From positions 1 through 64,000 of the forward strand of contig NZ_CP036537.1 of NCBI RefSeq assembly GCF_021184025.1: a stretch of 64,000 bases of DNA, read 5' to 3'. Below, in pieces: positions 1 to 64,000 of this stretch (position 1 is its first letter; every line of letters begins with the position of its first letter). The translations under genes and the position numbers were made by a program. The notes under the pieces are model-generated. The model was not told where the DNA came from, ran no database searches, and saw nothing but the letters and a program-made list of their open reading frames with translations. This stretch comes from Rhodopseudomonas boonkerdii (lineage in GTDB: Bacteria; Pseudomonadota; Alphaproteobacteria; Rhizobiales; Xanthobacteraceae).

Positions 1-1431
1 ATGTCGAACATGGAACAGGATCACTGGACTCGCGTGAAGGGCCGTCTGCGCTCGAGCGTCGGCGAGGACGTTTTCTCGAGCTGGTTCGCACGTATGGATC
101 TGGAAGCCGTACAGGACGATTCCGTGCACCTTTCCGTGCCGACCCGCTTTCTGAAGAGCTGGATCCAGGCTCATTATGCCGAGCGTGTACTGGACGCCTG
201 GAAAGCCGAGATGCCCAAGGTGTCGCGCGTCGATCTCTCCGTGCGTTCGGCCATGCGTAATGTGGCCCCGGTCAGGGACATGGCCCCGCAGGCCGAGCCG
301 CGCCGCAACGAGCCGACGAGCAATCGTCCCGCCGCCGAACTGCGCAGCACCGCAACCGCGCCGGTCTCCGCAAGCCATGAAGCGCTCGGTGGCTCACCGC
401 TCGATCCACGCCTGACCTTTGCCAGCTTCGTGCTCGGTCGCGCCAATACGCTCGCGCATGCAGCCGCGCGCCAGGTCGCCGAAGGTCGCCGCGGCGACCC
501 GGTGATGTTCAACCCGCTTTACATCCATGCCGGCGTCGGCCTCGGCAAAACGCATCTGCTGCAGGCGATCACCTGGGCAGGCAATTCCAGCCCTGACCGC
601 AAGGTGCTGTATCTGACTGCCGAGAAATTCATGTACGGCTTCGTTGCCGCGCTGAAGACACAGACGGCGCTCGCCTTCAAGGAAGCGCTGCGCGGCATCG
701 ATGTGCTTGTCATCGACGATCTCCAGTTCCTCCAGGGCAAAACTACTCAGGCCGAGTTTTGTCATACGCTGAATGCACTGATCGATGCCGGGCGCCAGGT
801 GGTGATCGCCGCCGACCGGCCGCCGTCGGATCTGGAAAGCCTCGATGAACGTGTGCGCTCGCGCCTCGCCGGCGGTCTCGTCGTCGAAATGAGCACGCTT
901 GGCGAGGAACTGCGCCTGGGCATTCTGAAATCGCGCGTCGCGGCAGCGCGTGTGCATCACGCCTCGTTCGACGTACCGGAAGCGGTGCTGGAATATCTCG
1001 CGCGCAGCATCACCCACAATGGCCGCGATCTCGAAGGCGCGATCAATCGCCTGCTCGCCCATTCGAAGCTGAATGCCACGGCGGTGACGCTGGAAATGGC
1101 CGAGCGGGAAGTGCGCGATCTCATTCGCCCGATGGAGCCGAAGCGCATCAAGATCGAGGATATCCAGCGCGTCGTAGCGCGGCAGTATAATGTCAGCCGC
1201 TCGGATCTTCTGTCCTCGCGTCGCACCGCCAATGTGGTGCGCCCGCGCCAGGTGGCGATGTATCTGGCCAAGACGCTGACCCTGCGTTCGCTGCCGGAAA
1301 TCGGCCGCCGCTTTGGTGGCCGCGATCACACCACCGTGCTGCACGCCGTTCGCAAGATCGAGGCGCTCGTCGGCAAGGACACAACGCTGCAGGACGAGGT
1401 CGAGAGCCTGAAACGGCAGCTGGCGGAGTAG
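1..1431 (+). CDS. dnaA: Chromosomal replication initiator DnaA
   Basis: DnaA binds DnaA boxes at the origin, melts it and helps load the helicase. The 476-residue product has the family layout: N-terminal domain I (about 1-80), a Pro/Ala/Arg-rich linker (about 85-130), the AAA+ core with Walker A GVGLGKTH at 178-185 and Walker B VLVIDDLQ near 234, and a C-terminal DNA-binding domain with the [11 protein letters not shown] signature. The ATG is base 1 of the window, so its promoter and RBS are not visible and an upstream start cannot be excluded, although the N-terminus looks complete. It leads the dnaA-dnaN-recF order. Confidence 0.97.
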
Positions 1432-1443
1432 CCGCTTGAGGAT

Positions 1444-1480
1444 CGTAGCCCGGACGGAACGCCATGAAATCCGGGCTACG
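1444..1480. repeat. Intergenic palindrome (REP-like) after dnaA
   Basis: A perfect 11-bp inverted repeat, cgtagcccgga (1444-1454) and tccgggctacg (1470-1480), flanks a 15-base loop. It starts 13 bases after the dnaA stop. The gtagcccgga-type arm resembles repetitive extragenic palindromes common in Bradyrhizobium relatives. It could fold in the dnaA transcript, but no T-run follows, so I do not call it an intrinsic terminator. Confidence 0.6.
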
Positions 1481-1646
1481 CATGCGCATGGGGAATGACG
1501 ACACCCGTGTGACCATAAACGTGGGGAGGTGCACAGCAATTCATCCCCAAATCTCTTGCACTTCCCGCGCTTTACCGTCACCTTGCGGTCCCCGCGGCGC
1601 TCTTCCGGCTGCCCGGAACTCCCATCGGTAATCGGGCGGATTTACT

Positions 1647-2765
1647 ATGAAGGTCACGGTCGAACGCGCGCAGCTCCTCAAGTCGCTCAGCCACGTCCAT
1701 CGTGTGGTTGAGCGCCGGAACACGATTCCGATCCTCGGCAACGTACTGATCCGTGCCGAAAATGCCCGCCTTTCGCTCAAGGCCACCGACCTCGATCTCG
1801 AAGTCACCGAGACGCTCGCTGCCGAAACCGGCACGGCTGGCTCCACCACCGTTCCCGCCCACATGTTCTACGACATCGTCCGCAAGCTGCCGGATGGTTC
1901 GCAGATCGTGCTCGAGGCCGACGGCGATCGCTCGGTCATGGCCATTCGCGCCGGCCGCTCGCGTTTCACGCTGCAGACGCTGCCGGAGAATGATTTTCCG
2001 GATCTGGCAGCGGGCGAAATGACGCACTCGTTCGCGCTGCCGGCCGCCGACATCAAACGCTTGATCGACCGCACCCAATTCGCGATTTCGACGGAAGAGA
2101 CCCGCTATTACCTGAATGGCATCTATCTCCACGCCGCAGGCACAGACGCCGCAGCGACTCTGCGCGGCGTCGCCACCGACGGCCACCGTCTGGCGCAGAT
2201 CGACCTCAAGCAGCCGAAAGGTGCCGAGGGCATGCCGGGCGTGATCGTGCCACGCAAGACCGTCGGCGAAGTGCAGCGCCTAATCGAGGACACCGAAGCC
2301 GAGATCACCGTTGAACTGTCGCAGGGCAAGATCCGCTTCACCCTTGGCAATGTGGTGCTGACCTCGAAACTGATCGACGGCACATTCCCTGATTATGGCC
2401 GCGTAATCCCGCAGAACAACGACAAGGAACTGGTGATCGACAAGAAGGATTTCGAGAATGCGGTGGACCGCGTCTCGACGATCTCCAGCGAACGGGGCCG
2501 CGCCGTGAAGCTGGCGCTGTCGGCCGGAAAGCTGGTCCTGTCCGTCACCAATCCGGATTCGGGCAGTGCAACGGAAGAGCTCGAGGTTGAATATGCCTCG
2601 GACGCGCTCGATATCGGCTTCAACTCGCGCTACCTGCTGGACATCGCCGCGCAGATCGAAGGCGAAGTCGCCGTGTTGCGGCTGGCAGACCCGGGTTCGC
2701 CCACGCTGGTCCAGGACAAGGACAATAAGGGCGCGCTGTATGTGCTGATGCCGATGCGGGTGTGA
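1647..2765 (+). CDS. dnaN: DNA polymerase III sliding clamp, beta subunit
   Basis: The beta clamp encircles DNA and tethers DNA polymerase III and other replication or repair proteins. The 372-residue product has the normal length and family sequence, beginning MKVTVERAQLLKSLSHV and ending in the conserved YVLMPMRV, which helps form the protein-binding pocket. Three repeated clamp domains of about 120 residues are expected. It lies 215 bases downstream of dnaA on the same strand; the gap holds a REP-like palindrome and probably a separate promoter. Confidence 0.97.
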   Translation: MKVTVERAQLLKSLSHVHRVVERRNTIPILGNVLIRAENARLSLKATDLDLEVTETLAAETGTAGSTTVPAHMFYDIVRKLPDGSQIVLEADGDRSVMAIRAGRSRFTLQTLPENDFPDLAAGEMTHSFALPAADIKRLIDRTQFAISTEETRYYLNGIYLHAAGTDAAATLRGVATDGHRLAQIDLKQPKGAEGMPGVIVPRKTVGEVQRLIEDTEAEITVELSQGKIRFTLGNVVLTSKLIDGTFPDYGRVIPQNNDKELVIDKKDFENAVDRVSTISSERGRAVKLALSAGKLVLSVTNPDSGSATEELEVEYASDALDIGFNSRYLLDIAAQIEGEVAVLRLADPGSPTLVQDKDNKGALYVLMPMRV

Positions 2766-2883
2766 CGCTGCGCAAAGAGAATGCTGTTGTCGTCACCCGG
2801 TCGTGCGCGCAATACGCGCCGGGATCGGGATGACCCAGTAAACATTGACAACTCTGCGGTACACCGGCTCCGGCGTTTGCTGG

Positions 2884-2906
2884 ATCGCCCGGACCAGCCG
2901 GGCGAT
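2884..2906. repeat. Intergenic palindrome between dnaN and recF
   Basis: A perfect 9-bp inverted repeat, atcgcccgg (2884-2892) and ccgggcgat (2898-2906), has a 5-base loop. A second, imperfect stem lies at about 2791-2834. Both sit in the 196-base dnaN-recF gap. The gatcgcccgg/ccgggcgat pattern is typical of intergenic palindromes in this bacterial group. There is no T-run, so this is a repeat rather than a clear terminator. Confidence 0.55.
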
Positions 2907-2961
2907 GGCAGGACGAGCTTGGGGCTCACAGATCCATTTGCACTGAGTCCCATCATTACCC

Positions 2962-4098
2962 ATGACCGCCTCCCGTATCCATCGCCTCTCCCTCGCCAAT
3001 TTCCGCTCCTATCGCGCGGCGTCGCTGGAGACGTCGGCGGACATGGTGGCGCTGGTCGGCCCCAATGGCGCCGGCAAGACCAATTGCATCGAGGCGATCT
3101 CGTTTCTTTCACCCGGCCGCGGACTGCGACGCGCCACACTGGAAGATGTCGCCAACAAGGACGGTGACGGCTCGTGGGCCGTTTCGGCGACGGTTGAGGG
3201 CGAAGTGGGCCTCGCGACCCTTGGAACGGGCATCGATCCCCCGATCGAAGGCGTATCAAACTCCCGGCGCTGCCGGATCGACCGTGAGCCGGTGGGCTCA
3301 GCGGCCGCGTTCGGCGACCACCTGCGCATGGTGTGGCTGACACCGGCAATGGACCAGTTGTTCATGGGCGCCGCCTCGGAACGGCGGCGCTTCTTCGACC
3401 GGCTGGTACTGGCCATCGACAAGGATCACAGCAGCCGCGTCTCCGCACTGGAACGCAGCCTGCGTTCGCGCAATCGCCTGCTCGAGGAGCGCAGCAACGA
3501 CGGACATTGGCTCGACGCGGTCGAGCGCGAGACGGCAGAACTCGCAGTGGCTGTAGCGGCGATGCGCAGCGAGACGGTAACGCGGCTTGCCGCAATGCTG
3601 CATGCTCGCGGGGAAGCGTCCGCCTTCCCGTCGGCAATCGTTTCACTCGACGGATGGATGGAGCAGGCGCTTCGCAGCGAGCCGGCAACAGCGGTAGAAG
3701 ATCGCTACCGCGCCGTTCTGCGCGATAACCGCCCGCGCGATGCCGCCGCCGGCCGCACACTGGACGGTCCGCATCTCACCGACCTGCAGGTAATCTACGC
3801 ACCGAAAAACATGCCGGCACGCGATGCCTCCACCGGCGAACAGAAAGCTCTGCTGATCGGCCTGATCCTCGCCCATGCCACTCTGGTGGCGGAGATGACC
3901 GGCATCACGCCGCTGCTGCTGCTGGACGAAATCGTGGCGCATCTGGACCCCGACCGTCGCAAGTCGCTGTTCGGCGAGCTCGCGACCCTTGGTGCGCAGG
4001 TCTGGATGACCGGCGCCGACCCCGCGGCCTTCATCGATATCGGGCCGATGGGCGAACTGTTCGATGTCGTGCAGGGACGCATCGCACGACGCGGTTGA
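2962..4098 (+). CDS. recF: DNA replication and repair protein RecF
   Basis: RecF is an SMC-like ATPase that works with RecO and RecR to load RecA at gapped DNA. The 378-residue product has Walker A GPNGAGKTN at 33-41 and a late Walker B/D-loop LLLLDEIVAHLDPDRR, the usual RecF arrangement, and the usual length. Its position after dnaN is classic. It is separated from gyrB by an inserted membrane protein gene. Confidence 0.95.
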   Translation: MTASRIHRLSLANFRSYRAASLETSADMVALVGPNGAGKTNCIEAISFLSPGRGLRRATLEDVANKDGDGSWAVSATVEGEVGLATLGTGIDPPIEGVSNSRRCRIDREPVGSAAAFGDHLRMVWLTPAMDQLFMGAASERRRFFDRLVLAIDKDHSSRVSALERSLRSRNRLLEERSNDGHWLDAVERETAELAVAVAAMRSETVTRLAAMLHARGEASAFPSAIVSLDGWMEQALRSEPATAVEDRYRAVLRDNRPRDAAAGRTLDGPHLTDLQVIYAPKNMPARDASTGEQKALLIGLILAHATLVAEMTGITPLLLLDEIVAHLDPDRRKSLFGELATLGAQVWMTGADPAAFIDIGPMGELFDVVQGRIARRG

Positions 4099-4176
4099 GT
4101 GCCATCTGCCCTCATCCTGCGGCCATGATCGATCATCGCTTGCCGCCCATTCCGCATCGCTGCAAGCTATGCTGCG

Positions 4177-5328
4177 ATGCTGACCTTTCTCTTCCTTCAT
4201 CTCGCGCAGATCGCGAGCGCTTTCTGGACCGAGCTGCGCACGCTGCCTAAACCCGGCCCGCGCATGATCGACGAAATCGAATGCGCGCTCTCGGTGCTGC
4301 TTGCAATTCTGATCTCGCACCAGATCGGCGCCGAGAATGTCGGCTGGGCCGCTTTCTCCGGCTATATGGTGATGCGTTCACATGTGGCCGAAAGCTTTGC
4401 CCGCGGCGTGCTGCGTGTGATCGGCACGCTGATCGGCGCCGGAGGCGCGCTTTTGCTGGCACCATTTCTGCTGCCGTCAACGCTCCTGCTGAGTCTGGGC
4501 TTGATGGTCTGGGGCGGCGTCACGCTCTATTTCGCCATTGTCGGCAAGCGCGCCTACGCCTGGCTGTTCACGGGCCTGACCTTTCTCATGGTCCTGATCG
4601 AAGCCATGGAACATGCGAACGAGCCGATCCGGCGCTTCGCCACAACGCGCGTCCTGGAAGTGCTGGCTGGCACCATCGCCTGCGTCATCGTCAGCGCGAT
4701 CTCGACCTGGACGATCCGGCGCCGGCTGCCCAACCCGGATCAGAACCTGCGCGCCAAGCCGGTCGGCTTGCCAGCCAAGCAATGGCAGGCAACGGTGGCA
4801 CGCCACGCGCTCACCGGCGCGATCGCGCTGGCGTTAATTCCCGCGGTCTGGCTTGCCTTCGGCATTCCGGAACTCAGCCAATCCGCTATCACGATCTTCG
4901 CTGTCATGCTGGTGCCAGCCGCCGCGCTGGCTGGCGGCATCCTGAGCCCGGTGTCATCTCGCGTGATGCAGCGGCTGGTCGGGTGTCTCGTAGGCGGCTT
5001 CCTCGGCGGTGCGATCCTGCTGCTGAGCCAGCACTCTCCCACCGCCATGACCATCGGCCTCGTGCTCGGCATCATCATCGGCCGCCATATCGAGAATGGG
5101 CCAGCCTCCATGAGCTATGCGGGCCTGCAATTCGTGCTCGCCTTCGTCGTGGTGCTGGTGCCCGACAATTACGCCAATGCGGCCCTGCAGCCCGGCTATG
5201 AACGGCTGCTCGGCATCCTTTTCGGCATGGTGCTGCTGGAGCCCGTGGTGCTTGCCGCGCACCTGATCGCACGGCGCGGAGGCCGCAAGGAACCGCGAAA
5301 TCCGGCGCCAGAAGGAGCCGGACATTAG
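4177..5328 (+). CDS. FUSC-family membrane protein (putative aromatic-acid exporter type)
   Basis: The product has 383 residues with two blocks of hydrophobic segments (about 30-165 and 210-365) separated by a short charged stretch, as in FUSC / aromatic acid exporter relatives. Such proteins sit in the inner membrane and may export aromatic or other organic acids; the substrate here cannot be read from sequence. The ATG at 4177 has no strong RBS, and a later ATG at 4264 (MIDEIECALS) is possible. It lies 78 bases after recF and interrupts the recF-gyrB neighbourhood, so it may be co-transcribed with replication genes without sharing their function. Confidence 0.7.
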   Translation: MLTFLFLHLAQIASAFWTELRTLPKPGPRMIDEIECALSVLLAILISHQIGAENVGWAAFSGYMVMRSHVAESFARGVLRVIGTLIGAGGALLLAPFLLPSTLLLSLGLMVWGGVTLYFAIVGKRAYAWLFTGLTFLMVLIEAMEHANEPIRRFATTRVLEVLAGTIACVIVSAISTWTIRRRLPNPDQNLRAKPVGLPAKQWQATVARHALTGAIALALIPAVWLAFGIPELSQSAITIFAVMLVPAAALAGGILSPVSSRVMQRLVGCLVGGFLGGAILLLSQHSPTAMTIGLVLGIIIGRHIENGPASMSYAGLQFVLAFVVVLVPDNYANAALQPGYERLLGILFGMVLLEPVVLAAHLIARRGGRKEPRNPAPEGAGH

Positions 5329-5466
5329 CGTTTTGCCACGCTCGGAATCCGACTTCCAAAACAGCCGTTCAACGGCTTGAAAATCTGCCTGAAAACCTCA
5401 TCTATTCAACAGCTTGCTGCGCATGACTTTGCGCTAGTTTCGATGCCGGTTTCGTGGCACAAATAG

Positions 5467-7962
<2,496 letters not shown>

Positions 7963-8089
7963 ACGAGATAAGACAGGCACATTCAACCAGCGCAATGCCA
8001 TTCTGGTTAAAGACATGACAGCGTGGATCTGCGCAAACATTGCCCGCAGTAACAGGCTAGCTAAAGCCCAAGATAACTTCGGAAGATAA

Positions 8090-8608
8090 CTACGGTTCTG
8101 AACGCTCGTTCGAGACCAAGAGTTTTCGCAACAAGCGCGTCAAGGTCTTGCGCTCACTATCTGTCAGCACGGCATCGACCGAGCGTGAAAGCTTGAAATG
8201 CCGCGCGATCGCTTTGTCTACTGCACTTCGGCCCTTGGCCGTCAGTGTGATCCGCGCTCCGCGGCCATCATCGGGATCCTGACGCCTGATGATAAAGCCG
8301 TCCTGTTCGGCACGGCGCAGTCGTGCTGTGAGCCCTCCCGACGACAGCAGGCACTCGGCATAGAGATCTGTGGGACGCACGCCGCTGCTGCTCTCTGCCT
8401 CCCGGCGATAAATCGTCAGCAGCAGGTCGAACAGCTCCCAGTTGAAGCCCTGCTCCTGCAGCGCCGGCTCGATGGCACTGCGCATATGCACCGACAGTCG
8501 CATGATCCGACCGACGACGTCGAGATGGCCCGCGTCGAGGTCGGGGCGGCGACGAAGCCAGCCTGCGATGATCTGATCAATCGAATCGTTGCTCATAAAG
8601 CGAAGCAT
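8090..8608 (-). CDS. MarR-family transcriptional regulator
   Basis: The product is 172 residues with a winged helix-turn-helix of MarR type (GVRPTDLYAECLLSSGGLTARLRR, then a wing with DPDDGRGARITLT), flanked by dimerisation helices. MarR proteins bind palindromic operators and release them on binding small, often phenolic, ligands. It is transcribed away from a RidA-like gene and ABC importer, the likely targets. The start is uncertain: ATGs at 8608 and 8596 are in frame and neither has a clear RBS. A 7-bp inverted repeat overlaps the first. Confidence 0.85.
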   Translation of the reverse strand: MLRFMSNDSIDQIIAGWLRRRPDLDAGHLDVVGRIMRLSVHMRSAIEPALQEQGFNWELFDLLLTIYRREAESSSGVRPTDLYAECLLSSGGLTARLRRAEQDGFIIRRQDPDDGRGARITLTAKGRSAVDKAIARHFKLSRSVDAVLTDSERKTLTRLLRKLLVSNERSEP

Positions 8609-8634
8609 ATAGGCATATCGCCCGGAATATATGC
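8605..8634. promoter_or_regulatory. Inverted repeat at the MarR gene start
   Basis: The arms gcatata (8605-8611) and tatatgc (8628-8634) are perfect inverted repeats 16 bases apart, in an AT-rich pocket overlapping the first possible ATG of the MarR gene. Placement suggests autoregulation, but MarR operators usually have closer half-sites, so this is tentative. Confidence 0.35.
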
Positions 8635-8675
8635 AAGCTCGCCGACGGTGACTTAAACACGCTTACCTTTGCCAA

Positions 8676-8690
8676 AAGATATTTTATCTT
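8676..8690. promoter_or_regulatory. Candidate MarR operator upstream of the ridA-like gene
   Basis: A perfect 15-base palindrome, aagata-ttt-tatctt, lies in the MarR/RidA divergent region about 80 bases before the RidA ATG. Size, symmetry and AT content fit a MarR dimer site. The following cttgactc could serve as a -35 region, which would place the palindrome at the promoter. Confidence 0.45.
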
Positions 8691-8771
8691 GACTCAAAGA
8701 CAATCTGCCATCACGCTCGACCTCGATTAAGCAGGCAGCCGACAGGTTGTCCGGTACCCGAGGATAATACG

Positions 8772-9236
8772 ATGACAGCCAAGCCGGCCTTTGCGACCTC
8801 TCCAAGCAATCAGCATGTCAAGGAAATCCAGACGCAGCCGGAGCGGAAACCGGACATGCCCTATGCGCCTGCGATTCGTGTCGAAGTCCCATGCGGCATG
8901 CTCTTCATCTCCGGAGCCACGCCATCGCCGCTCTATCACAAGCATCCGCATGTGCTTGAAGAGCACGACCATCCCAACTCGATCGAAGAACAGACCCATC
9001 GCGCCATGAAGACGATCCAGTCGATCCTCGATCACGAAGGGTTGGCCTGGACCGACATCGTCAAGGTGACGAAGTACCTCACCGACATCCGTGACCAGGA
9101 CGGCATGGTGAAGGTGATGAAGGAATATTTCGGCGATTGGACGCCGGCCAGCACCACCATCTGCATCAACCAGCTTTCGACCCAGGGCGCCCGTGTCGAA
9201 CTCGACATGATCGCCGCCATCCCCCCGGGAAAGTAA
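8772..9236 (+). CDS. RidA/YjgF family protein
   Basis: RidA-family proteins are trimeric; the founding members hydrolyse reactive enamine/imine intermediates. This 154-residue product has the fold's typical elements: GMLFISGATP, then TIQSILDHEGLAWTDIVKVTKYLTD, and the C-terminal ARVELDMIA with the conserved Arg. It is longer at the N-terminus (about 25 residues) than minimal RidA. A gagga RBS precedes the ATG. It lies 49 bases before a sugar-type ABC importer and is probably in the same operon, which suggests a role in catabolism of the imported compound rather than housekeeping RidA. Confidence 0.85.
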   Translation: MTAKPAFATSPSNQHVKEIQTQPERKPDMPYAPAIRVEVPCGMLFISGATPSPLYHKHPHVLEEHDHPNSIEEQTHRAMKTIQSILDHEGLAWTDIVKVTKYLTDIRDQDGMVKVMKEYFGDWTPASTTICINQLSTQGARVELDMIAAIPPGK

Positions 9237-9285
9237 CCGACTCCCGCCCGGCCCCGGGGTCCCGGGCCGAACGAGGCCGACAACG

Positions 9286-10836
9286 ATGCACGGCACCGAC
9301 ATTCGAGATACACAGGAAGATCGCGCGCTGGATGCGGCGGCAACAGGCGCTGCATCCGCGCCGCTGCTGCATCTGAATGCGATCGACAAATCCTTCCCCG
9401 GCGTGCATGCGCTGAAAGGTGTGTCGCTCGACATTCACGCCGGCGAGGTCCACGTCATACTCGGCCAGAACGGCGCCGGAAAATCAACCCTGATCAAGGT
9501 GCTCTACGGTGCCTATGCCGCCGATAGCGGTCATATCGAGCTCGAAGGCCGACCAGTCGTCATTTCGAGACCAGCGGATGCAAGCGCGCTCGGCATTGCC
9601 GTCATCTTCCAGGAATTCTCGCTCGTCCCCTATCTCAACATCGCGCAGAACATTTTTCTCGGCCGCGAAGGCGTATTCAGCCGCTTCGGCTTCATCGACT
9701 CGGCAGCCATGCATGCCGCGGCGCACGTCATCCTCGACGACCTCGGGCTCGACTACAACACCCACGCCTTTGCTGCCGAACTTGGTGTGGCACAGCAGCA
9801 GATGGTGGAAATCGCCAAAGCATTGTCGCAGAACGCGCGGGTGCTGGTGATGGACGAGCCGACCGCCGCAATCTCGGAGCGGGAATCCGAACGCCTGTTC
9901 CAGACAATTGCCCGGTTGACCGGACGCGGTGTTGCGATCGTCTATATCTCCCATCGCATGAAGGAAGTGCAGATGCTCGGAGATCGCGTCACGATCCTGC
10001 GCGATGGTGCCGTGGTGACTAGCATCCTGCGCGGTGAGATGAGTCAGGCCGGAATGGTCGGCGCGATGATCGGCCGTAGCTCCGGCTCGCAATTTGTGCG
10101 GACACCACGCCCAGCCGGCGAGCCTATCCTGTCCGCGACGAACATCAGCACAGCGAAACTGTCCGATATTTCCATCGAGATCCGTGCCGGCGAAGTCGTG
10201 GGGCTGGCGGGCCTTGTCGGATCCGGACGAACCGAGGTCGCACGTGCCGTGTTTGGTGCCGATCCGATCACGAGCGGCGAGATCGCCTTGCGGGGAACAC
10301 CGGTGCCCTCGGCGCTCGACGCACGCGTGCGAGCCGGCATGGCGCTGCTGCCCGAGGACCGCAAGCAAGAAGGCCTAGCACTCCCGCTCGACATTCGCGA
10401 CAATGCCACCGTCGCATCGCTGTGGCGCAGCTTCACCTCCGGCTGGTTTTCCCCAGCCGTGGCTGAGCGCAACACCGGTCGGCTGATCTCGCAGTTGGCC
10501 ATCGCCGCCCACGGCACCCGCCAGACTGTCCGCACGCTCAGCGGTGGCAATCAGCAGAAAGTCGTGCTGGCGAAATGGCTCGCAGCCGGGGCGACTTTGT
10601 TTTTGCTCGACGAGCCAACGCGCGGCGTCGATGTCGGCGCGAAGGCTGAGATCTATCGCCTGATCGATCAACTGGTTGATGGTGGCGCCGGTGTCGTCGT
10701 CATCAGCTCGGAACTGCCAGAACTCGTGCAGCTATGCGACCGCGCCTATATCATGCGCGACCACCGCATTGTTGGTCATCTCGCAGGCGACGGGTTGACG
10801 GAACGGGCCATCCTCGAACTTGCGGTGCACCAATGA
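9286..10836 (+). CDS. Ribose-type ABC importer, duplicated ATP-binding protein
   Basis: The 516-residue product is a fused double ABC ATPase of the RbsA/MglA class. The first half has Walker A GQNGAGKST (60-68) and Walker B VLVMDEPTAA. The second half has a degenerate P-loop region (GLVGSGRTE), a good signature LSGGNQQKV, and Walker B LFLLDEPTRG, the usual asymmetry. It powers the two permeases encoded just downstream. An acgagg RBS precedes the ATG, and the stop codon overlaps the next start (ATGA). The substrate is probably a sugar or related small polar molecule. Confidence 0.93.
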   Translation: MHGTDIRDTQEDRALDAAATGAASAPLLHLNAIDKSFPGVHALKGVSLDIHAGEVHVILGQNGAGKSTLIKVLYGAYAADSGHIELEGRPVVISRPADASALGIAVIFQEFSLVPYLNIAQNIFLGREGVFSRFGFIDSAAMHAAAHVILDDLGLDYNTHAFAAELGVAQQQMVEIAKALSQNARVLVMDEPTAAISERESERLFQTIARLTGRGVAIVYISHRMKEVQMLGDRVTILRDGAVVTSILRGEMSQAGMVGAMIGRSSGSQFVRTPRPAGEPILSATNISTAKLSDISIEIRAGEVVGLAGLVGSGRTEVARAVFGADPITSGEIALRGTPVPSALDARVRAGMALLPEDRKQEGLALPLDIRDNATVASLWRSFTSGWFSPAVAERNTGRLISQLAIAAHGTRQTVRTLSGGNQQKVVLAKWLAAGATLFLLDEPTRGVDVGAKAEIYRLIDQLVDGGAGVVVISSELPELVQLCDRAYIMRDHRIVGHLAGDGLTERAILELAVHQ

Positions 10837-11810
10837 GTGTAGTGAGCCAGCCAGCGCAAGCGCCCGGCCTTGCGTTTCGCCTTAGCAGCATCCCCGGCGC
10901 CGGCGTCCTGCTCGTGCTGATGCTGGTGCTGTTCACGATCGCCAATCCGCGCTTCGTATCCCAGACTAACCTCGTCAATGTGGGTCTGCAGACTTCGCTG
11001 CTGCTGATGATCGCCCTGCCCATGACGCTCATCATTCTCACTGAAGGCCTTGACTTGTCGGCTGGCGCGCTGCTCGGACTGAGCGGCGTGATCGTGGCCG
11101 AGGCGTTGTTGGCCGGCTGGGGCATATTCACCTCCTGCGCGATCGCAATTGTGATCAGCATCGCATTCGGCGTACTCAACGGCTTCCTGATTGCGTATCT
11201 GACGCTCCCTGCATTCGTGGTCACCCTCGGCACGATGGGACTGATGCAGGGCATCGCCCTGGTCATGACCAATGGCGACCCGGTCGGCGGCTTTACGCCG
11301 GCCATCGAGACCTTTTACCGGTCGCAGTTGGGTTTCATCCCAACCCCCATCATCGTTGCCATCATTCTCTACCTCGCGCTCTGGGTGCTGTTGTACCGGA
11401 CGCGGATCGGCAACTACGTGGTTGCGGTCGGTGGCAACAAGGACGCGCTGCGTCTCGCCGGCATCCGCGCCGATCTGGTGCACCTCGCCGTCTACGTGTT
11501 CGGCAGCGCGATCGTCGGTCTGTCCGCGGTGCTACTGATCGGACGCACCAATTCGGCGCATCCGACCGTGGGCATCGGTATGGAATTCGAGGCGATCGCC
11601 GCGGTGGTGCTCGGCGGCACGTCGTTCGAAAAAGGCCAGGGCTGGCTGTTTGGTGCGGTCCTCGGCGCGCTGGCCATTACCGTATTGCGCAACGGGCTCA
11701 ACATTCTGTCCATCGACTCCTCGCTGCAGGTGGTCTGTATCGGCATCCTCCTCATCCTAGCTCTGTTGATCGACCAACGGCGTAAGCAATTCCTGAGGCA
11801 GGCAGCATGA
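10833..11810 (+). CDS. Ribose-type ABC importer permease 1
   Basis: This is a 325-residue inner-membrane permease of the BPD_transp_2 (RbsC-like) family with about eight to ten hydrophobic segments and family motifs such as LTEGLDLSAGALLGLSG and AAVVLGGTSFEKGQG. I chose the ATG at 10833, which forms an ATGA overlap with the ATPase stop; a longer reading from 10734 would run inside the ATPase gene and adds a non-hydrophobic tail with no homology. Its own stop overlaps the next permease, again as ATGA. Confidence 0.92.
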   Translation: MSVVSQPAQAPGLAFRLSSIPGAGVLLVLMLVLFTIANPRFVSQTNLVNVGLQTSLLLMIALPMTLIILTEGLDLSAGALLGLSGVIVAEALLAGWGIFTSCAIAIVISIAFGVLNGFLIAYLTLPAFVVTLGTMGLMQGIALVMTNGDPVGGFTPAIETFYRSQLGFIPTPIIVAIILYLALWVLLYRTRIGNYVVAVGGNKDALRLAGIRADLVHLAVYVFGSAIVGLSAVLLIGRTNSAHPTVGIGMEFEAIAAVVLGGTSFEKGQGWLFGAVLGALAITVLRNGLNILSIDSSLQVVCIGILLILALLIDQRRKQFLRQAA

Positions 11811-12787
11811 CAATCTCTGTCGCATCCAGCACTCAGCCCGCACATCTCTCGGCTGAAACGACGGCGTTACTCGGCCGTCTGATCCTGATCTTACTGATCG
11901 CTGGCGCGTTGACCGTGGTCGATCCCGGCTTTGCCTCGGTCAGCAATCTCCTCAATATGCTGCGGCAGGCAAGCCTGCTGTTCCTGATCGCATCCGGCCT
12001 GACGCTCGTCATCATCGGCGGCGGCCTCGACCTTTCCGTTGGCGCCAATCTCACATTGTCGGCCTGTCTTGCGGCGGCGGCGATCAAGACCACCGGTAAT
12101 CCCTGGTATGGCGTGGTCGTCGCCATCGTCACCGGCACGCTGATCGGCTCCGTCAACGGACTGATGATCAACCGGCTGCAGTTGCCGCCATTTCTCGCCA
12201 CTTTCGGCATGCTGTGGGTGGCACAGGGCGTCGCCTACTGGTTCATGGCCGGCCAGACCATCTATGGCATGCCGACCTCGTTCCGCTATTTCGGCACCGG
12301 GTTCCTTCTCGGCGTGCCGCTGCCGATCTGGATCATGCTGGCAGTCTGTCTCGCCTGCAGCATTCTCCTTCATCGCACGACCTTCGGCCGCGAAGCTTAC
12401 TTCATGGGAGCCAACCAGTCCGCGGCGTTTCTCTCCGGCGTTCCGGTCGAGCGGCGGCGTCTCCTGCTTTATATGCTGAGCGGCCTGACATCCGGCATCG
12501 CCGCCCTCGTCTATCTCGCCCGGCTCAACGCAGCTGAACCCGGCATCGGCGAGCCTTTGCTCCTCCCGGCCATCGCGGCCGTGCTGGTGGGCGGCACGTC
12601 TCTGTTCGGCGGCAGCGGCAATATCGTCGGCACCGTGCTTGGCGCCGTTCTGCTCACCATCATCGTCAACGGCCTTAATTTGCTGAATGTGGCCGCCACC
12701 TGGCATCCGTTCGTCAACGGCGCCGTGGTGCTGATCGCCATCCTCGCGGACCTCGTCATCAGCCAACGCCGGTCAGGGAGCACCTGA
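11807..12787 (+). CDS. Ribose-type ABC importer permease 2
   Basis: The product has 326 residues and is a second RbsC-like permease, paralogous to the preceding one (IIGGGLDLSVGANLTLSAC; LPAIAAVLVGGTSLFGGSG). The two presumably form a heterodimeric channel in the inner membrane. Two permease genes per importer also occur in AI-2- and rhamnose-type systems of this class. The start overlaps the previous stop by 4 bases, so translation is probably coupled. Confidence 0.92.
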   Translation: MTISVASSTQPAHLSAETTALLGRLILILLIAGALTVVDPGFASVSNLLNMLRQASLLFLIASGLTLVIIGGGLDLSVGANLTLSACLAAAAIKTTGNPWYGVVVAIVTGTLIGSVNGLMINRLQLPPFLATFGMLWVAQGVAYWFMAGQTIYGMPTSFRYFGTGFLLGVPLPIWIMLAVCLACSILLHRTTFGREAYFMGANQSAAFLSGVPVERRRLLLYMLSGLTSGIAALVYLARLNAAEPGIGEPLLLPAIAAVLVGGTSLFGGSGNIVGTVLGAVLLTIIVNGLNLLNVAATWHPFVNGAVVLIAILADLVISQRRSGST

Positions 12788-12834
12788 CCCAAGATCATCC
12801 AATCGTTTCGTCATCTACAACCAAAGGGGCCATC

Positions 12835-13809
12835 ATGCGAACCACCAGACTATTCCGATGTGTTCTCGCCGCACTCATCTGCGGCACCCTGTCCCATTCG
12901 GCGGCGCGGGCCGATGGCGAAACGATCGCTGCATTCACCAAGAACCAGGTGGACCCGCATTTTGAAGGCGTGCGCGCCGGTGTCGCGCAGATGGCCGAGA
13001 AGATGCGCGCGACGGTGAAATACTATACACCGACCAAGCCCAACAACATCACTGAAGGCATGTCCCAGCTTGAGGACGTCGGTGTGACCAAGCCGAAGCT
13101 GATGCTGTTCATGCCGATCGATGCCAAGGCGCAGGTACCGACCGTCAAGCGCCTGATCGAATCAGGCCTTCCCATCATCAACTACAACGACCGCGGCGGC
13201 GATGCGCCTTACCTCTCCTTCATCGGGCAGGACGACTACAAGCTCGGCTACGACATTGCCAAGACTCTTTTCGATCATCTCGGCGGCAAGGGTAACGTTG
13301 TCATCCTCGAAGGCGTCAAAGGCTCGACCACCGGCGACGAGCGCAAGCGCGGCTTCGATGCCGCCGTGAAGGACTATCCGAACATCAAGGTGCTGGCCTC
13401 GCAGCCCGCAAACTTCCAGCGCCTGCTCGGCATGCAGACGATGGAAAACCTGATCCAGCAATTCAGCAGCATCGACGGCGTGATCTCCGCTGCCGACGCG
13501 TCGGCGTTGGGCGCCATCGAAGCGCTCAACGCCGCCGGCCGCAAGAATGTCGCGGTCGTTTCAATAAACGGCGTTCCGGAAGCCGTCGAGGCTGTGAAGG
13601 CAGGAAGCCTGCTGGCCATTGCCGAGTTCGACGGTTTCAAGATCGGCTGTGTCGCCACCGCAGTCGGCCTGAACGCCATTCGCGGCCAGAGCGTTCCAAA
13701 GCAGGTCATCATCCCTGGTGCGATCATCACGAAAGCCAACTACGCCCCTTGGCTAGTACCGTATAAAGACCGCACTTGTCCCCCCGCCGATGCGTACAAG
13801 GGGGGTTAA
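12835..13809 (+). CDS. Ribose-type ABC importer, periplasmic substrate-binding protein
   Basis: The product is 324 residues with a signal peptide (hydrophobic core about 8-22, cleavage near ARA-DG) and a periplasmic binding protein type 1 fold ([48 protein letters not shown]). It captures the substrate and delivers it to the permeases. An aaagggg RBS precedes the ATG. It is last in the RidA-ABC operon. The final codons contain a cccccc/gggggg inverted repeat around the stop that may cap the transcript, though no T-run follows. Confidence 0.92.
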
Positions 13810-13913
13810 GCCCAACCGATGCCGTCTGCAGACCCAAGGCACTCAAGCTTATTCTGCAAAGGACGTCCATTTGCCGAGATCGTATGCAAGCATCTGACCT
13901 CGGCAGACCCCCT

Positions 13914-14311
13914 TTCAAAAAATCTCTCTTCTCCACTGCGAGCGATTACTTGCGTTTCGCACATATGATGATGAATGGAGACGAGCTTGACGGGGTCAGA
14001 ATCCTATCGCCGCGGACAGCCGAGTTCATGACCATCGATCACATCCGCGATCCTGGCGGTTCGACAACTTCGATCGCTGGGCCGCGGGGTATGATTTCGG
14101 ATTGGGATTTGCAGTTCGTCGCGAGACTAGAATGGCGGTCGTAACGGGTAGTCCTGGAAACTTTAAATGGCCGGGCATCTCCGGGACTTCATTCACCGTC
14201 GATCGCAAGCAGCGCGTGGTCGCCCTCACGCTAGTCCAAGCTCCGTCAAACCGCATACAAGCCCGCCACTTCTTCAATGGCATGATCTATTCGGCGATCC
14301 CTCGCGACTAG
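13914..14311 (+). pseudogene. Serine hydrolase (class C beta-lactamase-like) remnant, truncated and frameshifted
   Basis: Only the C-terminal third of a beta-lactamase-like serine hydrolase is recognisable. The first frame encodes [18 protein letters not shown] followed by [16 protein letters not shown] (about 13926-14040), a hallmark of these proteins. Near 14060-14087 the reading shifts, and the second frame gives [10 protein letters not shown], then GISGTSFTVDRKQRVVALTLVQAP, ending at 14311. The N-terminal part with the SxxK site is absent, and upstream is the ABC binding protein gene. This is a decayed leftover, not an active gene; an intact family member lies at 44271. Confidence 0.75.
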
Positions 14312-14497
14312 AGGTATTGGGCAGGCTTCAAGCGCCAGTGCACTGATCTTCGATTGTATCAGCGTGTCGGCAGCGTCGGTTTAAGATGGTCATCACCGGT
14401 CTGACGGTAGCGCCGTGACAGGAAATCGAGGCGAGAACGTTCTACCACTCCGCCGACACATGATGAGTCTGAATCGGCCGAGACGAGCCAATAATAC
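14312..14497. other. Gene-poor stretch between pseudogene and Bug gene
   Basis: No convincing gene is seen in this part of the 13810-14585 gap. On the minus strand, codons around 14355-14455 read a short Arg-rich peptide (FLSRRYRQTGDDHLKP) that may be another gene fragment. With the adjacent broken serine hydrolase gene this looks like a site of past rearrangement. Confidence 0.35.
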
Positions 14498-14538
14498 AAA
14501 ACGCCCGCTCCATTCTTCGTGAAGCCGGCGTTTTCTTA
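14498..14538 (-). terminator. Intrinsic terminator for the minus-strand Bug gene
   Basis: An inverted repeat pairs aaaacgcc (14498-14505) with ggcgtttt (14527-14534), with further inner pairs after one mismatch. On the minus strand it lies about 50 bases after the stop of the Bug-type gene and ends in a T-rich tail, as expected for a Rho-independent terminator. The symmetric A/T flanks mean it could also act on the plus strand. Confidence 0.65.
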
Positions 14539-14585
14539 TTGAATGTCTTTGGCTCGGGTGCGGCAGCCGCCTTCCTGTATCCTGC

Positions 14586-15566
14586 TTAGTTCGAAATCTT
14601 CGCTTTCGCGCGCGTCACGATGTTTTCCATTCGCGCCGATTCCTTCTGGATGAACGCCCCGAATTCCTCGGGCTTGTCCGCGATCACGGTTAAGCCAAGA
14701 CCTTCCAGACGAGATTTGACGGTAGGATCGTGCAACGCATCGACGATGGCTTTGTTGAGCTTCTCGACGATGTCCTTCGGGGTCGCAGCCGGAGCGACGA
14801 AGCCGTACCAGATGCCTGCCAGAAGATCGGGCGTGCCTGCCTCCGATGACGACGGCACATTCGGTAATTCCTTTTTGCGCTCCGGCGCTGTGACCATGAT
14901 CGGCTTCAGCGCGCCGCTTTGCGCCTGCTGGACGACGTTCGAGAAATTGTCGCAGATCATATTGACTCGACCGCCGAGGACGTCCTGAATCGCCGGCGCC
15001 GGTCCCTGATACGGGATATGCGTGATGTCGACGCCTTCAAGCACCTTCAGAGTTTCGCCGCAGAGATGACTGGTGCTGCCGTTGCCGGCGGAAGCGAAGG
15101 TTAGCTTGCCGGGCTCGGCTTTCGCGAGCGCCACAAGTTCTTTCAGAGTATTGGCTTTCACCGAAGGATCGACGACGATCATGTTGGGTGTGGAAGCTGC
15201 ATTGGCGATCGGCGTGAAATCTTTCGCCGGATTGTAGACGGGCTTTTCATAGATCCACTGATTGATCGCAAGCACACCGGTGGTTCCGAGCAAGATCGTG
15301 TAGCCATCTGGCGGTGCAGAGGCGACGCGGACGGCGCCAATCGTGCCATTGGCACCACCGCGATTTTCAATGATCACCGGAACGCCATTAAGCGACTTGG
15401 AGATGAGCGGCCCGAGCAGTCGCGGAATCGAATCGCTGGTGCTTCCCGCCGGGAACGGCACCACGATCGTAATCGGCTTTTCAGGAAAGCCGTTCGCCTC
15501 TGCACCCGAGACCGCGAGAGAGAGCGGCGACAACAGCGCCGCAACAACGAATATCGTCAGTTTCAT
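14586..15566 (-). CDS. Bug-type (TctC) periplasmic solute receptor
   Basis: The product has 326 residues starting MKLTIFVVAALL, with a clear signal peptide and the Bug/TctC family signature FPEKPITIVVPFPAGS at the mature N-terminus, then GANGTIGAVRVA and the C-terminal EGLGLTVIADKPEEF. Bug proteins bind carboxylates, aromatic acids or similar ligands in the periplasm. The start at 15566 has an aagga RBS; longer readings add a non-signal extension. No TctA/TctB membrane partners are encoded nearby, so it is an orphan receptor, probably co-transcribed with the upstream monooxygenase and possibly binding its aromatic substrate. Confidence 0.88.
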   Translation of the reverse strand: MKLTIFVVAALLSPLSLAVSGAEANGFPEKPITIVVPFPAGSTSDSIPRLLGPLISKSLNGVPVIIENRGGANGTIGAVRVASAPPDGYTILLGTTGVLAINQWIYEKPVYNPAKDFTPIANAASTPNMIVVDPSVKANTLKELVALAKAEPGKLTFASAGNGSTSHLCGETLKVLEGVDITHIPYQGPAPAIQDVLGGRVNMICDNFSNVVQQAQSGALKPIMVTAPERKKELPNVPSSSEAGTPDLLAGIWYGFVAPAATPKDIVEKLNKAIVDALHDPTVKSRLEGLGLTVIADKPEEFGAFIQKESARMENIVTRAKAKISN

Positions 15567-15702
15567 CGATCGATCCTTATTTCGCATTCCGAACACTCTG
15601 CATGACATCTTGAGAACCACGGCCTCGGTGCCTTCCCCCGCGTAATTCCTGTCCAGCCAACGGTCGCATGCCGTCGATCATCGTCTCAAAGGCCGTCGAC
15701 AA

Positions 15703-16920
15703 TCATTCGGACGAACCGAGATGCAACGCCGCGGCGCGATCGAGCGAATCGAGCATCGCGATCCGGCGCAGCAGCGCACGCCCCTTCTCGGGATCTGCTG
15801 CCGCAGCACGGATATCGTCCCTGAAGCGGGCGCGATCGGCTTCGTCCTTCGCTTCGAGGTTTTTCTTGTTACGAATCGTGTCCCCCTGGATCGCCTGCAT
15901 CGTCACCGTGCGACGCTGCAGGTCATAGTCGGCGAGGATGGCTTCGCTATCTTTGCCGTTGATCACTGCGCCGAGCTTCGAGGTCAGGTTCAGCGCATCG
16001 TGGATACCCCCATTCATGCCCATGCCGCCGAGCGGATTGTTGATATGAGCGGCATCGCCGGCCAGGAAGGAACGGCCCTTCCGAAAATTGGCAGCGACAC
16101 GCTGATGCACACGATAAAGCGTCGTATGGGTGATCGGCGCTTCCACATCGTCAGGCACCACGGACCGGATCGACGACGTCACATACTTCTCCGAAAGTGC
16201 CTCTTTGTCGGAGATTTCGGCCGGCACCGGCATCATCACGCGCCACGCACCGATGATACGCAGCAGGAAATACCAGCGCTCGGGATCCGCGACATAGCTC
16301 ACAGACGACACGCCTGGACGCAGCGCGGTGAAATCCACCGGTGTCGTCATGACCAGAAAACGTTCGGGCCAGGTGAAACCTTCAAATTCCATATCCTGAC
16401 TGCGGCGAACAATGCTATTGGCGCCGTCGGCGCCAATCAGCCAGTCGCAATCATAGATCTTGTCTTCGCCGCTCTTGGTGACCTCGAGAGCGACCGCGTC
16501 GCTGGTCTGCGATACGGATTTCACCTCGCAGCCGAACGCGATGGTGAACAACGGATGGTTCTTCAGCCCATCGAGAATGATGCGAGTAAGCTTGAACTGT
16601 TCGGCCTGCAGACGGAACGGATGCCGAACTAGATCCGAGATTGCACCGAAATCGAAGGTGCCGAGGACACCGTCGGAAGAGGAAGAATATTGGACAGTCG
16701 GCGCTTTCAGACCCTGCGCAATCAATTCCTTGGCGAAGCCGAGATCGTCAAGCATATCGAGCGTCGGTGGATGGAAGGTCGAAGCGCGCGACTCGCCGCT
16801 CAGCGTATCGTTCTTTTCCAGCACCAGGACCGGAATGCGTTGACGCACCAGATCGGCAGCCGCGACCATGCCGACAGGGCCGGCGCCAGCGATAATGACC
16901 GGGTACTTTTTCGCGCTCAT
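15703..16920 (-). CDS. FAD-dependent aromatic-ring monooxygenase
   Basis: This 405-residue flavoprotein is of the p-hydroxybenzoate hydroxylase / UbiH / MhpA type. It has the Rossmann motif GAGPVG (12-17), the middle DG motif (WLIGADGANSIVRR) that contacts FAD and NADPH, and the GDAAHINNPLGGMGMNGGIHDALNL ribityl-binding region. Members hydroxylate phenolic or aromatic substrates using NAD(P)H and oxygen. A gaggt-like RBS precedes the ATG. It diverges from a LysR regulator and precedes a Bug receptor, suggesting an inducible aromatic catabolic unit. The exact substrate is unknown. Confidence 0.88.
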   Translation of the reverse strand: MSAKKYPVIIAGAGPVGMVAAADLVRQRIPVLVLEKNDTLSGESRASTFHPPTLDMLDDLGFAKELIAQGLKAPTVQYSSSSDGVLGTFDFGAISDLVRHPFRLQAEQFKLTRIILDGLKNHPLFTIAFGCEVKSVSQTSDAVALEVTKSGEDKIYDCDWLIGADGANSIVRRSQDMEFEGFTWPERFLVMTTPVDFTALRPGVSSVSYVADPERWYFLLRIIGAWRVMMPVPAEISDKEALSEKYVTSSIRSVVPDDVEAPITHTTLYRVHQRVAANFRKGRSFLAGDAAHINNPLGGMGMNGGIHDALNLTSKLGAVINGKDSEAILADYDLQRRTVTMQAIQGDTIRNKKNLEAKDEADRARFRDDIRAAAADPEKGRALLRRIAMLDSLDRAAALHLGSSE

Positions 16921-17025
16921 TCGTCCACAACCTCAATTTATGATCGATCGCAGCACCCCCGCGCAGTCGGATCGATCTGTCAGCGGGTGGAGACATGGTC
17001 AGCCTCCAATGCCGCCTTTCATCGT

Positions 17026-17044
17026 AAGGCAAGCTAGGTGCCTT
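17026..17044. promoter_or_regulatory. Candidate LysR operator in the monooxygenase/LysR divergent region
   Basis: The inverted repeat aaggca (17026-17031) and tgcctt (17039-17044), spaced by 7 bases, sits 57 bases before the LysR ATG. Location in a divergent LysR-target region and dyad symmetry fit a LysR-type site, but the arms are short. Confidence 0.35.
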
Positions 17045-17101
17045 GCGCTTAGGCATGCAAACAATTTAATCTGCAGATATCTTGCGTTTTTGGAATGAAC
17101 T

Positions 17102-17995
17102 ATGCGCCGCAGAATTCCGAGCCTGGGCGCGCTGATGGCGTTCAGCGCGGCCGCCAAGCATCTCAGCGTCACCCGCGCCGCCGATGAGCTGGCGCTGACA
17201 GAAAGCGCAGTGTCGCGCCAGATTGCGCAGCTGGAGGCCCAACTCGGTGTCAAACTCTTTCATCGCATCAAGAAGCGGATCACGCTGACCCGCGCCGGCG
17301 CTGCCTACAGCACCCGCGTGGCGCAGACCATCGAGCGGATCGAACGCGATGCGCTGGAAATCATGGGCTATGAGGCGGACGGTACGGTGCTCGATGTCGC
17401 GGCGTTGCCCACTGTGGGCACGCAATGGCTGATCCCGCGCCTACCGGACTTCTACGCACGCCATCCGGGCATTGCCGTCAATGTAAGCGCGCGCAATACG
17501 CGGTTCTTTTTCAGCGAGACCGCCCTCGATGGCGCGCTTTACTTCGGCCAGCCCGACTGGCCCGGTACGCAGGCCGACTATCTGTTCGACGAAGTGCTGC
17601 TGCCGGTCGGCTCACCCGCTTTGATCGGCAGGCGCGGCGAATTGCCCGCGCATGAAGTCGCCGAACTGCGGCTCTTGCATCTGGTCACGAGGCCAGACGC
17701 CTGGCGACGCTGGTTCGACGCAGCAGAGCTGGAGGGCACCAATGTCATCCGCGGGCCGCGCTTCGACATTCAATCGACCCTGATCAGCGCAGCAAGCTCC
17801 GGCCTCGGCGTCGCGCTGCTGCCGGAGTTTCTAATCTCCGATCAATTGAGGTCGGGCAAACTGCGCGTGGTGTCGAGCCGGGCGCTGAAAAGCGTCGGCT
17901 CGTATTACTTCGCCTGCCCGGAGGAAAAAGCGGAAAACCCTTTGCTGCAGGCGTTCCGCGCGTGGCTGCAATCCCAAGCGCAAACCTCGACATAG
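17102..17995 (+). CDS. LysR-family transcriptional regulator (GcvA-like)
   Basis: The product is 297 residues with an N-terminal winged helix-turn-helix (LGALMAFSAAAKHLSVTRAADELALTESAVSRQIAQLE, in two adjacent parts) and a C-terminal effector-binding domain (DFYARHPGIAVNVSARN; SAASSGLGVALLPEFL). It is divergent from the FAD monooxygenase and Bug genes and is the likely activator of that unit in response to the aromatic substrate. The sequence pattern is nearest the GcvA-like branch, which says little about the effector. Confidence 0.9.
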   Translation: MRRRIPSLGALMAFSAAAKHLSVTRAADELALTESAVSRQIAQLEAQLGVKLFHRIKKRITLTRAGAAYSTRVAQTIERIERDALEIMGYEADGTVLDVAALPTVGTQWLIPRLPDFYARHPGIAVNVSARNTRFFFSETALDGALYFGQPDWPGTQADYLFDEVLLPVGSPALIGRRGELPAHEVAELRLLHLVTRPDAWRRWFDAAELEGTNVIRGPRFDIQSTLISAASSGLGVALLPEFLISDQLRSGKLRVVSSRALKSVGSYYFACPEEKAENPLLQAFRAWLQSQAQTST

Positions 17996-18015
17996 GTCGC
18001 CCACGACAGGCGCCG

Positions 18016-18879
18016 TTACGACGTCGCCACAAAGATCCCAACGAACACCGCGACAATCCCGGCGGCCAGGTTCCAGCTCAGCGGCTCGCCGAGCATGACG
18101 GCGCCGACCAGCGAGGCGGTGACCGGATTGACGGTTACAGACACCGCCACTCGCGTTGGCGTCGTTCGCTCCAACGCAAATGCCCAGAGGTAGAAGACGA
18201 GCGCACTGCCGATCGCACCGAGATAGATGGTCGCGAACCATTGCGCCTCTGCGAAAGCAGGCACCGGCGCAAAACTGCCACGCACCCCGGCGATGAGCAC
18301 CAGAACCGCAGTGCCGACACCCATGGCCATGGTCGTGAAGGCGATCGGCCCGGATCGGCGCATCACCGCTTTCGACCAGATGCTGTACAACGCCATGCAC
18401 AGTGCTGCGGCGATCATCAACAAATCGCCGCGCCAGGCATCGAGCGGCGCCATTGCCAGGCCGTTCAGCAGCGCAAGCCCGACACCGCCCATGGCGATCA
18501 GCACGCCCACCGTCTTGCGCTGGGTCAGCGGCTCGCTGCCGAGCGCAGCGCCGGCTAGCATGGTGAGCAGGGGCAAAGTCGAGAGCGCCAGCGCCCCACG
18601 CGCGGCCGTCGTGTAGATCAGCGACGCGTTGAACAGCAGCGGAAACACCGCGAAGAAAAGACAGCCGAGCCCAGCCACTGCCGGCCAGTCATTCCGCGCC
18701 GGCCATGCCAAGCCGCGCCACAGCATCAATGGCAGCATCAACGCGAAACCGATGCCGAACCTGAAGGAGCCGATGGCGAACGGATCGACGGTCCCAACCA
18801 GATAGCGCGTGGCCCCGATTGCCGTACCCCCGATCCCGCTCGACATGATCGCGGCCAGTATCCCGTAAAGTTCCGCCAT
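18016..18879 (-). CDS. EamA/DMT-family transporter
   Basis: This 287-residue inner-membrane protein has ten hydrophobic segments arranged as two EamA repeats (first about 5-135, second about 150-285), the standard 10-TM drug/metabolite transporter layout. It probably exports an amino acid or other metabolite. I chose the ATG at 18879; a TTG directly upstream at 18882 would add one residue. It diverges from a LysR gene starting at 18971, the typical arrangement for an exporter and its regulator. The 3' end converges on another LysR gene 20 bases away. Confidence 0.88.
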   Translation of the reverse strand: MAELYGILAAIMSSGIGGTAIGATRYLVGTVDPFAIGSFRFGIGFALMLPLMLWRGLAWPARNDWPAVAGLGCLFFAVFPLLFNASLIYTTAARGALALSTLPLLTMLAGAALGSEPLTQRKTVGVLIAMGGVGLALLNGLAMAPLDAWRGDLLMIAAALCMALYSIWSKAVMRRSGPIAFTTMAMGVGTAVLVLIAGVRGSFAPVPAFAEAQWFATIYLGAIGSALVFYLWAFALERTTPTRVAVSVTVNPVTASLVGAVMLGEPLSWNLAAGIVAVFVGIFVATS

Positions 18880-18927
18880 CAAGCCCGTCCACTTGCATTG
18901 AGGGACAGAGCCGTACCGACGCGAGCG

Positions 18928-18977
18928 TCATCATGGAATGGAATTGTTTTTATGACCTTGATAACATTCCATGATGA
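18928..18977. promoter_or_regulatory. Long inverted repeat overlapping the LysR start codon
   Basis: Perfect 13-bp arms tcatcatggaatg (18928-18940) and cattccatgatga (18965-18977) flank a 24-base AT-rich spacer between the EamA exporter and LysR genes. The right arm contains the LysR initiation codon. It is either an operator for the LysR protein, binding two half-sites, or, if transcribed whole, a hairpin hiding the start codon. Confidence 0.6.
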
Positions 18978-19825
18978 GACCACGCGCACTCGATCCCGAT
19001 TTGCTGGCCGCTTTCGTCGCGGTGGCCGACCATCGTTCGTTTACCCAAGCGGCTACTGCGCTCAACCTGACCCAGTCGGCCGTCAGCATGCAGATCCGGC
19101 GCCTCGAGGATCGCGTGCAAGCCGAGCTGTTTCGGCGCAGCACGACCCATGTGGCGCTGACCGATGCGGGCGAAAGCTTGCTCGGCTATGCTCGCCGGAT
19201 CCTGTCGCTGAGTGACGAAGCCATGGGTAGATTACGGAACCATGGCATCAAAGGCCGTGTCCGCCTGGGCGTGATGGAGGACTACGGAACGCATGTCGTG
19301 CCGCCGTTGCTCGCGCGCTTCGCGGCGAGTCATCCCGCGATCAGCGTCGAAATGGAGACCGGGCTCACCAGCTTGATGCCAGAACGCCTTGGAGAGGATT
19401 TCGATCTGGTGATCGGCATGCATGCAGAAGGCAGCAATAGCGGTCAGTTGCTACGCCATGAACGCGCGGTTTGGGCCGGCAGCGCCGGCCATGACGTACC
19501 CGACCGCACTCCGCTTCCGCTCGCGCTCTATCCGCAGGGCTGCCTGTTTCGAAAATGGGCGATGGATGCGCTGGATGCGGCGGGACGTCCGTGGCGGCTT
19601 GCTTTCGTGAGTCACAGCCAGGCCGCCGTCGCTGCCGTCGTCGCGCAAGGTCTCGCGGTCACGGTTATGAAACAGGGCACGTTTCCCTCACAGTTGCGGC
19701 CGCTGTCGGAGAAAAACGGCATGCCCGGGCTGCCCGTGGCCGAGATACGCCTGCACCGCGCCCCAAACGCTCCCGTTGCCGCCAGCCTATTCGCTGACCA
19801 CCTGACGGCGTCGATCACACCGTAA
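18971..19825 (+). CDS. LysR-family transcriptional regulator
   Basis: The product is 284 residues with an N-terminal helix-turn-helix (FVAVADHRSFTQAATALNLTQSAVSMQIRRLE, in two adjacent parts) and an effector domain (GRVRLGVMEDYGTHVVPPLL; AAVAAVVAQGLAVTVM). The start is one of two tandem ATGs (18971 or 18974); no RBS is obvious because the upstream bases belong to a long inverted repeat. It is divergent from the EamA transporter and probably controls it and itself. It ends 27 bases before the convergent GntR gene. Confidence 0.88.
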   Translation: MMRPRALDPDLLAAFVAVADHRSFTQAATALNLTQSAVSMQIRRLEDRVQAELFRRSTTHVALTDAGESLLGYARRILSLSDEAMGRLRNHGIKGRVRLGVMEDYGTHVVPPLLARFAASHPAISVEMETGLTSLMPERLGEDFDLVIGMHAEGSNSGQLLRHERAVWAGSAGHDVPDRTPLPLALYPQGCLFRKWAMDALDAAGRPWRLAFVSHSQAAVAAVVAQGLAVTVMKQGTFPSQLRPLSEKNGMPGLPVAEIRLHRAPNAPVAASLFADHLTASITP

Positions 19826-19852
19826 CTCGCCGATCCCCACTGGCGAAAGACG

Positions 19853-20554
19853 TCAGCCCGTCTCTTCCGCATAGGGCGCCAGCACATCGACGAGATCGCG
19901 GCCGCGCGCCGGGCTTGGCTCAACCAGCGCGCGGTTCGCGACTTCGCCGAGATGCGAATGCATCAGCGCCATTGCCTTGTCGGCATCACCGCTCTGCAGG
20001 GCATCGATGATGGCAATATGCTCGTTGATGCCGCATTCGGAAGAATGCGGACGACTGAACAGCGAGAGTGTCAGACAACAACGATAGGCGACCTCGCTGA
20101 CATAGCGGACCAGCACCGGGCTGCTGGTCATCGACGCCAATAGGATGTGGAACTCGGTAGCGAGGCGGATCGAGACGGCGCTTGGCCCTTCATGCGCCTC
20201 CTGCTCGGCCGCCACATGCGCCTTCAGGCGCGCGATCTGGGCCGGCTTCAGCTTGCCCGCTAACTTGCGCACGATCAGGCGTTCCAGCTCCATGCGGATA
20301 TCGAAGATGTCGCGCGCATCCTGCCAGCTCGGCGTCACCACCACGGCGATCCGGTTTCGGCGGAGCTCGACGAGGCCTTCGGAGGCCAGCTGCCCGAGCG
20401 CGTGGCGCGCGATGGTGCGGCTGACGCCAAAGCGTTCCCCCAGGGCATCCTCGGGCAGCTTCGTGCCTGGCTCCAGCGCCTGCTCAATGATCGCACGGCG
20501 CAGGGCACGGCAGATCATCCCGACTTTGTCTTTGGGATTTGGCGTCTCTGGCAT
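19853..20554 (-). CDS. GntR-family regulator, FCD (FadR) subfamily
   Basis: The product is 233 residues with an N-terminal winged helix (LPEDALGERFGVSRTIARHALGQLASEGLVELRRN, read in two parts) and an all-helical FCD ligand domain whose metal-binding His/Asp pattern is suggested by EFHILLA and the later HSHLGEV. FCD-type GntR proteins usually repress a neighbouring catabolic or uptake operon until a carboxylate-like ligand binds. It is divergent from the SsuABC-like importer and amidohydrolase, and palindromes lie in the shared promoter region. Confidence 0.88.
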   Translation of the reverse strand: MPETPNPKDKVGMICRALRRAIIEQALEPGTKLPEDALGERFGVSRTIARHALGQLASEGLVELRRNRIAVVVTPSWQDARDIFDIRMELERLIVRKLAGKLKPAQIARLKAHVAAEQEAHEGPSAVSIRLATEFHILLASMTSSPVLVRYVSEVAYRCCLTLSLFSRPHSSECGINEHIAIIDALQSGDADKAMALMHSHLGEVANRALVEPSPARGRDLVDVLAPYAEETG

Positions 20555-20582
20555 TCTGTCGAACCTGTATCATTCCTCGCAT

Positions 20583-20611
20583 GCAAGCGCTTGCGCGAAG
20601 TGCATGCACTT
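20583..20611. promoter_or_regulatory. Two palindromes, candidate GntR operators
   Basis: Two perfect palindromes lie 3 bases apart just upstream of the GntR gene: gcaagcgcttgc (20583-20594) and aagtgcatgcactt (20598-20611). They sit in the region shared by the regulator and the divergent ABC operon. FCD-type GntR sites are short dyads of this size, so these are good operator candidates. Confidence 0.5.
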
Positions 20612-20729
20612 TCGAGCGTCTGTGCCCAATAATTTCGCACAGGAAACATCGATAGAAGCAATTTGAGGTCGATTCGTTCAAGACTCAAGCGTGTCTCAGG
20701 TGGCACCTCAATTGCATACACTTATCGCC

Positions 20730-21590
20730 ATGATCAGTATGCAAGAGAACGGGGCCCTAGCCCAGACTACGCTGCGCGCCCCGACCGCCATTGAGCTGTC
20801 GCGGACATCGGTGACCTTCGGCCGCGGCGCCAGCGCGACACCGGCATTGTCCGAGACCAACCTTATCATTCCCGATGGCGAATTCCTCGCCCTTGTCGGC
20901 CCCTCCGGCTGCGGCAAGTCGACGATTCTCAAGCTGGTCAGCAACCTCATCCGCCCGACCACCGGTGTGGTCATTGTCGGCGGCCGCGAGGTGGCGGCCA
21001 AGGCGTTGCGGATCGGCATGGCATTCCAGAACCCGACCATGCTGCCCTGGCTGACCATCGAGCAGAACATCATGCTGCCGCTGAAGATTGTGCAGCCGTT
21101 CCGCGCTGAATATCGGCAGAAGCGCAAGACCGAGTTTCGCGACAGAGCGCATGCGCTGCTCGCGCAGGTCGGGCTCAAGGACTTCGGCAAGAAGTATCCA
21201 TGGCAGCTCTCCGGTGGCATGCTGCAGCGAGCAAATCTATGCCGCGCGCTGATCCACGAGCCGCGCATGCTGCTGCTCGACGAGCCCTTTGGCGCCCTCG
21301 ATCAGTTCACGAAGGAAGAGCTGTGGTCGATCCTGCAGGAACTATGGCTGCAGCATAAGCCGACGGTGCTGCTGGTTACGCATGATCTGCGCGAAGCCGG
21401 TTTCCTCGCCAGCCGCATCTGCGTGATGAGCGCACGGCCAGGCCGCATCCTCGACGACAGCCCGGTGGATTTCCCGCGGCCGCGCGCCATTCCGATGACG
21501 TTCGAACCTGACTTCGTTGCGCTGAACCAGCGCCTCCGCGAGCTCATCGTCAACGCGCGCACCAGCGCGTCAGCAACGCAGGAGGCATAA
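20730..21590 (+). CDS. ABC importer ATP-binding protein (SsuB/TauB type)
   Basis: This cytoplasmic ATPase of the nitrate/sulfonate/taurine importer class has Walker A GPSGCGKST, the Q-loop region AFQNPTMLPWLT, signature LSGGMLQRA and Walker B LLLLDEPFGAL. From the ATG at 20730 it has 286 residues; a GTG at 20691 would add 13 residues, and ATG 20739 is also possible. No start has a clear RBS. It drives the permease that begins immediately after its stop codon. Confidence 0.9.
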   Translation: MISMQENGALAQTTLRAPTAIELSRTSVTFGRGASATPALSETNLIIPDGEFLALVGPSGCGKSTILKLVSNLIRPTTGVVIVGGREVAAKALRIGMAFQNPTMLPWLTIEQNIMLPLKIVQPFRAEYRQKRKTEFRDRAHALLAQVGLKDFGKKYPWQLSGGMLQRANLCRALIHEPRMLLLDEPFGALDQFTKEELWSILQELWLQHKPTVLLVTHDLREAGFLASRICVMSARPGRILDDSPVDFPRPRAIPMTFEPDFVALNQRLRELIVNARTSASATQEA

Positions 21591-22364
21591 ATGAACCTCG
21601 GCCTTCGTCAAAAGCTCTGGTCGCTCGGGCTGATCATCGCCTTCTTCGTCGGTTGGCAGCTGTTCTGTATCGTCTCGGGGATGTCCGATTTGATCCTGCC
21701 GCGCCCGACGGACGTTCTCGCGACGTTGATCGCGCGTTTCCCGGTGCTATGGCCGCATATCGTGCAAACCCTGGTCACCACCATGACCGGTTTCGCGCTC
21801 GGCGTCGGCCTCGGCGTCGTGCTCGGCGCAATCATCGGCGTGTCGAAAGTCGCCTATGACACTGCTTATCCGCTGCTCGTCGGCTTTTCGTCCATCCCCA
21901 AAGTCGCGGTCGTGCCGATCTTCGTGCTCTGGTTTGGATCCGGCTCGGTGCCGGCCATCCTCACTGCGTTGTCGATCTGCTTCTTTCCCATCGTTGTGAA
22001 TATCGCCACCGGCCTCGCCACCACCGAACCGGAAATGGAAGACGTGCTGAAAGCGCTCGGCGCCAGCAAGATGGACATTCTCTGGAATGTCGGCCTGCCG
22101 CGCACGATGCCGTTTTTCTTCGCTTCGCTGAAGGTGGCGGTCAGCTACGCCTTTGTCGGCGCGGTGCTGGCAGAGACGGTCGCGTCCAATCGTGGCATCG
22201 GCAATGTGATGATGAGCGCATCATCTAACTTCAATGTACCGCTCGTCTTCGCCTGCCTGTTCATTCTCGCGATCCTCGGCGTCGCCCTCTACGTCATTTT
22301 CTCCCTGATCGAAGCGCGCGTGACTGGATGGGCCACGCGCAAGAACGATCTCGTCGCGACCTGA
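21591..22364 (+). CDS. ABC importer permease (SsuC type)
   Basis: The product is a 257-residue inner-membrane permease of the BPD_transp_1 family with about six hydrophobic segments and the EAA loop that contacts the ATPase (MEDVLKALGASKMDILWNVGLP). Members import sulfonates, nitrate, taurine, pyrimidine precursors or similar small molecules. The ATG follows the ATPase stop codon directly, with ggagg just upstream, so the two are translated together. Confidence 0.9.
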   Translation: MNLGLRQKLWSLGLIIAFFVGWQLFCIVSGMSDLILPRPTDVLATLIARFPVLWPHIVQTLVTTMTGFALGVGLGVVLGAIIGVSKVAYDTAYPLLVGFSSIPKVAVVPIFVLWFGSGSVPAILTALSICFFPIVVNIATGLATTEPEMEDVLKALGASKMDILWNVGLPRTMPFFFASLKVAVSYAFVGAVLAETVASNRGIGNVMMSASSNFNVPLVFACLFILAILGVALYVIFSLIEARVTGWATRKNDLVAT

Positions 22365-22390
22365 TCAACACCATCAACCAGGAGACTGTC

Positions 22391-23416
22391 ATGTTGAAGA
22401 GATTGACTGCCCTCGCCTTCTCGAGTGTCTTGCTTGCGAGCACCGCGTCCGCGCAGGAGACGACCATCAAATTCACGCTCGGCTGGAAGACGCAAGGCAG
22501 CGATGCCGCTTTCTTCTATGCAAAGGACAAGGGTTATTTCAAAGAAGAAGGCCTGAACGTCGTGATCGATCAGGGCGAAGGGTCGGGCGCTACCGTGACC
22601 CGCATCATGTCCGGCGCCTGGGATGCCGGCTTCGGCGACGTCAACGCCATCATCCAGAACTCATCCACGCGACCGCAGGATGCGCCGGTCATGGTCTATA
22701 TGATGTGGAACCAGCCGCCCTTCTCGATCGTCACCAAGAATTCCAGCGGCATCAAGACCATCAAGGATTTCGAAGGCCGCACGCTCGGCGGCGCGCAGGG
22801 CACGCCGACGACACGCCTATTGCCGGTGTTCATCCAGAAGAACGGGCTCGCCGCCGACAAGATCAAGGTATCGAACATGGCGCCGAACCTGCAGGAACCG
22901 ATGCTGATCAAGGGCGACATCGACGCGGCGCTCGTGTTCAACATCACCAGCTACTTCAATCTGGTGTTGAACCGCCAGGATCCCGACAAGGACTTCAAGT
23001 GGTTCTCGTTCGGTGAATTCGGTCTCGATCTCTATTCCAACGGAGTGATGGTCTCGCAGAAGCTGCTGAAGGACAATCCGAAGGCGGTGACCGGTCTCGT
23101 CCGGGCGATCAACAAGGCAAATATCGCCATCGCCAAGGATCAGAACGAAGCCATGAAGTCCGTCGTCGCCTATGACAATCTGGTCGATGTGCCGGTCGAG
23201 AAGCGCCGCATGCAGTTCGCCTTCGACAAACTGATAGTTTCGCCGGAGATGAAGGAAATCGGCATCGGCGACATCAAGGATGACCGCATGGCCCGCGCCA
23301 TCGGCATGGTGGTCGAAGGCTATGAGCTGAAGCGCACCCCGACGCCGAAGGAAATCTTCTCGCGCGACTTCCTGCCGCCGCGTAGTGAGCGCGAACTCGT
23401 CTATACCGCGAATTGA
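22391..23416 (+). CDS. ABC importer substrate-binding protein (SsuA/THI5-like)
   Basis: This 341-residue periplasmic protein has a signal peptide (MLKRLTALAFSSVLLASTASA) and an NMT1/SsuA-like fold (TLGWKTQGSDAAFFYAKDKG; SGAWDAGFGDVNAI; GAQGTPTTRLLP). The start at 22391 has a ggag RBS and follows the permease by 26 bases; a longer frame from 22328 would overlap the permease. This class binds sulfonates, taurine, HMP-like pyrimidines or aromatic ligands. The next gene encodes an amidohydrolase, hinting at a nitrogen-containing cyclic or amide substrate. Confidence 0.88.
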   Translation: MLKRLTALAFSSVLLASTASAQETTIKFTLGWKTQGSDAAFFYAKDKGYFKEEGLNVVIDQGEGSGATVTRIMSGAWDAGFGDVNAIIQNSSTRPQDAPVMVYMMWNQPPFSIVTKNSSGIKTIKDFEGRTLGGAQGTPTTRLLPVFIQKNGLAADKIKVSNMAPNLQEPMLIKGDIDAALVFNITSYFNLVLNRQDPDKDFKWFSFGEFGLDLYSNGVMVSQKLLKDNPKAVTGLVRAINKANIAIAKDQNEAMKSVVAYDNLVDVPVEKRRMQFAFDKLIVSPEMKEIGIGDIKDDRMARAIGMVVEGYELKRTPTPKEIFSRDFLPPRSERELVYTAN

Positions 23417-23432
23417 CATCCCTTTTGTCCCT

Positions 23433-23466
23433 GGCGCGATGCGGCACCTCGTGCCGTATCGCGTCC
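23433..23466. repeat. Hairpin-forming intergenic repeat
   Basis: A near-perfect inverted repeat pairs ggcgcgatgcggcac (23433-23447) with gtgccgtatcgcgtcc (23451-23466) around a 3-base loop, with two G-T wobble pairs. It fills most of the gap between the binding protein and amidohydrolase genes and resembles a common palindromic repeat of this bacterial group. It may stabilise or attenuate the upstream transcript. Confidence 0.6.
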
Positions 23467-23488
23467 GGGGCACGTTTGGAGTTCAATC

Positions 23489-24922
23489 ATGGTCAAGACG
23501 CTGTCTACGGCACACGCCTTCACCGGCACCGCCCTCGTGCCTCAGACCGACATCACTTATACGAACGGTCTGATCACGAAAGTGTCGGCAGGCGCTGCGA
23601 CCACGCCGCAGGCGAACCACCTCATCATCCCTGCGCTGGTCAACGCCCATGACCATGCACGTCCTTCCATGACCTCCTTCGGCGCGTCAGGGATGCCGTT
23701 GGAATCGTGGATCCTTCGCTCGGTTTTCGGTACACCGCCAGACGCCTATCTCGCTGCCGCCGTTTCGCTCGCCCGCTCGGCGCGCGCCGGCTGTGGTGGC
23801 GCGATGATCCATTATACCCGCCCGAGCGGTAAATTACCGATTGTCGACGAGGTGATCGCAATCGGGCGGGCCGCACGTGATGTCGGCATCCGGATCGCGT
23901 TCGCCCTAGCGATGCGCGACCAGAACCCGCTGGTCTATGGCGATAGCGCAGACGTACTTTCGACTTTGTCCGATGAAGATCGCAGCACGATCCAGGACTT
24001 GTTCATCCGCCCGAGCCCCTCAGCGACCGAGTATCTCGACCGCGTCGATGCGATCCATGCCACCATCGCCGGGCCGATGACCGACGTGCAATACGGGCCG
24101 GCCGGCGTGCAGTGGTGTTCGCCTGCCTTGCTCGAAGCGATTGCAGAACGTTCCGCAACCACCGGCCGACGCGTCCATATGCATCTGCTGGAGACCATCT
24201 ATCAGCGGCAATGGGCCGACCGCGCATTTCCGGGTGGCGTGGTACGCTTTCTCAAGAATATCGGCCTGCTGTCCGAGCGTCTGACCATTGCCCACTGCAT
24301 CCATGCCCGACCGGACGAGCTCGACATGATCGCAGAAGCCGGTGCGACCATCGTAACGAATTTCAGCTCCAACCTGCATCTGCATTCCGGCTTCCCGCCC
24401 ATCGCGGATGCGCATCGTCGTGGCTGCAGAATTGCGGTTGGTATCGACGGCGTTGCACTTGACGAGGATGACGATGCGATCCGCGAAATGCGGCTCGTGC
24501 AAATGGCCCATGGCGGCCTAGGCTTCGAGCGAACCTGGAGCCGCGGAGAGTTTCTATCGCTCGCTGTTCGCAACGGCCGGCGGTCGATCGGCGCACCCGG
24601 CCCGGGCGCGCTCGCCGCCGGCGAGGCTGCGGATTTCGTCGTCCTCGATATCGGCCAACTCGACCGCGATGCAATCATGCCGGTGGATCCAATCGACATG
24701 CTGTTTGCGCGCGGCAATAGCAGCTGCGTGCGTGAGGTCATCGTCGATGGTCGCACGATCTGCCGCGACGGCAAGCTCACCGGCGTCGATCTCGACGCGA
24801 TGGAAGCCGAAATCCGCAAGATGTATCGGGCGAGCGCACCGCAGTTCAAGGCGCTTGAGCATGCCTGGAAACCACTTGAAGGCGCGCTGACGCATTGGTT
24901 CCGACATCAAGGCTGTTGTTAG
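23489..24922 (+). CDS. Amidohydrolase-superfamily metal-dependent hydrolase or deaminase
   Basis: The product is 477 residues. The HDH metal-binding motif (His54, His56 in VNAHDHARP), later HMHLLE and AHCIHA histidines and the GIDGVALDED aspartate are the metal-site pattern of the cytosine deaminase / atrazine hydrolase branch of the amidohydrolase superfamily. It probably hydrolyses or deaminates a cyclic nitrogen compound. It has no signal peptide and is cytoplasmic. A ggag RBS precedes the ATG. It is the last gene of the GntR-controlled importer unit and likely acts on the imported substrate, whose identity is not evident. Confidence 0.82.
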   Translation: MVKTLSTAHAFTGTALVPQTDITYTNGLITKVSAGAATTPQANHLIIPALVNAHDHARPSMTSFGASGMPLESWILRSVFGTPPDAYLAAAVSLARSARAGCGGAMIHYTRPSGKLPIVDEVIAIGRAARDVGIRIAFALAMRDQNPLVYGDSADVLSTLSDEDRSTIQDLFIRPSPSATEYLDRVDAIHATIAGPMTDVQYGPAGVQWCSPALLEAIAERSATTGRRVHMHLLETIYQRQWADRAFPGGVVRFLKNIGLLSERLTIAHCIHARPDELDMIAEAGATIVTNFSSNLHLHSGFPPIADAHRRGCRIAVGIDGVALDEDDDAIREMRLVQMAHGGLGFERTWSRGEFLSLAVRNGRRSIGAPGPGALAAGEAADFVVLDIGQLDRDAIMPVDPIDMLFARGNSSCVREVIVDGRTICRDGKLTGVDLDAMEAEIRKMYRASAPQFKALEHAWKPLEGALTHWFRHQGCC

Positions 24923-24941
24923 CCGAAGATATTCGAACGCC

Positions 24942-25475
24942 TCAATTCACCTGTCGCTTTTCGAGTTTCCGCGCCAGCGTCCGACGATGCATGCCCAGAC
25001 GGCGGGCGGTTTCGGAAATATTGAAATCGCTCTCCACCAGCGTCTGGTGAATGCGTTCCCATTCCAGGGTCTTGATGGAGGTCGGACGCTCGGTAAGCGC
25101 CACCTGCGTATCGCCAGCAGCTTTCTGGAAAGCCTCCTCGATATCGTCGGTGTTCGACGGCTTCGCGAGATAATGACAGGCGCCGAGCTTGATGGCCTCG
25201 ACCGCAGTTGCGATGCTGGCATAGCCTGTGAGAACAACGATCAGCATGTCCTCGCTCAACGCATGCAGCGCCTCGACGCAGGCAAGACCGGAGGCCCCGG
25301 CGAGCTTGAGATCGACCACCGCATAACCCGGCACCTTGTCGCCGAGCACTTCGGTAAGCGTTTCAAAACCTTCCGCATGCAGCACATTGTAGCCGCGGCG
25401 CTCGAACGAGCGCTTGAGGGTGCGGGCAAAGCCTTCGTCATCTTCGACGATGATCAAGAGACGTTCATCGGACAT
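24942..25475 (-). CDS. regA: Redox response regulator RegA/ActR/PrrA
   Basis: This 177-residue response regulator has a receiver domain with acidic residues EDD (11-13), phospho-acceptor Asp55 (VVDLKL), Thr/Lys switch residues (LTGYAS; AKPSN), and a short Fis-type helix-turn-helix (NISETARRLGMHRRTLARKL) after a Pro-containing linker. That compact layout and the near-invariant HTH identify the RegA/ActR/PrrA/RegR group, global regulators of respiration, carbon and nitrogen fixation. Its first 11 bases overlap the end of the sensor kinase gene, so the two are co-translated. It converges on the amidohydrolase gene. Confidence 0.93.
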   Translation of the reverse strand: MSDERLLIIVEDDEGFARTLKRSFERRGYNVLHAEGFETLTEVLGDKVPGYAVVDLKLAGASGLACVEALHALSEDMLIVVLTGYASIATAVEAIKLGACHYLAKPSNTDDIEEAFQKAAGDTQVALTERPTSIKTLEWERIHQTLVESDFNISETARRLGMHRRTLARKLEKRQVN

Positions 25476-26847
25476 GTCTGTGTGCTCCTATCGCAAGGGC
25501 AGACAAAGGCAGGGACAGCGTGACAACGGCACCGCCGACCGGTCGATTATCCGCCACGACCGAACCGCCCAGCTTGCGGACGGCATTGACCACCAGGAAC
25601 AGGCCCAGCCCGCGGCCCGGCCGGCCTTTGCTCGAATTATAGGGCTTGCCAAGATTTGCCAGCATCTCCGCGGCAAAGCCCGGCCCCATATCGCTCACTT
25701 TCAGCACCAGCATATCGCCCGCCCGTTCCAGCGCGATGCGGATCCAGAGCGGCGAGACCTCATTGGCGTTGTCGAGCACATTGAAGATCGTCTGCTTCAA
25801 GGCTGAGTCGGAAACGATCGGCATATCCTCGCCGAAGTTGTTCTCGTAAACCAGCGTGCCGCTCGACCGCGCCATCCGCCAATCCTCGACGAGTTCACCA
25901 AAGAAATCATTCACGGATGTCACTGCAGGCGCCTCGCCGCGCATGTCTCCGGCCGACATCAGGATGCCGGTCACGATCGATTTGCAGCGTTGCACCTCGG
26001 CTTGCATTTCGGCGATCTCTTCCATCAGCTCGGGATTGCTGGCGAGCGCCGGCATGCGTCGCCAATCGCTGAGGATCACAGAGAGTGACGCCAGCGGCGT
26101 GCCGAGTTCGTGCGCGGCGCCAGAGGCAAGAAGCCCCATGCGGACGATATGGTCTTCCTCGGCAGCCTGCTGACGTAATGCAGCGAGACCATTGTCGCGG
26201 TCACGCAGGTTGCGGGCGATACGCGTCATGAACACGACGATCAGCGCCGCATCGAGCACGAAGCAGATCAAGGTGCCGACGATGTGGATCTGGAACAGAT
26301 GATCCGCCATCCCGGCTGGTAAAGCCAGCGGGCGATGAAAGATGATCAGCCCTGCGAAGCACAGGCTGGCGACGATCACAATCACCCAGGTGAAGCGGGC
26401 ATTGAGCAGCATCGCACCAAGCGTGACCTGCAGCAGATAGAGCGACACGAAAGGGTTGGTGGCGCCGCCGCTGAGATAAAGCTGCGCCGTCAGCGCGGCG
26501 ACATCAAGCAGCAGGAGCAGAAGCAATTCGCGATCGCGCGCATCGGTCTGCTTGCGCAACCATTCCTGACTGATGACATTGAGAAAGATCGAACCGCACA
26601 GCACCGAGATCATCGGCATCAGCGGCAGCTCGACGCCCATCACGAAATGGACGAAGCCGATGGTGACCACCTGACCAATCACGGCGATCCAACGCAGCTG
26701 GATCAGCTGGTTGATGTTCTTGACGTTGGTGGTTTCGTCGAGCGGCAGGGTGACAGGCGAAACGGTGACAGCGCGCGGAACGGCATCCGGACCGACACCG
26801 GCGCCGTCCGATCCAATTATGTTGCCAGAAACTCCGAAACCCTGCAT
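25465..26847 (-). CDS. regB: Redox sensor histidine kinase RegB/ActS/PrrB
   Basis: The 460-residue product has six hydrophobic segments (about 50-210), a GGATNPF loop (127-133) matching the conserved RegB GGxxNPF quinone-associated motif, an H-box with His246 (GAAHELGTPLASL), Cys288 in the QRCK context that corresponds to the redox-active cysteine known in Rhodobacter RegB, and N/G boxes (NVLDNANEVSP; GRGLGLFLV). It senses electron-transport state through quinones and cysteine oxidation and phosphorylates RegA. It follows surf1 by 58 bases on the same strand. Related names are actS, prrB and regS. Confidence 0.93.
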   Translation of the reverse strand: MQGFGVSGNIIGSDGAGVGPDAVPRAVTVSPVTLPLDETTNVKNINQLIQLRWIAVIGQVVTIGFVHFVMGVELPLMPMISVLCGSIFLNVISQEWLRKQTDARDRELLLLLLLDVAALTAQLYLSGGATNPFVSLYLLQVTLGAMLLNARFTWVIVIVASLCFAGLIIFHRPLALPAGMADHLFQIHIVGTLICFVLDAALIVVFMTRIARNLRDRDNGLAALRQQAAEEDHIVRMGLLASGAAHELGTPLASLSVILSDWRRMPALASNPELMEEIAEMQAEVQRCKSIVTGILMSAGDMRGEAPAVTSVNDFFGELVEDWRMARSSGTLVYENNFGEDMPIVSDSALKQTIFNVLDNANEVSPLWIRIALERAGDMLVLKVSDMGPGFAAEMLANLGKPYNSSKGRPGRGLGLFLVVNAVRKLGGSVVADNRPVGGAVVTLSLPLSALAIGAHRHVR

Positions 26848-26905
26848 TTCGCACCGTCATGCGCGATGTGCACGATCCTGCCTGATCGGCGCGACATCTG
26901 TCATG

Positions 26906-27658
26906 TCATACGCGAGATGGTGATTTTTTCCGAATCTTCCACTCGTGGCGCCCGACATGGACAGCGCCGGCGGCGAGCATCAAAGCCAGCCCGAACCAGG
27001 TCAGCGCGTAGACGGCGTGATTGTTCGGGAAGGAGACGACCGTCAGGCCCCCATGGGGCTGACCGGGCGCATCGAGGGACTTGTCGGCATCAATGAAATA
27101 GGGCGCGACCACGGCGAGATTCTGGCTCTCGGCGATTGCAGCGACATCCCTGGAAAACCAGCGGCCCGCGGCAGGATCGTTGTTGCGCAAGAAGCCACCT
27201 TTGGGCTCGGAGATGCGCAACAGGCCGGTCACAGTTACGGACGATGCGGGAGGTGCAAAAGCACCGGCCTTGCGCTCGTCCGGGCTGACAAAGCCGCGAT
27301 TGACGAGAACCGTGAAGCCAGTATCGGTGCGCAACGGGGTCAGAACCCAAAAGCCCGCGCCGAGATCGGACACGGCCTGCACCATCACGTCCTTGCCCGG
27401 CACGAATGTGCCCGACGCTGTGACGCGGCGATATTCGTCAGTCGTACGGGAAATGGCCAGCCACGCCGCGGGCCCGGGTGCAGCAGCGGGCGCGGCGTGG
27501 CTGCGCTGATCGACACGTTCGATCAGATCCAGTTTCCAGGCACGGCGCTCGACCTGCCAGATACCGAGCGCTGTCAAGCCTGCAATCCCGAGGATGGCGA
27601 GAATCGCCAGCACCGAAAGCGTCACCGTGCCGCGCGGGGCGCGGTCGGTGTCGCTCAT
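26906..27658 (-). CDS. SURF1-family oxidase assembly protein
   Basis: This 250-residue membrane protein has one hydrophobic segment near each end (about 12-32 and 215-235), GIWQVERRAWKLDLIERV after the first, and a periplasmic SURF1 domain (FVLTPLRTDTGFTVLVNRGFV-like stretch). SURF1 proteins assist heme insertion or assembly of heme-copper oxidases. The ATG at 27658 overlaps the cyoD stop (ATGA); a GTG reading from 27721 would intrude into cyoD. It belongs to the cyoABCD operon, so it probably serves this oxidase. Confidence 0.9.
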   Translation of the reverse strand: MSDTDRAPRGTVTLSVLAILAILGIAGLTALGIWQVERRAWKLDLIERVDQRSHAAPAAAPGPAAWLAISRTTDEYRRVTASGTFVPGKDVMVQAVSDLGAGFWVLTPLRTDTGFTVLVNRGFVSPDERKAGAFAPPASSVTVTGLLRISEPKGGFLRNNDPAAGRWFSRDVAAIAESQNLAVVAPYFIDADKSLDAPGQPHGGLTVVSFPNNHAVYALTWFGLALMLAAGAVHVGRHEWKIRKKSPSRV

Positions 27659-28047
27659 CAGGGCATGTTCCTCATGTCGTGGACGGGCATCATGTTCACG
27701 TTCAGATGGTACATCACCCACAACGAGCCGGCGAGCGCGATCACCACGACGATGACGGTGAAAATGAGCGCCATCATGGTCCAGCCGCCGTCCGACGTCG
27801 TATTCATGTGCAGGAAGTAGACCATGTGAACCACGATCTGCACCATAGCCATGGCAACGATGATCGCGATGGTCCAGTTCTTGTTCTCGATCGCACCGGT
27901 CATCACCAGATAGAACGGGATGGCGGTGAGAATGACCGAAAGAATGAAGCCGGTCATGTAGGACTTGAACGAGCCGTGGTCGCGGCCGTCATCGTGGCCA
28001 TGCGCGTGATCGTCGTGACCGTGACCAGCGTGTGCGTCGGCGTTCAT
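27658..28047 (-). CDS. cyoD: Cytochrome bo-type quinol oxidase subunit IV
   Basis: This is a 129-residue subunit with three transmembrane segments (about 37-57, 65-85, 98-118), matching CyoD. The N-terminus is unusually rich in His and Asp (HAGHGHDDHAHGHDDGRDHG), longer than in E. coli CyoD, and might bind metal. The ATG at 28047 overlaps the cyoC stop as ATGA; an in-frame longer reading from 28272 is only a cyoC shadow. CyoD assists assembly of the binuclear centre in the inner membrane. Confidence 0.9.
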   Translation of the reverse strand: MNADAHAGHGHDDHAHGHDDGRDHGSFKSYMTGFILSVILTAIPFYLVMTGAIENKNWTIAIIVAMAMVQIVVHMVYFLHMNTTSDGGWTMMALIFTVIVVVIALAGSLWVMYHLNVNMMPVHDMRNMP

Positions 28048-28673
28048 CGCACGACTCCCATCAGATAGACGAAGGTGAAGACGCCGATCCAGACGACGTC
28101 GAGGAAGTGCCAGAACATACTGAGACACATCAGGCGCCGCTGATTGGCCTCGATAAGGCCGAACTTCGCCACCTGCACCATCAACACCACAAGCCAGATG
28201 ATGCCGAAGGTGACGTGCAAACCGTGAGTGCCGACCAGCGTGAAAAAGGACGAGAGGAAAGCGCTGCGCCACCAGCCCGCACCTTCATGGATCATATGGT
28301 GGAACTCGTAGAGCTCAATTCCCAGGAAGGCGAGCCCGAACAGGCCGGTAATCGCCAGCCACATCTGGGTCGCGCCGACCTTGCCCTTCTGCATCTCCAG
28401 CATGGCGAAGCCATAGGTGATGGAGGAGAACAGCAGCATCGCGGTGTTGAGCGCGACCAGCTTGAGATCGAACAGATCCTTCGGTCCCGGACCGGCGGCG
28501 TAGCTCGTGCCGAGCACGCCGAAGGTCGCGAACAGCATCGCGAAGATCAGGCAGTCGCTCATCAGATAGAGCCAGAAACCGAGCATGGTGCTCTGGCCGG
28601 GCGGATGATCGTGCTCGTCGGCGACGTAGAAGACCGGCGCCTCGCCGTTCATGGTTTGGGTCGGTGCGCTCAT
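28044..28673 (-). CDS. cyoC: Cytochrome bo-type quinol oxidase subunit III
   Basis: This 209-residue membrane protein of the COX3 family has five hydrophobic segments and the typical [21 protein letters not shown], the ELYEFHHMI helix and HGLHVTFG. It supports proton uptake and stability of subunit I. It overlaps both cyoB (ATGA at its start) and cyoD (ATGA at its end). Confidence 0.94.
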
Positions 28674-30697
28674 GATGCGGCCTGTGCTGCCAAGAGCTTG
28701 GTACGCTCGGCTTCCGTGTTGATGACCTGATCCACCGGGATGTGGAAGTCACGCTTGTAGTTGAAGGTGTGATAGATGGCGCCGGCGATGAGCGAGACGA
28801 AGGCGACCACGGCCAACAGCCACATGTGCCAGATCAGCGCGAAACCCAGTGCAGTCGCAAAGCCTGACAGGATGATGCCAGCACCGGTGTTCTTCGGCAT
28901 ATGAATCGGCTTGAAACCCTCCAGTGGACGTTGATAGCCGCGCTGCTTCATGTCGTACCAGGCGTCATTGTCATGCACGACCGGCGTGAAGGCGAAGTTG
29001 TAGTCCGGCGGCGGCGACGAGGTGGCCCATTCCAGGGTACGGCCGTTCCATGGATCGCCAGTATTGTCGACCAGTTGCTTGCGCTGCCAGACGCTGACGG
29101 CGATCTGCAGCAGCAAGGCGCCGATGCCGGCCGCGATCATCGCCGCACCGATGCCGGCAATGACGAACCAGATCTGCAGCGACGGGTCGTCGAACACGCG
29201 CATGCGGCGGGTGACGCCCATGAAGCCGAGCACATAGAGCGGCGTAAAGGCGACCCAGAAGCCGACGACCCAGAACCAGAACGACACCTTGCCCCAGAAC
29301 TCATTAAGCTTGAAGCCGAACGCCTTCGGGAACCAGAAATTAATCGCGGCGAACACACCGAACACCACGCCACCGATGATGACGTTGTGGAAGTGAGCGA
29401 TCAGGAACAGCGAGTTATGCAGCACGAAGTCGGCCGGCGGAATCGCCAGCATGACGCCGGTCATACCGCCGATGACGAAGGTCAGCATGAAGGCCACGGT
29501 CCACATCATCGGCAGATCGAACCGGATTCGGCCACGATACATCGTGAACAGCCAGTTGAAGATCTTCGCGCCCGTCGGGATCGAAATGATCATGGTCGTG
29601 ATTCCGAAGAAGGAATTCACGCTGGCGCCCGAGCCCATGGTAAAGAAGTGATGCAGCCAGACGAGATAGGACAGGATCGTGATGACGATCGTGGCGTAGA
29701 CCATCGACGTGTAGCCGAACAGCTTTTTGCCTGAGAACGTCGAAGTCACTTCCGAGAACACGCCGAACAGCGGCAGGATCAGAATGTAGACTTCCGGGTG
29801 GCCCCAGATCCAGATCAGGTTCACGTACATCATCGGGTTGCCGCCGAGATCGTTCGTGAAGAAGTTGGTGCCGACGTAACGGTCCAGCGACAGCAGCGCC
29901 AAAACCGCGGTGAGCACCGGGAAGGACGCGACGATCAGGACGTTGGTGCAGAGCGAGGTCCAGGTGAAGACCGGCATCTTCATCATGGTCATGCCGGGGC
30001 AGCGCATCTTCACGATGGTCGCAATCAGGTTGATGCCTGATAGTGTCGTGCCGACACCCGCGACCTGCAGCGCCCATATGTAATAATCGACGCCTACATC
30101 CGGGCTGTAGCCGATATTCGACAGCGGCGGATAGGCCAGCCAGCCGGTCTTGGCGAATTCGCCGACGAACAGCGAGATCATCACCAGCACGGCGCCACCG
30201 GTGGTCATCCAGAACGAGAAGTTGTTCAGGAACGGGAACGAAACGTCGCGGGCGCCGATCTGCAGCGGCACGATGTAGTTCATCAAGCCGGTCACAAAAG
30301 GCATCGCCACGAAGAAGATCATGATCACGCCGTGGGCGGTGAAGACCTGATCGTAGTGGTGGGCGTTGAGATAGCCCTCAGAGCCACCGAAGGCGAGCGC
30401 CTGCTGCAGACGCATCATGACTGCATCGGCGAAGCCGCGCAGGAACATCACGAGACCGAGGATCATATACATGATACCGATCTTCTTGTGGTCCACGCTG
30501 GTGAACCATTCCTTCCAGAGATAACCCCAGAGACGGAAATAGGTCAGGCCAGCCACGAGCGCGATGCCACCGAGCGCAACGGCGCAAAAGGTGGCGACGA
30601 CGATCGGCTCGTGCAGCGGCAACGACTCGAAAGTAAGGCGGCCGAAGAGAATCTTCGCCAAGCCGGTGTTTTCAGCAATTCCGGTAGCAGCAGACAT
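28670..30697 (-). CDS. cyoB: Cytochrome bo-type quinol oxidase subunit I
   Basis: The catalytic subunit of 675 residues carries the heme-copper oxidase motifs: the early low-spin-heme His region ([10 protein letters not shown]), the CuB/Tyr [12 protein letters not shown] helix, WLHHFFTMG with the CuB histidine pair, the K-channel area and the HFHNVIIGG heme ligands. It oxidises ubiquinol, reduces oxygen to water and pumps protons. The extra N- and C-terminal helices are those of the CyoB type rather than cytochrome c oxidases. It follows cyoA by 15 bases. Confidence 0.96.
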
Positions 30698-30712
30698 GGG
30701 ACTCGATCCGGA

Positions 30713-31882
30713 TCAGGTGTTGGAAGCGCGTCGCTCAGCGGACGACGGCACAGGCGTGAATTGAAATGGTGCGGGCGCACGGGTGCGCGACAAGCCGGCG
30801 CCACTCATCGGCGTCGGATCGCCCGGCGTGAATGTGCGGTCGGCCGCTTCGCGGACGGCGTCGGCGACGGTGCAGACGCTGGCGACGTAGTTCTTGACCG
30901 AAGCCGAACCGTCGAGTTGCGAGACATTGTACTTCAGCGGCAGGATGTTGCGGGCGCTGGCGAGGCCCATGCCGCCCTTGCTGTCGATCGCCATCATTTC
31001 GCTCATGCACATCTTGCCGGGCTGGGCGCACTGATTGAGGATCAGCTTGTACAGATCGGCATCGACGCTGCTGTAGAGCTTCACCGGCACCTTCTCGCTC
31101 GGCTTTTCGAGCTCGAGATAGATGTCGCGGCTCAACTTGTCCTGACTCCCCTTGGCCTTGGCAATCCAGGCATCGAAGCCGGCCTGATCGACGCCGTGGA
31201 AGGCGAAGCGCATATTGGAGAAGCCGGCACCCGAATAGTTGGCCGAAAAGCCTTCATACTTACCGGGCTTGTTGATGACGGCGTGAAGCTTCGTTTCCAT
31301 GCCGGGCATCGCATAAATCTGGCCGGCCAGCGCGGGAATGTAGAACGAGTTCATCACCGAAGTGCCGGTGATCTTGAAGCGGATCTGGCGATCCAGCGGG
31401 GCGACGAGCTCGTTGACCGCAGCCACGCCATATTCCGGATAGATAAAGAGCCACTTCCAGTCGAGCGCCACAACCTCGACGACAAGCGGATCGTTCAGAG
31501 TCGCGGCCTGGCCCGGCGCGATACGATCGAGGCGACGATACGGATCGAGGAGATGAGTGCTGCTCCAGGTTACGGCGCCGAGGCAGATGATGATCAGCAG
31601 CGGCATCGACCAGATAACGAGTTCGAGATGGGTGGAGTGATCCCAATCCGGCTCATATGGAGCGGCGGTATTCGACTGGCGGTACTTCCAGGCGAAGAAC
31701 ACGGTGAGCGCCATCACCGGGATAATGATGAGCAGCATCAGAACCACAGAAACGACTACGAGGTCGCGCTGTTGCACTGCGATGTCACCCGCAGGATTCA
31801 TGACCACGAAATTGCAGCCGCCCAGCAAGGCAACCAAGGGCAGCAGAAGGAGGATTCTCAGGCGGCTCAAGGTCTTACCCAT
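30713..31882 (-). CDS. cyoA: Cytochrome bo-type quinol oxidase subunit II
   Basis: The product is 389 residues with a lipoprotein signal (LLLLPLVALLGGC, lipobox Cys at about 23), two transmembrane helices and a periplasmic cupredoxin-like domain (GTSVMNSFYIPALAGQIYAM) plus the COX_ARM region. CuA-ligand cysteines are absent, as expected for a quinol oxidase. The ATG at 31882 gives the lipobox at the proper distance; upstream in-frame starts (31918, 31972) would place a charged tail before it. It is first in the cyoABCD-surf1-regBA run, divergent from an MFS transporter. Confidence 0.92.
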   Translation of the reverse strand: MGKTLSRLRILLLLPLVALLGGCNFVVMNPAGDIAVQQRDLVVVSVVLMLLIIIPVMALTVFFAWKYRQSNTAAPYEPDWDHSTHLELVIWSMPLLIIICLGAVTWSSTHLLDPYRRLDRIAPGQAATLNDPLVVEVVALDWKWLFIYPEYGVAAVNELVAPLDRQIRFKITGTSVMNSFYIPALAGQIYAMPGMETKLHAVINKPGKYEGFSANYSGAGFSNMRFAFHGVDQAGFDAWIAKAKGSQDKLSRDIYLELEKPSEKVPVKLYSSVDADLYKLILNQCAQPGKMCMSEMMAIDSKGGMGLASARNILPLKYNVSQLDGSASVKNYVASVCTVADAVREAADRTFTPGDPTPMSGAGLSRTRAPAPFQFTPVPSSAERRASNT

Positions 31883-31931
31883 TCGATAATGTCCGTTCGC
31901 GCGCACGGTTAGGCGCATTTGCTGCAGGGCA

Positions 31932-31952
31932 ACATTGGACAATTTGTCCAAT
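31932..31952. promoter_or_regulatory. Perfect 21-base palindrome between cyoA and MFS gene
   Basis: Arms cattggacaa (31932-31941) and ttgtccaatg (31943-31952) are perfect inverted repeats around one central base. It is 50 bases before the cyoA ATG and 100 before the MFS ATG, in a divergent promoter region. The size and symmetry are those of a dimeric regulator site. It does not match the FNR/FixK consensus (TTGAT-N4-ATCAA), so the binding protein is unknown. Confidence 0.6.
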
Positions 31953-32051
31953 GGTTCGGAACTGAGCTTCACGACAAATCGTCAACTGGCCGGCATGCAT
32001 TCTTGCGCCGAATTCAGTATATGCAACCTACGATACGAATGGATTGAAGAT

Positions 32052-33386
32052 ATGGCGCAAGCGACATCGACGATGGAACAGGATGCGCGTCGCCTCAACG
32101 CGGACAGCCATGGTCAGGTGAATCCGGGCGAGATCGCCATCGGCGTGATCATCGGGCGCACGTCGGAATTCTTCGACTTCTTCGTCTATGCGATCGCCTC
32201 GGTGCTGGTATTTCCGAAGCTGGTCTTCCCGAATCTCGATCCGCTGACCGGTACTCTCTATTCTTTCGCGATCTTTGCGCTCGCCTTCATCGCGCGCCCG
32301 ATCGGCACCATCATCTTCACGGAGATCGACCGCCGTCAGGGCAAGGGCGCGAAGATGACCGTGGCGCTGTTCCTGCTCGGCGTCTCCACCGTCGCCATCG
32401 CGTTCCTGCCCGGCCACGAGACCATCGGTGTCGCGTCTGCCTGGCTGCTTGCCGCTGCGCGCATTGGCCAGGGCCTCTCCTGGGGCGGCACCTGGGACGG
32501 TCTCGCTTCGCTACTCGCGCTGAACGCGCCGGAAGGCCGCAAGGGTTGGTACGCCATGATCCCGCAGCTCGGCGCCCCGATCGGCCTGATCGTCGCTTCG
32601 GCATTGTTCGCTTTCTTCGTCGATACCCTGTCGGCGGAAGACTTCCTCGATTGGGGCTGGCGCTACCCGTTCTTCGTCGCTTTCGCCATCAACGTGGTCG
32701 CGCTGTTCGCACGCCTGCGCATGGTGGTGACCCCGGGCTACACCGAACTGTTCGAAAGCCGTGAACTCGAACCGTCGTCGGTGCCGGAAACCCTTGCACA
32801 GCAGGGCCGTACCATCGTTGTCGGCGCCTTCGCGCCGCTGGCTTCTTTCGCCCTCTTCCATATGGTCACGGTGTTTCCGCTGTCCTGGGTGTTCCTGTTC
32901 ACGCGTGAAACGCCCGGCCGCTTTCTTGTGATCGAATGCATCGGCGCCGTAGTCGGCATCATCGCGATGCTGTTCTCGGGCTATATCGCCGACAAAGTCG
33001 GCCGCCGTACCCTGCTTGCAGGCTCGGCAATCGCGATCGCGGTGTTCTCCGGCTTCGCTCCGCAGATGCTGGACGGCGGCCTCGTCGGCGAACTCGCCTT
33101 CATGGTCCTGGGCTTTGTATTGCTCGGCCTGTCGCTCGGCCAGTCCTCGGGCTCGGTCGCATCGAGCTTCCGCAAGCGCTATCGCTACACCGGCTCGGCA
33201 CTCACCACCGACCTCGCCTGGCTGTTCGGTGCCGGCTTCGCGCCGCTGGCCGCGCTTCTGCTGTCGAGCCATTTCGGCCTGTCATCGTCGGGTGTCTATC
33301 TGCTTTCAGGCGCGGTCTGCACGCTGCTGGCGATTTCAATCAACCGCCAGTTCGCCAGCCGCGACGCTGAAGCGGTTCAGCCGTGA
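32052..33386 (+). CDS. MFS transporter, metabolite:H+ symporter-like
   Basis: This 444-residue protein has twelve hydrophobic segments and the MHS-family start GVIIGRTSEFFDFFVYAIASV followed by the loop between helices 2 and 3 (RPIGTIIFTEIDRRQGKGAK) and the second-half copy (SGYIADKVGRRTLL). Relatives carry organic acids such as alpha-ketoglutarate, citrate or shikimate with protons. I start at ATG 32052, preceded by gaag; an ORF from 31935 would overlap the palindrome and adds no recognisable sequence. A strong terminator follows. Confidence 0.88.
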   Translation: MAQATSTMEQDARRLNADSHGQVNPGEIAIGVIIGRTSEFFDFFVYAIASVLVFPKLVFPNLDPLTGTLYSFAIFALAFIARPIGTIIFTEIDRRQGKGAKMTVALFLLGVSTVAIAFLPGHETIGVASAWLLAAARIGQGLSWGGTWDGLASLLALNAPEGRKGWYAMIPQLGAPIGLIVASALFAFFVDTLSAEDFLDWGWRYPFFVAFAINVVALFARLRMVVTPGYTELFESRELEPSSVPETLAQQGRTIVVGAFAPLASFALFHMVTVFPLSWVFLFTRETPGRFLVIECIGAVVGIIAMLFSGYIADKVGRRTLLAGSAIAIAVFSGFAPQMLDGGLVGELAFMVLGFVLLGLSLGQSSGSVASSFRKRYRYTGSALTTDLAWLFGAGFAPLAALLLSSHFGLSSSGVYLLSGAVCTLLAISINRQFASRDAEAVQP

Positions 33387-33411
33387 ACACGGCAGAGCAA
33401 GCCAGATAACA

Positions 33412-33447
33412 AAAAGGGCCCGGCATCTGCCGGGCCCTTTTCGTTTA
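33412..33447 (+). terminator. Strong intrinsic terminator after the MFS gene
   Basis: A perfect 14-bp stem, aaaagggcccggca (33412-33425) and tgccgggccctttt (33428-33441), has a 2-base loop and is followed by tcgttt. It is 25 bases after the MFS stop and 20 before the end of the convergent SDR gene, so with A/T tracts on both sides it probably terminates both. Confidence 0.92.
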
Positions 33448-33460
33448 CCCCCGCAAACGC

Positions 33461-34201
33461 TCAGGCGTTGGCGCCGCCATCCACCAGAAGGCCGGTGCCG
33501 GTGATCTGACGCGCGGCAGGACTCGCCAGGAAAGCAACCGCGGCCCCGATATCTTCCGGCTTGCCGTAATGCCCCAGCGCCGAAAACGCGCGCTGCGCAT
33601 CCGATGTCTCGCCCTCGGCCGGATTCATATCGGTATCGGTCGATCCTGGATGGACAAGATTGACTGTGATACCGCGTGGGCCAAGCTCGCGGGCCAGACC
33701 GCGGGTGAAAGACAGTAGCGCTGATTTCGACATCGAGTAGACGGTGATCCCTGGGAACGGGACGCGCTCGGCAAGATTGGAGCCGATCGAAATGATGCGG
33801 CCGCCCTGCCCAAGCAGCGGAATGGCAGCCTGCGAAGCCAGCACCACCGAGCGCACATTGACGTCGAGGATGGCATCGATATCGGCGAGGCTCATCTCGG
33901 CCACCGGGCCGCCGCGGGCGATGCCGGCATTATTGACGAGAATGTCGAGGCCACCGAGCTTCTCAGCGGCGTCCTTAACCGACCGCTTCACGGCGTTCGC
34001 ATCGGCGCTGTCAGCCCGGATCGCAAAGCCATGTCGGCCGAACGTTTCGATGGCGCGGACGACCTCCGCGGCCTTGTCGGCGGAGCGCTCGTAAGTAATT
34101 GCAACGTCAGCCCCTTTTGCCGCGAGCGCTTTTGCTATGGCCGCGCCGATGCCGCGTGATGCGCCGGTGACTAGGGCGCGCTTTCCAGTCAGATCGTTCA
34201 T
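33461..34201 (-). CDS. Short-chain dehydrogenase/reductase (SDR)
   Basis: This 246-residue classical SDR has NAD(P) motif TGASRGIG (12-19), NNAG, the catalytic Ser region IISIGSNLAER, YSMSK with the catalytic Tyr and Lys, and a C-terminal TGTGLLVDGGANA. The resemblance is to FabG-like 3-oxoacyl reductases of broad function; the true substrate is unknown. The start at 34201 follows an A/G-rich RBS; a longer reading from 34225 is less likely. It is divergent from a TetR gene, the usual sign of repression by that regulator. Confidence 0.9.
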   Translation of the reverse strand: MNDLTGKRALVTGASRGIGAAIAKALAAKGADVAITYERSADKAAEVVRAIETFGRHGFAIRADSADANAVKRSVKDAAEKLGGLDILVNNAGIARGGPVAEMSLADIDAILDVNVRSVVLASQAAIPLLGQGGRIISIGSNLAERVPFPGITVYSMSKSALLSFTRGLARELGPRGITVNLVHPGSTDTDMNPAEGETSDAQRAFSALGHYGKPEDIGAAVAFLASPAARQITGTGLLVDGGANA

Positions 34202-34282
34202 GCTTTTTCTTTCTGTAGTGAACAATATAGAAATCAGCTAAGCGCATTGCGGCGGACGGTCAAGGGAATTATATAACGATCG

Positions 34283-34933
34283 ATGCAGAAAACGGATAAC
34301 ACGCTCTCGACCACTCCGGCCAAGCCCAGCCGTGGCCGCCCGCGCGCTTTCGACCGCGAGGCCGCGCTGGCGGCAGCAACGCGTCTGTTCTGGCAAAAAG
34401 GCTATGCCGCTACCTCCATTTCGGAGCTCACCGAGGCCATGGGGATTGGAACGCCGAGCCTCTATGCGGCCTTCGGATCGAAAGAGGCGCTGTACGGCGA
34501 GGCGCTGCGTTATTATGGCCAGAATTACGAAGGGCTGGTCTGGGGCAATTTCGCCAAGGCCCCAACGGCGCGCGAGGCGATCGCGGCACTCCTGATGGAT
34601 TCGGCTGCAGCCTTGACCGCTTCGGTTGGACGCTGCGAGCCGCTTGGCTGCATGGTCACGCTCTCGACGGTGGGCAGCGAAGGACAAGTAGAGCTGGGCG
34701 AAACCGTGCGCGCAGCGCGCGCGGGTGGGCTCGAAAGAGTCAGCGAGCGACTTCGCCGTGCGGTCGATAACGACGAGCTCGATGCATCGATCGATATCAA
34801 CGGGCTCGCGCGGTTCGTGCTCGCCGTGCAGAACGGCATGTCGCTGATGGCGCGGGATGGGGCGAGCCGGGAAGAATTAGAGGCCGTGGCCCGCCACACG
34901 ATGCGTGGCTGGGACAGCCAAACCGGCGCCTGA
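34283..34933 (+). CDS. TetR-family transcriptional regulator
   Basis: The product is 216 residues with an N-terminal TetR helix-turn-helix (ALAAATRLFWQKGYAATSIS, then MGIGTPSLYAAFGSKEALY) and a helical ligand domain with a C-terminal helix pair. It sits divergently 81 bases from the SDR gene and likely represses both that gene and itself. The AT-rich ttatataa at about 34270 lies just before its ATG and could be a -10 element or part of an operator. Confidence 0.9.
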   Translation: MQKTDNTLSTTPAKPSRGRPRAFDREAALAAATRLFWQKGYAATSISELTEAMGIGTPSLYAAFGSKEALYGEALRYYGQNYEGLVWGNFAKAPTAREAIAALLMDSAAALTASVGRCEPLGCMVTLSTVGSEGQVELGETVRAARAGGLERVSERLRRAVDNDELDASIDINGLARFVLAVQNGMSLMARDGASREELEAVARHTMRGWDSQTGA

Positions 34934-35026
34934 CACAGCATCGGATATATGGCGCCGCGAGGCGCGGAGCGATTGATTCAGGTCCAACTGCCAGAGTCGT
35001 CAGGTGGACTCGCTCCGGCCGAAGGG

Positions 35027-35401
35027 TCAGTCCCGCAAATCGTAGCGATAAGATTTCGAGACGATTTGCCAGCCGTCGGCGAGCTTCATCGCGACCAGAT
35101 AGTCGGTGAAGTAGCGCGGCGGCAATTGGCAGCGCACCTTGATAAAAGCTGTCTTCTCATCGGAGCGATCGACCGTAACGATGAAATCCTCGCGCGCCTT
35201 GCCATCGGCCTTGCCGGAGCTCCGCTTGCGGACCATCGCCATCCAGTCCGGCACAGTGAGAACCTTGAGCTCACCATTCTCGACCCAGCGCAGATCTGCG
35301 CTCGGATGGAAGATCGCGCCGAGCTTATCGGCATCAGCTTCGTAAAGGCCATCAAAATAGTGCTGGATCACGGCTTCGACGGTCGAACGATCATAGGTCA
35401 C
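35027..35401 (-). CDS. NTF2-like (SnoaL/lumazine-binding type) family protein
   Basis: The 124-residue product has the NTF2-like cone fold pattern: an N-terminal helix pair (VEAVIQHYFDGLYEADADKLGAIF-type), HPSADLRWVENGEL, then beta strands with FIKVRCQLPPRYFTDYLVAMKLADGWQIVSK read in parts. Members are small enzymes or ligand-binding proteins; no function can be assigned. The start is GTG at 35401, supported by a ggagg RBS five bases upstream; no in-frame ATG exists nearby. Confidence 0.78.
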   Translation of the reverse strand: MTYDRSTVEAVIQHYFDGLYEADADKLGAIFHPSADLRWVENGELKVLTVPDWMAMVRKRSSGKADGKAREDFIVTVDRSDEKTAFIKVRCQLPPRYFTDYLVAMKLADGWQIVSKSYRYDLRD

Positions 35402-35567
35402 GGCATTCCTCCACGCACGATTTGCCTTGCCTGTATGACATGGAAGTCATGGCGGGCATACCCTGCCGGTCAACCGCCGGTACGCACGGGGCCTATGACA
35501 ATTTGTCTAGGCTTCATGACGGCAAAGCAGGCGCACAATTCTAGCCAGCCATTGCTGGAGTTTCGAG

Positions 35568-36041
35568 ATGGTCTCAGCAGTCCAGCCTACCGCCGACATC
35601 GACGCATTCCTTGCCGGCGCGCAATTCGCCGATGCCTTCTGCATCACGACCGCTACGACGCTGTCCGCGCGCGAGGCCGCCGAACGCATGCTCAGCCGCT
35701 CGCCGTGGTGGGTGGACGCGCTGATGAAGCTCCGCGACGCCATCGTCACGCCACTTGGGTTGAAGACGGCGAAATCGGCACGCAATGAAAAGGTTGAAAA
35801 GGTGGGTTTCTTCCCGCTGCTGAGCGAGACGCCGCAGCGCCTGGTGGCTGGCTTCAATGACAGCCACCTCGATTTTCGCGTGGTGATCGACGTCGCATCC
35901 CTCGAAGCCGGCCAACGCGTGACGGCAACGACCATCGTACTGACCCATAACTGGATTGGCCGGACCTATCTCACGATCATCACACCGTTCCACCGTATGG
36001 TCGTCCGTTCCATGCTGAAGCAGGTGCAACAAAAACCGTGA
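35568..36041 (+). CDS. DUF2867-family protein
   Basis: The product has 157 residues. The pattern FADAFCITTATTLSAREAAERML, SPWWVDALMKLRDAIV, GFFPLLSETPQRLVAG and a C-terminal THNWIGRTYLTIITPFHRMVV region is typical of the DUF2867 family, whose function is not known. A ggag RBS precedes the ATG. There is no signal peptide; the C-terminal stretch is moderately hydrophobic. It is a stand-alone gene between an NTF2-like gene and an uncharacterised gene. Confidence 0.75.
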   Translation: MVSAVQPTADIDAFLAGAQFADAFCITTATTLSAREAAERMLSRSPWWVDALMKLRDAIVTPLGLKTAKSARNEKVEKVGFFPLLSETPQRLVAGFNDSHLDFRVVIDVASLEAGQRVTATTIVLTHNWIGRTYLTIITPFHRMVVRSMLKQVQQKP

Positions 36042-36094
36042 ACCAGCCGATCTGACGCAGACCAAGCTGGAACGGCTGCGCTGCCCCTCGGTTA

Positions 36095-36595
36095 ATGCGC
36101 ATGACATTTTCAGAGTTCGACCTCCAGCGCGACGAGAACGTCCATCTTACGCTGGCCCGTGCCTTCGATGCGGCCTGGGAACCGTTCATCGCCCGTGAAG
36201 GTGATACCGTCGATACCCACGACAATCGCCGCCGCCTTGCCGCACGTATCGTCGCGCTGGCCCGATCCGGGCAAACCGATGAGAACGAGCTCGGAGAGGC
36301 TGGCCTGATCTATATGCGGGTGCTGACCGACGCGGCCCGCCTTTCCGAGCGCATCCGCGAAATGCCGTCGCCTGCACTGGTGCCTCAGGATGCGGATCAT
36401 CGAGAGTTTGGCCACGATGCCGTCGAGGCGATGTCGTCGGCTCTCGATCTATGTATCGAGGAATTGCCACTGTTCATTCCCGCCGATGCCGTTCAGGTCC
36501 TCTCGAACTGCATCGTCGATGAAGCCGCTCGCGGCGAGCGCGATCCCGAGCGATTGCATTTTCACGCCATGGCGACGCTCATGTCGCGTCAATGA
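36095..36595 (+). CDS. Uncharacterised helical protein
   Basis: I do not recognise this 166-residue protein. It is mainly helical by composition, acidic, with no signal peptide, membrane segment or obvious catalytic motif. ATGs at 36095 and 36101 are in frame (MRMTFSEF); neither has a strong RBS. Its last 17 bases overlap the end of the convergent FUSC gene. Coding is supported by length, codon usage in keeping with neighbours and sensible amino-acid composition. Confidence 0.65.
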   Translation: MRMTFSEFDLQRDENVHLTLARAFDAAWEPFIAREGDTVDTHDNRRRLAARIVALARSGQTDENELGEAGLIYMRVLTDAARLSERIREMPSPALVPQDADHREFGHDAVEAMSSALDLCIEELPLFIPADAVQVLSNCIVDEAARGERDPERLHFHAMATLMSRQ

Positions 36596-37724
36596 CTTTC
36601 TTGCCCGCCAGCGGCGGATCGGCCTCGGCCCATTCGGAAACGCAACGCTCGAGGTCCTTCAGGTTCTGCCTCATCTGCTCCAGCGAAAAACCGATGGCAA
36701 AAAAGCGCTCGGCCATATCGCCGGGCAGGCCGCGCGTCAGCCCTTCCTGACGGAGTTTGGCGACCTCCTCTCCGTAGAGTTTCAAGGCCGTCTGCACCGG
36801 ATAAATGGCCGGCGCACCGGTACCGCTACGCAGCGCCACCGCGGTCGAATGCAGGAAGGTTGCCATTGCCTCGCTCACCCGCGCCAGCGGGCCGGCAAGC
36901 CTGACCTGCAACGGCGATGGCAGAGGCACAACGGTGGAACGCCCGATCATGACCAGATCGTGGCGCAGACGCAGCGTGGTGCGCAGTAGCGGACCGGTAT
37001 CGGGTCCCTTGGAGAGGTGCGCCGCACGTTCGCGCTCGGCTTCGGCACCGATCGCCTGCAGGCTGGTGATCGCATGACCGATGCCATCCTGAAGCCGATG
37101 CAACGCTTCGTTATCGCGACCACGCGTCAGCGCGGCCAAAAGCTCGGAGAGAGCCGTGGCGATCAGATCGAGCGCGTGCGCCGCATTGATCCGGACCTGG
37201 CTATGCGCGCGCGAGGGCAGTACGATGAAGGACACGAGCAAACCGGTGATCGCGCCGACGGTGACTTCGAGCACCCGATCGATGGCAGACTCCAGCGGCG
37301 TGTTGTGGTTCATTAATGGCAACAGCAGCACGATGATGGCCGTCACCGGCGCGACATTGAGGCTGGGATTGATGGCGGCGATGAAGGCCAGCGGCGCCAC
37401 TGCCAGCACCAGGACGAGCAGCAGCATGCTCTCATTGGAATGTGGAATCAGGATCGCCACGGCGCCGCCATAAACCGCGCCACCGATGGTACCGATGAGA
37501 TAATCGCGCGTCGCTTTTAGCGAGCGCCCCACGCTCATCTGGGTGACGATGATTGCAGTCAGCACCGCCCAGAGCGGCAGCTTGAGCCCAAATGTCAGCG
37601 CCACGATCAGCGACGTCAGCGCGGCCGCCGTCACCCGGATGCCAAGCCCGAGTTCGATCGTATGGGCGCGGAAGAAGGCCGCCACACGTTTCAGCACTCC
37701 AAACATTTCCCGGAATACGGACAT
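36579..37724 (-). CDS. FUSC-family membrane protein
   Basis: This 381-residue inner-membrane protein has a hydrophobic N-terminal half with about six segments (about 25-175), then a largely helical soluble C-terminal half, the layout of FUSC / YqjA-like aromatic acid exporter relatives. Conserved spots are RVTAAALTSLIVALTFGLKLPLWAVLTAII (in parts) and SVGRSLKATRDYLIGTIGGAVYG. It differs from the FUSC gene at 4177, which has two membrane blocks. The substrate is unknown. The ATG lies 123 bases from the divergent PrpD-family gene. Confidence 0.75.
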   Translation of the reverse strand: MSVFREMFGVLKRVAAFFRAHTIELGLGIRVTAAALTSLIVALTFGLKLPLWAVLTAIIVTQMSVGRSLKATRDYLIGTIGGAVYGGAVAILIPHSNESMLLLVLVLAVAPLAFIAAINPSLNVAPVTAIIVLLLPLMNHNTPLESAIDRVLEVTVGAITGLLVSFIVLPSRAHSQVRINAAHALDLIATALSELLAALTRGRDNEALHRLQDGIGHAITSLQAIGAEAERERAAHLSKGPDTGPLLRTTLRLRHDLVMIGRSTVVPLPSPLQVRLAGPLARVSEAMATFLHSTAVALRSGTGAPAIYPVQTALKLYGEEVAKLRQEGLTRGLPGDMAERFFAIGFSLEQMRQNLKDLERCVSEWAEADPPLAGKKVIDAT

Positions 37725-37847
37725 GTGACGATCGATCCCTGACGCGGATAATGGCCGGCTCGCATGGCTGGTCCCCGCGCCGCCATACCAGCTTGAAACG
37801 CCGATTGTGCTTGCTTAAGGCTAATTCGATAAGAGTGAGGAAACACA

Positions 37848-39212
37848 ATGGCCAACGAGACCGCAACGCTTGCCGCCTATGTCGCCAGCCTGAAATTCGA
37901 CGACATTCCACAGGAGGTGCTGGAACGCGCCAAGTGCCTCATTCTCGATTATCTCGGCAGCACCATCCGCGCCCGCAGCGAAGCCGAATCCACGCCCTCG
38001 CTCCTGAAGATGCTGGAAACCCTGTCGCTGGACGGCAAGGGTGGCTCCACCGTGTTCGGCGACAGCAAGACCTGGACGCCTGCCGTGGCCGCCCTGCTCA
38101 ACGGCGCGCTCGGCCACTCGCTCGATTTCGACGACACCCATGCCGACTCCTCGCTGCATCCCAGTGCCCCGGTCGTCCCGGCAGCCTTCGCCGTCGGCGA
38201 GATGGTTGACGCTTCAGGCAAGGACGTACTGACCGCCATCGTCGCCGGCTATGAAGTTTGTTGCCGGCTCGGCAACGCGCTCGACCCGACGTCGCATTAC
38301 GCCAAGGGTTTCCACCCGACAGCCACTGCCGGCACCTATGGCGCCGCCGCAGCTGCGGGAAAGCTGTTCGGCCTGTCCAAGAAACAGCTGATCTCCGCCT
38401 TCGGCGTGTCGGGCAGTCAGGCCGCAGGTTCGTTGCAATTCCTGGTCAATGGCGCCTGGAACAAGCGCTACCAGGTGGGTGCCGCGGCCATGAATGGCGT
38501 GATCGCAGCCACACTGGCACGCAACGCATTCATCGGCGCGACGGAATCGGTGGAAGGCAAACATGGCCTGCTGGTGGGCTATAGCGACGACGCCCATCCG
38601 GAGAAGGCCACAGCTGATCTCGGCTCGGTCTACGAGACCATGAAAATCGGCGTAAAACCCTATCCGAGCTGCCGCTACACCCATGCTGCCATCGACACAC
38701 TGATCGCCATGCGCCGCGAGCACAATCTCACGCCCGAGCAGGTCAAGCGCGTCGAGATCGGCCTGCATCGCAACGGCATCACGCTGACCGGCGACGCCGC
38801 CACCAAGCGCCACCCAACCTCCATCGTCGGCGGCCAATTCTCAATGTTCTTCACCGGGGCGCTGGCGCTGGACCAAGGCTCGTTCGGCTGGGACGATTAC
38901 AAACGCCTGGGCGATACGGCCATCGATAGGCTGGCCGACCGCTTCGACGTGGTTCAGGACGAGCGCCTGGAAGGCAAGCGCCATCCCTTCGGAGCGCGCG
39001 TGAGCATCCACACAGAGGACGGCGTGCACGAGCGCATCGCGCCCGATCCGTCGGGCGAGCCGGACTCCTTCCCGGACGCAACCGCCATGCAGCAGAAGTT
39101 TCTGCAGCTTGCACGTCCCGTACTCGACAAGCGCGCCGACACATTTGCAGATGCGATCCTGACGCTGGAGCAGTTCGATCGCGTGACGACCGCCACGGCG
39201 CTGGGGCGCTAA
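37848..39212 (+). CDS. MmgE/PrpD family protein
   Basis: The 454-residue product has the family pattern: an N-terminal helical domain with ILDYLGSTIRA and LNGALGHSLDFDDTHADSSLHPSAPVVPAAFAV (in parts), AIVAGYEVCCRLGNAL, HPTATAGTYGAAAAAGKLFGL, and a smaller C-terminal domain with KPYPSCRYTHAAID. Known members include 2-methylcitrate dehydratase and iminodisuccinate epimerase; which reaction applies here cannot be told. A gtgagg RBS precedes the ATG. There is no signal peptide and no other methylcitrate genes nearby, so PrpD proper is unlikely. Confidence 0.85.
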   Translation: MANETATLAAYVASLKFDDIPQEVLERAKCLILDYLGSTIRARSEAESTPSLLKMLETLSLDGKGGSTVFGDSKTWTPAVAALLNGALGHSLDFDDTHADSSLHPSAPVVPAAFAVGEMVDASGKDVLTAIVAGYEVCCRLGNALDPTSHYAKGFHPTATAGTYGAAAAAGKLFGLSKKQLISAFGVSGSQAAGSLQFLVNGAWNKRYQVGAAAMNGVIAATLARNAFIGATESVEGKHGLLVGYSDDAHPEKATADLGSVYETMKIGVKPYPSCRYTHAAIDTLIAMRREHNLTPEQVKRVEIGLHRNGITLTGDAATKRHPTSIVGGQFSMFFTGALALDQGSFGWDDYKRLGDTAIDRLADRFDVVQDERLEGKRHPFGARVSIHTEDGVHERIAPDPSGEPDSFPDATAMQQKFLQLARPVLDKRADTFADAILTLEQFDRVTTATALGR

Positions 39213-39224
39213 TTCCCCGCAATC

Positions 39225-39257
39225 GTGTCCCGGACTCGACGCGTCGCGCGGGGACAC
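39225..39257. repeat. Palindromic intergenic repeat (gtgtccc type)
   Basis: Outer arms gtgtccc (39225-39231) and gggacac (39251-39257) enclose an inner palindrome cgacgcgtcg (39237-39246). The arms match those of the larger element at 61700-61866, so both belong to one repeat family. It lies 12 bases after the PrpD-family stop. Confidence 0.6.
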
Positions 39258-39317
39258 AGAACGCGCCTTAGCATCCGCACAATCGAAAGTCGCTGCGCGC
39301 GCGTTTACACCTTCCCG

Positions 39318-39357
39318 CTCCCGTTGCTATCGTTGCGACAATAAGAAGCAACGGGAG
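39318..39357 (+). promoter_or_regulatory. Hairpin sequestering the RBS of the DUF1080 gene
   Basis: Perfect 11-bp arms ctcccgttgct (39318-39328) and agcaacgggag (39347-39357) flank an 18-base loop, ending 9 bases before the ATG. The right arm contains most of the gggaggag Shine-Dalgarno, so an RNA including both arms would hide the RBS. A tttaca / tatcgt promoter candidate overlaps the left arm; if it is used, the dyad is instead a DNA operator. Confidence 0.5.
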
Positions 39358-39366
39358 GAGACCACT

Positions 39367-39966
39367 ATGAAGCGTATATTTGCGATCGTGGCTGTCGCTG
39401 CGGTCGGCGTAAGTGCCATTGTCGCCATTCAGCCGGCATCGAGCCAAGACGGCTGGGTGACACTGGTCGATGGCACCAAGATGGGCGACTGGGACAAGGT
39501 CGCCGATGCCAACTGGACCATGAAAGACGGCGCTCTGGTCGCCGACAAGCTGACCGCGGGCAAGGATCCCGCTTATCTCGTCAGCAAGAAGTCCTACAAG
39601 GATTTCCAGATCAAGGCCGAGTTCTGGACCGATGAAGACGCCAATAGCGGCATCTTCATCCGTTGCAAGACGGCCAAGGTGATCGACTCCAAGGAGTGCT
39701 ACGAGGTCAACATCTTCGACAAGCGCCCCGACCCGACCTATGGCACCGGCGCCATCGTCGATGTGGCCAAGGTCAACCCGATGCCGAAAGCGGCGGGCAA
39801 GTGGAACACCTATGAGATCACCGCCAAGGGGCCGAAGATGACGGTCATCCTGAACGGCCAGAAGACCGCGGATGTCGAGGACGGCAAACTCGCCAGCGGC
39901 CCGATTGCCCTGCAATACGGCTCCGGCGTGGTGAAATTCCGCAAGGTGCAGATCAAGGAACTGTGA
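39367..39966 (+). CDS. Secreted DUF1080 (3-keto-disaccharide hydrolase-like) protein
   Basis: The 199-residue product has a signal peptide (MKRIFAIVAVAAVGVSAIVA, cleavage near SSQ-DG) and a single beta-jelly-roll domain of the DUF1080 / 3-keto-disaccharide hydrolase family: GWVTLVDGTKMGDWDKV, WTMKDGALVADK, YKDFQIKAEFWTDEDANSGIFIRC (in parts) and GPIALQYGSGVVKFRKVQIKEL. Some members hydrolyse 3-keto sugars, others bind carbohydrates. It is expected in the periplasm. Its SD lies within an inverted repeat. Confidence 0.85.
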   Translation: MKRIFAIVAVAAVGVSAIVAIQPASSQDGWVTLVDGTKMGDWDKVADANWTMKDGALVADKLTAGKDPAYLVSKKSYKDFQIKAEFWTDEDANSGIFIRCKTAKVIDSKECYEVNIFDKRPDPTYGTGAIVDVAKVNPMPKAAGKWNTYEITAKGPKMTVILNGQKTADVEDGKLASGPIALQYGSGVVKFRKVQIKEL

Positions 39967-40040
39967 TCCGCCAGGGCGGACAGAGCGTCGCGAAATCTGC
40001 GACTACTCCCGCCCGGCCTTTTCCTGCTAGGGTGCCAGCC

Positions 40041-40958
40041 ATGAGCTGGCACCCTTCCAACGACCCCATCCTCGGCGATCCCTTCACCTGCGACGCGCTT
40101 GAGCTCGCCATCGTCCCGCGCACGCGCGACCTCGGCGACGGGTTTGCCGTCCGCCGTGCGCTGCCCCACGGCAAACGGCAGATGGTCGGCCCTTTCATCT
40201 TCTTCGACCATTTCGGCCCGATGCAGTTCATCGCCGGCAAGGGCATGGATGTGCGACCGCATCCGCATATCGGCCTCGCTACCGTCACCTATCTGTTCGA
40301 CGGCGCCATCATGCATCGCGACAGCGAGGGCAATGTCCGCGAGATCCAGCCCGGCGCCATGAACCTGATGACGGCCGGCCGCGGCATCGCCCATTCCGAA
40401 CGTACCCCGGACGTCCAGCGCGCCAATGGCCAGAAGATGCTCGGCCTGCAGAGCTGGATTGCCCTGCCGGCCGGCTCGGAAGAGATCGATCCGTCGTTCC
40501 AGCACTATGGCGCGGACAGCCTGCCGACCGTGCAGGACAATGGTTTTTCCGCCCGCGTGATCGCCGGCAAGGCGTTCGGCAAGGCTTCGCCCGTGTCCAT
40601 GGTGTCACCGTGGTTCTATGTGGAGGTCACTGCCAATGCCGGCGCCACGCTGCCGCTCGATCCCGATCACGAGGAGCGCGCGATCTATGTAGTGGATGGC
40701 GAAATCGACATCGCCGGCGACCGCCATGAAGGCCCGAAACTGCTGATCTTCCGTCCTGGCGACGAAATCACCATCAAGGTGCAGCGCGACACCCGCATGA
40801 TGTTCCTCGGCGGCGACGCGCTGGAAGGGCCGCGGCATCTGTGGTGGAATTTCGTGTCCTCCAGCAAGGAGCGCATCGAACAGGCCAAGCAGGACTGGAA
40901 GACCGGCCGCTTCGCCCATGTGCCCGACGAACACGAATTTATCCCGCTGCCGGAATAG
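40041..40958 (+). CDS. Pirin-family protein
   Basis: This 305-residue double-cupin protein carries the pirin N-terminal pattern (FDHFGPMQFIAGKGMDVRPHPHIGLATVTYLFDG, in parts) with the metal-ligand histidines HPH-x-G and later GRGIAHSER, and a C-terminal pirin cupin (YVVDGEIDIAGDRHEGPKLL). Bacterial pirins include quercetin dioxygenase-like enzymes and regulatory proteins. The ATG at 40041 was preferred over the upstream GTG-type reading from 39963, which would overlap the DUF1080 stop and adds a low-complexity tail. Confidence 0.88.
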   Translation: MSWHPSNDPILGDPFTCDALELAIVPRTRDLGDGFAVRRALPHGKRQMVGPFIFFDHFGPMQFIAGKGMDVRPHPHIGLATVTYLFDGAIMHRDSEGNVREIQPGAMNLMTAGRGIAHSERTPDVQRANGQKMLGLQSWIALPAGSEEIDPSFQHYGADSLPTVQDNGFSARVIAGKAFGKASPVSMVSPWFYVEVTANAGATLPLDPDHEERAIYVVDGEIDIAGDRHEGPKLLIFRPGDEITIKVQRDTRMMFLGGDALEGPRHLWWNFVSSSKERIEQAKQDWKTGRFAHVPDEHEFIPLPE

Positions 40959-41021
40959 GGTAACGTCGTCGCCACGACGCCCCGGCAAACGGCCGGTGCC
41001 CTGATTTCGAAAGTGACTGAC

Positions 41022-41939
41022 ATGACCACGATGGCCTCGAGCGACCTGCCCCTTCCCAAGATCGGGCGTGGCAAGGTCCGCGATATCTATTCCGTCGGCG
41101 AGGACCGCGTGCTGCTGCTGACCACCGACCGCATCAGCGCCTTCGATGTGGTCATGAACGAGACCATCCCGATGAAGGGTGCGGTGCTGACGCAGATCAG
41201 TGCCTGGTGGTTCAACCAGCTCAACGGCGTGGTGCCCCATCACATGCTCTCCGTCGATGCCGACGAGATCATCAGCGAAGTGCGCGCTCTGGAAGGTCAT
41301 CGCGACGCCATCGTCGGCCGCGCCATGCTGTGCAAGCGGACCACCGTCTTCCCGATCGAATGTGTGATCCGCGGCTATATTTCAGGCTCGGCCTGGAAGG
41401 AGTATGCCGCATCGGGCACGCTGGCCGGCGAGAAGCTCGAAGACGGGCTGCTCGAAAGCCAGAAATTCGCGCAGCCGGTGTTCAGCCCGGCCACCAAGGC
41501 CGAGACCGGTCATGACGAGAACATCACCGTCGGCCGCATGCGCGAGATCGTCGGCGAGGAAGACGCCTTCACGCTCGAGAGCATGACCCGCGCCATCTAC
41601 ACCCAGGGCGAGGAGATCGCCCGCGAGGCCGGCATCATCATCTGCGATACCAAATTTGAATTCGGCCGCGACAACGCCGGCCGCATCATCCTGATCGACG
41701 AGGTGATGACCCCCGACAGCTCGCGCTTCTGGGCGGCCGACGTCTACAAGCCCGGCCAGCCGCAGCCGAGCTTCGATAAGCAACCGCTGCGCGACTGGCT
41801 TGATGTCGAGCGCAAGGCCGGGCGCTGGAACGGCGAGGCCCCACCGCCGACGCTGCCGCAGGAAGTGATCGATGCCACCAGCCGGCGCTACCTGGACGCC
41901 TATCGCCGCCTCACCGGCGCCGAACTCACTGTCGAATAG
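41022..41939 (+). CDS. purC: Phosphoribosylaminoimidazole-succinocarboxamide synthase
   Basis: SAICAR synthetase joins CAIR and aspartate with ATP in de novo purine synthesis. The 305-residue product has [29 protein letters not shown] (in parts), [21 protein letters not shown] and [12 protein letters not shown], all hallmarks of the longer PurC form. Starts at GTG 41013 and ATGs 41022 and 41031 are all in frame; 41022 is chosen with gaaag upstream, but the N-terminus is uncertain by a few residues. It stands alone rather than with other pur genes. Confidence 0.95.
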
Positions 41940-42083
41940 GCGCTTTGCCGAAGAGGCCGCCTTCAACGCCCTATTGGTAGAACCTCAATACCGGACGATC
42001 GTGGTGTGCGGTGTTAACAGTCAGCGCGATGCCCGGCACCAAGCCGGACATCTCGTGCATTCCTGATGCCGAAGGCAGGAACG

Positions 42084-43553
42084 TTAGATCCCCGACATCA
42101 TGATGTATTTGATCTCGACATATTCTTCCATGCCGTGACGGGAGCCTTCGCGGCCGAGGCCCGACTCCTTCACGCCGCCGAACGGCGCGACTTCCGTCGT
42201 GATCAGGCCGGTATTGACGCCCACCATGCCTGATTCCAGCGCTTCAGCAACGCGCCAGACGCGGCCGAGATCCCGCGAGTAGAAGTAGGATGCCAGACCG
42301 AAAGGCGAGGCGTTGCACATGGCGATGACGTCGGCTTCGTCCTTGAAACGAAACACCGGCGCCAGCGGACCGAAGGTTTCTTCCTGCGCGACGATCGCAT
42401 CCGGCTTTACATTGGCGAGCACGGTCGGCTCGAAGAATGTGCCGCCTAGCGCATGGCGCTTACCGCCGGTCACGATCTTGGCGCCGCCCTTTACCGCATC
42501 GGCGATATGGCGCTCGACCTTCTCCACCGACTCCATGTTGATCAGCGGCCCCTGGGTAACACCCTGCTCGGTGCCGTCGCCGATCTTCATCGCGGCGACC
42601 TTCTTCGACAACTTCTCGACGAACTGGTCGTAGATGCCATCCTGGGCATAGAGGCGATTTGCGCAAACGCAGGTCTGCCCCATGTTGCGGTACTTCGAGA
42701 CGATCGCGCCTTCGACGGCCGCATCGATATCGGCGTCGTCGAAGACCACGAAGGGCGCGTTGCCGCCGAGTTCGAGGCCGAGCTTCTTCACGCCGACCGA
42801 GGCTTGCTTGTAGAGAATCTTGCCGACTTCGGTCGATCCGGTGAAACCGACGAAGCGCACCGCCGGATGCTCGCACAGGACGAGGCCGATTTCCGACGCC
42901 TTGCCGGTGATAATGTTGAGCACGCCCTTGGGCACGCCCGCCCGCTCGGCGAGCTCAGCCAGCGCCAACGCCGACAGCGGAGTCTCGTTGGCCGGCTTGA
43001 GCACCACGGTGCAGCCGGCAGCAAGCGCTGGCGACACCTTGCGGGTGATCATCGAGTTCGGGAAATTCCAGGGCGTGATGGCGCCGCACACACCGATCGG
43101 CTGCTTGATCGCAAGCAACCGCGCATCGGCGCGCTGGGTCGGGATGGTTTCGCCGTAAACGCGGCGGGCTTCCTCGGCGAAAAATTCAATATAGGCCGCG
43201 CCGATATCGACTTCGCCAAGAGCCTCGGCCAATGGCTTGCCCTGCTCCGAGGTCAGGATCAGCGCGAGATCTTCGCGGTTGGCGATGATCAGTTCGAACC
43301 ACTTGCGCAGGATGTTGGAGCGCTGCTTGGCGGTGAACTTCGCCCAGGCCGGAAAAGCCTTCTCAGCCGCTTCGACGGCTTGCGTCGTTTCCTTGGCGCC
43401 CATGTTCGGCACCTTGGCAATCTCGGACATGTTGACCGGATTGGTGACCACGGTCTCGCCGGTGCCGACCCAGGCGCCGTCGATGTAGCACTTGTCGCGC
43501 AGCAGCGAGGGGTCCTTCAGGCGGGTGGCAAGCGAGGAAGTGGCGGGTGACAT
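42084..43553 (-). CDS. gabD: NAD(P)-dependent succinate-semialdehyde dehydrogenase
   Basis: This 489-residue aldehyde dehydrogenase has catalytic Cys295 (GQTCVCANR) and general-base Glu261 (LELGGNAP), the cofactor site TPWNFP and GFTGSTEVGK, and the EEYVEIKYI C-terminus seen in GabD. It oxidises succinate semialdehyde to succinate at the end of the GABA shunt; closely related semialdehydes, such as glutarate semialdehyde, are possible. An aggag RBS precedes the ATG. No GABA transaminase gene is adjacent. Confidence 0.9.
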   Translation of the reverse strand: MSPATSSLATRLKDPSLLRDKCYIDGAWVGTGETVVTNPVNMSEIAKVPNMGAKETTQAVEAAEKAFPAWAKFTAKQRSNILRKWFELIIANREDLALILTSEQGKPLAEALGEVDIGAAYIEFFAEEARRVYGETIPTQRADARLLAIKQPIGVCGAITPWNFPNSMITRKVSPALAAGCTVVLKPANETPLSALALAELAERAGVPKGVLNIITGKASEIGLVLCEHPAVRFVGFTGSTEVGKILYKQASVGVKKLGLELGGNAPFVVFDDADIDAAVEGAIVSKYRNMGQTCVCANRLYAQDGIYDQFVEKLSKKVAAMKIGDGTEQGVTQGPLINMESVEKVERHIADAVKGGAKIVTGGKRHALGGTFFEPTVLANVKPDAIVAQEETFGPLAPVFRFKDEADVIAMCNASPFGLASYFYSRDLGRVWRVAEALESGMVGVNTGLITTEVAPFGGVKESGLGREGSRHGMEEYVEIKYIMMSGI

Positions 43554-43669
43554 GGGCTATTCTCCTGCAGAAAATCTCGCGGACGTATAGCCGCGGAATA
43601 ATGCCGGAGTACAGGCCCGATTACCATCGCGCGGCGAATGGCAGCTATCGCGCCCCGGGCCGTCTGCGA

Positions 43670-43999
43670 TCAGGCTGCGCCGCGCATATAGGCTTCGCGC
43701 CGATCAACCATCCGCTCGAAAGCAATCTTCGCTGTCGCGCGGCTGGAAGTCGGGAAAGTCCGATATTCGAGATCCGGCAGCATCGCTGCATCGCGGCGGC
43801 CGAACCAGGAAATGAATGATTTGGACGGCGCCGAAATTTTCGCCAGCGCTTGCGCCAGATTGTCGGTGGCTTCGAAAGCAAACAGCGCTCCCGTTTGAGC
43901 GACCCTGACCTCGAAGAGGCCCGCACCGATCGGAGCTTCGATGATCTCGCCACGCGACGCGCGGGGATAGCGCTTCCATTCGGTCCAGTTCGCAATCAT
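43670..43999 (-). CDS. Uncharacterised 109-residue protein
   Basis: I recognise no named domain with confidence. The protein begins MIANWTEWKRYPRASRGEIIEAP, followed by GAGLFEVRVAQTGALFAFEATDNLAQALAKI and a C-terminal DLEYRTFPTSSRATAKIAFERMVDRREAYM (in parts), a pattern faintly like GIY-YIG-type folds (a GxxxVR strand, then an Arg/Glu-containing helix). It is basic, cytoplasmic, without membrane segments. It lies upstream of gabD on the same strand, 116 bases apart. Confidence 0.6.
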   Translation of the reverse strand: MIANWTEWKRYPRASRGEIIEAPIGAGLFEVRVAQTGALFAFEATDNLAQALAKISAPSKSFISWFGRRDAAMLPDLEYRTFPTSSRATAKIAFERMVDRREAYMRGAA

Positions 44000-44105
44000 A
44001 CGTCGTACTCCGCAGCTCGGCGCTACTCGTTAGTGTCGGAAGGCGCTTTCACGTTCAGATCGAATTTTGAACATGGTTGCGCCGATTTTGTTCCGGCGGG
44101 GATCG

Positions 44106-44118
44106 TGTGATCGTCACA
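44106..44118. promoter_or_regulatory. Short palindrome tgtga-tcg-tcaca
   Basis: A perfect 13-base palindrome lies 165 bases before the serine hydrolase gene. Its half-sites equal the CRP core TGTGA/TCACA, but the 3-base spacer is shorter than the 6 bases of CRP sites, so another dimeric regulator is more likely. Confidence 0.3.
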
Positions 44119-44234
44119 TAAAGCCAAATGGGTGTGACGAAGCGCCAAAACCAGCACCTTTTAATCACTTCCTGGCGATCACCCGCTTTCGCAATGCGCC
44201 GGAAAGCCGGTAGCATGATCCAAAATAACACTTC

Positions 44235-44253
44235 AACGTTCCTCATGAACGTT
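44235..44253 (+). promoter_or_regulatory. Inverted repeat just upstream of the serine hydrolase RBS
   Basis: Arms aacgttc (44235-44241) and gaacgtt (44247-44253) flank 5 bases. The dyad ends 5 bases before the ggggagg RBS of the serine hydrolase gene. It could be an operator overlapping the transcription start or an RNA hairpin. The remainder of 44000-44234 shows no gene. Confidence 0.4.
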
Positions 44254-44270
44254 CCTTGGGGAGGACATCC

Positions 44271-45455
44271 ATGCCGTCCAGTACCGATATCGACCGGATC
44301 ATGCAGCAGGCCTGTGACAGCGGCGTCATTCCTGGAGCAGTCGTGATGGCCGCAACCGGCGATGAGGTGATCTATCAGGGCGCCTTCGGCAAACGCGACA
44401 TCAGCAAGGATGCCGCGATGACCACCGACAGCGTGTTCTGGATAGCCTCAATGACCAAGGCAATCACCGGGGCGGCGGCGATGCAGCTGGTTGAGCGCGG
44501 CAAGCTGTCACTGGATGCGCCGATCGGCGAGGTGCTGCCCGACCTCTCTGCCATTCAGGTACTGGATGGGTTTGATGCCGATGGCGAACCACTGTTGCGG
44601 CCGGCCCGGCGCCCGATCACGCTCAGGCAGCTTCTTACCCATACTGCCGGCTTCTGCTACGACATGATGAATGCCGATATGGGACGCTGGTTGGAAAAGA
44701 CCGGCACGCCTGTCTTCCGAACCGGCCTCAATGCCGCGATGCGGGTGCCGATCATGACCGATCCCGGCACACGCTGGGAATACGGCACCAATATCGACTT
44801 CGTCGGCAAGGCCGTGGAAGCGGCGAGCGGACAAAGGCTGGACCTGTATTTTCGCGAGCACATCCTCGATCCGCTTGGGATGTCCGACACGGCATTCAGG
44901 ATTGGCGATGCGCAACGCCAGAGGCTGGTGAAAGTGCACCGGCGCAATGCCGACGGCTCGCTATTGCCTATCGATTTCGAAATCAAGCAGGATCCGGAAT
45001 TCTTCGCCGGCGGCGGCGGCCTGTATGGCACCGCACCAGACTACATCAAATTCACGCGGATGATGCTGGGCAAAGGCATTTTTAACGGCAACCGCTTGCT
45101 GCAACCGGAAACCGTCGCCCTGATGAGCGAGAATCATATCGGTGACCTGCATGTCACACCGATGCTGTCAGCACTGCCTGCCGTCACCAACGACGCTGAA
45201 CTCTGCCCGGGGATCGAGAAGAAACACGGCCTCAGCTTCGTGATCAACGTGGCCCCGACGCCCGAAGGCCGCAGCGCCGGCAGCCTGGCATGGGCGGGCC
45301 TCGCCAACACCTATTATTGGATCGACCCGGTGCGCGATGTCACCGGCGTGATCCTGATGCAGGTGTTGCCCTTTGCGGACCGCGCCTGTCTTCAGGTATT
45401 CTCGGATTTCGAACGCGCCGTCTATGCAAGGGTGGATGCAAGGAAGGCGGCGTAA
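44271..45455 (+). CDS. Serine hydrolase of the beta-lactamase / class C penicillin-binding family
   Basis: The 394-residue product has nucleophile motif SMTK (60-63), a YGTN motif in WEYGTNID and a later LAWAGLANTYYWIDP region equivalent to the third motif, as in esterases and D-aminopeptidases of the class C beta-lactamase family. It has no signal peptide, so a cytoplasmic esterase-like role is more likely than antibiotic resistance. The ATG at 44271 has a ggggagg RBS; the in-frame GTG-type extension to 44256 is dropped. It converges with hppD, leaving 2 bases. Confidence 0.88.
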   Translation: MPSSTDIDRIMQQACDSGVIPGAVVMAATGDEVIYQGAFGKRDISKDAAMTTDSVFWIASMTKAITGAAAMQLVERGKLSLDAPIGEVLPDLSAIQVLDGFDADGEPLLRPARRPITLRQLLTHTAGFCYDMMNADMGRWLEKTGTPVFRTGLNAAMRVPIMTDPGTRWEYGTNIDFVGKAVEAASGQRLDLYFREHILDPLGMSDTAFRIGDAQRQRLVKVHRRNADGSLLPIDFEIKQDPEFFAGGGGLYGTAPDYIKFTRMMLGKGIFNGNRLLQPETVALMSENHIGDLHVTPMLSALPAVTNDAELCPGIEKKHGLSFVINVAPTPEGRSAGSLAWAGLANTYYWIDPVRDVTGVILMQVLPFADRACLQVFSDFERAVYARVDARKAA

Positions 45456-45457
45456 CT

Positions 45458-46582
45458 CTACGCCGCACTCTTGTCGCTCACGTGCAGCACGCCACGCCGA
45501 ATCTGGTCCTCCTCGATGGACTCGAACAGGGCCTTGAAGTTGCCTTCACCGAAACCATCGTCGCCCTTCCTCTGGATGAATTCGAAGAAGATCGGACCGA
45601 TGGCGTTGGCGGAGAAGATCTGCAGCAGCACCTTGGTCTCGCCGCCGTGGACCACGCCTTCGCCATCGATAAGGATGCCGTTCTTCTGCAGGCGCGGCAC
45701 ATCCTCGCCATGCTTGGGCAGGCGCGTATCGATCTTCTCGAAATAGGTATCCGGCGGCGACGGCATGAAAGGCAGGCCGTCGGTGCGCAGGCGTTCGATG
45801 GTGGCGTAAATATCCTTCACGCCGCAGGCGATGTGCTGGATGCCTTCGCCGCGATAGGTGTTGAGATATTCTTCGATCTGGCCGCTATCGCCGGCATCCT
45901 CGTTGATCGGAATGCGAATCTTGCCGTCCGGGCTAGTCAATGCCCGTGAAAACAGGCCGGAGGCGCGACCCTCAATGTCGAAGAAGCGTATCTGGCGGAA
46001 ATTGAACAGCTTCTCGTAGAAGCCCGTCCACACATCCATGCGGCCGCGATGGACGTTGTGGGTGAGGTGATCGAGATAGAACAGGCCGGCGCCGACAGGG
46101 CGCGGATTCTTGGTGCCGAGCCATTCGAATTCAAGGTCATAGGCAGAGCCCTTGGTCCCGTAGCGCTCGACAAAATAGAGCAGACTACCGCCAATACCCT
46201 TGATGGCAGGGACGTCGAGGGTCTTTTCAACCAAGCTCACGTCGGCTGGCTCGGCACCGAGAGCGATAGCGCGCTTATAGGCCTTGTCTGCATCGACAAC
46301 GCGAAAGGCCATGGAGGGCGCACAGGGACCATGTGCGGCGACGAACTGGAAACCATGGGTACCCGGCTCTTCGTTTACGAGATAGTTGATATCGCCCTGG
46401 CGATAGACCGTGATCTTTTTCGTCCTGTGCCTCGCAACCGGCGTGTAACCCATCAGCTTGAACAGCACGTGCAGCTCTTCGGGATTGGGATGGGCGTATT
46501 CGACGAATTCGAAGCCGTCGGTGCCCATCGGATTGTCGGCCGAAATCGTGGCGGCTGGTGCGTCGTGCGGAAACGGACCCAT
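45458..46582 (-). CDS. hppD: 4-hydroxyphenylpyruvate dioxygenase
   Basis: HPPD converts 4-hydroxyphenylpyruvate to homogentisate in tyrosine breakdown using Fe(II) and oxygen. The 374-residue product has two vicinal-oxygen-chelate domains; the metal ligands are visible as LDHLTHNV, GIQHIA and FFEFIQRKGDDGFGEGNFKALFES (in parts). The ATG at 46582 follows an aggga RBS and gives the normal length; a longer reading to 46834 would run into the divergent Lrp gene. Downstream homogentisate genes are not in the window. Confidence 0.95.
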   Translation of the reverse strand: MGPFPHDAPAATISADNPMGTDGFEFVEYAHPNPEELHVLFKLMGYTPVARHRTKKITVYRQGDINYLVNEEPGTHGFQFVAAHGPCAPSMAFRVVDADKAYKRAIALGAEPADVSLVEKTLDVPAIKGIGGSLLYFVERYGTKGSAYDLEFEWLGTKNPRPVGAGLFYLDHLTHNVHRGRMDVWTGFYEKLFNFRQIRFFDIEGRASGLFSRALTSPDGKIRIPINEDAGDSGQIEEYLNTYRGEGIQHIACGVKDIYATIERLRTDGLPFMPSPPDTYFEKIDTRLPKHGEDVPRLQKNGILIDGEGVVHGGETKVLLQIFSANAIGPIFFEFIQRKGDDGFGEGNFKALFESIEEDQIRRGVLHVSDKSAA

Positions 46583-46656
46583 CTTCGTTCTCCCTGGCCT
46601 GCTGCGGGCATATGTTGCTTGAGGGAAGTCTGGAACGTCCGGCATGCAAAGTGCGT

Positions 46657-46670
46657 GCAATCTCGATTGC
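46657..46670. promoter_or_regulatory. Candidate Lrp-type operator between hppD and Lrp gene
   Basis: The dyad gcaat-ctcg-attgc lies in the 137-base divergent region, 50 bases before the Lrp-family ATG. Divergent position next to an Lrp/AsnC gene suggests control of hppD and autoregulation. Confidence 0.4.
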
Positions 46671-46719
46671 GAAGTGCCACGATCATGCACGATCTGTGCG
46701 TAAAAGGAGCGAAACTCGC

Positions 46720-47196
46720 ATGACCGAGGTAGATTCGTTCGATCTGAAGATGTTGGCCGCGCTGCAGGACGATGGTCGGCTGACCAATCAGCAACTCGCC
46801 GATAATGTCGGCCTGTCCGCCTCGCAATGCTCACGGCGCCGGATGCGTCTCGAAGATGAGAAGGTGATCTCGGGCTATCATGCTGATCTCGCGCCGGAAG
46901 CGCTCGGCTTCGGTGTGGTCGCCTTCATCCAGGTCACGCTCGCGACCCACTCGCCTGACAATGCGAAGAAATTTCGCACGCTGGTGCAGCGCGTGGACGA
47001 AATCCAGGAAGCCTATTCGCTCACCGGCGATGCCGATTATGTGCTGAAGGCAATCTTGCGTGACCTCAAAGGGCTATCCAATCTCGTCAATGACGTGCTG
47101 ATGCCCCATCAGAGCGTCGCGCATGTACGCTCGTCGATCGTGTTGGATCGGTTGAAAGAAACCAGCAAGCTGCCACTCAAGGTGCTGCGATCGTAG
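46720..47196 (+). CDS. Lrp/AsnC-family transcriptional regulator
   Basis: The product is 158 residues with an N-terminal helix-turn-helix (DLKMLAALQDDGRLTNQQLADNVGLSASQCSRRRMRLE, in parts) and a C-terminal RAM ligand-binding domain (VVAFIQVTLATHSPD; EAYSLTGDADYVLKAILRDL). Lrp-type proteins bind amino acids or derivatives. It is divergent from hppD and probably senses tyrosine, phenylalanine or a keto-acid derivative. The ATG at 46720 has an aaggag RBS; upstream in-frame codons would read into the hppD gene. Confidence 0.92.
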   Translation: MTEVDSFDLKMLAALQDDGRLTNQQLADNVGLSASQCSRRRMRLEDEKVISGYHADLAPEALGFGVVAFIQVTLATHSPDNAKKFRTLVQRVDEIQEAYSLTGDADYVLKAILRDLKGLSNLVNDVLMPHQSVAHVRSSIVLDRLKETSKLPLKVLRS

Positions 47197-47247
47197 ACCG
47201 CAGGACGGCTTACTGCGCTTGCACTCAACCGATCCTGCGCATACTCC

Positions 47248-48057
47248 TCACCTTTCGACGAAGGAGCGCGATGGCGGCCGATGCACGGCATAGGCATCTG
47301 CCGTGCCATCCACACGCGGATAGAGTTCGCGCACAAGCGGATCGTGACCGGGGATGATGCGATCGGGATGGCCGGCGAGACGCTCGCAGGTCCGCCAGCC
47401 ATCGACCATGTCACCAATATTGTAGACAATCGGAAACGGACTGCGGCGATGCAGATTGCCATAGTAGTGCGCTGCGTCCGAGGCCAACACCACCGGGCCG
47501 CGTTCGGTCTCCACACGCACGACCTGCAAGCCATCGGAATGGCCGCCGACGCGATGCAGGGTGATGCCGGGAGCGACCTCGCCCTCGCCATTATGGAAGG
47601 TGACACGCTCACTATAAACGTGGCGGACCATCAAGGTGACATCCTCGGCCGAAAACGGATGCCGGAGCAGGCCGTTGCACATGCAACGACCCGTGGCATA
47701 GGCTATCTCGCGATCCTGCAAATGAAAGCGCGCGTTTGGAAACCGATCGAGATTCCCCGCATGGTCATAATGCAGATGGGTGACGACAACGTCGCGAATC
47801 ACCGCCGCGTTCACACCGAATTGCGTCAGCGCATCGACCGGATTGATCGCCAGCGCACGATTGCGCTCTTTGGCCGCAACTTCGTTGAAACCGGTATCGA
47901 CGAGAATATCCCGCCCGCCACCACGGACGAGCCAGACGAAGTAGTCGAGATCGGCCGCCGTGGCCTCATGCGGATCGGGCGACAGGTAGTTCATCGCCGG
48001 CGTCCGCGGTGTCATTGTGGCGTAGCGGATAGCAAAGATTTCATAGGTCGGCTTCAT
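47248..48057 (-). CDS. Metallo-beta-lactamase-fold hydrolase (AHL-lactonase-like)
   Basis: This 269-residue metallohydrolase has the zinc motif HLHYDH (94-99), an upstream VDTGF, GGHSDGLQVV, SDAAHYY and a late PGHDPLV His, the arrangement of N-acyl-homoserine lactonase relatives (AttM/AiiA class). It may open lactone rings, but many members act on other esters, so quorum quenching is only a possibility. No signal peptide is seen. It converges with the Lrp-family gene. Confidence 0.83.
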   Translation of the reverse strand: MKPTYEIFAIRYATMTPRTPAMNYLSPDPHEATAADLDYFVWLVRGGGRDILVDTGFNEVAAKERNRALAINPVDALTQFGVNAAVIRDVVVTHLHYDHAGNLDRFPNARFHLQDREIAYATGRCMCNGLLRHPFSAEDVTLMVRHVYSERVTFHNGEGEVAPGITLHRVGGHSDGLQVVRVETERGPVVLASDAAHYYGNLHRRSPFPIVYNIGDMVDGWRTCERLAGHPDRIIPGHDPLVRELYPRVDGTADAYAVHRPPSRSFVER

Positions 48058-48303
48058 GGAGCGTCATCCCGCGCTTCTGTTGTTGCAGCCACCAAGCCAG
48101 TTTCATGCGCAAAAATCAAACCGTTCCAGCCTTCGGAACGTCCGCCTTCGTGAGAAGCCGAACACGATGAAACGCGATACTGCATAAAGAAAAGCAATGC
48201 GCTGACGGCCACAACACGGATGGTTTGATAATACATATTGCGTGGACTAAGGTCGCCGCGGCGCGGGGTCGTTGCCGCGTCTTTTGTATTGGACCGGCTC
48301 ACT

Positions 48304-49791
48304 ATGAAGATTCGAATTGCGCTGATCGCTTTGCTGGCGCTCTCCACCGCTCCCGTCAGGCACGCCACCGCTGCCGAGGACCGCGTTCCGCGGATCGCTC
48401 TGGTGATCGGCAATGCCAAGTATCCGGACGCCGAAGCCCCCCTCAAGGAACCGATCAACGATGCCCGCGACATTGCGGCCGAGCTGAAACGTGCCGGCTT
48501 CGAAGTCGAGACCGGCGAGAATCTCAGCGGCGATGGCATGCGCCGCGCGTTGGAAAAACTCTATGGCAAGGTGACGCCGGGCACGGTGGCATTGGTGTTC
48601 TTCAGCGGTTACGGCATCCAGTCGTCGCGCCAGAGCTATATGATCCCGGTCGATGCGCAGATCTGGACCGAAGCCGACGTCCGCCGCGACGGCTTCAGCC
48701 TCGAGACGACGCTCAACGAACTTAACGGCCGCGGCGCCGGGGTGAAGATCGCCTTGCTGGACGCATCGCGCCGCAACCCATTCGAGCGGCGGTTCCGCAG
48801 CTTCTCCGCCGGCCTCGCGCCGGTGATCGCACCCAGCAACACGCTGGTGATGTATTCCGCCGCCCTCAGCTCTGTGGTGAGCGAGGCCGGCTCCGATCGC
48901 AGCCTGTTCGCAACCGAACTGCTCAGAGAGATCAAGGTCCCGGACATTACGGCCGAACAGACCCTGAACCGCACCCGCGTTAACGTTACGCGCGCCTCGC
49001 GCAGCGAGCAAGTGCCGTGGATATCGTCGTCGCTGGCAGAAGATTTCGCCTTCATCCCAGGTGCGCGTCCCTCATCCGCGGCCGTTACCACTGCGCCAGC
49101 GACTGAGCCAACCCCGGCGCCAACCGTATCGCCGCGTCCCGCGCCTGTCGCACCTGCGCCCGCCAAACAGGCTGCCGTCACTCCCACCCCTCAGCCGGCC
49201 GCGCCAGCTCCAGCGCCGCCTCCGGCGACCGCGCCCGCAGCGCCACCGGCCGCCGACGCACCACGCGATGAAAACAAGATCCTGCTGACGCTGGCCGACG
49301 ATCCGACGGTAAAATCTCTGAACAGCAAGATCGCCGAAAACACTGAAGATGTCGGCGCGCTTTATAGGCGCGGCCAGGTGTATGCCAGCAAAGGTGCTTA
49401 TTCCGCCGCTCTGAAGGACTTCGACGCAACCATCAGACTCAGCCCCAAGGACGTCGAAGCCTATAACAACCGGTGCTGGGTCCGTGCCGTGACCAACGAT
49501 CTTGCCGGCGCGCTCAAGGACTGCAACGAAGCGCTGCGGTTGCGGCCGAATTTCGTCGATGCGCTGGATAGTCGCGGCCTGGTCAATCTCAAGAACGGCC
49601 AGAGCAAGAATGCCGTTACCGATTTCGATGCAGCCCTGAAGATCAACCCACAACTGACGTCCTCGCTCTATGGGCGCGGCCTTGCCAAGCAGCGCCTCGG
49701 CCAGACCGCCGAAGGCGAACTCGACATTAACAATGCCAAGGCAATGGACCCCGATATCGTGAAGGAATTTGCCGCCTACGGCGTGCGCTGA
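48304..49791 (+). CDS. Secreted pseudo-caspase (C14-like) with C-terminal TPR repeats
   Basis: The 495-residue product has a signal peptide (1-23), a caspase-fold p20-like domain (about 28-250), a Pro/Ala-rich linker (about 255-325) and about four TPR units (about 350-490). The fold's landmarks are RIALVIGNAKY, FFSGYGIQ and LLDASRRNPFERRF. In active prokaryotic caspases these read SGHG and LDAC, but here the His is Tyr103 and the Cys is Ser155, so classic peptidase activity is not expected. It was probably retained as a binding or scaffold protein in the periplasm. I chose the ATG at 48304 because a signal peptide starts there. OmpA and RND genes follow; a paralogue lies at 55731. Confidence 0.88.
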   Translation: MKIRIALIALLALSTAPVRHATAAEDRVPRIALVIGNAKYPDAEAPLKEPINDARDIAAELKRAGFEVETGENLSGDGMRRALEKLYGKVTPGTVALVFFSGYGIQSSRQSYMIPVDAQIWTEADVRRDGFSLETTLNELNGRGAGVKIALLDASRRNPFERRFRSFSAGLAPVIAPSNTLVMYSAALSSVVSEAGSDRSLFATELLREIKVPDITAEQTLNRTRVNVTRASRSEQVPWISSSLAEDFAFIPGARPSSAAVTTAPATEPTPAPTVSPRPAPVAPAPAKQAAVTPTPQPAAPAPAPPPATAPAAPPAADAPRDENKILLTLADDPTVKSLNSKIAENTEDVGALYRRGQVYASKGAYSAALKDFDATIRLSPKDVEAYNNRCWVRAVTNDLAGALKDCNEALRLRPNFVDALDSRGLVNLKNGQSKNAVTDFDAALKINPQLTSSLYGRGLAKQRLGQTAEGELDINNAKAMDPDIVKEFAAYGVR

Positions 49792-49957
49792 GACCCCGGC
49801 AAGGCGACACACAATTTTGCCAAAATGGGCTTGAACCAACGTAGCGCAGACGGACACTACTGAACAACAAGCCGGACGCCGACCTTGTCAGACGGCCGGG
49901 AAACGACTTCGGAGTGAGCCTCGCGCCTGTTGCGCGATCGAAAAGAGAGATGCTGTC

Positions 49958-50617
49958 ATGTCGAGATCGTCCACACGCTTTAGCGTCAATGTCATCCGCG
50001 CGGCCTTCATCGCAGGCGCTACCATCACCTTTACTGCCGGCACGGTAGTCGCGGCCGATGACATCACATCCGATCAGATTCTCCGCGCGCTGGCGCCGAA
50101 GAAGCCGCTCACCCGAGGCCTCTCGATGACTCCTCCGACCGAGCCAGCTATCAATGCTGCCGAAGGCAAGTTCATGGATTCGATTCGCAACCGCAGTACC
50201 CGCTCGTTGTCGATGGGCGAGCGCGAACAGATCGCTACCATCGCGCAGACCAAGCCGGCGATCGATCTGGAGATCAATTTTGACTACAACTCGGCGAATA
50301 TCAGCAAGCGCTCAATGTCGTCGGTACTGGCGCTTGGCAAAGCGTTGAGCAGCCCCGACCTCAAGGGCTCGACCTTCGTGGTCGCCGGTCACACCGACGC
50401 CGTCGGCGGCGAAGAGTACAATCAGGACCTGTCGGAGCGCCGTGCAGATTCGATCAAGCGCTATCTGATCGAGCGCTTCGGCATCGCCGGCGCCGATCTC
50501 GTGACAGTCGGCTATGGCAAGACCAAGCCGAAGAGCGGTCTTGCGCCGACCGACCCGACCAACCGCCGCGTTCAGGTCGTGAATATGGCCAATAAAGCAA
50601 CCGCCTCGTCACAGTAA
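49958..50617 (+). CDS. OmpA-family peptidoglycan-associated envelope protein
   Basis: The product is 219 residues with a signal peptide (about 1-33), a 65-residue linker and a C-terminal OmpA domain (about 100-210) containing DLEINFDYNSANI, GHTDAVGGEEYNQDLSERRADSIKRYL (in parts), VGYGKTKPK and NRRVQV. Asp147 and the Arg of NRRV correspond to residues that hold diaminopimelate in peptidoglycan. It has no beta-barrel or lipobox, so it is a soluble periplasmic peptidoglycan-binding protein. It follows the pseudo-caspase-TPR gene by 166 bases. Confidence 0.88.
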   Translation: MSRSSTRFSVNVIRAAFIAGATITFTAGTVVAADDITSDQILRALAPKKPLTRGLSMTPPTEPAINAAEGKFMDSIRNRSTRSLSMGEREQIATIAQTKPAIDLEINFDYNSANISKRSMSSVLALGKALSSPDLKGSTFVVAGHTDAVGGEEYNQDLSERRADSIKRYLIERFGIAGADLVTVGYGKTKPKSGLAPTDPTNRRVQVVNMANKATASSQ

Positions 50618-50656
50618 TGCGCTGAGGTACACATCACCGCTGCGGATTGACGCATG

Positions 50657-50692
50657 ACAGCGTTCCGGCCTCACGGAGCGCTGTTTGCTTTT
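50657..50692 (+). terminator. Intrinsic terminator after the OmpA-family gene
   Basis: Arms acagcgttccg (50657-50667) and cggagcgctgt (50674-50684) pair with one wobble and a 6-base loop, followed by ttgctttt. It lies 40 bases after the OmpA stop and separates that gene from the RND operon, which therefore needs its own promoter around 50693-50786. Confidence 0.75.
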
Positions 50693-50786
50693 GGCGATCA
50701 TACACATCCCGTATAGGATCGCCCCCACCCTGCCGAGGCACCGCGCATTGACCGGTGTCCGCCCTGCCAAGTGGACCTATTCGACA

Positions 50787-51680
50787 ATGAAGGCCTCTGC
50801 CCGCACCGCCCCGGCCCTTGCTATCCTGTCGTTGGCGACGGCAGCCGTCGCCGCCGATCCCGCTCCGGGCGGATCGCCCAACGGCGCGGTCGTGACCGTC
50901 GCCAAGGCGACCAATGCCTGTTTCTCCGATCAGGTGCGAGTCACCGGTTTCGTCGTGCCGCGACGCGAAGCGCAGGTTGGCGTCGATACCGAAGGCTCTC
51001 GCGTCTCTGAAGTTCTGGTTAAGGAAGGAGACATGGTCACCGAGAACCAGGAGCTCGCACGATTGCTTCCGCCGCCATCCGCCAGCAACGCGCGCCCCAA
51101 TGCGGTACCGTTGCGCGCTCCCGCCGCTGGCCTCGTGACGACGGTGCAGACCCAGGCCGGCGCGCCGGCATCGCCGCAGGCCGGGCCGATGTTCAAGATC
51201 GCGATCAACAATGAGCTTGAACTCGACGCCGAAGTGCCAAGCATTCACATCCTGAAGCTCAATCCCGGCGCCACCGCGCGGATTAGTCGAGACGACCATG
51301 CAGACGTGTTCGGCAAGGTGCGGGTAGTGTCTCCGCAAATCGATCGCACCACGCAGCTTGGCCATGTCCGACTGTCGCTCGCGCCCAATCCGTCGATCAA
51401 GGTCGGCATGTTCGCGCGCGCCAATATCGATGCGCGCCGCAGCTGCGGTGTCGCCGTTCCGCGCTCGGCCATCGAGCACTTCACCGTGCAACTGGTGAAG
51501 GGCAATGTGATCGAGACGCGACGCGTGAAGGTCGGTCTGGTCTCCGACAGTTCCACCGAAATACTCGAGGGTGTCGAGGTCGGCGACATCGTCGTCGCCG
51601 ATGCCGGCACATCGCTGCATGACGGCGACAGAGTTCAGACCATCTTCGTCGACGATCTCGACCGTTCGCGAGTGCGCTAA
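50787..51680 (+). CDS. RND efflux periplasmic adaptor (membrane fusion protein) 1
   Basis: The product is 297 residues with a signal peptide (about 1-23) and a short HlyD/RND adaptor: a barrel-sandwich hybrid (RVTGFVVPRREAQVGV; VLVKEGDMVTENQELARLLPP) but almost no alpha-hairpin, then beta-barrel and membrane-proximal domains. Two cysteines, Cys45 (NACFSD) and one in SCGVAVP, recur in the second adaptor and could form a disulfide. The ATG at 50787 heads a signal peptide; the upstream TTG-type start at 50685 abuts the terminator. The stop codon is directly followed by the pump ATG. Confidence 0.85.
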   Translation: MKASARTAPALAILSLATAAVAADPAPGGSPNGAVVTVAKATNACFSDQVRVTGFVVPRREAQVGVDTEGSRVSEVLVKEGDMVTENQELARLLPPPSASNARPNAVPLRAPAAGLVTTVQTQAGAPASPQAGPMFKIAINNELELDAEVPSIHILKLNPGATARISRDDHADVFGKVRVVSPQIDRTTQLGHVRLSLAPNPSIKVGMFARANIDARRSCGVAVPRSAIEHFTVQLVKGNVIETRRVKVGLVSDSSTEILEGVEVGDIVVADAGTSLHDGDRVQTIFVDDLDRSRVR

Positions 51681-54600
51681 ATGGCAATGAATATCTCGGC
51701 ATGGTCGATCCGTCATCCGCTTCCCTCTGTCGTCTTTTCGATCATCCTTCTGCTGCTGGGCTGGGTGAGCTTCACCAAACTGGCGATCACGCGACTCCCG
51801 AGTGCGGACATTCCCGTGATCTCCGTCGCGGTGGCGCAATTCGGCGCCGCGCCCGCGGAACTCGAGGCGCAGGTCACTAAAACGATCGAGGACGGCGTCT
51901 CCGGCGTGGAAGGCGTCCGGCATATTTCATCCTCGATCACCGACGGCCTATCGGTCACCACCGTCCAGTTTGCTCTGGAGACAAACACCGACCGCGCACT
52001 CAATGACGTGAAGGACGCCGTCACCCGCGTCCGCGCCAACCTGCCGCAAAACGTCAACGAACCGCTGATCCAGCGAGTGGACGTGATTGGCTTGCCGATC
52101 GTCACTTATGCCGCGATCTCGCCGGGCAAAACGCCTGAACAACTCTCCTGGTTCGTCGACGACGTCGTGAAGCGCGCGCTACAAGGCGTTCGCGGCGTGG
52201 CACAGGTCGAGCGCATCGGCGGTGTCGAGCGCGAAATCCTCGTTTCGCTCGATCCTGATCGGCTGCAGGCTGCCGGCCTGACCGCAGTGGACGTCTCACG
52301 CCGCCTGCGCGGCACCAATGTCGATCTCGCTGGCGGCCGCGCCGAAATCGGCAGGAATGACCAGGCGATCCGCACGCTTGCGGGCGCCAAGACGCTGAAC
52401 GAACTCGCGGGCACTATGATCAGCCTGCCTTCCGGCGGCGAAGTACGGCTGGAAGACCTCGGCACCGTGACCGACACCATCGCCGATCGCCGCACCTTCG
52501 CACGTCTCAATGGCGAACCCGTCGTGGCGCTCGGCATTAAGCGCTCCAAGGGAGCCAGCGACGTGGTGGTCGCGGAAGCCGTACAGAAACGTATCGACTC
52601 GTTGAAAGAATCCTATCCGGATGTCGATCTGAAATTGATCGACACGTCAGTGGATTTCACCAAAGGCAATTACGACGCCGCCATGAGCACCCTGTTCGAG
52701 GGCGCGGCACTGGCGGTCATCGTCGTATTCCTGTTCCTGCGCGATCTGCGCGCTACCGTGATCGCCGCGGTCTCGCTGCCGCTCTCCATCTTCCCGGCAT
52801 TCTGGGTGATGGACATGCTCGGCTTTTCGCTCAATCTCGTGAGTTTTCTGGCAATCACGCTGTCCACCGGCATTCTCGTTGACGACGCCATCGTCGAGAT
52901 CGAGAACATCGTGCGGCACATGCGCATGGGCAAATCGCCCTATCGCGCTGCGCTGGAAGCCGCTGACGAAATCGGTCTCGCGGTGATCGCCATCAGTCTC
53001 ACCATTATCGCGATTTTCGCGCCCGCCAGCTTCATGTCCGGCATCGCCGGCCAGTTCTTCAAGCAGTTCGGCATCACCGTTTCGGTGCAGGTGTTCTTCT
53101 CGCTGCTTGCTGCACGCTTCGTCACGCCTGTGCTCGCGGCCTATTTCATGAAGGATCACAAGCACGACGATCCACCGCCTGGCCGCATTCTGCAGCTTTA
53201 CCACAAGCTCGTGACCCTCTCGGTGAAGCGCTATTATCTGACCGTGCTATTCGGTATCGGCGTCTTCGCATTGTCGATCCTGAGCATCCAGCTGCTGCCG
53301 CAAGGTTTCCTGCCGGCGCAAGACACAGCCCGTTCGCTGTTGGCAATGGAACTACCGCCCGGATCGCAGCTTGCTTTCACGGAAAAGACCACGGAAGCGA
53401 TCGTCCAGCAGCTGCGCAAACGGCCGGAGATCAAAAGCGTCTTTGTCGATGGCGGCCGCGTGCCGCCCGGCATCTCCGAAGTCCGCCGTGCCTCGCTGAT
53501 CATCAACTATACTCCAAAGGGCGACCGCAAGATCTCGCAGCGCGAACTCGAACTCGCGATTGGCGAAGAACTGCAAAGCGTCCCTGACATCCGCTACTGG
53601 TTCCTCGATGAGAATGGCCTGCGCGCCATCTCACTGGTCGTAACAGGACCTGACATCAATATCGTCAGCAACGTTGCGAACGAACTCGCGACCCAGATGA
53701 AGCGCATTCCGCTGATCGCCAATGTGATCTCGGAAACCTCGCTTGACCGCCCTGAACTGCGCGTCCAGCCGCGCGCCGACCTCGCAGCACGTCTTGGTGT
53801 TTCGACCGAAGGGCTTTCCGAGACCATCCGCGTCGCCACCATCGGTGACGTCGGTCCGGCATTGGCAAAGTTCGATGCCGGCGATCGGCTTGTGCCTATT
53901 CGCGTGCAACTCGAGGACAGCGCACGTTCCGACATCCAGGTCCTGGAGCAACTTCGCGTGCCAATCGGCGGCGGGCGCGGTGGTGTGCCGCTGTCGGTCG
54001 TCGCCGACATCAAGCTCGATCAAGGACCGACCAGCATCAATCGCTACGATCGTGAACGTCAGGCCACCGTCGCCGCCGATCTTGTCGGAACCGCAGCGCT
54101 CGGCGATGCCCTGAAGAAGATCTACGAACTGCCTGTCATGAAGACGCTGCCGAAGAACGTCAGCGTCAAACAATCCGGCGATGCCGAAAGCCTGAACGAA
54201 CTCGCGGACGGCTTTGCGACCGCGATCTCAGCCGGCTTGATGATGGTCTATGCGGTGCTGGTGCTGCTGTTCGGCACCTTCCTGCAACCGATCACCATCC
54301 TGTTCTCATTGCCGCTCTCCATCGGCGGCGCGATCATGGCACTCCTCGTTACCGGCAAGCAACTGACCACGCCGGTCTGGATCGGCATCCTGATGCTGAT
54401 GGGCATCGTCACCAAGAACGCAATCATGCTGGTGGAATTCGCGGTGGAGTCGATTCGCGAGGGCAAGCCGCGCGATGTCGCCATCATTGATGCCGGCATG
54501 AAGCGTGCGCGGCCGATCGTGATGACTACCATCGCCATGGCGGCAGGTATGATGCCTTCGGCTCTGGCTTGGGGCGCAGGCGGCGAATTCCGCTCGCCGA

Positions 54601-54788
54601 TGGCGCTCGCCGTGATTGGCGGCCTGATCTTCTCCACGCTGCTGTCGCTGATCTTCGTACCCGCGATGTTCCTGATGATGGATGATGTCGGCAACCTGTC
54701 GTGGCGCTTCGGCCGCAAACTGCTGGTTTCCAGCGGCGAGGAAGATCGCAGCCATCCGCCGACCAGCCATGAACAGGTTGACCGATGA
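51681..54788 (+). CDS. RND-family efflux pump inner-membrane permease
   Basis: This is a full-length 1035-residue RND permease with twelve hydrophobic segments and two large periplasmic loops. The proton-relay residues appear as Asp401-Asp402 in GILVDDAIVEIEN and the Lys in MGIVTKNAIMLVEFAVES, so it should be active. It resembles HAE-type multidrug pumps (MexF/AcrB group). Its start follows the adaptor 1 stop without a gap, and its end overlaps adaptor 2 by 4 bases (ATGA). No TolC-type outer-membrane gene is encoded nearby. Confidence 0.95.
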   Translation: MAMNISAWSIRHPLPSVVFSIILLLLGWVSFTKLAITRLPSADIPVISVAVAQFGAAPAELEAQVTKTIEDGVSGVEGVRHISSSITDGLSVTTVQFALETNTDRALNDVKDAVTRVRANLPQNVNEPLIQRVDVIGLPIVTYAAISPGKTPEQLSWFVDDVVKRALQGVRGVAQVERIGGVEREILVSLDPDRLQAAGLTAVDVSRRLRGTNVDLAGGRAEIGRNDQAIRTLAGAKTLNELAGTMISLPSGGEVRLEDLGTVTDTIADRRTFARLNGEPVVALGIKRSKGASDVVVAEAVQKRIDSLKESYPDVDLKLIDTSVDFTKGNYDAAMSTLFEGAALAVIVVFLFLRDLRATVIAAVSLPLSIFPAFWVMDMLGFSLNLVSFLAITLSTGILVDDAIVEIENIVRHMRMGKSPYRAALEAADEIGLAVIAISLTIIAIFAPASFMSGIAGQFFKQFGITVSVQVFFSLLAARFVTPVLAAYFMKDHKHDDPPPGRILQLYHKLVTLSVKRYYLTVLFGIGVFALSILSIQLLPQGFLPAQDTARSLLAMELPPGSQLAFTEKTTEAIVQQLRKRPEIKSVFVDGGRVPPGISEVRRASLIINYTPKGDRKISQRELELAIGEELQSVPDIRYWFLDENGLRAISLVVTGPDINIVSNVANELATQMKRIPLIANVISETSLDRPELRVQPRADLAARLGVSTEGLSETIRVATIGDVGPALAKFDAGDRLVPIRVQLEDSARSDIQVLEQLRVPIGGGRGGVPLSVVADIKLDQGPTSINRYDRERQATVAADLVGTAALGDALKKIYELPVMKTLPKNVSVKQSGDAESLNELADGFATAISAGLMMVYAVLVLLFGTFLQPITILFSLPLSIGGAIMALLVTGKQLTTPVWIGILMLMGIVTKNAIMLVEFAVESIREGKPRDVAIIDAGMKRARPIVMTTIAMAAGMMPSALAWGAGGEFRSPMALAVIGGLIFSTLLSLIFVPAMFLMMDDVGNLSWRFGRKLLVSSGEEDRSHPPTSHEQVDR

Positions 54789-55687
54789 TCGTGTCGCGCA
54801 CCTCCTCCACGCAACGGACCAGCGTCATGTTGAAGCGCCTCCTGCTCGCGACAGCTCTCTTTTCACTCGCGACGCCGTGCCTTGCCGCCGACGAGACCGA
54901 CCTCGCCAAGGGCGCCACCGTTACCGTGCTGGCAGCATCCAAGCAGTGTTTCGCCGATACGGTCGATGTCGCAGGCCTGCTGCTGCCGCGCGAGGAAATC
55001 TCGATCCGGCCCGACCGGCCCGGCCTGAAGGTCGCCGAAGTGACGGTCGACGCCGGCGAGACTGTCACCGCCGGCCAGATCCTTGCAAGGTTGACCTCAC
55101 CGGATGGCGGTTCTGTCCAGCTTCAGGCGACTGTCGCCGGTCTCGTCAGCTCATCGACAGCCGTGGTGGGCACCATGGCCTCAGCCCGCGGCGAAGCGCT
55201 GTTCAACATCATTTCGCGCAGCGAATTCGACTTCATCGGTCAGGTGCCCACCCGCGATCTACCGAAGCTCAAGGTCGATCAGACCGCGAAGATCAAGGTC
55301 ATCGGCATCGGTGAACTCGATGCGAAAGTCCGCCGCGTCGCTCCGTCGGTGGAACCGAACAGCCAGCTCGGTCAGGTGGTGATCGCGCTGAACTCGCCGC
55401 GCCGGCTGATGAGTAACTCCTACGCGCGCGCGATGATCAAGACCGGGGAAAGCTGCGGCGTCGCGCTGCCACTTACCGCGATCCTCTATAGCTCGGGCGG
55501 TACCGTCGTGCAGGTGGTGCGTCGCCACCGGATCGAAACGCGGCGCGTCGAGGTCGGACTGTTGTCCGGCGGACAGGTCGAAATCCGCGAAGGCCTCAAT
55601 GAAGGCGATATCGTCGTCGCACGCGCAGGCGCCCTGCTGCGCGAGGGCGACCCGGTACGGCCAGTGACGGCGACTGCAGGGAAATGA
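54785..55687 (+). CDS. RND efflux periplasmic adaptor 2
   Basis: The product is 300 residues and a paralogue of adaptor 1 with the same compact layout: KQCFADTVDVAGLLLPREEISI, VTVDAGETVTAGQILARL, a beta-barrel and a C-terminal SCGVALPLTAI plus IETRRVEVGLLSGGQVEIREGL (in parts). Both conserved cysteines are kept. The ATG at 54785 overlaps the pump stop; the signal peptide itself begins at the in-frame ATG 54827 (MLKRLLLATALFSLATPCLA), which may be the true start. A pump flanked by two adaptors suggests a mixed adaptor ring. Confidence 0.85.
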   Translation: MIVSRTSSTQRTSVMLKRLLLATALFSLATPCLAADETDLAKGATVTVLAASKQCFADTVDVAGLLLPREEISIRPDRPGLKVAEVTVDAGETVTAGQILARLTSPDGGSVQLQATVAGLVSSSTAVVGTMASARGEALFNIISRSEFDFIGQVPTRDLPKLKVDQTAKIKVIGIGELDAKVRRVAPSVEPNSQLGQVVIALNSPRRLMSNSYARAMIKTGESCGVALPLTAILYSSGGTVVQVVRRHRIETRRVEVGLLSGGQVEIREGLNEGDIVVARAGALLREGDPVRPVTATAGK

Positions 55688-55730
55688 TCCGGTCCGCGGC
55701 GCGGGACGATAACGTTCACCCAGATGGAGT

Positions 55731-56597
55731 TTAGCTGCCCGCGCGAGCCGTCACAGCGGCGCCGAACTTAACGTCGTCGATGAGCGACGACGACACGGCA
55801 GGCACCTGCTCACCGTCCGAGGCGCGGGTGACAGCGGTACGGGTATTCGTGAACGCGGCTTCGGCGCTGACCGGCTTCGCCTTCAAGTTCTTCAACAGTT
55901 CGGTGGCAAGCAGGCTGTTCTGGCCTTCGATATCGTCAGCGACCTTGCCCGGCGTTGCCGAGGTGAGGATCAATGCCTTCTCGGGCAGATCGATGGGTGC
56001 GAGACCGCGCGAATAGGCGCGGAAGCGGCGCTCGTAGGGATTGCGGCGGGATGCATCGAGCACCACCAGCTTGGCCTGTGCCCCTTGCTCCTTCATCACA
56101 TCGAGTACGGATTCGACGCTCATCCCCTGACGCCGCACATCGCGTTCGCGCCAGATCGCCGCATCGACCGGGATCATGTAGCTCTGGCGACCGACCTGCA
56201 CACCGTAACCGCCGAAATACAGCATCACCGTGCTGTCGGGCTTGATCTTGTTCTTCAACCGCTCGACGGCGCGGATCATGTCATCGCGCGTGGCATCTTC
56301 GATTACATCGACATCGAAACCATCCTGACGCAGCGCATGTGTGACAGCGCGTGCATCGTTGATCGGCTGCTGTAGCGGCGAGCCCGCATCCGGATAGTGA
56401 CCGTTGCCGATAACCAGGGCCAGACGCGAGCTGTTCGCAACGCTCTGCGTCGTCTCAAGACCGACGGCAGCGCGGGCGGAATCCATCACATGCTTGTTCA
56501 GCGCGGCATGAGCGCCGAGCGCGAGCGAGACCAGACCGGCAAACGCCACGGTGATGGTGATCGATCGACGGGAGATGCGAAATTGCCCTAAGTGCAT
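55731..56597 (-). CDS. Membrane-anchored or secreted pseudo-caspase (C14-like)
   Basis: The product is 288 residues with an N-terminal hydrophobic segment (about 12-32) and a caspase-fold domain (about 57-275): RLALVIGNGHY, LYFGGYGVQ, RQSYMIPVDAAIW and VVLDASRRNPYERRF. The His of the dyad is Tyr131 and the Cys is Ser183, the same substitutions as in the protein at 48304, with which it shares long blocks (VTRAS, EQVP, SSSL near the end). It lacks the TPR region. It converges on adaptor 2 with 43 bases between stops. It is expected in the periplasm, possibly working with the RND or OmpA proteins. Confidence 0.87.
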   Translation of the reverse strand: MHLGQFRISRRSITITVAFAGLVSLALGAHAALNKHVMDSARAAVGLETTQSVANSSRLALVIGNGHYPDAGSPLQQPINDARAVTHALRQDGFDVDVIEDATRDDMIRAVERLKNKIKPDSTVMLYFGGYGVQVGRQSYMIPVDAAIWRERDVRRQGMSVESVLDVMKEQGAQAKLVVLDASRRNPYERRFRAYSRGLAPIDLPEKALILTSATPGKVADDIEGQNSLLATELLKNLKAKPVSAEAAFTNTRTAVTRASDGEQVPAVSSSLIDDVKFGAAVTARAGS

Positions 56598-56935
56598 AAC
56601 GTCGTTTCCTGCTCATCATCTACGCGCAACCATTTGGTCGTACGGACGTCTGATAGGTTTGATGGGATGCCGAACCAATGAGGAGCAAATGTGCTCAACT
56701 TGCGGCACCGCAACGAACCCGCTGTTAACCCGTCAGGATCAACCGGGCAACGGGTAAAGGGCTCCATTTAAGACAGGGTTACCGACGCACCGGAACCGTC
56801 ATGCGTCTTCAACAATTGCGGTTCCTGCGAATTCATGCTGGATTTCAAGGGCTTGCAGGTGTCGGGAGACATTTCGGCGCATTTGGCGGCGGTCCATTTC
56901 AAGACGTGCGCAGACGTCGCACCGAAAGATGCTCC
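56598..56935. other. 338-base intergenic region
   Basis: This is the divergent region between the pseudo-caspase gene and the large uncharacterised gene. Short open frames exist on both strands (for example minus 56768-57055 and plus 56801 onward) but have Arg- or Ser-rich shadow compositions and no RBS. It presumably holds both promoters; I see no clear dyad or RNA gene. Confidence 0.4.
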
Positions 56936-58687
56936 ATGACTGTGACCCAGTTGGTTCGCGCCGCCTTCGAAACGCTGACTGCCCGGAAGAACGGACCGAC
57001 ACTCTATGACCTGTGCGACCCCATTCTTCGCCATCCTGGTACCGGCGACGCCCATATCGTCAAATTCTACAATACGGCGCTCGGGAACCCGGCACTTCGG
57101 TCATTGCTGCGACGGACCGGCCTGCCCGAATTGAGCGATCCCGACCGTTTCAAAGCCCTCCAGAACGCTCTGATCGCTGCCCGGGACGATGCCATGCCGG
57201 ATTGGGCGGCAATCGGTCGGCCAGTGGCCGAGCTGCTTGATACCGTCAGCCTGACGCATCCGGCTCCGCCTCAAGTACCGGCGGCCGGTTGCGCACCCCC
57301 GATCGATCAGATCGACGACGTGATCCGCAGTTGCGGCAAGCATCTGCTGGGCTCTTTTGAAAAAAATGGCTTCATCCCGACCTATGCGGCCTTCAATCTG
57401 ATCGGCGATCCCGACATGCATGGCAGGGAGTTCCTGATGGCGCTGACCGGGTTGAATGCCCGCGGTTACAAGAACTCGACCCTGCTGTTTACGCTCGCAC
57501 GCATCTTCATCGCCCGCTCGCCCGCGGCGAAACTGATCAATCCGCCCTGGACCGGTATTGCCGAGCTGATGTGGGAGCCGGTGCAGATTCGCCATCGCTC
57601 CGCCTATTACGACGCCTTTTTCACCGAGGCCCTGCTTGCTTTCGGCGAGACCGGACTATCAACCCGCGATCAGCTCGCAAAATCGCGCTGCGCCATCGAT
57701 GCGATGATCGAGTTCTGCCTTGTCACTTCACGCGAGGAGGTGAAAGCGCATGACGGCAGCAGGGTCCATGTGGTCACGGCACTGGCGCCGCCCCCGCATC
57801 CACGCTTCAGTCGTTTCTTCGCACAGATCAAACAGGATCTCGGCTTCGGCATCTATGTGCCGGACTGCGACACCACGGCTTGCTCGTTTTCTGCCGCAAC
57901 GCAGGCCGGTTCGAACGATCCTGTTCTCGATCAACCGCTGCTCGACTTCTATGCGGGTTATCAGGTCAACGAAGGCAGCAACGAACCGCTCGTCACGGTG
58001 CCGATCAACGACACCATCAATTATGACGGCGCCATCGCCACCTGGATCGACAATCTCGACGGCCAGCGCCCCTATGGCAACGATCTGGACCCCACACTCA
58101 ATCTCGATGTGCTCGAAGTTTCGTTCCGCAACTGCACCCGCTGGCAGATACTGGAAACACCCAAGCGGCTGTTAACAGTGCAGCGAATTATCGGTTTTCA
58201 ACGACGGCTCGTCGAATCCGGCGCCTTCGCCGATCCGAAATCGCATATCTATTATCTGCCGGAGCTCTACTGCGCTTATTTCGGCCGCTGCTACGCGGCA
58301 TTTCGCGCACTGCCCGACGATGCGCAACGCAAGCTCGATCCCGACAATACATTCGAATTCATCAAGCCACACATTCTCGCTTATGTCGCAGAGGAAATGA
58401 TCGCCCGCGAGATGAACGTGTTCGACGCGGCCCTCGCACTGATGACGCTGGGCCATCTCGGCGGCGACATCGCGCTCTTTGTTCCGCCGTTGCAATGCAT
58501 CATTCGCAACCATGGCGAAGGCGGCCGCAAGGGACCTTTCAAGGCCTATGAATGGAACAAGATGAAGACACCTACCCGCATTCTGGTTGGCGGACCTGAA
58601 GTCACTTCGGCTTTCGTACTTATGGGTCTTGCCCTGGCGCGGCCCGTACTACAGAGCCGCCAATCGTCTCCGCTCGCGCGGAGTTGA
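56936..58687 (+). CDS. Uncharacterised protein, terpene-cyclase-like toroid suspected
   Basis: I do not know this 583-residue protein. It is mostly helical, soluble, and lacks a signal peptide. A DCDTTA motif at 310-315, preceded by Pro309, recalls the DxDD/DxDT catalytic acid of class II terpene cyclases; later pieces such as NLDGQRPYGNDLDPTLNLDVLEVS (in parts) and SHIYYLPELYCAYFGRCYAAF look like the repeated helices of alpha/alpha-toroid proteins. Product and substrate are unknown. The ATG at 56936 is chosen after a gaaag RBS; a longer frame from 56801 adds an Arg-rich, non-conserved-looking tail. Its stop precedes the nuclease gene by 88 bases. Confidence 0.6.
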   Translation: MTVTQLVRAAFETLTARKNGPTLYDLCDPILRHPGTGDAHIVKFYNTALGNPALRSLLRRTGLPELSDPDRFKALQNALIAARDDAMPDWAAIGRPVAELLDTVSLTHPAPPQVPAAGCAPPIDQIDDVIRSCGKHLLGSFEKNGFIPTYAAFNLIGDPDMHGREFLMALTGLNARGYKNSTLLFTLARIFIARSPAAKLINPPWTGIAELMWEPVQIRHRSAYYDAFFTEALLAFGETGLSTRDQLAKSRCAIDAMIEFCLVTSREEVKAHDGSRVHVVTALAPPPHPRFSRFFAQIKQDLGFGIYVPDCDTTACSFSAATQAGSNDPVLDQPLLDFYAGYQVNEGSNEPLVTVPINDTINYDGAIATWIDNLDGQRPYGNDLDPTLNLDVLEVSFRNCTRWQILETPKRLLTVQRIIGFQRRLVESGAFADPKSHIYYLPELYCAYFGRCYAAFRALPDDAQRKLDPDNTFEFIKPHILAYVAEEMIAREMNVFDAALALMTLGHLGGDIALFVPPLQCIIRNHGEGGRKGPFKAYEWNKMKTPTRILVGGPEVTSAFVLMGLALARPVLQSRQSSPLARS

Positions 58688-58775
58688 GACAATCTATCCA
58701 TCGCGCTCTGGCATCCGCGACGAAATGGCGGCACTGTTCTTCGATTGTCGTCACGATCCTGTAATTCAAGGCCTC

Positions 58776-59507
58776 ATGCGCATGTCCCGCCTGTTCTGCT
58801 TCGTCCTCCTCATTCTCAGCCTGCCGACATTGGCTGAGGCCGCCGATGTCACCGGCGTTCCGAAGATCCGCGACGCCAATCAGGTCACCATCGGCAACAC
58901 GCGTATCCGTCTCGCGGGATCCGACGCTCCCGGGCTCGATCAGCTATGTCTCAATACTGATAGCGAACGCTGGAACTGCGGCGTCGCCGCCCATGATGCG
59001 CTGGTGGCGCGGGCGAGCGACAAGATTTGGACCTGCCGCCCGCAACGTACCGATCGTTTCGGTCGCACCATCGCCAAATGCGAGGCCGACGGTGAAGACA
59101 TCGCGCAATGGCTGGTGAAGAACGGCTGGGCGCTGTCCTATGTTCGTTTCTCCCATGCCTATGATGCGGACGAGAAAACGGCTCGCGAAGCACCGATCGG
59201 ACTTTGGACCGGCGCCTTCGTCGCGCCGTGGGACTGGCGTGTCCGCAATAAGAAAGCGGGGACACTCGGCGCAGTCAAACCGACGCCCGAGACGCTACCG
59301 ATCCTGCTTGCATCGGCATCTGGCGCCACACCGCCCTCGCCAGCCTGCCGGATCAAGGGAAATGTCAACCGCTCCGGCGTCTGCATCTATCACACTCCGG
59401 AAAGCCGCTGGTATGCCAAGATCAAGATGCGCGTCAGCAAGGGCACACGCTGGTTTTGTTCTAAAGAAGAGGCCGAAGCCGCCGGTTGCCGCGAAACTCG
59501 TCGATGA
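58776..59507 (+). CDS. Secreted SNase-like (thermonuclease) family protein, altered active site
   Basis: The product is 243 residues with a signal peptide (MRMSRLFCFVLLILSLPTLAEA), a staphylococcal-nuclease-like domain (about 25-155: NTRIRLAGSDAPGLDQLC, WNCGVAAHDALVA, DRFGRTIAKCEADGEDIAQWLV) and a C-terminal Cys/Trp-containing module (CRIKGNVN; RWFCSKEEAEAAGC). Active SNases have DAPE; here the Glu position is Gly (DAPG), while both Arg residues (RLAG, FGR) remain. Activity may be reduced. ATGs at 58776 and 58782 are both plausible starts; a longer frame from 58587 overlaps the upstream gene. Confidence 0.82.
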   Translation: MRMSRLFCFVLLILSLPTLAEAADVTGVPKIRDANQVTIGNTRIRLAGSDAPGLDQLCLNTDSERWNCGVAAHDALVARASDKIWTCRPQRTDRFGRTIAKCEADGEDIAQWLVKNGWALSYVRFSHAYDADEKTAREAPIGLWTGAFVAPWDWRVRNKKAGTLGAVKPTPETLPILLASASGATPPSPACRIKGNVNRSGVCIYHTPESRWYAKIKMRVSKGTRWFCSKEEAEAAGCRETRR

Positions 59508-59567
59508 TCCAATCGCCCGGCGATGACATCACGGCGCTGACGTGGCAGGGTCCGCCGGCGATTCCCC

Positions 59568-60428
59568 ATGGGCGAGATCTTGGACCAGCCGGACAGCCAT
59601 CCCATAGCAGAGCAGCAGCGCCGTAGCCGGACCTATCGGGCGCTGCGGCTGACGCTGCTTGCCGGGATCATCTATGGCGGCATCGCATATTTGCTGTTGC
59701 CCGAACTCTGGACTCACTATGAGCACCAGCAATCGCTGGCCGGCATGCCGATGACCACCATGACCCCGCAGGGCATTCCCGGCGATCCCATCAATATTGG
59801 CCTGATCGGCGACAGGAAGGACGTCATCTGCGCTATGCATGCGGCAGGCTGGTATCCGGCCGATCCGGTGACGCTGAAATCGTCGCTCGAGATCATCGGC
59901 AGCGTGCTGCTCGATCGCCCCTATCATAACGCGCCGGTGTCACCGCTGATCTATCTTGGCCGCCGCGAAGATCTCGCTTTCGAGAAACCGTCCGGCACCA
60001 GTCCCGATCGTCGCCATCACGTGCGACTCTGGCTGGTGCTTGAGAAAGGGCAGGAGGATCGCCCGGTTTGGCTCGGCGATGCCACCTTCGATCGCAGCGT
60101 CGGCATCAGCAAGTACACCGGGGCCATCACCCATCATATCGCCGCAGATGTCGATGCCGAACGTGCGCTGCTCGCCGACGATCTCGAAAAGGCAGGTATG
60201 GTGGAGGCCAAGTATCAAGTCACCGGTGTCGGTCCCACTATCGCCGGCCGTAATGGCGGCGGCGATCTGTACTTCACCGACGGCGAGATCTGGATCCAGC
60301 GTCTCGTGGTCGGCTGCGCGAAGCGCAGCGAGCCACCCGAAACGATCCCGAGCCCGGCCGCGACCGAAATCAAGGACCAGATCTTCCGCGCCGTCGCGAA
60401 CGTGATCGGCCCGACATCGACAAACTGA
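59568..60428 (+). CDS. LssY C-terminal domain protein, membrane-anchored
   Basis: This 286-residue protein has one hydrophobic segment near the N-terminus (about 27-47) and an LssY-C-type domain after it: DPINIGLIGDRKDVICAMHAAGWYPADPVTLKSSL (in parts), PLIYLGRREDLAFEKP, HHVRLW and THHIAADVDAERALLADDL. The domain occurs fused to PAP2 phosphatases or alone; its function is unknown. It is expected to be anchored in the inner membrane facing the periplasm. Confidence 0.78.
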   Translation: MGEILDQPDSHPIAEQQRRSRTYRALRLTLLAGIIYGGIAYLLLPELWTHYEHQQSLAGMPMTTMTPQGIPGDPINIGLIGDRKDVICAMHAAGWYPADPVTLKSSLEIIGSVLLDRPYHNAPVSPLIYLGRREDLAFEKPSGTSPDRRHHVRLWLVLEKGQEDRPVWLGDATFDRSVGISKYTGAITHHIAADVDAERALLADDLEKAGMVEAKYQVTGVGPTIAGRNGGGDLYFTDGEIWIQRLVVGCAKRSEPPETIPSPAATEIKDQIFRAVANVIGPTSTN

Positions 60429-60496
60429 TGACGTCACAATATTGATTTTGCCCCGTGCCATGCGACGATGGCCGATCAATTCAACAAGGACAAAAA

Positions 60497-61675
60497 ATGG
60501 TCGTTCGCGCAGGTCGTGAGTTTCTCGCCATCCCCGGCCCTACCACCATGCCAGACGAAGTGCTGCGAGCAATGCATCGCCCGCCGCTGGACATCTATTC
60601 AGACGCCATGGTGCAGCTTACTCACGGGCTGCTCGACGACCTGCGTACAGTGTTCGCGACCAAAGGCCGAACCTATATCTACATCGCCAACGGTCATGGC
60701 ACATGGGAAGCGACTCTCACCAATGTCTTGTCGCGTGGCGACAGGATTCTGGTGCTTGAGAGCGGCCGTTTCGCCGTCGGCTGGGGTAATGCAGCGCGCC
60801 TCATGGGCGTCGACGTCCAGAGCCTGAAGGGTGACTGGAATCGCGCCATCCGGCCGGCCGAGGTCGAGGCGGCGCTGCGCCAGGATGTCGAGCACAAGAT
60901 CAAGGCTGTCCTCGCCGTGCAGATCGACACGGCATCGGGTGCCTATAACGATATCGAAGCGATCGGTAAGGCGATCAAGGCTGCGGGCCATCCGGCGCTG
61001 TTCATGGTCGATGCGGTCGCTTCGCTCGGCTGTATGCCGTTCGAGATGGATGCCTGGGGCATCGATGTCGCGATGTCCGCCTCGCAGAAGGGGCTGATGA
61101 CGCCGCCAGGCCTCGGCTTTGTCGCAGCCAACGACCGCGCCCGCGAAGTGCACAAATCGGCCGGCTTGCGCACACCCTATTTCGACTGGACCGAGCGCGA
61201 CGGCAATGAACATTACCAAAAGCATTCCGGCACGGCGCCGGTGCATCTGATGTTCGCCCAGCGTCAGGCGCTCGACATGCTGTTCGACGAGAAACTGGAC
61301 AACGTATTCCAGCGCCACCGCTTGCTGGCGGATGCTGTGCGGCGCGCGGTAACCGTCTGGGCGGAAGGTGGCGCACTCAGCTTCAACATTACCGCGCCGA
61401 AAGAACGCGCCAACACCGTCACGACGATCAAGATGGCGAATCCGGCGCCACTGCTCGCCTATTGCCGGGAGAAATGCGGCGTCATTCTCGGCGTCGGCAT
61501 CGGCGATCTGCAGGGCAAGGCGTTTCGCATTGCCCATATGGGCCACGTCAATGCACCGATGATCCTCGGAACGCTCAGCGTTGTCGAAATGGGCCTGCAG
61601 GCGCTCGGCATCCCGCATGGCAAGGGCGGCGTGACGGCGGCCATCAACTATCTCGGCGAGAACGTGAAACCTTAG
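60497..61675 (+). CDS. Class V aminotransferase (alanine/serine-glyoxylate type)
   Basis: This 392-residue PLP enzyme begins FLAIPGPTTMPDEVLRAM, has GHGTWEATLTNVLSRGDRILVLE, the VDAVASLGCMPFEMDAWGID segment with the PLP-pyridine Asp, and SASQKGLMTPPG with the Schiff-base Lys. It matches the serine-glyoxylate / alanine-glyoxylate aminotransferase group, which moves amino groups to glyoxylate. The ATG at 60497 has an aagga RBS six bases upstream; the in-frame ATG at 60455 is less likely. Confidence 0.9.
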   Translation: MVVRAGREFLAIPGPTTMPDEVLRAMHRPPLDIYSDAMVQLTHGLLDDLRTVFATKGRTYIYIANGHGTWEATLTNVLSRGDRILVLESGRFAVGWGNAARLMGVDVQSLKGDWNRAIRPAEVEAALRQDVEHKIKAVLAVQIDTASGAYNDIEAIGKAIKAAGHPALFMVDAVASLGCMPFEMDAWGIDVAMSASQKGLMTPPGLGFVAANDRAREVHKSAGLRTPYFDWTERDGNEHYQKHSGTAPVHLMFAQRQALDMLFDEKLDNVFQRHRLLADAVRRAVTVWAEGGALSFNITAPKERANTVTTIKMANPAPLLAYCREKCGVILGVGIGDLQGKAFRIAHMGHVNAPMILGTLSVVEMGLQALGIPHGKGGVTAAINYLGENVKP

Positions 61676-61699
61676 ATCGTTTGCGACCATGATAGAGCC

Positions 61700-61866
61700 G
61701 TGTCCCGGGCGCGCTGCAGCGCAGGCGATGCGACGCGTCGCCGACAACGCTGCTGCGCAGAACCGGGACCGTGCAAAGCGTGGCGTTTGTTGCGGTCCCG
61801 GCTCTGCGGAGCGGCATGCCTGCGAAGCTTCGCTTCGCTTGGAATGCCGCGTCGCGTCCGGGACAC
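61700..61866. repeat. 167-bp composite palindromic element
   Basis: Outer arms gtgtcccgggcgcg (61700-61713) and cgcgtccgggacac (61853-61866) are inverted repeats with one mismatch, and inner arms accgggaccg (61762-61771) and cggtcccg (61793-61800) form a second pair, so the element is two palindromes in tandem, like a bacterial interspersed mosaic or a small MITE. It fills the gap between convergent genes. Short open frames across it are spurious. The outer arm is shared with the repeat at 39225. Confidence 0.7.
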
Positions 61867-61890
61867 GATTCCATCAAAACAAAAACTGCG

Positions 61891-63234
61891 CTAGGCCTCG
61901 CCCGCTTCACGATGATCTCGCCTGGTTTCCGGCATCACCAGCAGGATGAGCAGAAAACCCAGCGCTGCGACACAGGACAGGCCGACAAAAGCGACCGGCG
62001 CACCGAACCTGTCCGCCACATAACCCGCGGTGACGGTGCTGAGCGATGCACCGATGCCGGTCGCGGTACCAATGATCCCCTGCGCCAGATTGAATCGACC
62101 GCGACCGAAAGTGATATCGGATACGATCAGCGGAATCATCACGGCAAAGACCGCTGCGGTGATGCCATCGAAGATCTGCACGGCAACGAGCGCAAACGGA
62201 TCGGTCACTACCGAGAATAGCAGACCGCGGATCGCGAGCGCTGTGAACGCCGCCAACAACAATGGCCGGCGCCCCCATTGCTGGGCTTTGCGGCCGATCG
62301 TCGGCGAGGTCGCAGCGACAAAGGCCTGCGGCACCACGATACAGAAAGCGATGAGCGCCGGGGCCCAATCGGCCGAGCGCGTGGTGACGACGCCGGCCAT
62401 CAACGGCAGCATGGCCGCATTGGCGAGCTGGAGCAACAGCACGGCGCAGCCAAAGATCAGCAAAGGTTTCTGGCGCACGAGATCGCGGAAGCGAAACGGT
62501 GGGGTGTTCTCGTTCTGCCCGGTCGCCTGACCATGAGCACGCGCCGGATCGATCTCCTGATGGCGAATACGCGACAGCGCATAGAGCACCGGAATCGCCA
62601 AAAGGAACGTGACGATGAACACCGAACGGCTCGACAACAGATAGCCGCAAGTCCCCATCACCGCGGCCGCCACGCCATTGCCGAGCGATGCGAAGCGCGC
62701 ATTCCGACCGAGACGTTCACCGATGCGCATCGGCCCAACCAGACCGAGACTGATCGCAGCTATCGCAGGGCCGAGCACGCAGCTCGCCATGGCATGCAAC
62801 GTCGCGGCCGTGGCGACGACAGGGAAAATCGGCAGCGCCGCATAAGCGAGCGCACAACAGGCGATCGTGCATACCGCGGCGCCAGCGACGAGCCGTGTCG
62901 AACGCACGGCATCGATGATAGCGCCACCCGGGATCTGGCCGAGCAGCGCGATGATGCCGCCGATCGACAATACGAAGCCGATTTCGACCTGTGTCCACTT
63001 CTGCGTGGTCAAGTAAACTGCGACGAAAGGCCCGAAGCCGGTCTGCACATCGGCGAGGAAGAAGATGAACCAATCGAGCCCGCGCAGACTCTGTCTCGAA
63101 GGCTCCGGCGGTCGGCGATCCGGCCTCTTGTCTTCAGTCTCCGGAGCGATCCGGGGAGCGCACGCAATCTCCGGCACCGCCTCGTTCTCGGGCCGGATAC
63201 GGTCGGGAGCACGTGTGGTCGCCTGAACCGCCAA
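61891..63234 (-). CDS. MFS transporter
   Basis: This 447-residue protein has a cytoplasmic N-terminal tail of about 50 residues, rich in Arg, Pro and Glu, then twelve hydrophobic segments; the loop after the second helix is LGQIPGGAIIDAVRSTR. The substrate is unknown. The start is a TTG at 63234 lying directly after the stop of the PRC-barrel gene, with aggag six bases before it inside that gene; no ATG occurs before the first helix, so translational coupling with a TTG start is the best reading. Confidence 0.85.
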   Translation of the reverse strand: MAVQATTRAPDRIRPENEAVPEIACAPRIAPETEDKRPDRRPPEPSRQSLRGLDWFIFFLADVQTGFGPFVAVYLTTQKWTQVEIGFVLSIGGIIALLGQIPGGAIIDAVRSTRLVAGAAVCTIACCALAYAALPIFPVVATAATLHAMASCVLGPAIAAISLGLVGPMRIGERLGRNARFASLGNGVAAAVMGTCGYLLSSRSVFIVTFLLAIPVLYALSRIRHQEIDPARAHGQATGQNENTPPFRFRDLVRQKPLLIFGCAVLLLQLANAAMLPLMAGVVTTRSADWAPALIAFCIVVPQAFVAATSPTIGRKAQQWGRRPLLLAAFTALAIRGLLFSVVTDPFALVAVQIFDGITAAVFAVMIPLIVSDITFGRGRFNLAQGIIGTATGIGASLSTVTAGYVADRFGAPVAFVGLSCVAALGFLLILLVMPETRRDHREAGEA

Positions 63235-63933
63235 TTATCGCTCCTGCATGGTAATGGGCGGAAATTTCAGCGGCGTCAGCGTACCGGACGCACCGAGAAC
63301 GACGATCGGTTGATCGTCCTTGTATTCCGGCGCGGCCCGCACCTGTTCGCGCGTCAGATCGAGCGTAATGCTCGCGGTCTTATCGGCCACGTTCCAGAAA
63401 TGCAGCGCTGCCCAATCGACCACGATCTTGCGCGAGCCGACACCGAGAAACCCGCCGAAGTCGATGACGGCGCCGCGCACCTGCCCAGCGCGGTCGACGA
63501 TGACATCGGCGATGCGGCCCATGTTCTCGCTGGCCGGACTGCGCACATCCCGCCCGAGAATCCCTTTGGCATCGAATGCATCGATCACCGTCACCGACGG
63601 CGGCTTGGCGGCAGGCGGCACCGCATCGGGCTTTGCGGCATCCTGCCGTGGTGCGAGAGCCGGAGAAGCGGACTTCGCAGGATCACTCGCAGCAGGCGGC
63701 GCAACCGCTTGCGCAGGCGGCGACTGCTGCTCCAATGTCGGCGCGGGTGGCGGAACCGCTTGCTGCGATGGCGGCGGTGCCGGGTTGGCGGCAGGCGTCG
63801 AATCCGACGGCGCAGCCGGTGACGATGGCGTCGTATCGGAGTTGGACGATGGCACAGGTGCATCCGCCGCGAAGGCCGCAGCATTCACCGCCAATACAGC
63901 AAGCATTCCGGCAACAAGACGGATTGCGGGCAT
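63235..63933 (-). CDS. Secreted PRC-barrel domain protein
   Basis: The product is 232 residues with a signal peptide (MPAIRLVAGMLAVLAVNAAAFA), a long Pro/Ala/Ser/Gln-rich region (about 25-120) and a C-terminal PRC-barrel domain (DAFDAKGILGRDVRSPASENMGRIADVIVDRAGQVRGAVIDFGGFLGVGSRKIVV, in parts). PRC-barrel proteins bind partners or lipids; this one should be periplasmic. The ATG at 63933 has a gagga RBS. The stop abuts the TTG start of the MFS transporter, indicating an operon. Confidence 0.85.
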   Translation of the reverse strand: MPAIRLVAGMLAVLAVNAAAFAADAPVPSSNSDTTPSSPAAPSDSTPAANPAPPPSQQAVPPPAPTLEQQSPPAQAVAPPAASDPAKSASPALAPRQDAAKPDAVPPAAKPPSVTVIDAFDAKGILGRDVRSPASENMGRIADVIVDRAGQVRGAVIDFGGFLGVGSRKIVVDWAALHFWNVADKTASITLDLTREQVRAAPEYKDDQPIVVLGASGTLTPLKFPPITMQER

Positions 63934-64000
63934 GAACAGTTCCTCACTCAGACTCGTCGCTGACACCAAACGCGACAGCGACCCGAACGCATCAATGCGT

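Follow-up and report, generated by a model that had tools for sequence, protein, structure and literature searches.

A pseudo-orthocaspase gene linked to an OmpA gene and an RND pump with hairpin-less adaptors in the Rhizobiales

Gene content of the locus

The window, a 64,000-nucleotide stretch of the Rhodopseudomonas boonkerdii genome (contig NZ_CP036537.1, positions 1 to 64,000), had been read from its sequence alone as carrying two caspase-fold genes around an OmpA gene, an RND permease gene and two adaptor genes. All six were borne out as open reading frames in the places and the order described, with the Pfam domains Peptidase_C14 plus TPR, OmpA, HlyD_D23, ACR_tran, HlyD_D23, and Peptidase_C14, respectively. 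The features of the region are the following:

48304..49791, + strand: casp1, putatively secreted pseudo-orthocaspase with a Tyr-Ser dyad and TPRs at the C-terminus
49958..50617, + strand: OmpA-C family protein (PF00691) with a signal-peptide-like start
50656..50685, + strand: terminator-like hairpin with a T-rich tail between ompA and mfp1; weak consensus match
50787..51680, + strand: mfp1, RND periplasmic adaptor without alpha-hairpin; Cys pair NACF / SCGVA; HlyD_D23 (Pfam)
51681..54788, + strand: rnd, HAE-1-type RND permease; ACR_tran
54827..55687, + strand: mfp2, second adaptor without hairpin; Cys pair; HlyD_D23 (Pfam)
55731..56597, - strand: casp2, pseudo-orthocaspase (Tyr-Ser) with a Tat-like N-terminus, convergent with mfp2
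56936..58687, + strand: orf7, uncharacterised protein with a DCDTTA motif and a fold resembling class II terpene cyclases; divergent from casp2

In Pfam, casp1 matched PF00656 (E 8.4e-36) and TPR_1 (E 7e-20), and casp2 matched PF00656 (E 6.8e-36), both PF00656 matches exceeding the curated cut-off; their translations contain FFSGYG / LLDASR and YFGGYG / VLDASR, respectively. The sole Pfam match of the OmpA protein was PF00691 (E 3.4e-22, residues 108-194), and the protein retains the HTD and LSERRA / NRRV residues, which we take to be those that bind diaminopimelate. The permease matched ACR_tran over its full length (residues 6-1000, E 2.7e-225) and has, by eye, the motifs VDDAIV, TKNAIM, and RPIVMT, presumably the proton-relay residues. 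Against the NCBIfam multidrug subfamilies it scored 694.9 bits with RND_permease_2 (cut-off 1250), and was also below the cut-offs of the other RND models listed. An alternative ATG of mfp2, at 54785, overlaps the permease stop. The N-termini of casp1, OmpA, mfp1, and mfp2 are signal-peptide-like by eye and casp2 has a twin-arginine-like SRRS start, in keeping with the earlier claim that all products other than the permease carry signal peptides or anchors. Neither the Pfam scan of eight proteins of the window nor the neighbours examined gave an outer-membrane channel gene.

Because of the hairpin at 50656-50685, casp1-ompA and mfp1-rnd-mfp2 may form two transcription units; the consensus scan for terminators gave a weak signal (12 in the region versus a shuffle mean of 7.7). 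A scan for Sigma-70-type promoters returned none, with 1.9 expected, and the EcfG-type general-stress motif was absent from the locus, its one match in the window (1.5 expected) lying at 13.7 kb.

Loss of the catalytic dyad

In the checked alignment columns, both caspase-fold proteins have G-Y-G and D-A-S-R where active caspases have G-H-G and D-A-C-R. Both p20 domains lack the His-Cys dyad; with Tyr-Ser in its place, the two proteins are predicted to be proteolytically inactive. Their p20 domains are 49% identical to one another and 30-36% identical to those of the genome's other five caspases, so they are paralogues, as had been proposed. The further proposal, that a duplication spread around the pump, gained no support, since the caspase tree (67 of 189 sequences, kept after thinning at 85% identity) places casp1 and casp2 in separate subfamilies inside one old group.

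Among 111 casp2-type sequences, 94 have the YS and 17 the FS dyad, and a crude regular expression found S/T-R-R near the N-terminus in 101. We also weighed a serine-hydrolase function of the YS dyad and set it aside, because in some relatives (YA, FA, IA) the second dyad site is Ala, which disfavours a serine nucleophile. The surroundings of the dead site are strongly conserved: W92, R128, E132, R133, R134, F135, and R136 reach a conservation of at least 0.99 in 170 pseudo-caspases, but not in 17 caspases with the HC dyad.

Conservation of the gene order

Conserved order in distant genera had been set beforehand as the test of a unit, and was found. Among the 41 genomes of the family, soil bacteria related to Bradyrhizobium, with a permease of at least 71% identity, a set for which the caspase was not a selection criterion, a caspase adjoins the permease in 37; one genome is without it and three are interrupted by contig ends, giving 37 of 38 resolvable genomes, from 12 genera. 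Of 44 permeases of at least 70% identity with at least 3.3 kb of upstream sequence, 43 had a caspase on the same strand no more than 3 kb upstream and 39 had an OmpA gene; many of these loci were retrieved through caspase matches, a bias from which only the permease-first count is free. No upstream caspase was seen for any of the 42 paralogous permeases of at most 61% identity with enough upstream sequence. The whole-genome searches used a casp2 query, which also recovers casp1, and permease queries. We conclude that casp1, OmpA, adaptor 1, and the RND permease form a conserved unit.

The pump and the caspase can nevertheless live apart. The permeases of 62-69% identity, mainly from one genus group (g10), have hairpin-less adaptors and no upstream caspase (0 of 8), and at three g10 loci (L103-L105) a pseudo-caspase is found elsewhere, adjoining orf7 and OmpA without a pump. 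One close genome (G098) has the pump and casp2, with neither casp1 nor OmpA in place.

The unit is also present in two genomes of a second family (L193 and L195), the only genomes found with it outside the first family in the order sample, where two candidates were scored per genome; the permeases in other members of their genus are all caspase-free. In the permease tree, these two permeases nest inside those of the first family, and the first family as one clade was rejected (p-AU 0.001, an optimistic value, since the tested clade was named after inspection of the tree). Their two caspases group apart from the casp1 clade, with long branches and weak support. This disagreement between the two trees over the second family leaves a single transfer of the whole block unproven.

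The tie of casp2 to the pump is looser. Ten genomes of three genera carry casp2 without a pump gene within the fetched 15 kb downstream, and casp2, unlike casp1 (37 of 38), does not as a rule lie beside the pump in the bracketing arrangement first read. The steadier partner of casp2 is orf7, a divergent gene next to it in 100 of 111 cases, while mfp2 neighbours it in 88 of 111. No Pfam or NCBIfam family and no PDB sequence matched orf7. Its fold likeness (to the alpha/alpha-barrel) and its DCDTTA motif (compared with the DxDD-type acid motif) make it a candidate class II terpene-cyclase-like protein.

Adaptors without the hairpin

The alpha-hairpin of an RND adaptor is its TolC-docking part. 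The adaptors of the unit's permease clade are without it and carry a conserved Cys pair: in the alignment, the stretch between the lipoyl halves measures 5-36 residues at 52 loci versus 93-107 at 43 paralogous loci, and the short stretch and the Cys pair track the same permease clade. Besides these 52 hairpin-less and 43 hairpin loci, the set of 102 permeases includes five without an adaptor within 3 kb, left ungrouped, and two single cases. L227 reads 20, its adaptor open reading frame being a fragment of 217 residues that lacks the lipoyl part, and was assigned to the hairpin group by hand; L111 reads 73, with a Pro/Ala/Gly-rich linker and both Cys, and was labelled hairpin though it lies within the hairpin-less clade.

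The AlphaFold2 model of mfp2 (pLDDT 85) has no hairpin helices, and its top PDB match is BesA. Residues 38-285 of mfp1 match residues 29-283 of BesA (4kks), while its best sequence match in the PDB is 6vej (TriABC-OpmH). With the NCBIfam RND_mfp model (cut-off 94.9 bits), mfp2 scored above the threshold (109.0) and mfp1 just below it (92.3). The two adaptor genes of the block are distinct, and both may serve the permease of the locus.

A proposed envelope machine and its alternatives

The adjacency of caspase, pump, and OmpA genes suggests that a dead caspase is now a working part of an envelope machine. Specifically, casp1-ompA-mfp1-rnd-mfp2 may encode one such machine, with the dead caspase joining or gating the pump, a reading to which we give about an even chance. 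From gene linkage and sequence we infer a physical complex in which an inner-membrane RND transporter, driven by protons, would carry two different adaptors, both without the TolC-docking hairpin and holding instead a conserved Cys pair, probably as a disulfide. The OmpA-C protein would tie the assembly to peptidoglycan. The former active-site groove of the secreted dead caspase may bind a peptide or a partner protein, and through its TPRs, serving as scaffold or sensor, it would join the pump or gate it. The second dead caspase, casp2, of the same group and usually adjoining the machine, would have its own partner in orf7. Whether the block represents an envelope machine of a new class is more doubtful, and we propose it tentatively: its RND transporter would have dispensed with TolC docking, bear disulfide-bearing twin adaptors, be anchored to peptidoglycan through OmpA, and be gated by a dead caspase whose old active-site groove reads peptides or misfolded proteins of the periplasm; if true, a pseudo-protease would be the sensor of a transporter.

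Alternatively, the dead caspases may regulate active caspases as decoys or dimer partners, the pump being a neighbour that shares the OmpA anchor and no part of the mechanism. For this there are precedents, c-FLIP for caspase-8 and TbMCA4 for TbMCA3 (Klemencic 2019, PMC6426788). Seven loci from five genera (L080-L083, L092, L093, and L109) have an HC caspase gene, with an open frame of 647-806 codons, immediately before the pseudo-caspase gene on the same strand; six of the seven HC genes are preceded at once by an OmpA gene of their own, and L234 has a divergent HC caspase-OmpA pair. In the caspase tree, a single clade (100/100) unites other OmpA-linked HC caspases with seven of these eight or with close relatives of them. 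However, an HC caspase is present at only 8 of 37 loci, and in the genome of the window none of the four HC caspases and one HA caspase has OmpA or pump genes in its 12.6 kb stretch, while both dead caspases are retained. We consider this explanation unlikely.

The linkage might also be chance or inherited gene order, persisting in a family that rearranges slowly. In its favour, flanking order (MBL, orf7, snase) is retained within the genus as well, and the order sample has the unit in only two genomes outside the family, whose congeners carry caspase-free permeases. Against this, in a control with 37 loci having at least 5.5 kb of upstream sequence, the pseudo-caspase remained in 36 and OmpA in 34, when the next outer gene (labelled MBL by eye) remained in 15, its loss thus affecting over half of the loci, and AsnC and HPPD remained in 2 each. 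The g10 genomes, with a hairpin-less pump without caspase and a caspase without pump, also lean against it. Inserts of about 4-11 kb separate rnd from mfp2 in other genera and leave casp1-ompA-mfp1-rnd undisturbed, the caspase link is confined to one permease clade and seen in no paralogue, and the block recurs in the second family with permeases nested within the first. Chance or inherited order is to us a quite improbable account of the linkage.

In another reading, the pump could export lipids or terpenoids, acting on an envelope lipid together with the terpene-cyclase-like orf7 and, in other genera, an AsmA-type lipid-transfer protein, while the caspase-fold proteins sense the state of the envelope. 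Neither AsmA nor the cyclase turned up in 18 genomes of the genus (E thresholds 1e-60 and 1e-100), a weak result with no positive control alongside. This possibility also appears rather improbable to us. A relation to photosynthesis, as proposed in 2019 for the alphaproteobacterial and cyanobacterial forms, is already disfavoured for the caspase-pump unit and very improbable: pseudo-variants occur mainly in Rhizobiales and were linked to anoxygenic phototrophs (PMC6426788), but the reaction-centre family PF00124 is present in only 10 of the 45 genomes searched, all of which have at least part of the system, and the 13 among them from the genus of the window, its own genome included, all lack it.

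The envelope machine is our preferred reading. Pseudo-orthocaspases are plentiful in Rhizobiales, with no demonstrated role to our knowledge, and the linkage supplies a specific and testable set of partners. The result weakens the photosynthesis hypothesis for this unit and defines a clade of alphaproteobacterial RND pumps whose adaptors are missing the TolC-docking part, so that the route of such pumps to the outer membrane, or the lack of one, becomes directly testable. Moreover, the pairs of active and dead caspases in several genera are a natural experiment in the passage from protease to scaffold.

Comparison with known systems

A literature search returned no paper describing a caspase-RND link, and none on hairpin-less RND adaptors in Rhizobiales, by title or abstract opening, with subscription journals mostly outside its coverage. 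The TriABC-OpmH system of Pseudomonas, comparable to the block if both adaptors of the latter serve its permease, combines two different adaptors with one RND permease, but differs in gene order and adaptor architecture and is not known to include a caspase or OmpA gene.

The Rhizobiales pseudo-orthocaspases have a p20 domain with YS or FS in place of HC, a TPR tail in the FS type and a Tat-like N-terminus in the YS type (Klemencic 2019, PMC6426788). The locus shares the p20 domain, the replaced dyad (YS), a TPR tail (casp1) and a Tat-like N-terminus (casp2). That paper proposes a role in photosynthesis, and in its main text the terms "operon" and "genomic context" do not occur; in the present genomes, most of them without a reaction centre, the caspase goes together with OmpA and an RND pump. 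An OmpA domain is found in 14 of 217 predicted caspase operons (Asplund-Samuelsson 2012, PMC3501461), a feature common to our locus, although the available text of that work describes no RND pump and does not use the word "efflux". BesABC of Borrelia is an RND pump whose adaptor has no alpha-hairpin (Greene 2013, PMC3807786), and BesA is the best fold match of the mfp2 model. The BesABC operon includes the channel gene besC, of which there is no counterpart among the neighbours examined here; the present locus has, in addition, two adaptors, the Cys pair, the OmpA protein, and the caspase.

The locus and the caspases of the genome

The six open reading frames of the sequence-only reading were all present and arranged as it described.

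Genes of the locus
48304–49791, + strand, casp1, caspase fold
49958–50617, + strand, ompA, OmpA
50787–51680, + strand, mfp1, adaptor
51681–54788, + strand, rnd, RND permease
54827–55687, + strand, mfp2, adaptor
55731–56597, opposite (−) strand, casp2, caspase fold

The likeness claimed there for casp1 and casp2 was borne out by 49% identity between them, and both have Tyr at the catalytic His site and Ser at the catalytic Cys site. The genome, a single contig of 5.63 Mb from a genus (group g1) that contains Tardiphaga, holds seven PF00656 matches, casp1 and casp2 included. The other five, four with an active-type His-Cys (HC) dyad and one HA, are 30–36% identical to casp1 and casp2, and no OmpA or pump genes were found within about 6 kb on either side of them. 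The HA caspase (L256:4270–6801) retains His and has Ala in place of Cys; its open frame spans 844 codons.

Association of caspase and permease genes

Neighborhoods of casp2, casp1, and the permease were fetched from relatives, and ORFs were labeled with BLAST and a caspase HMM derived from the genome's own seven caspase proteins. Where the permease was at least 70% identical to rnd and had at least 3.3 kb of upstream sequence, a same-strand caspase lay within 3 kb upstream in 43 of 44 loci, and OmpA was upstream in 39 of 44. For permeases of 62–69% identity, a caspase was upstream in 0 of 8, and 2 of 9 had one at another place in the fetched sequence; at 61% or less, none was found upstream (0/42) or anywhere in the fetched stretch (0/44 loci).

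Because many loci had been reached via caspase hits, a second count was made permease-first. It covered 41 genomes with a permease of at least 71% identity from a 149-genome family sample (the matches of G087 and G021 being partial), and permease and caspase coordinates were compared by hand. Co-occurrence, which the sequence-only reading proposed to check for all six genes, was found here for caspase and permease: the caspase adjoined the permease in 37 genomes of 12 genera, was absent in one (G098), and in three the locus ran into a contig end (G119, G028, G154). As the best five candidates per genome were scored in this count, and the best two in the wider search, additional permease copies may be missed.

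Slow rearrangement was controlled for by scoring the 37 loci whose upstream sequence was no shorter than 5.5 kb. The pseudo-caspase was kept in 36 and OmpA in 34; among the outer genes, whose labels (MBL, AsnC, HPPD, AAT) were read from the sequence by eye and the outermost of which may go unseen where a fetched stretch stops early, MBL, which comes directly after these two going outward, was kept in 15, AsnC in 2, and HPPD in 2.

Other genes at the locus

In other genera, ∼4–11 kb separate rnd and mfp2, and this interval holds an AsmA protein, a dCache-HAMP-GAF adenylate cyclase, and an opposite-strand Crp-type regulator. Intervals with AsmA and cyclase include L059:8.3–14.0 kb, L054:10.4–16.0 kb (with the regulator), and L061:6.0–11.5 kb. 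Within 12 kb downstream, in 34 loci with a permease of at least 70% identity and at least 8 kb of downstream sequence, the counts were 22 for AsmA, 18 for cyclase, and 23 for mfp2 on the same strand, and 21 for Crp on the opposite strand. Since neither AsmA nor cyclase was found in the 18 same-genus genomes searched, they are unlikely to be core parts.

The gene next to casp2, orf7 (56936–58687), encodes a widespread uncharacterized protein with no Pfam family; its fold resembles that of class II terpene cyclases, and it carries a DCDTTA motif. In 100 of 111 relatives, orf7 and casp2 are divergently oriented. One further locus (L139), whose casp2 and mfp2 share 68% and 64% identity with the window proteins, comes from a record titled Croceibacterium sp. 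MAG; titled after another order, it is perhaps a misbinned contig.

According to an earlier study (PMC6426788), pseudo-variants among Alphaproteobacteria are restricted to photosynthetic organisms. A photosynthesis role is disfavored for this system, as the reaction-centre family PF00124 occurred in just 10 of the 45 genomes searched, a chosen subset of those carrying all or part of the system, and the 13 of these from the window's own genus gave no match.

Conservation and origin of the dead caspases

The dyad sites read YS (94) or FS (17) in 111 casp2-type proteins, and FS (31), YS (13), YA (3), IS (1), or HC (1) in the 49 caspases with mfp1 downstream, the sole HC being the upstream active copy of L093. 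W92, R128, E132, R133, R134, F135, and R136 (casp1 domain numbering) are conserved at 0.99 or more across 170 pseudo-caspases, many of them close relatives; in 17 HC caspases the same columns are different or variable, and N129 and P130 are common to both kinds. Judged from these columns, the dead caspases are conserved, not decaying.

The caspase tree places the pseudo-caspases together (99/98), along with one HA row, and divides off casp1 (97/94) and casp2 (100/99) as separate subfamilies inside this group. An HC caspase, presumably active, lies directly upstream of a dead caspase on the same strand at seven loci of five genera (L080–L083, L092, L093, L109), preceded by its own OmpA gene in six of the seven; at an eighth, L234, the HC caspase–OmpA pair is in divergent orientation. 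We infer, as the ordinary origin of the dead caspase, duplication of a caspase–OmpA pair with later loss of the dyad.

Adaptors without a hairpin

In a survey of the nearest adaptor of each of 102 permeases, the stretch between the lipoyl halves, site of the alpha-hairpin of RND adaptors, measured 5–36 residues in 52 loci versus 93–107 in 43; L111 and L227 were odd rows, and five permeases had no close adaptor. The 52 short-stretch loci all fall in one permease clade of 58 (SH-aLRT 100). Two conserved Cys positions are both present in 51 of these 52 hairpin-less adaptors (L074 lacks one) and in L111, and in 0 of the 43 paralogues. The AlphaFold2 model of mfp2 (pLDDT 85.2) consists of beta structure and a single short helix at the N-terminus; BesA chains are its top PDB hits (TM-score 0.61–0.68 by query length). 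BesA is described in part of PMC3807786 as an adaptor without the hairpin, and rare proteobacterial sequences, for example, from Legionella, are also mentioned there. The hairpin is absent from both BesA and mfp2, the latter judged from its predicted model. Given the short stretch and the BesA-like model, the TolC-docking element has been lost in the caspase-linked pumps and retained in the caspase-free paralogues sampled from the same order.

Hairpin-less adaptors are also found in the group of permeases of 62–69% identity (L237–L242), where no caspase adjoins; loss of the hairpin thus extends further than the link to the caspase. In these loci (group g10), the hairpin-less Cys adaptor and permease adjoin a Crp-type regulator; the pseudo-caspase of this group is located elsewhere, beside orf7 (L103–L105).

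Occurrence in a second family

The arrangement caspase-ompA-mfp1-rnd was also found in a second family of the same order (f42, genus group g128), in two genomes (L193, L195) whose permeases are 72–76% identical to that of the window. Both genomes also hold ordinary caspase-free RND loci (L194, L196), and three further g128 genomes (G273, G349, G423) had the caspase-free kind only among the best two candidates per genome. Both f42 permeases are nested within the first family's clade in the permease tree, and the first family as a single clade was rejected (p-AU 0.001) for a test group chosen after viewing an initial tree. Block transfer is the simplest account of this tree. The caspase tree disagrees, with the two f42 caspases outside the casp1 clade on long branches of weak support, and caspase and permease may have a mixed history in f42.

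Proposed function and comparison with known systems

On genomic and structural-predictive grounds, the reading we adopt, at even odds, is one envelope machine, with a dead caspase that would bind peptide and act as a scaffold or gate for the hairpin-less RND pump, anchored by OmpA. The fixed combination of these parts was not found in the literature searched for a caspase–RND link and for hairpin-less RND adaptors in Rhizobiales; that the locus represents a new class of machine seems rather unlikely. The pseudo-orthocaspase, the RND permease, the hairpin-less adaptor, and the OmpA-C protein are each of a familiar kind, and OmpA within caspase operons is already recorded in a section of PMC3501461.
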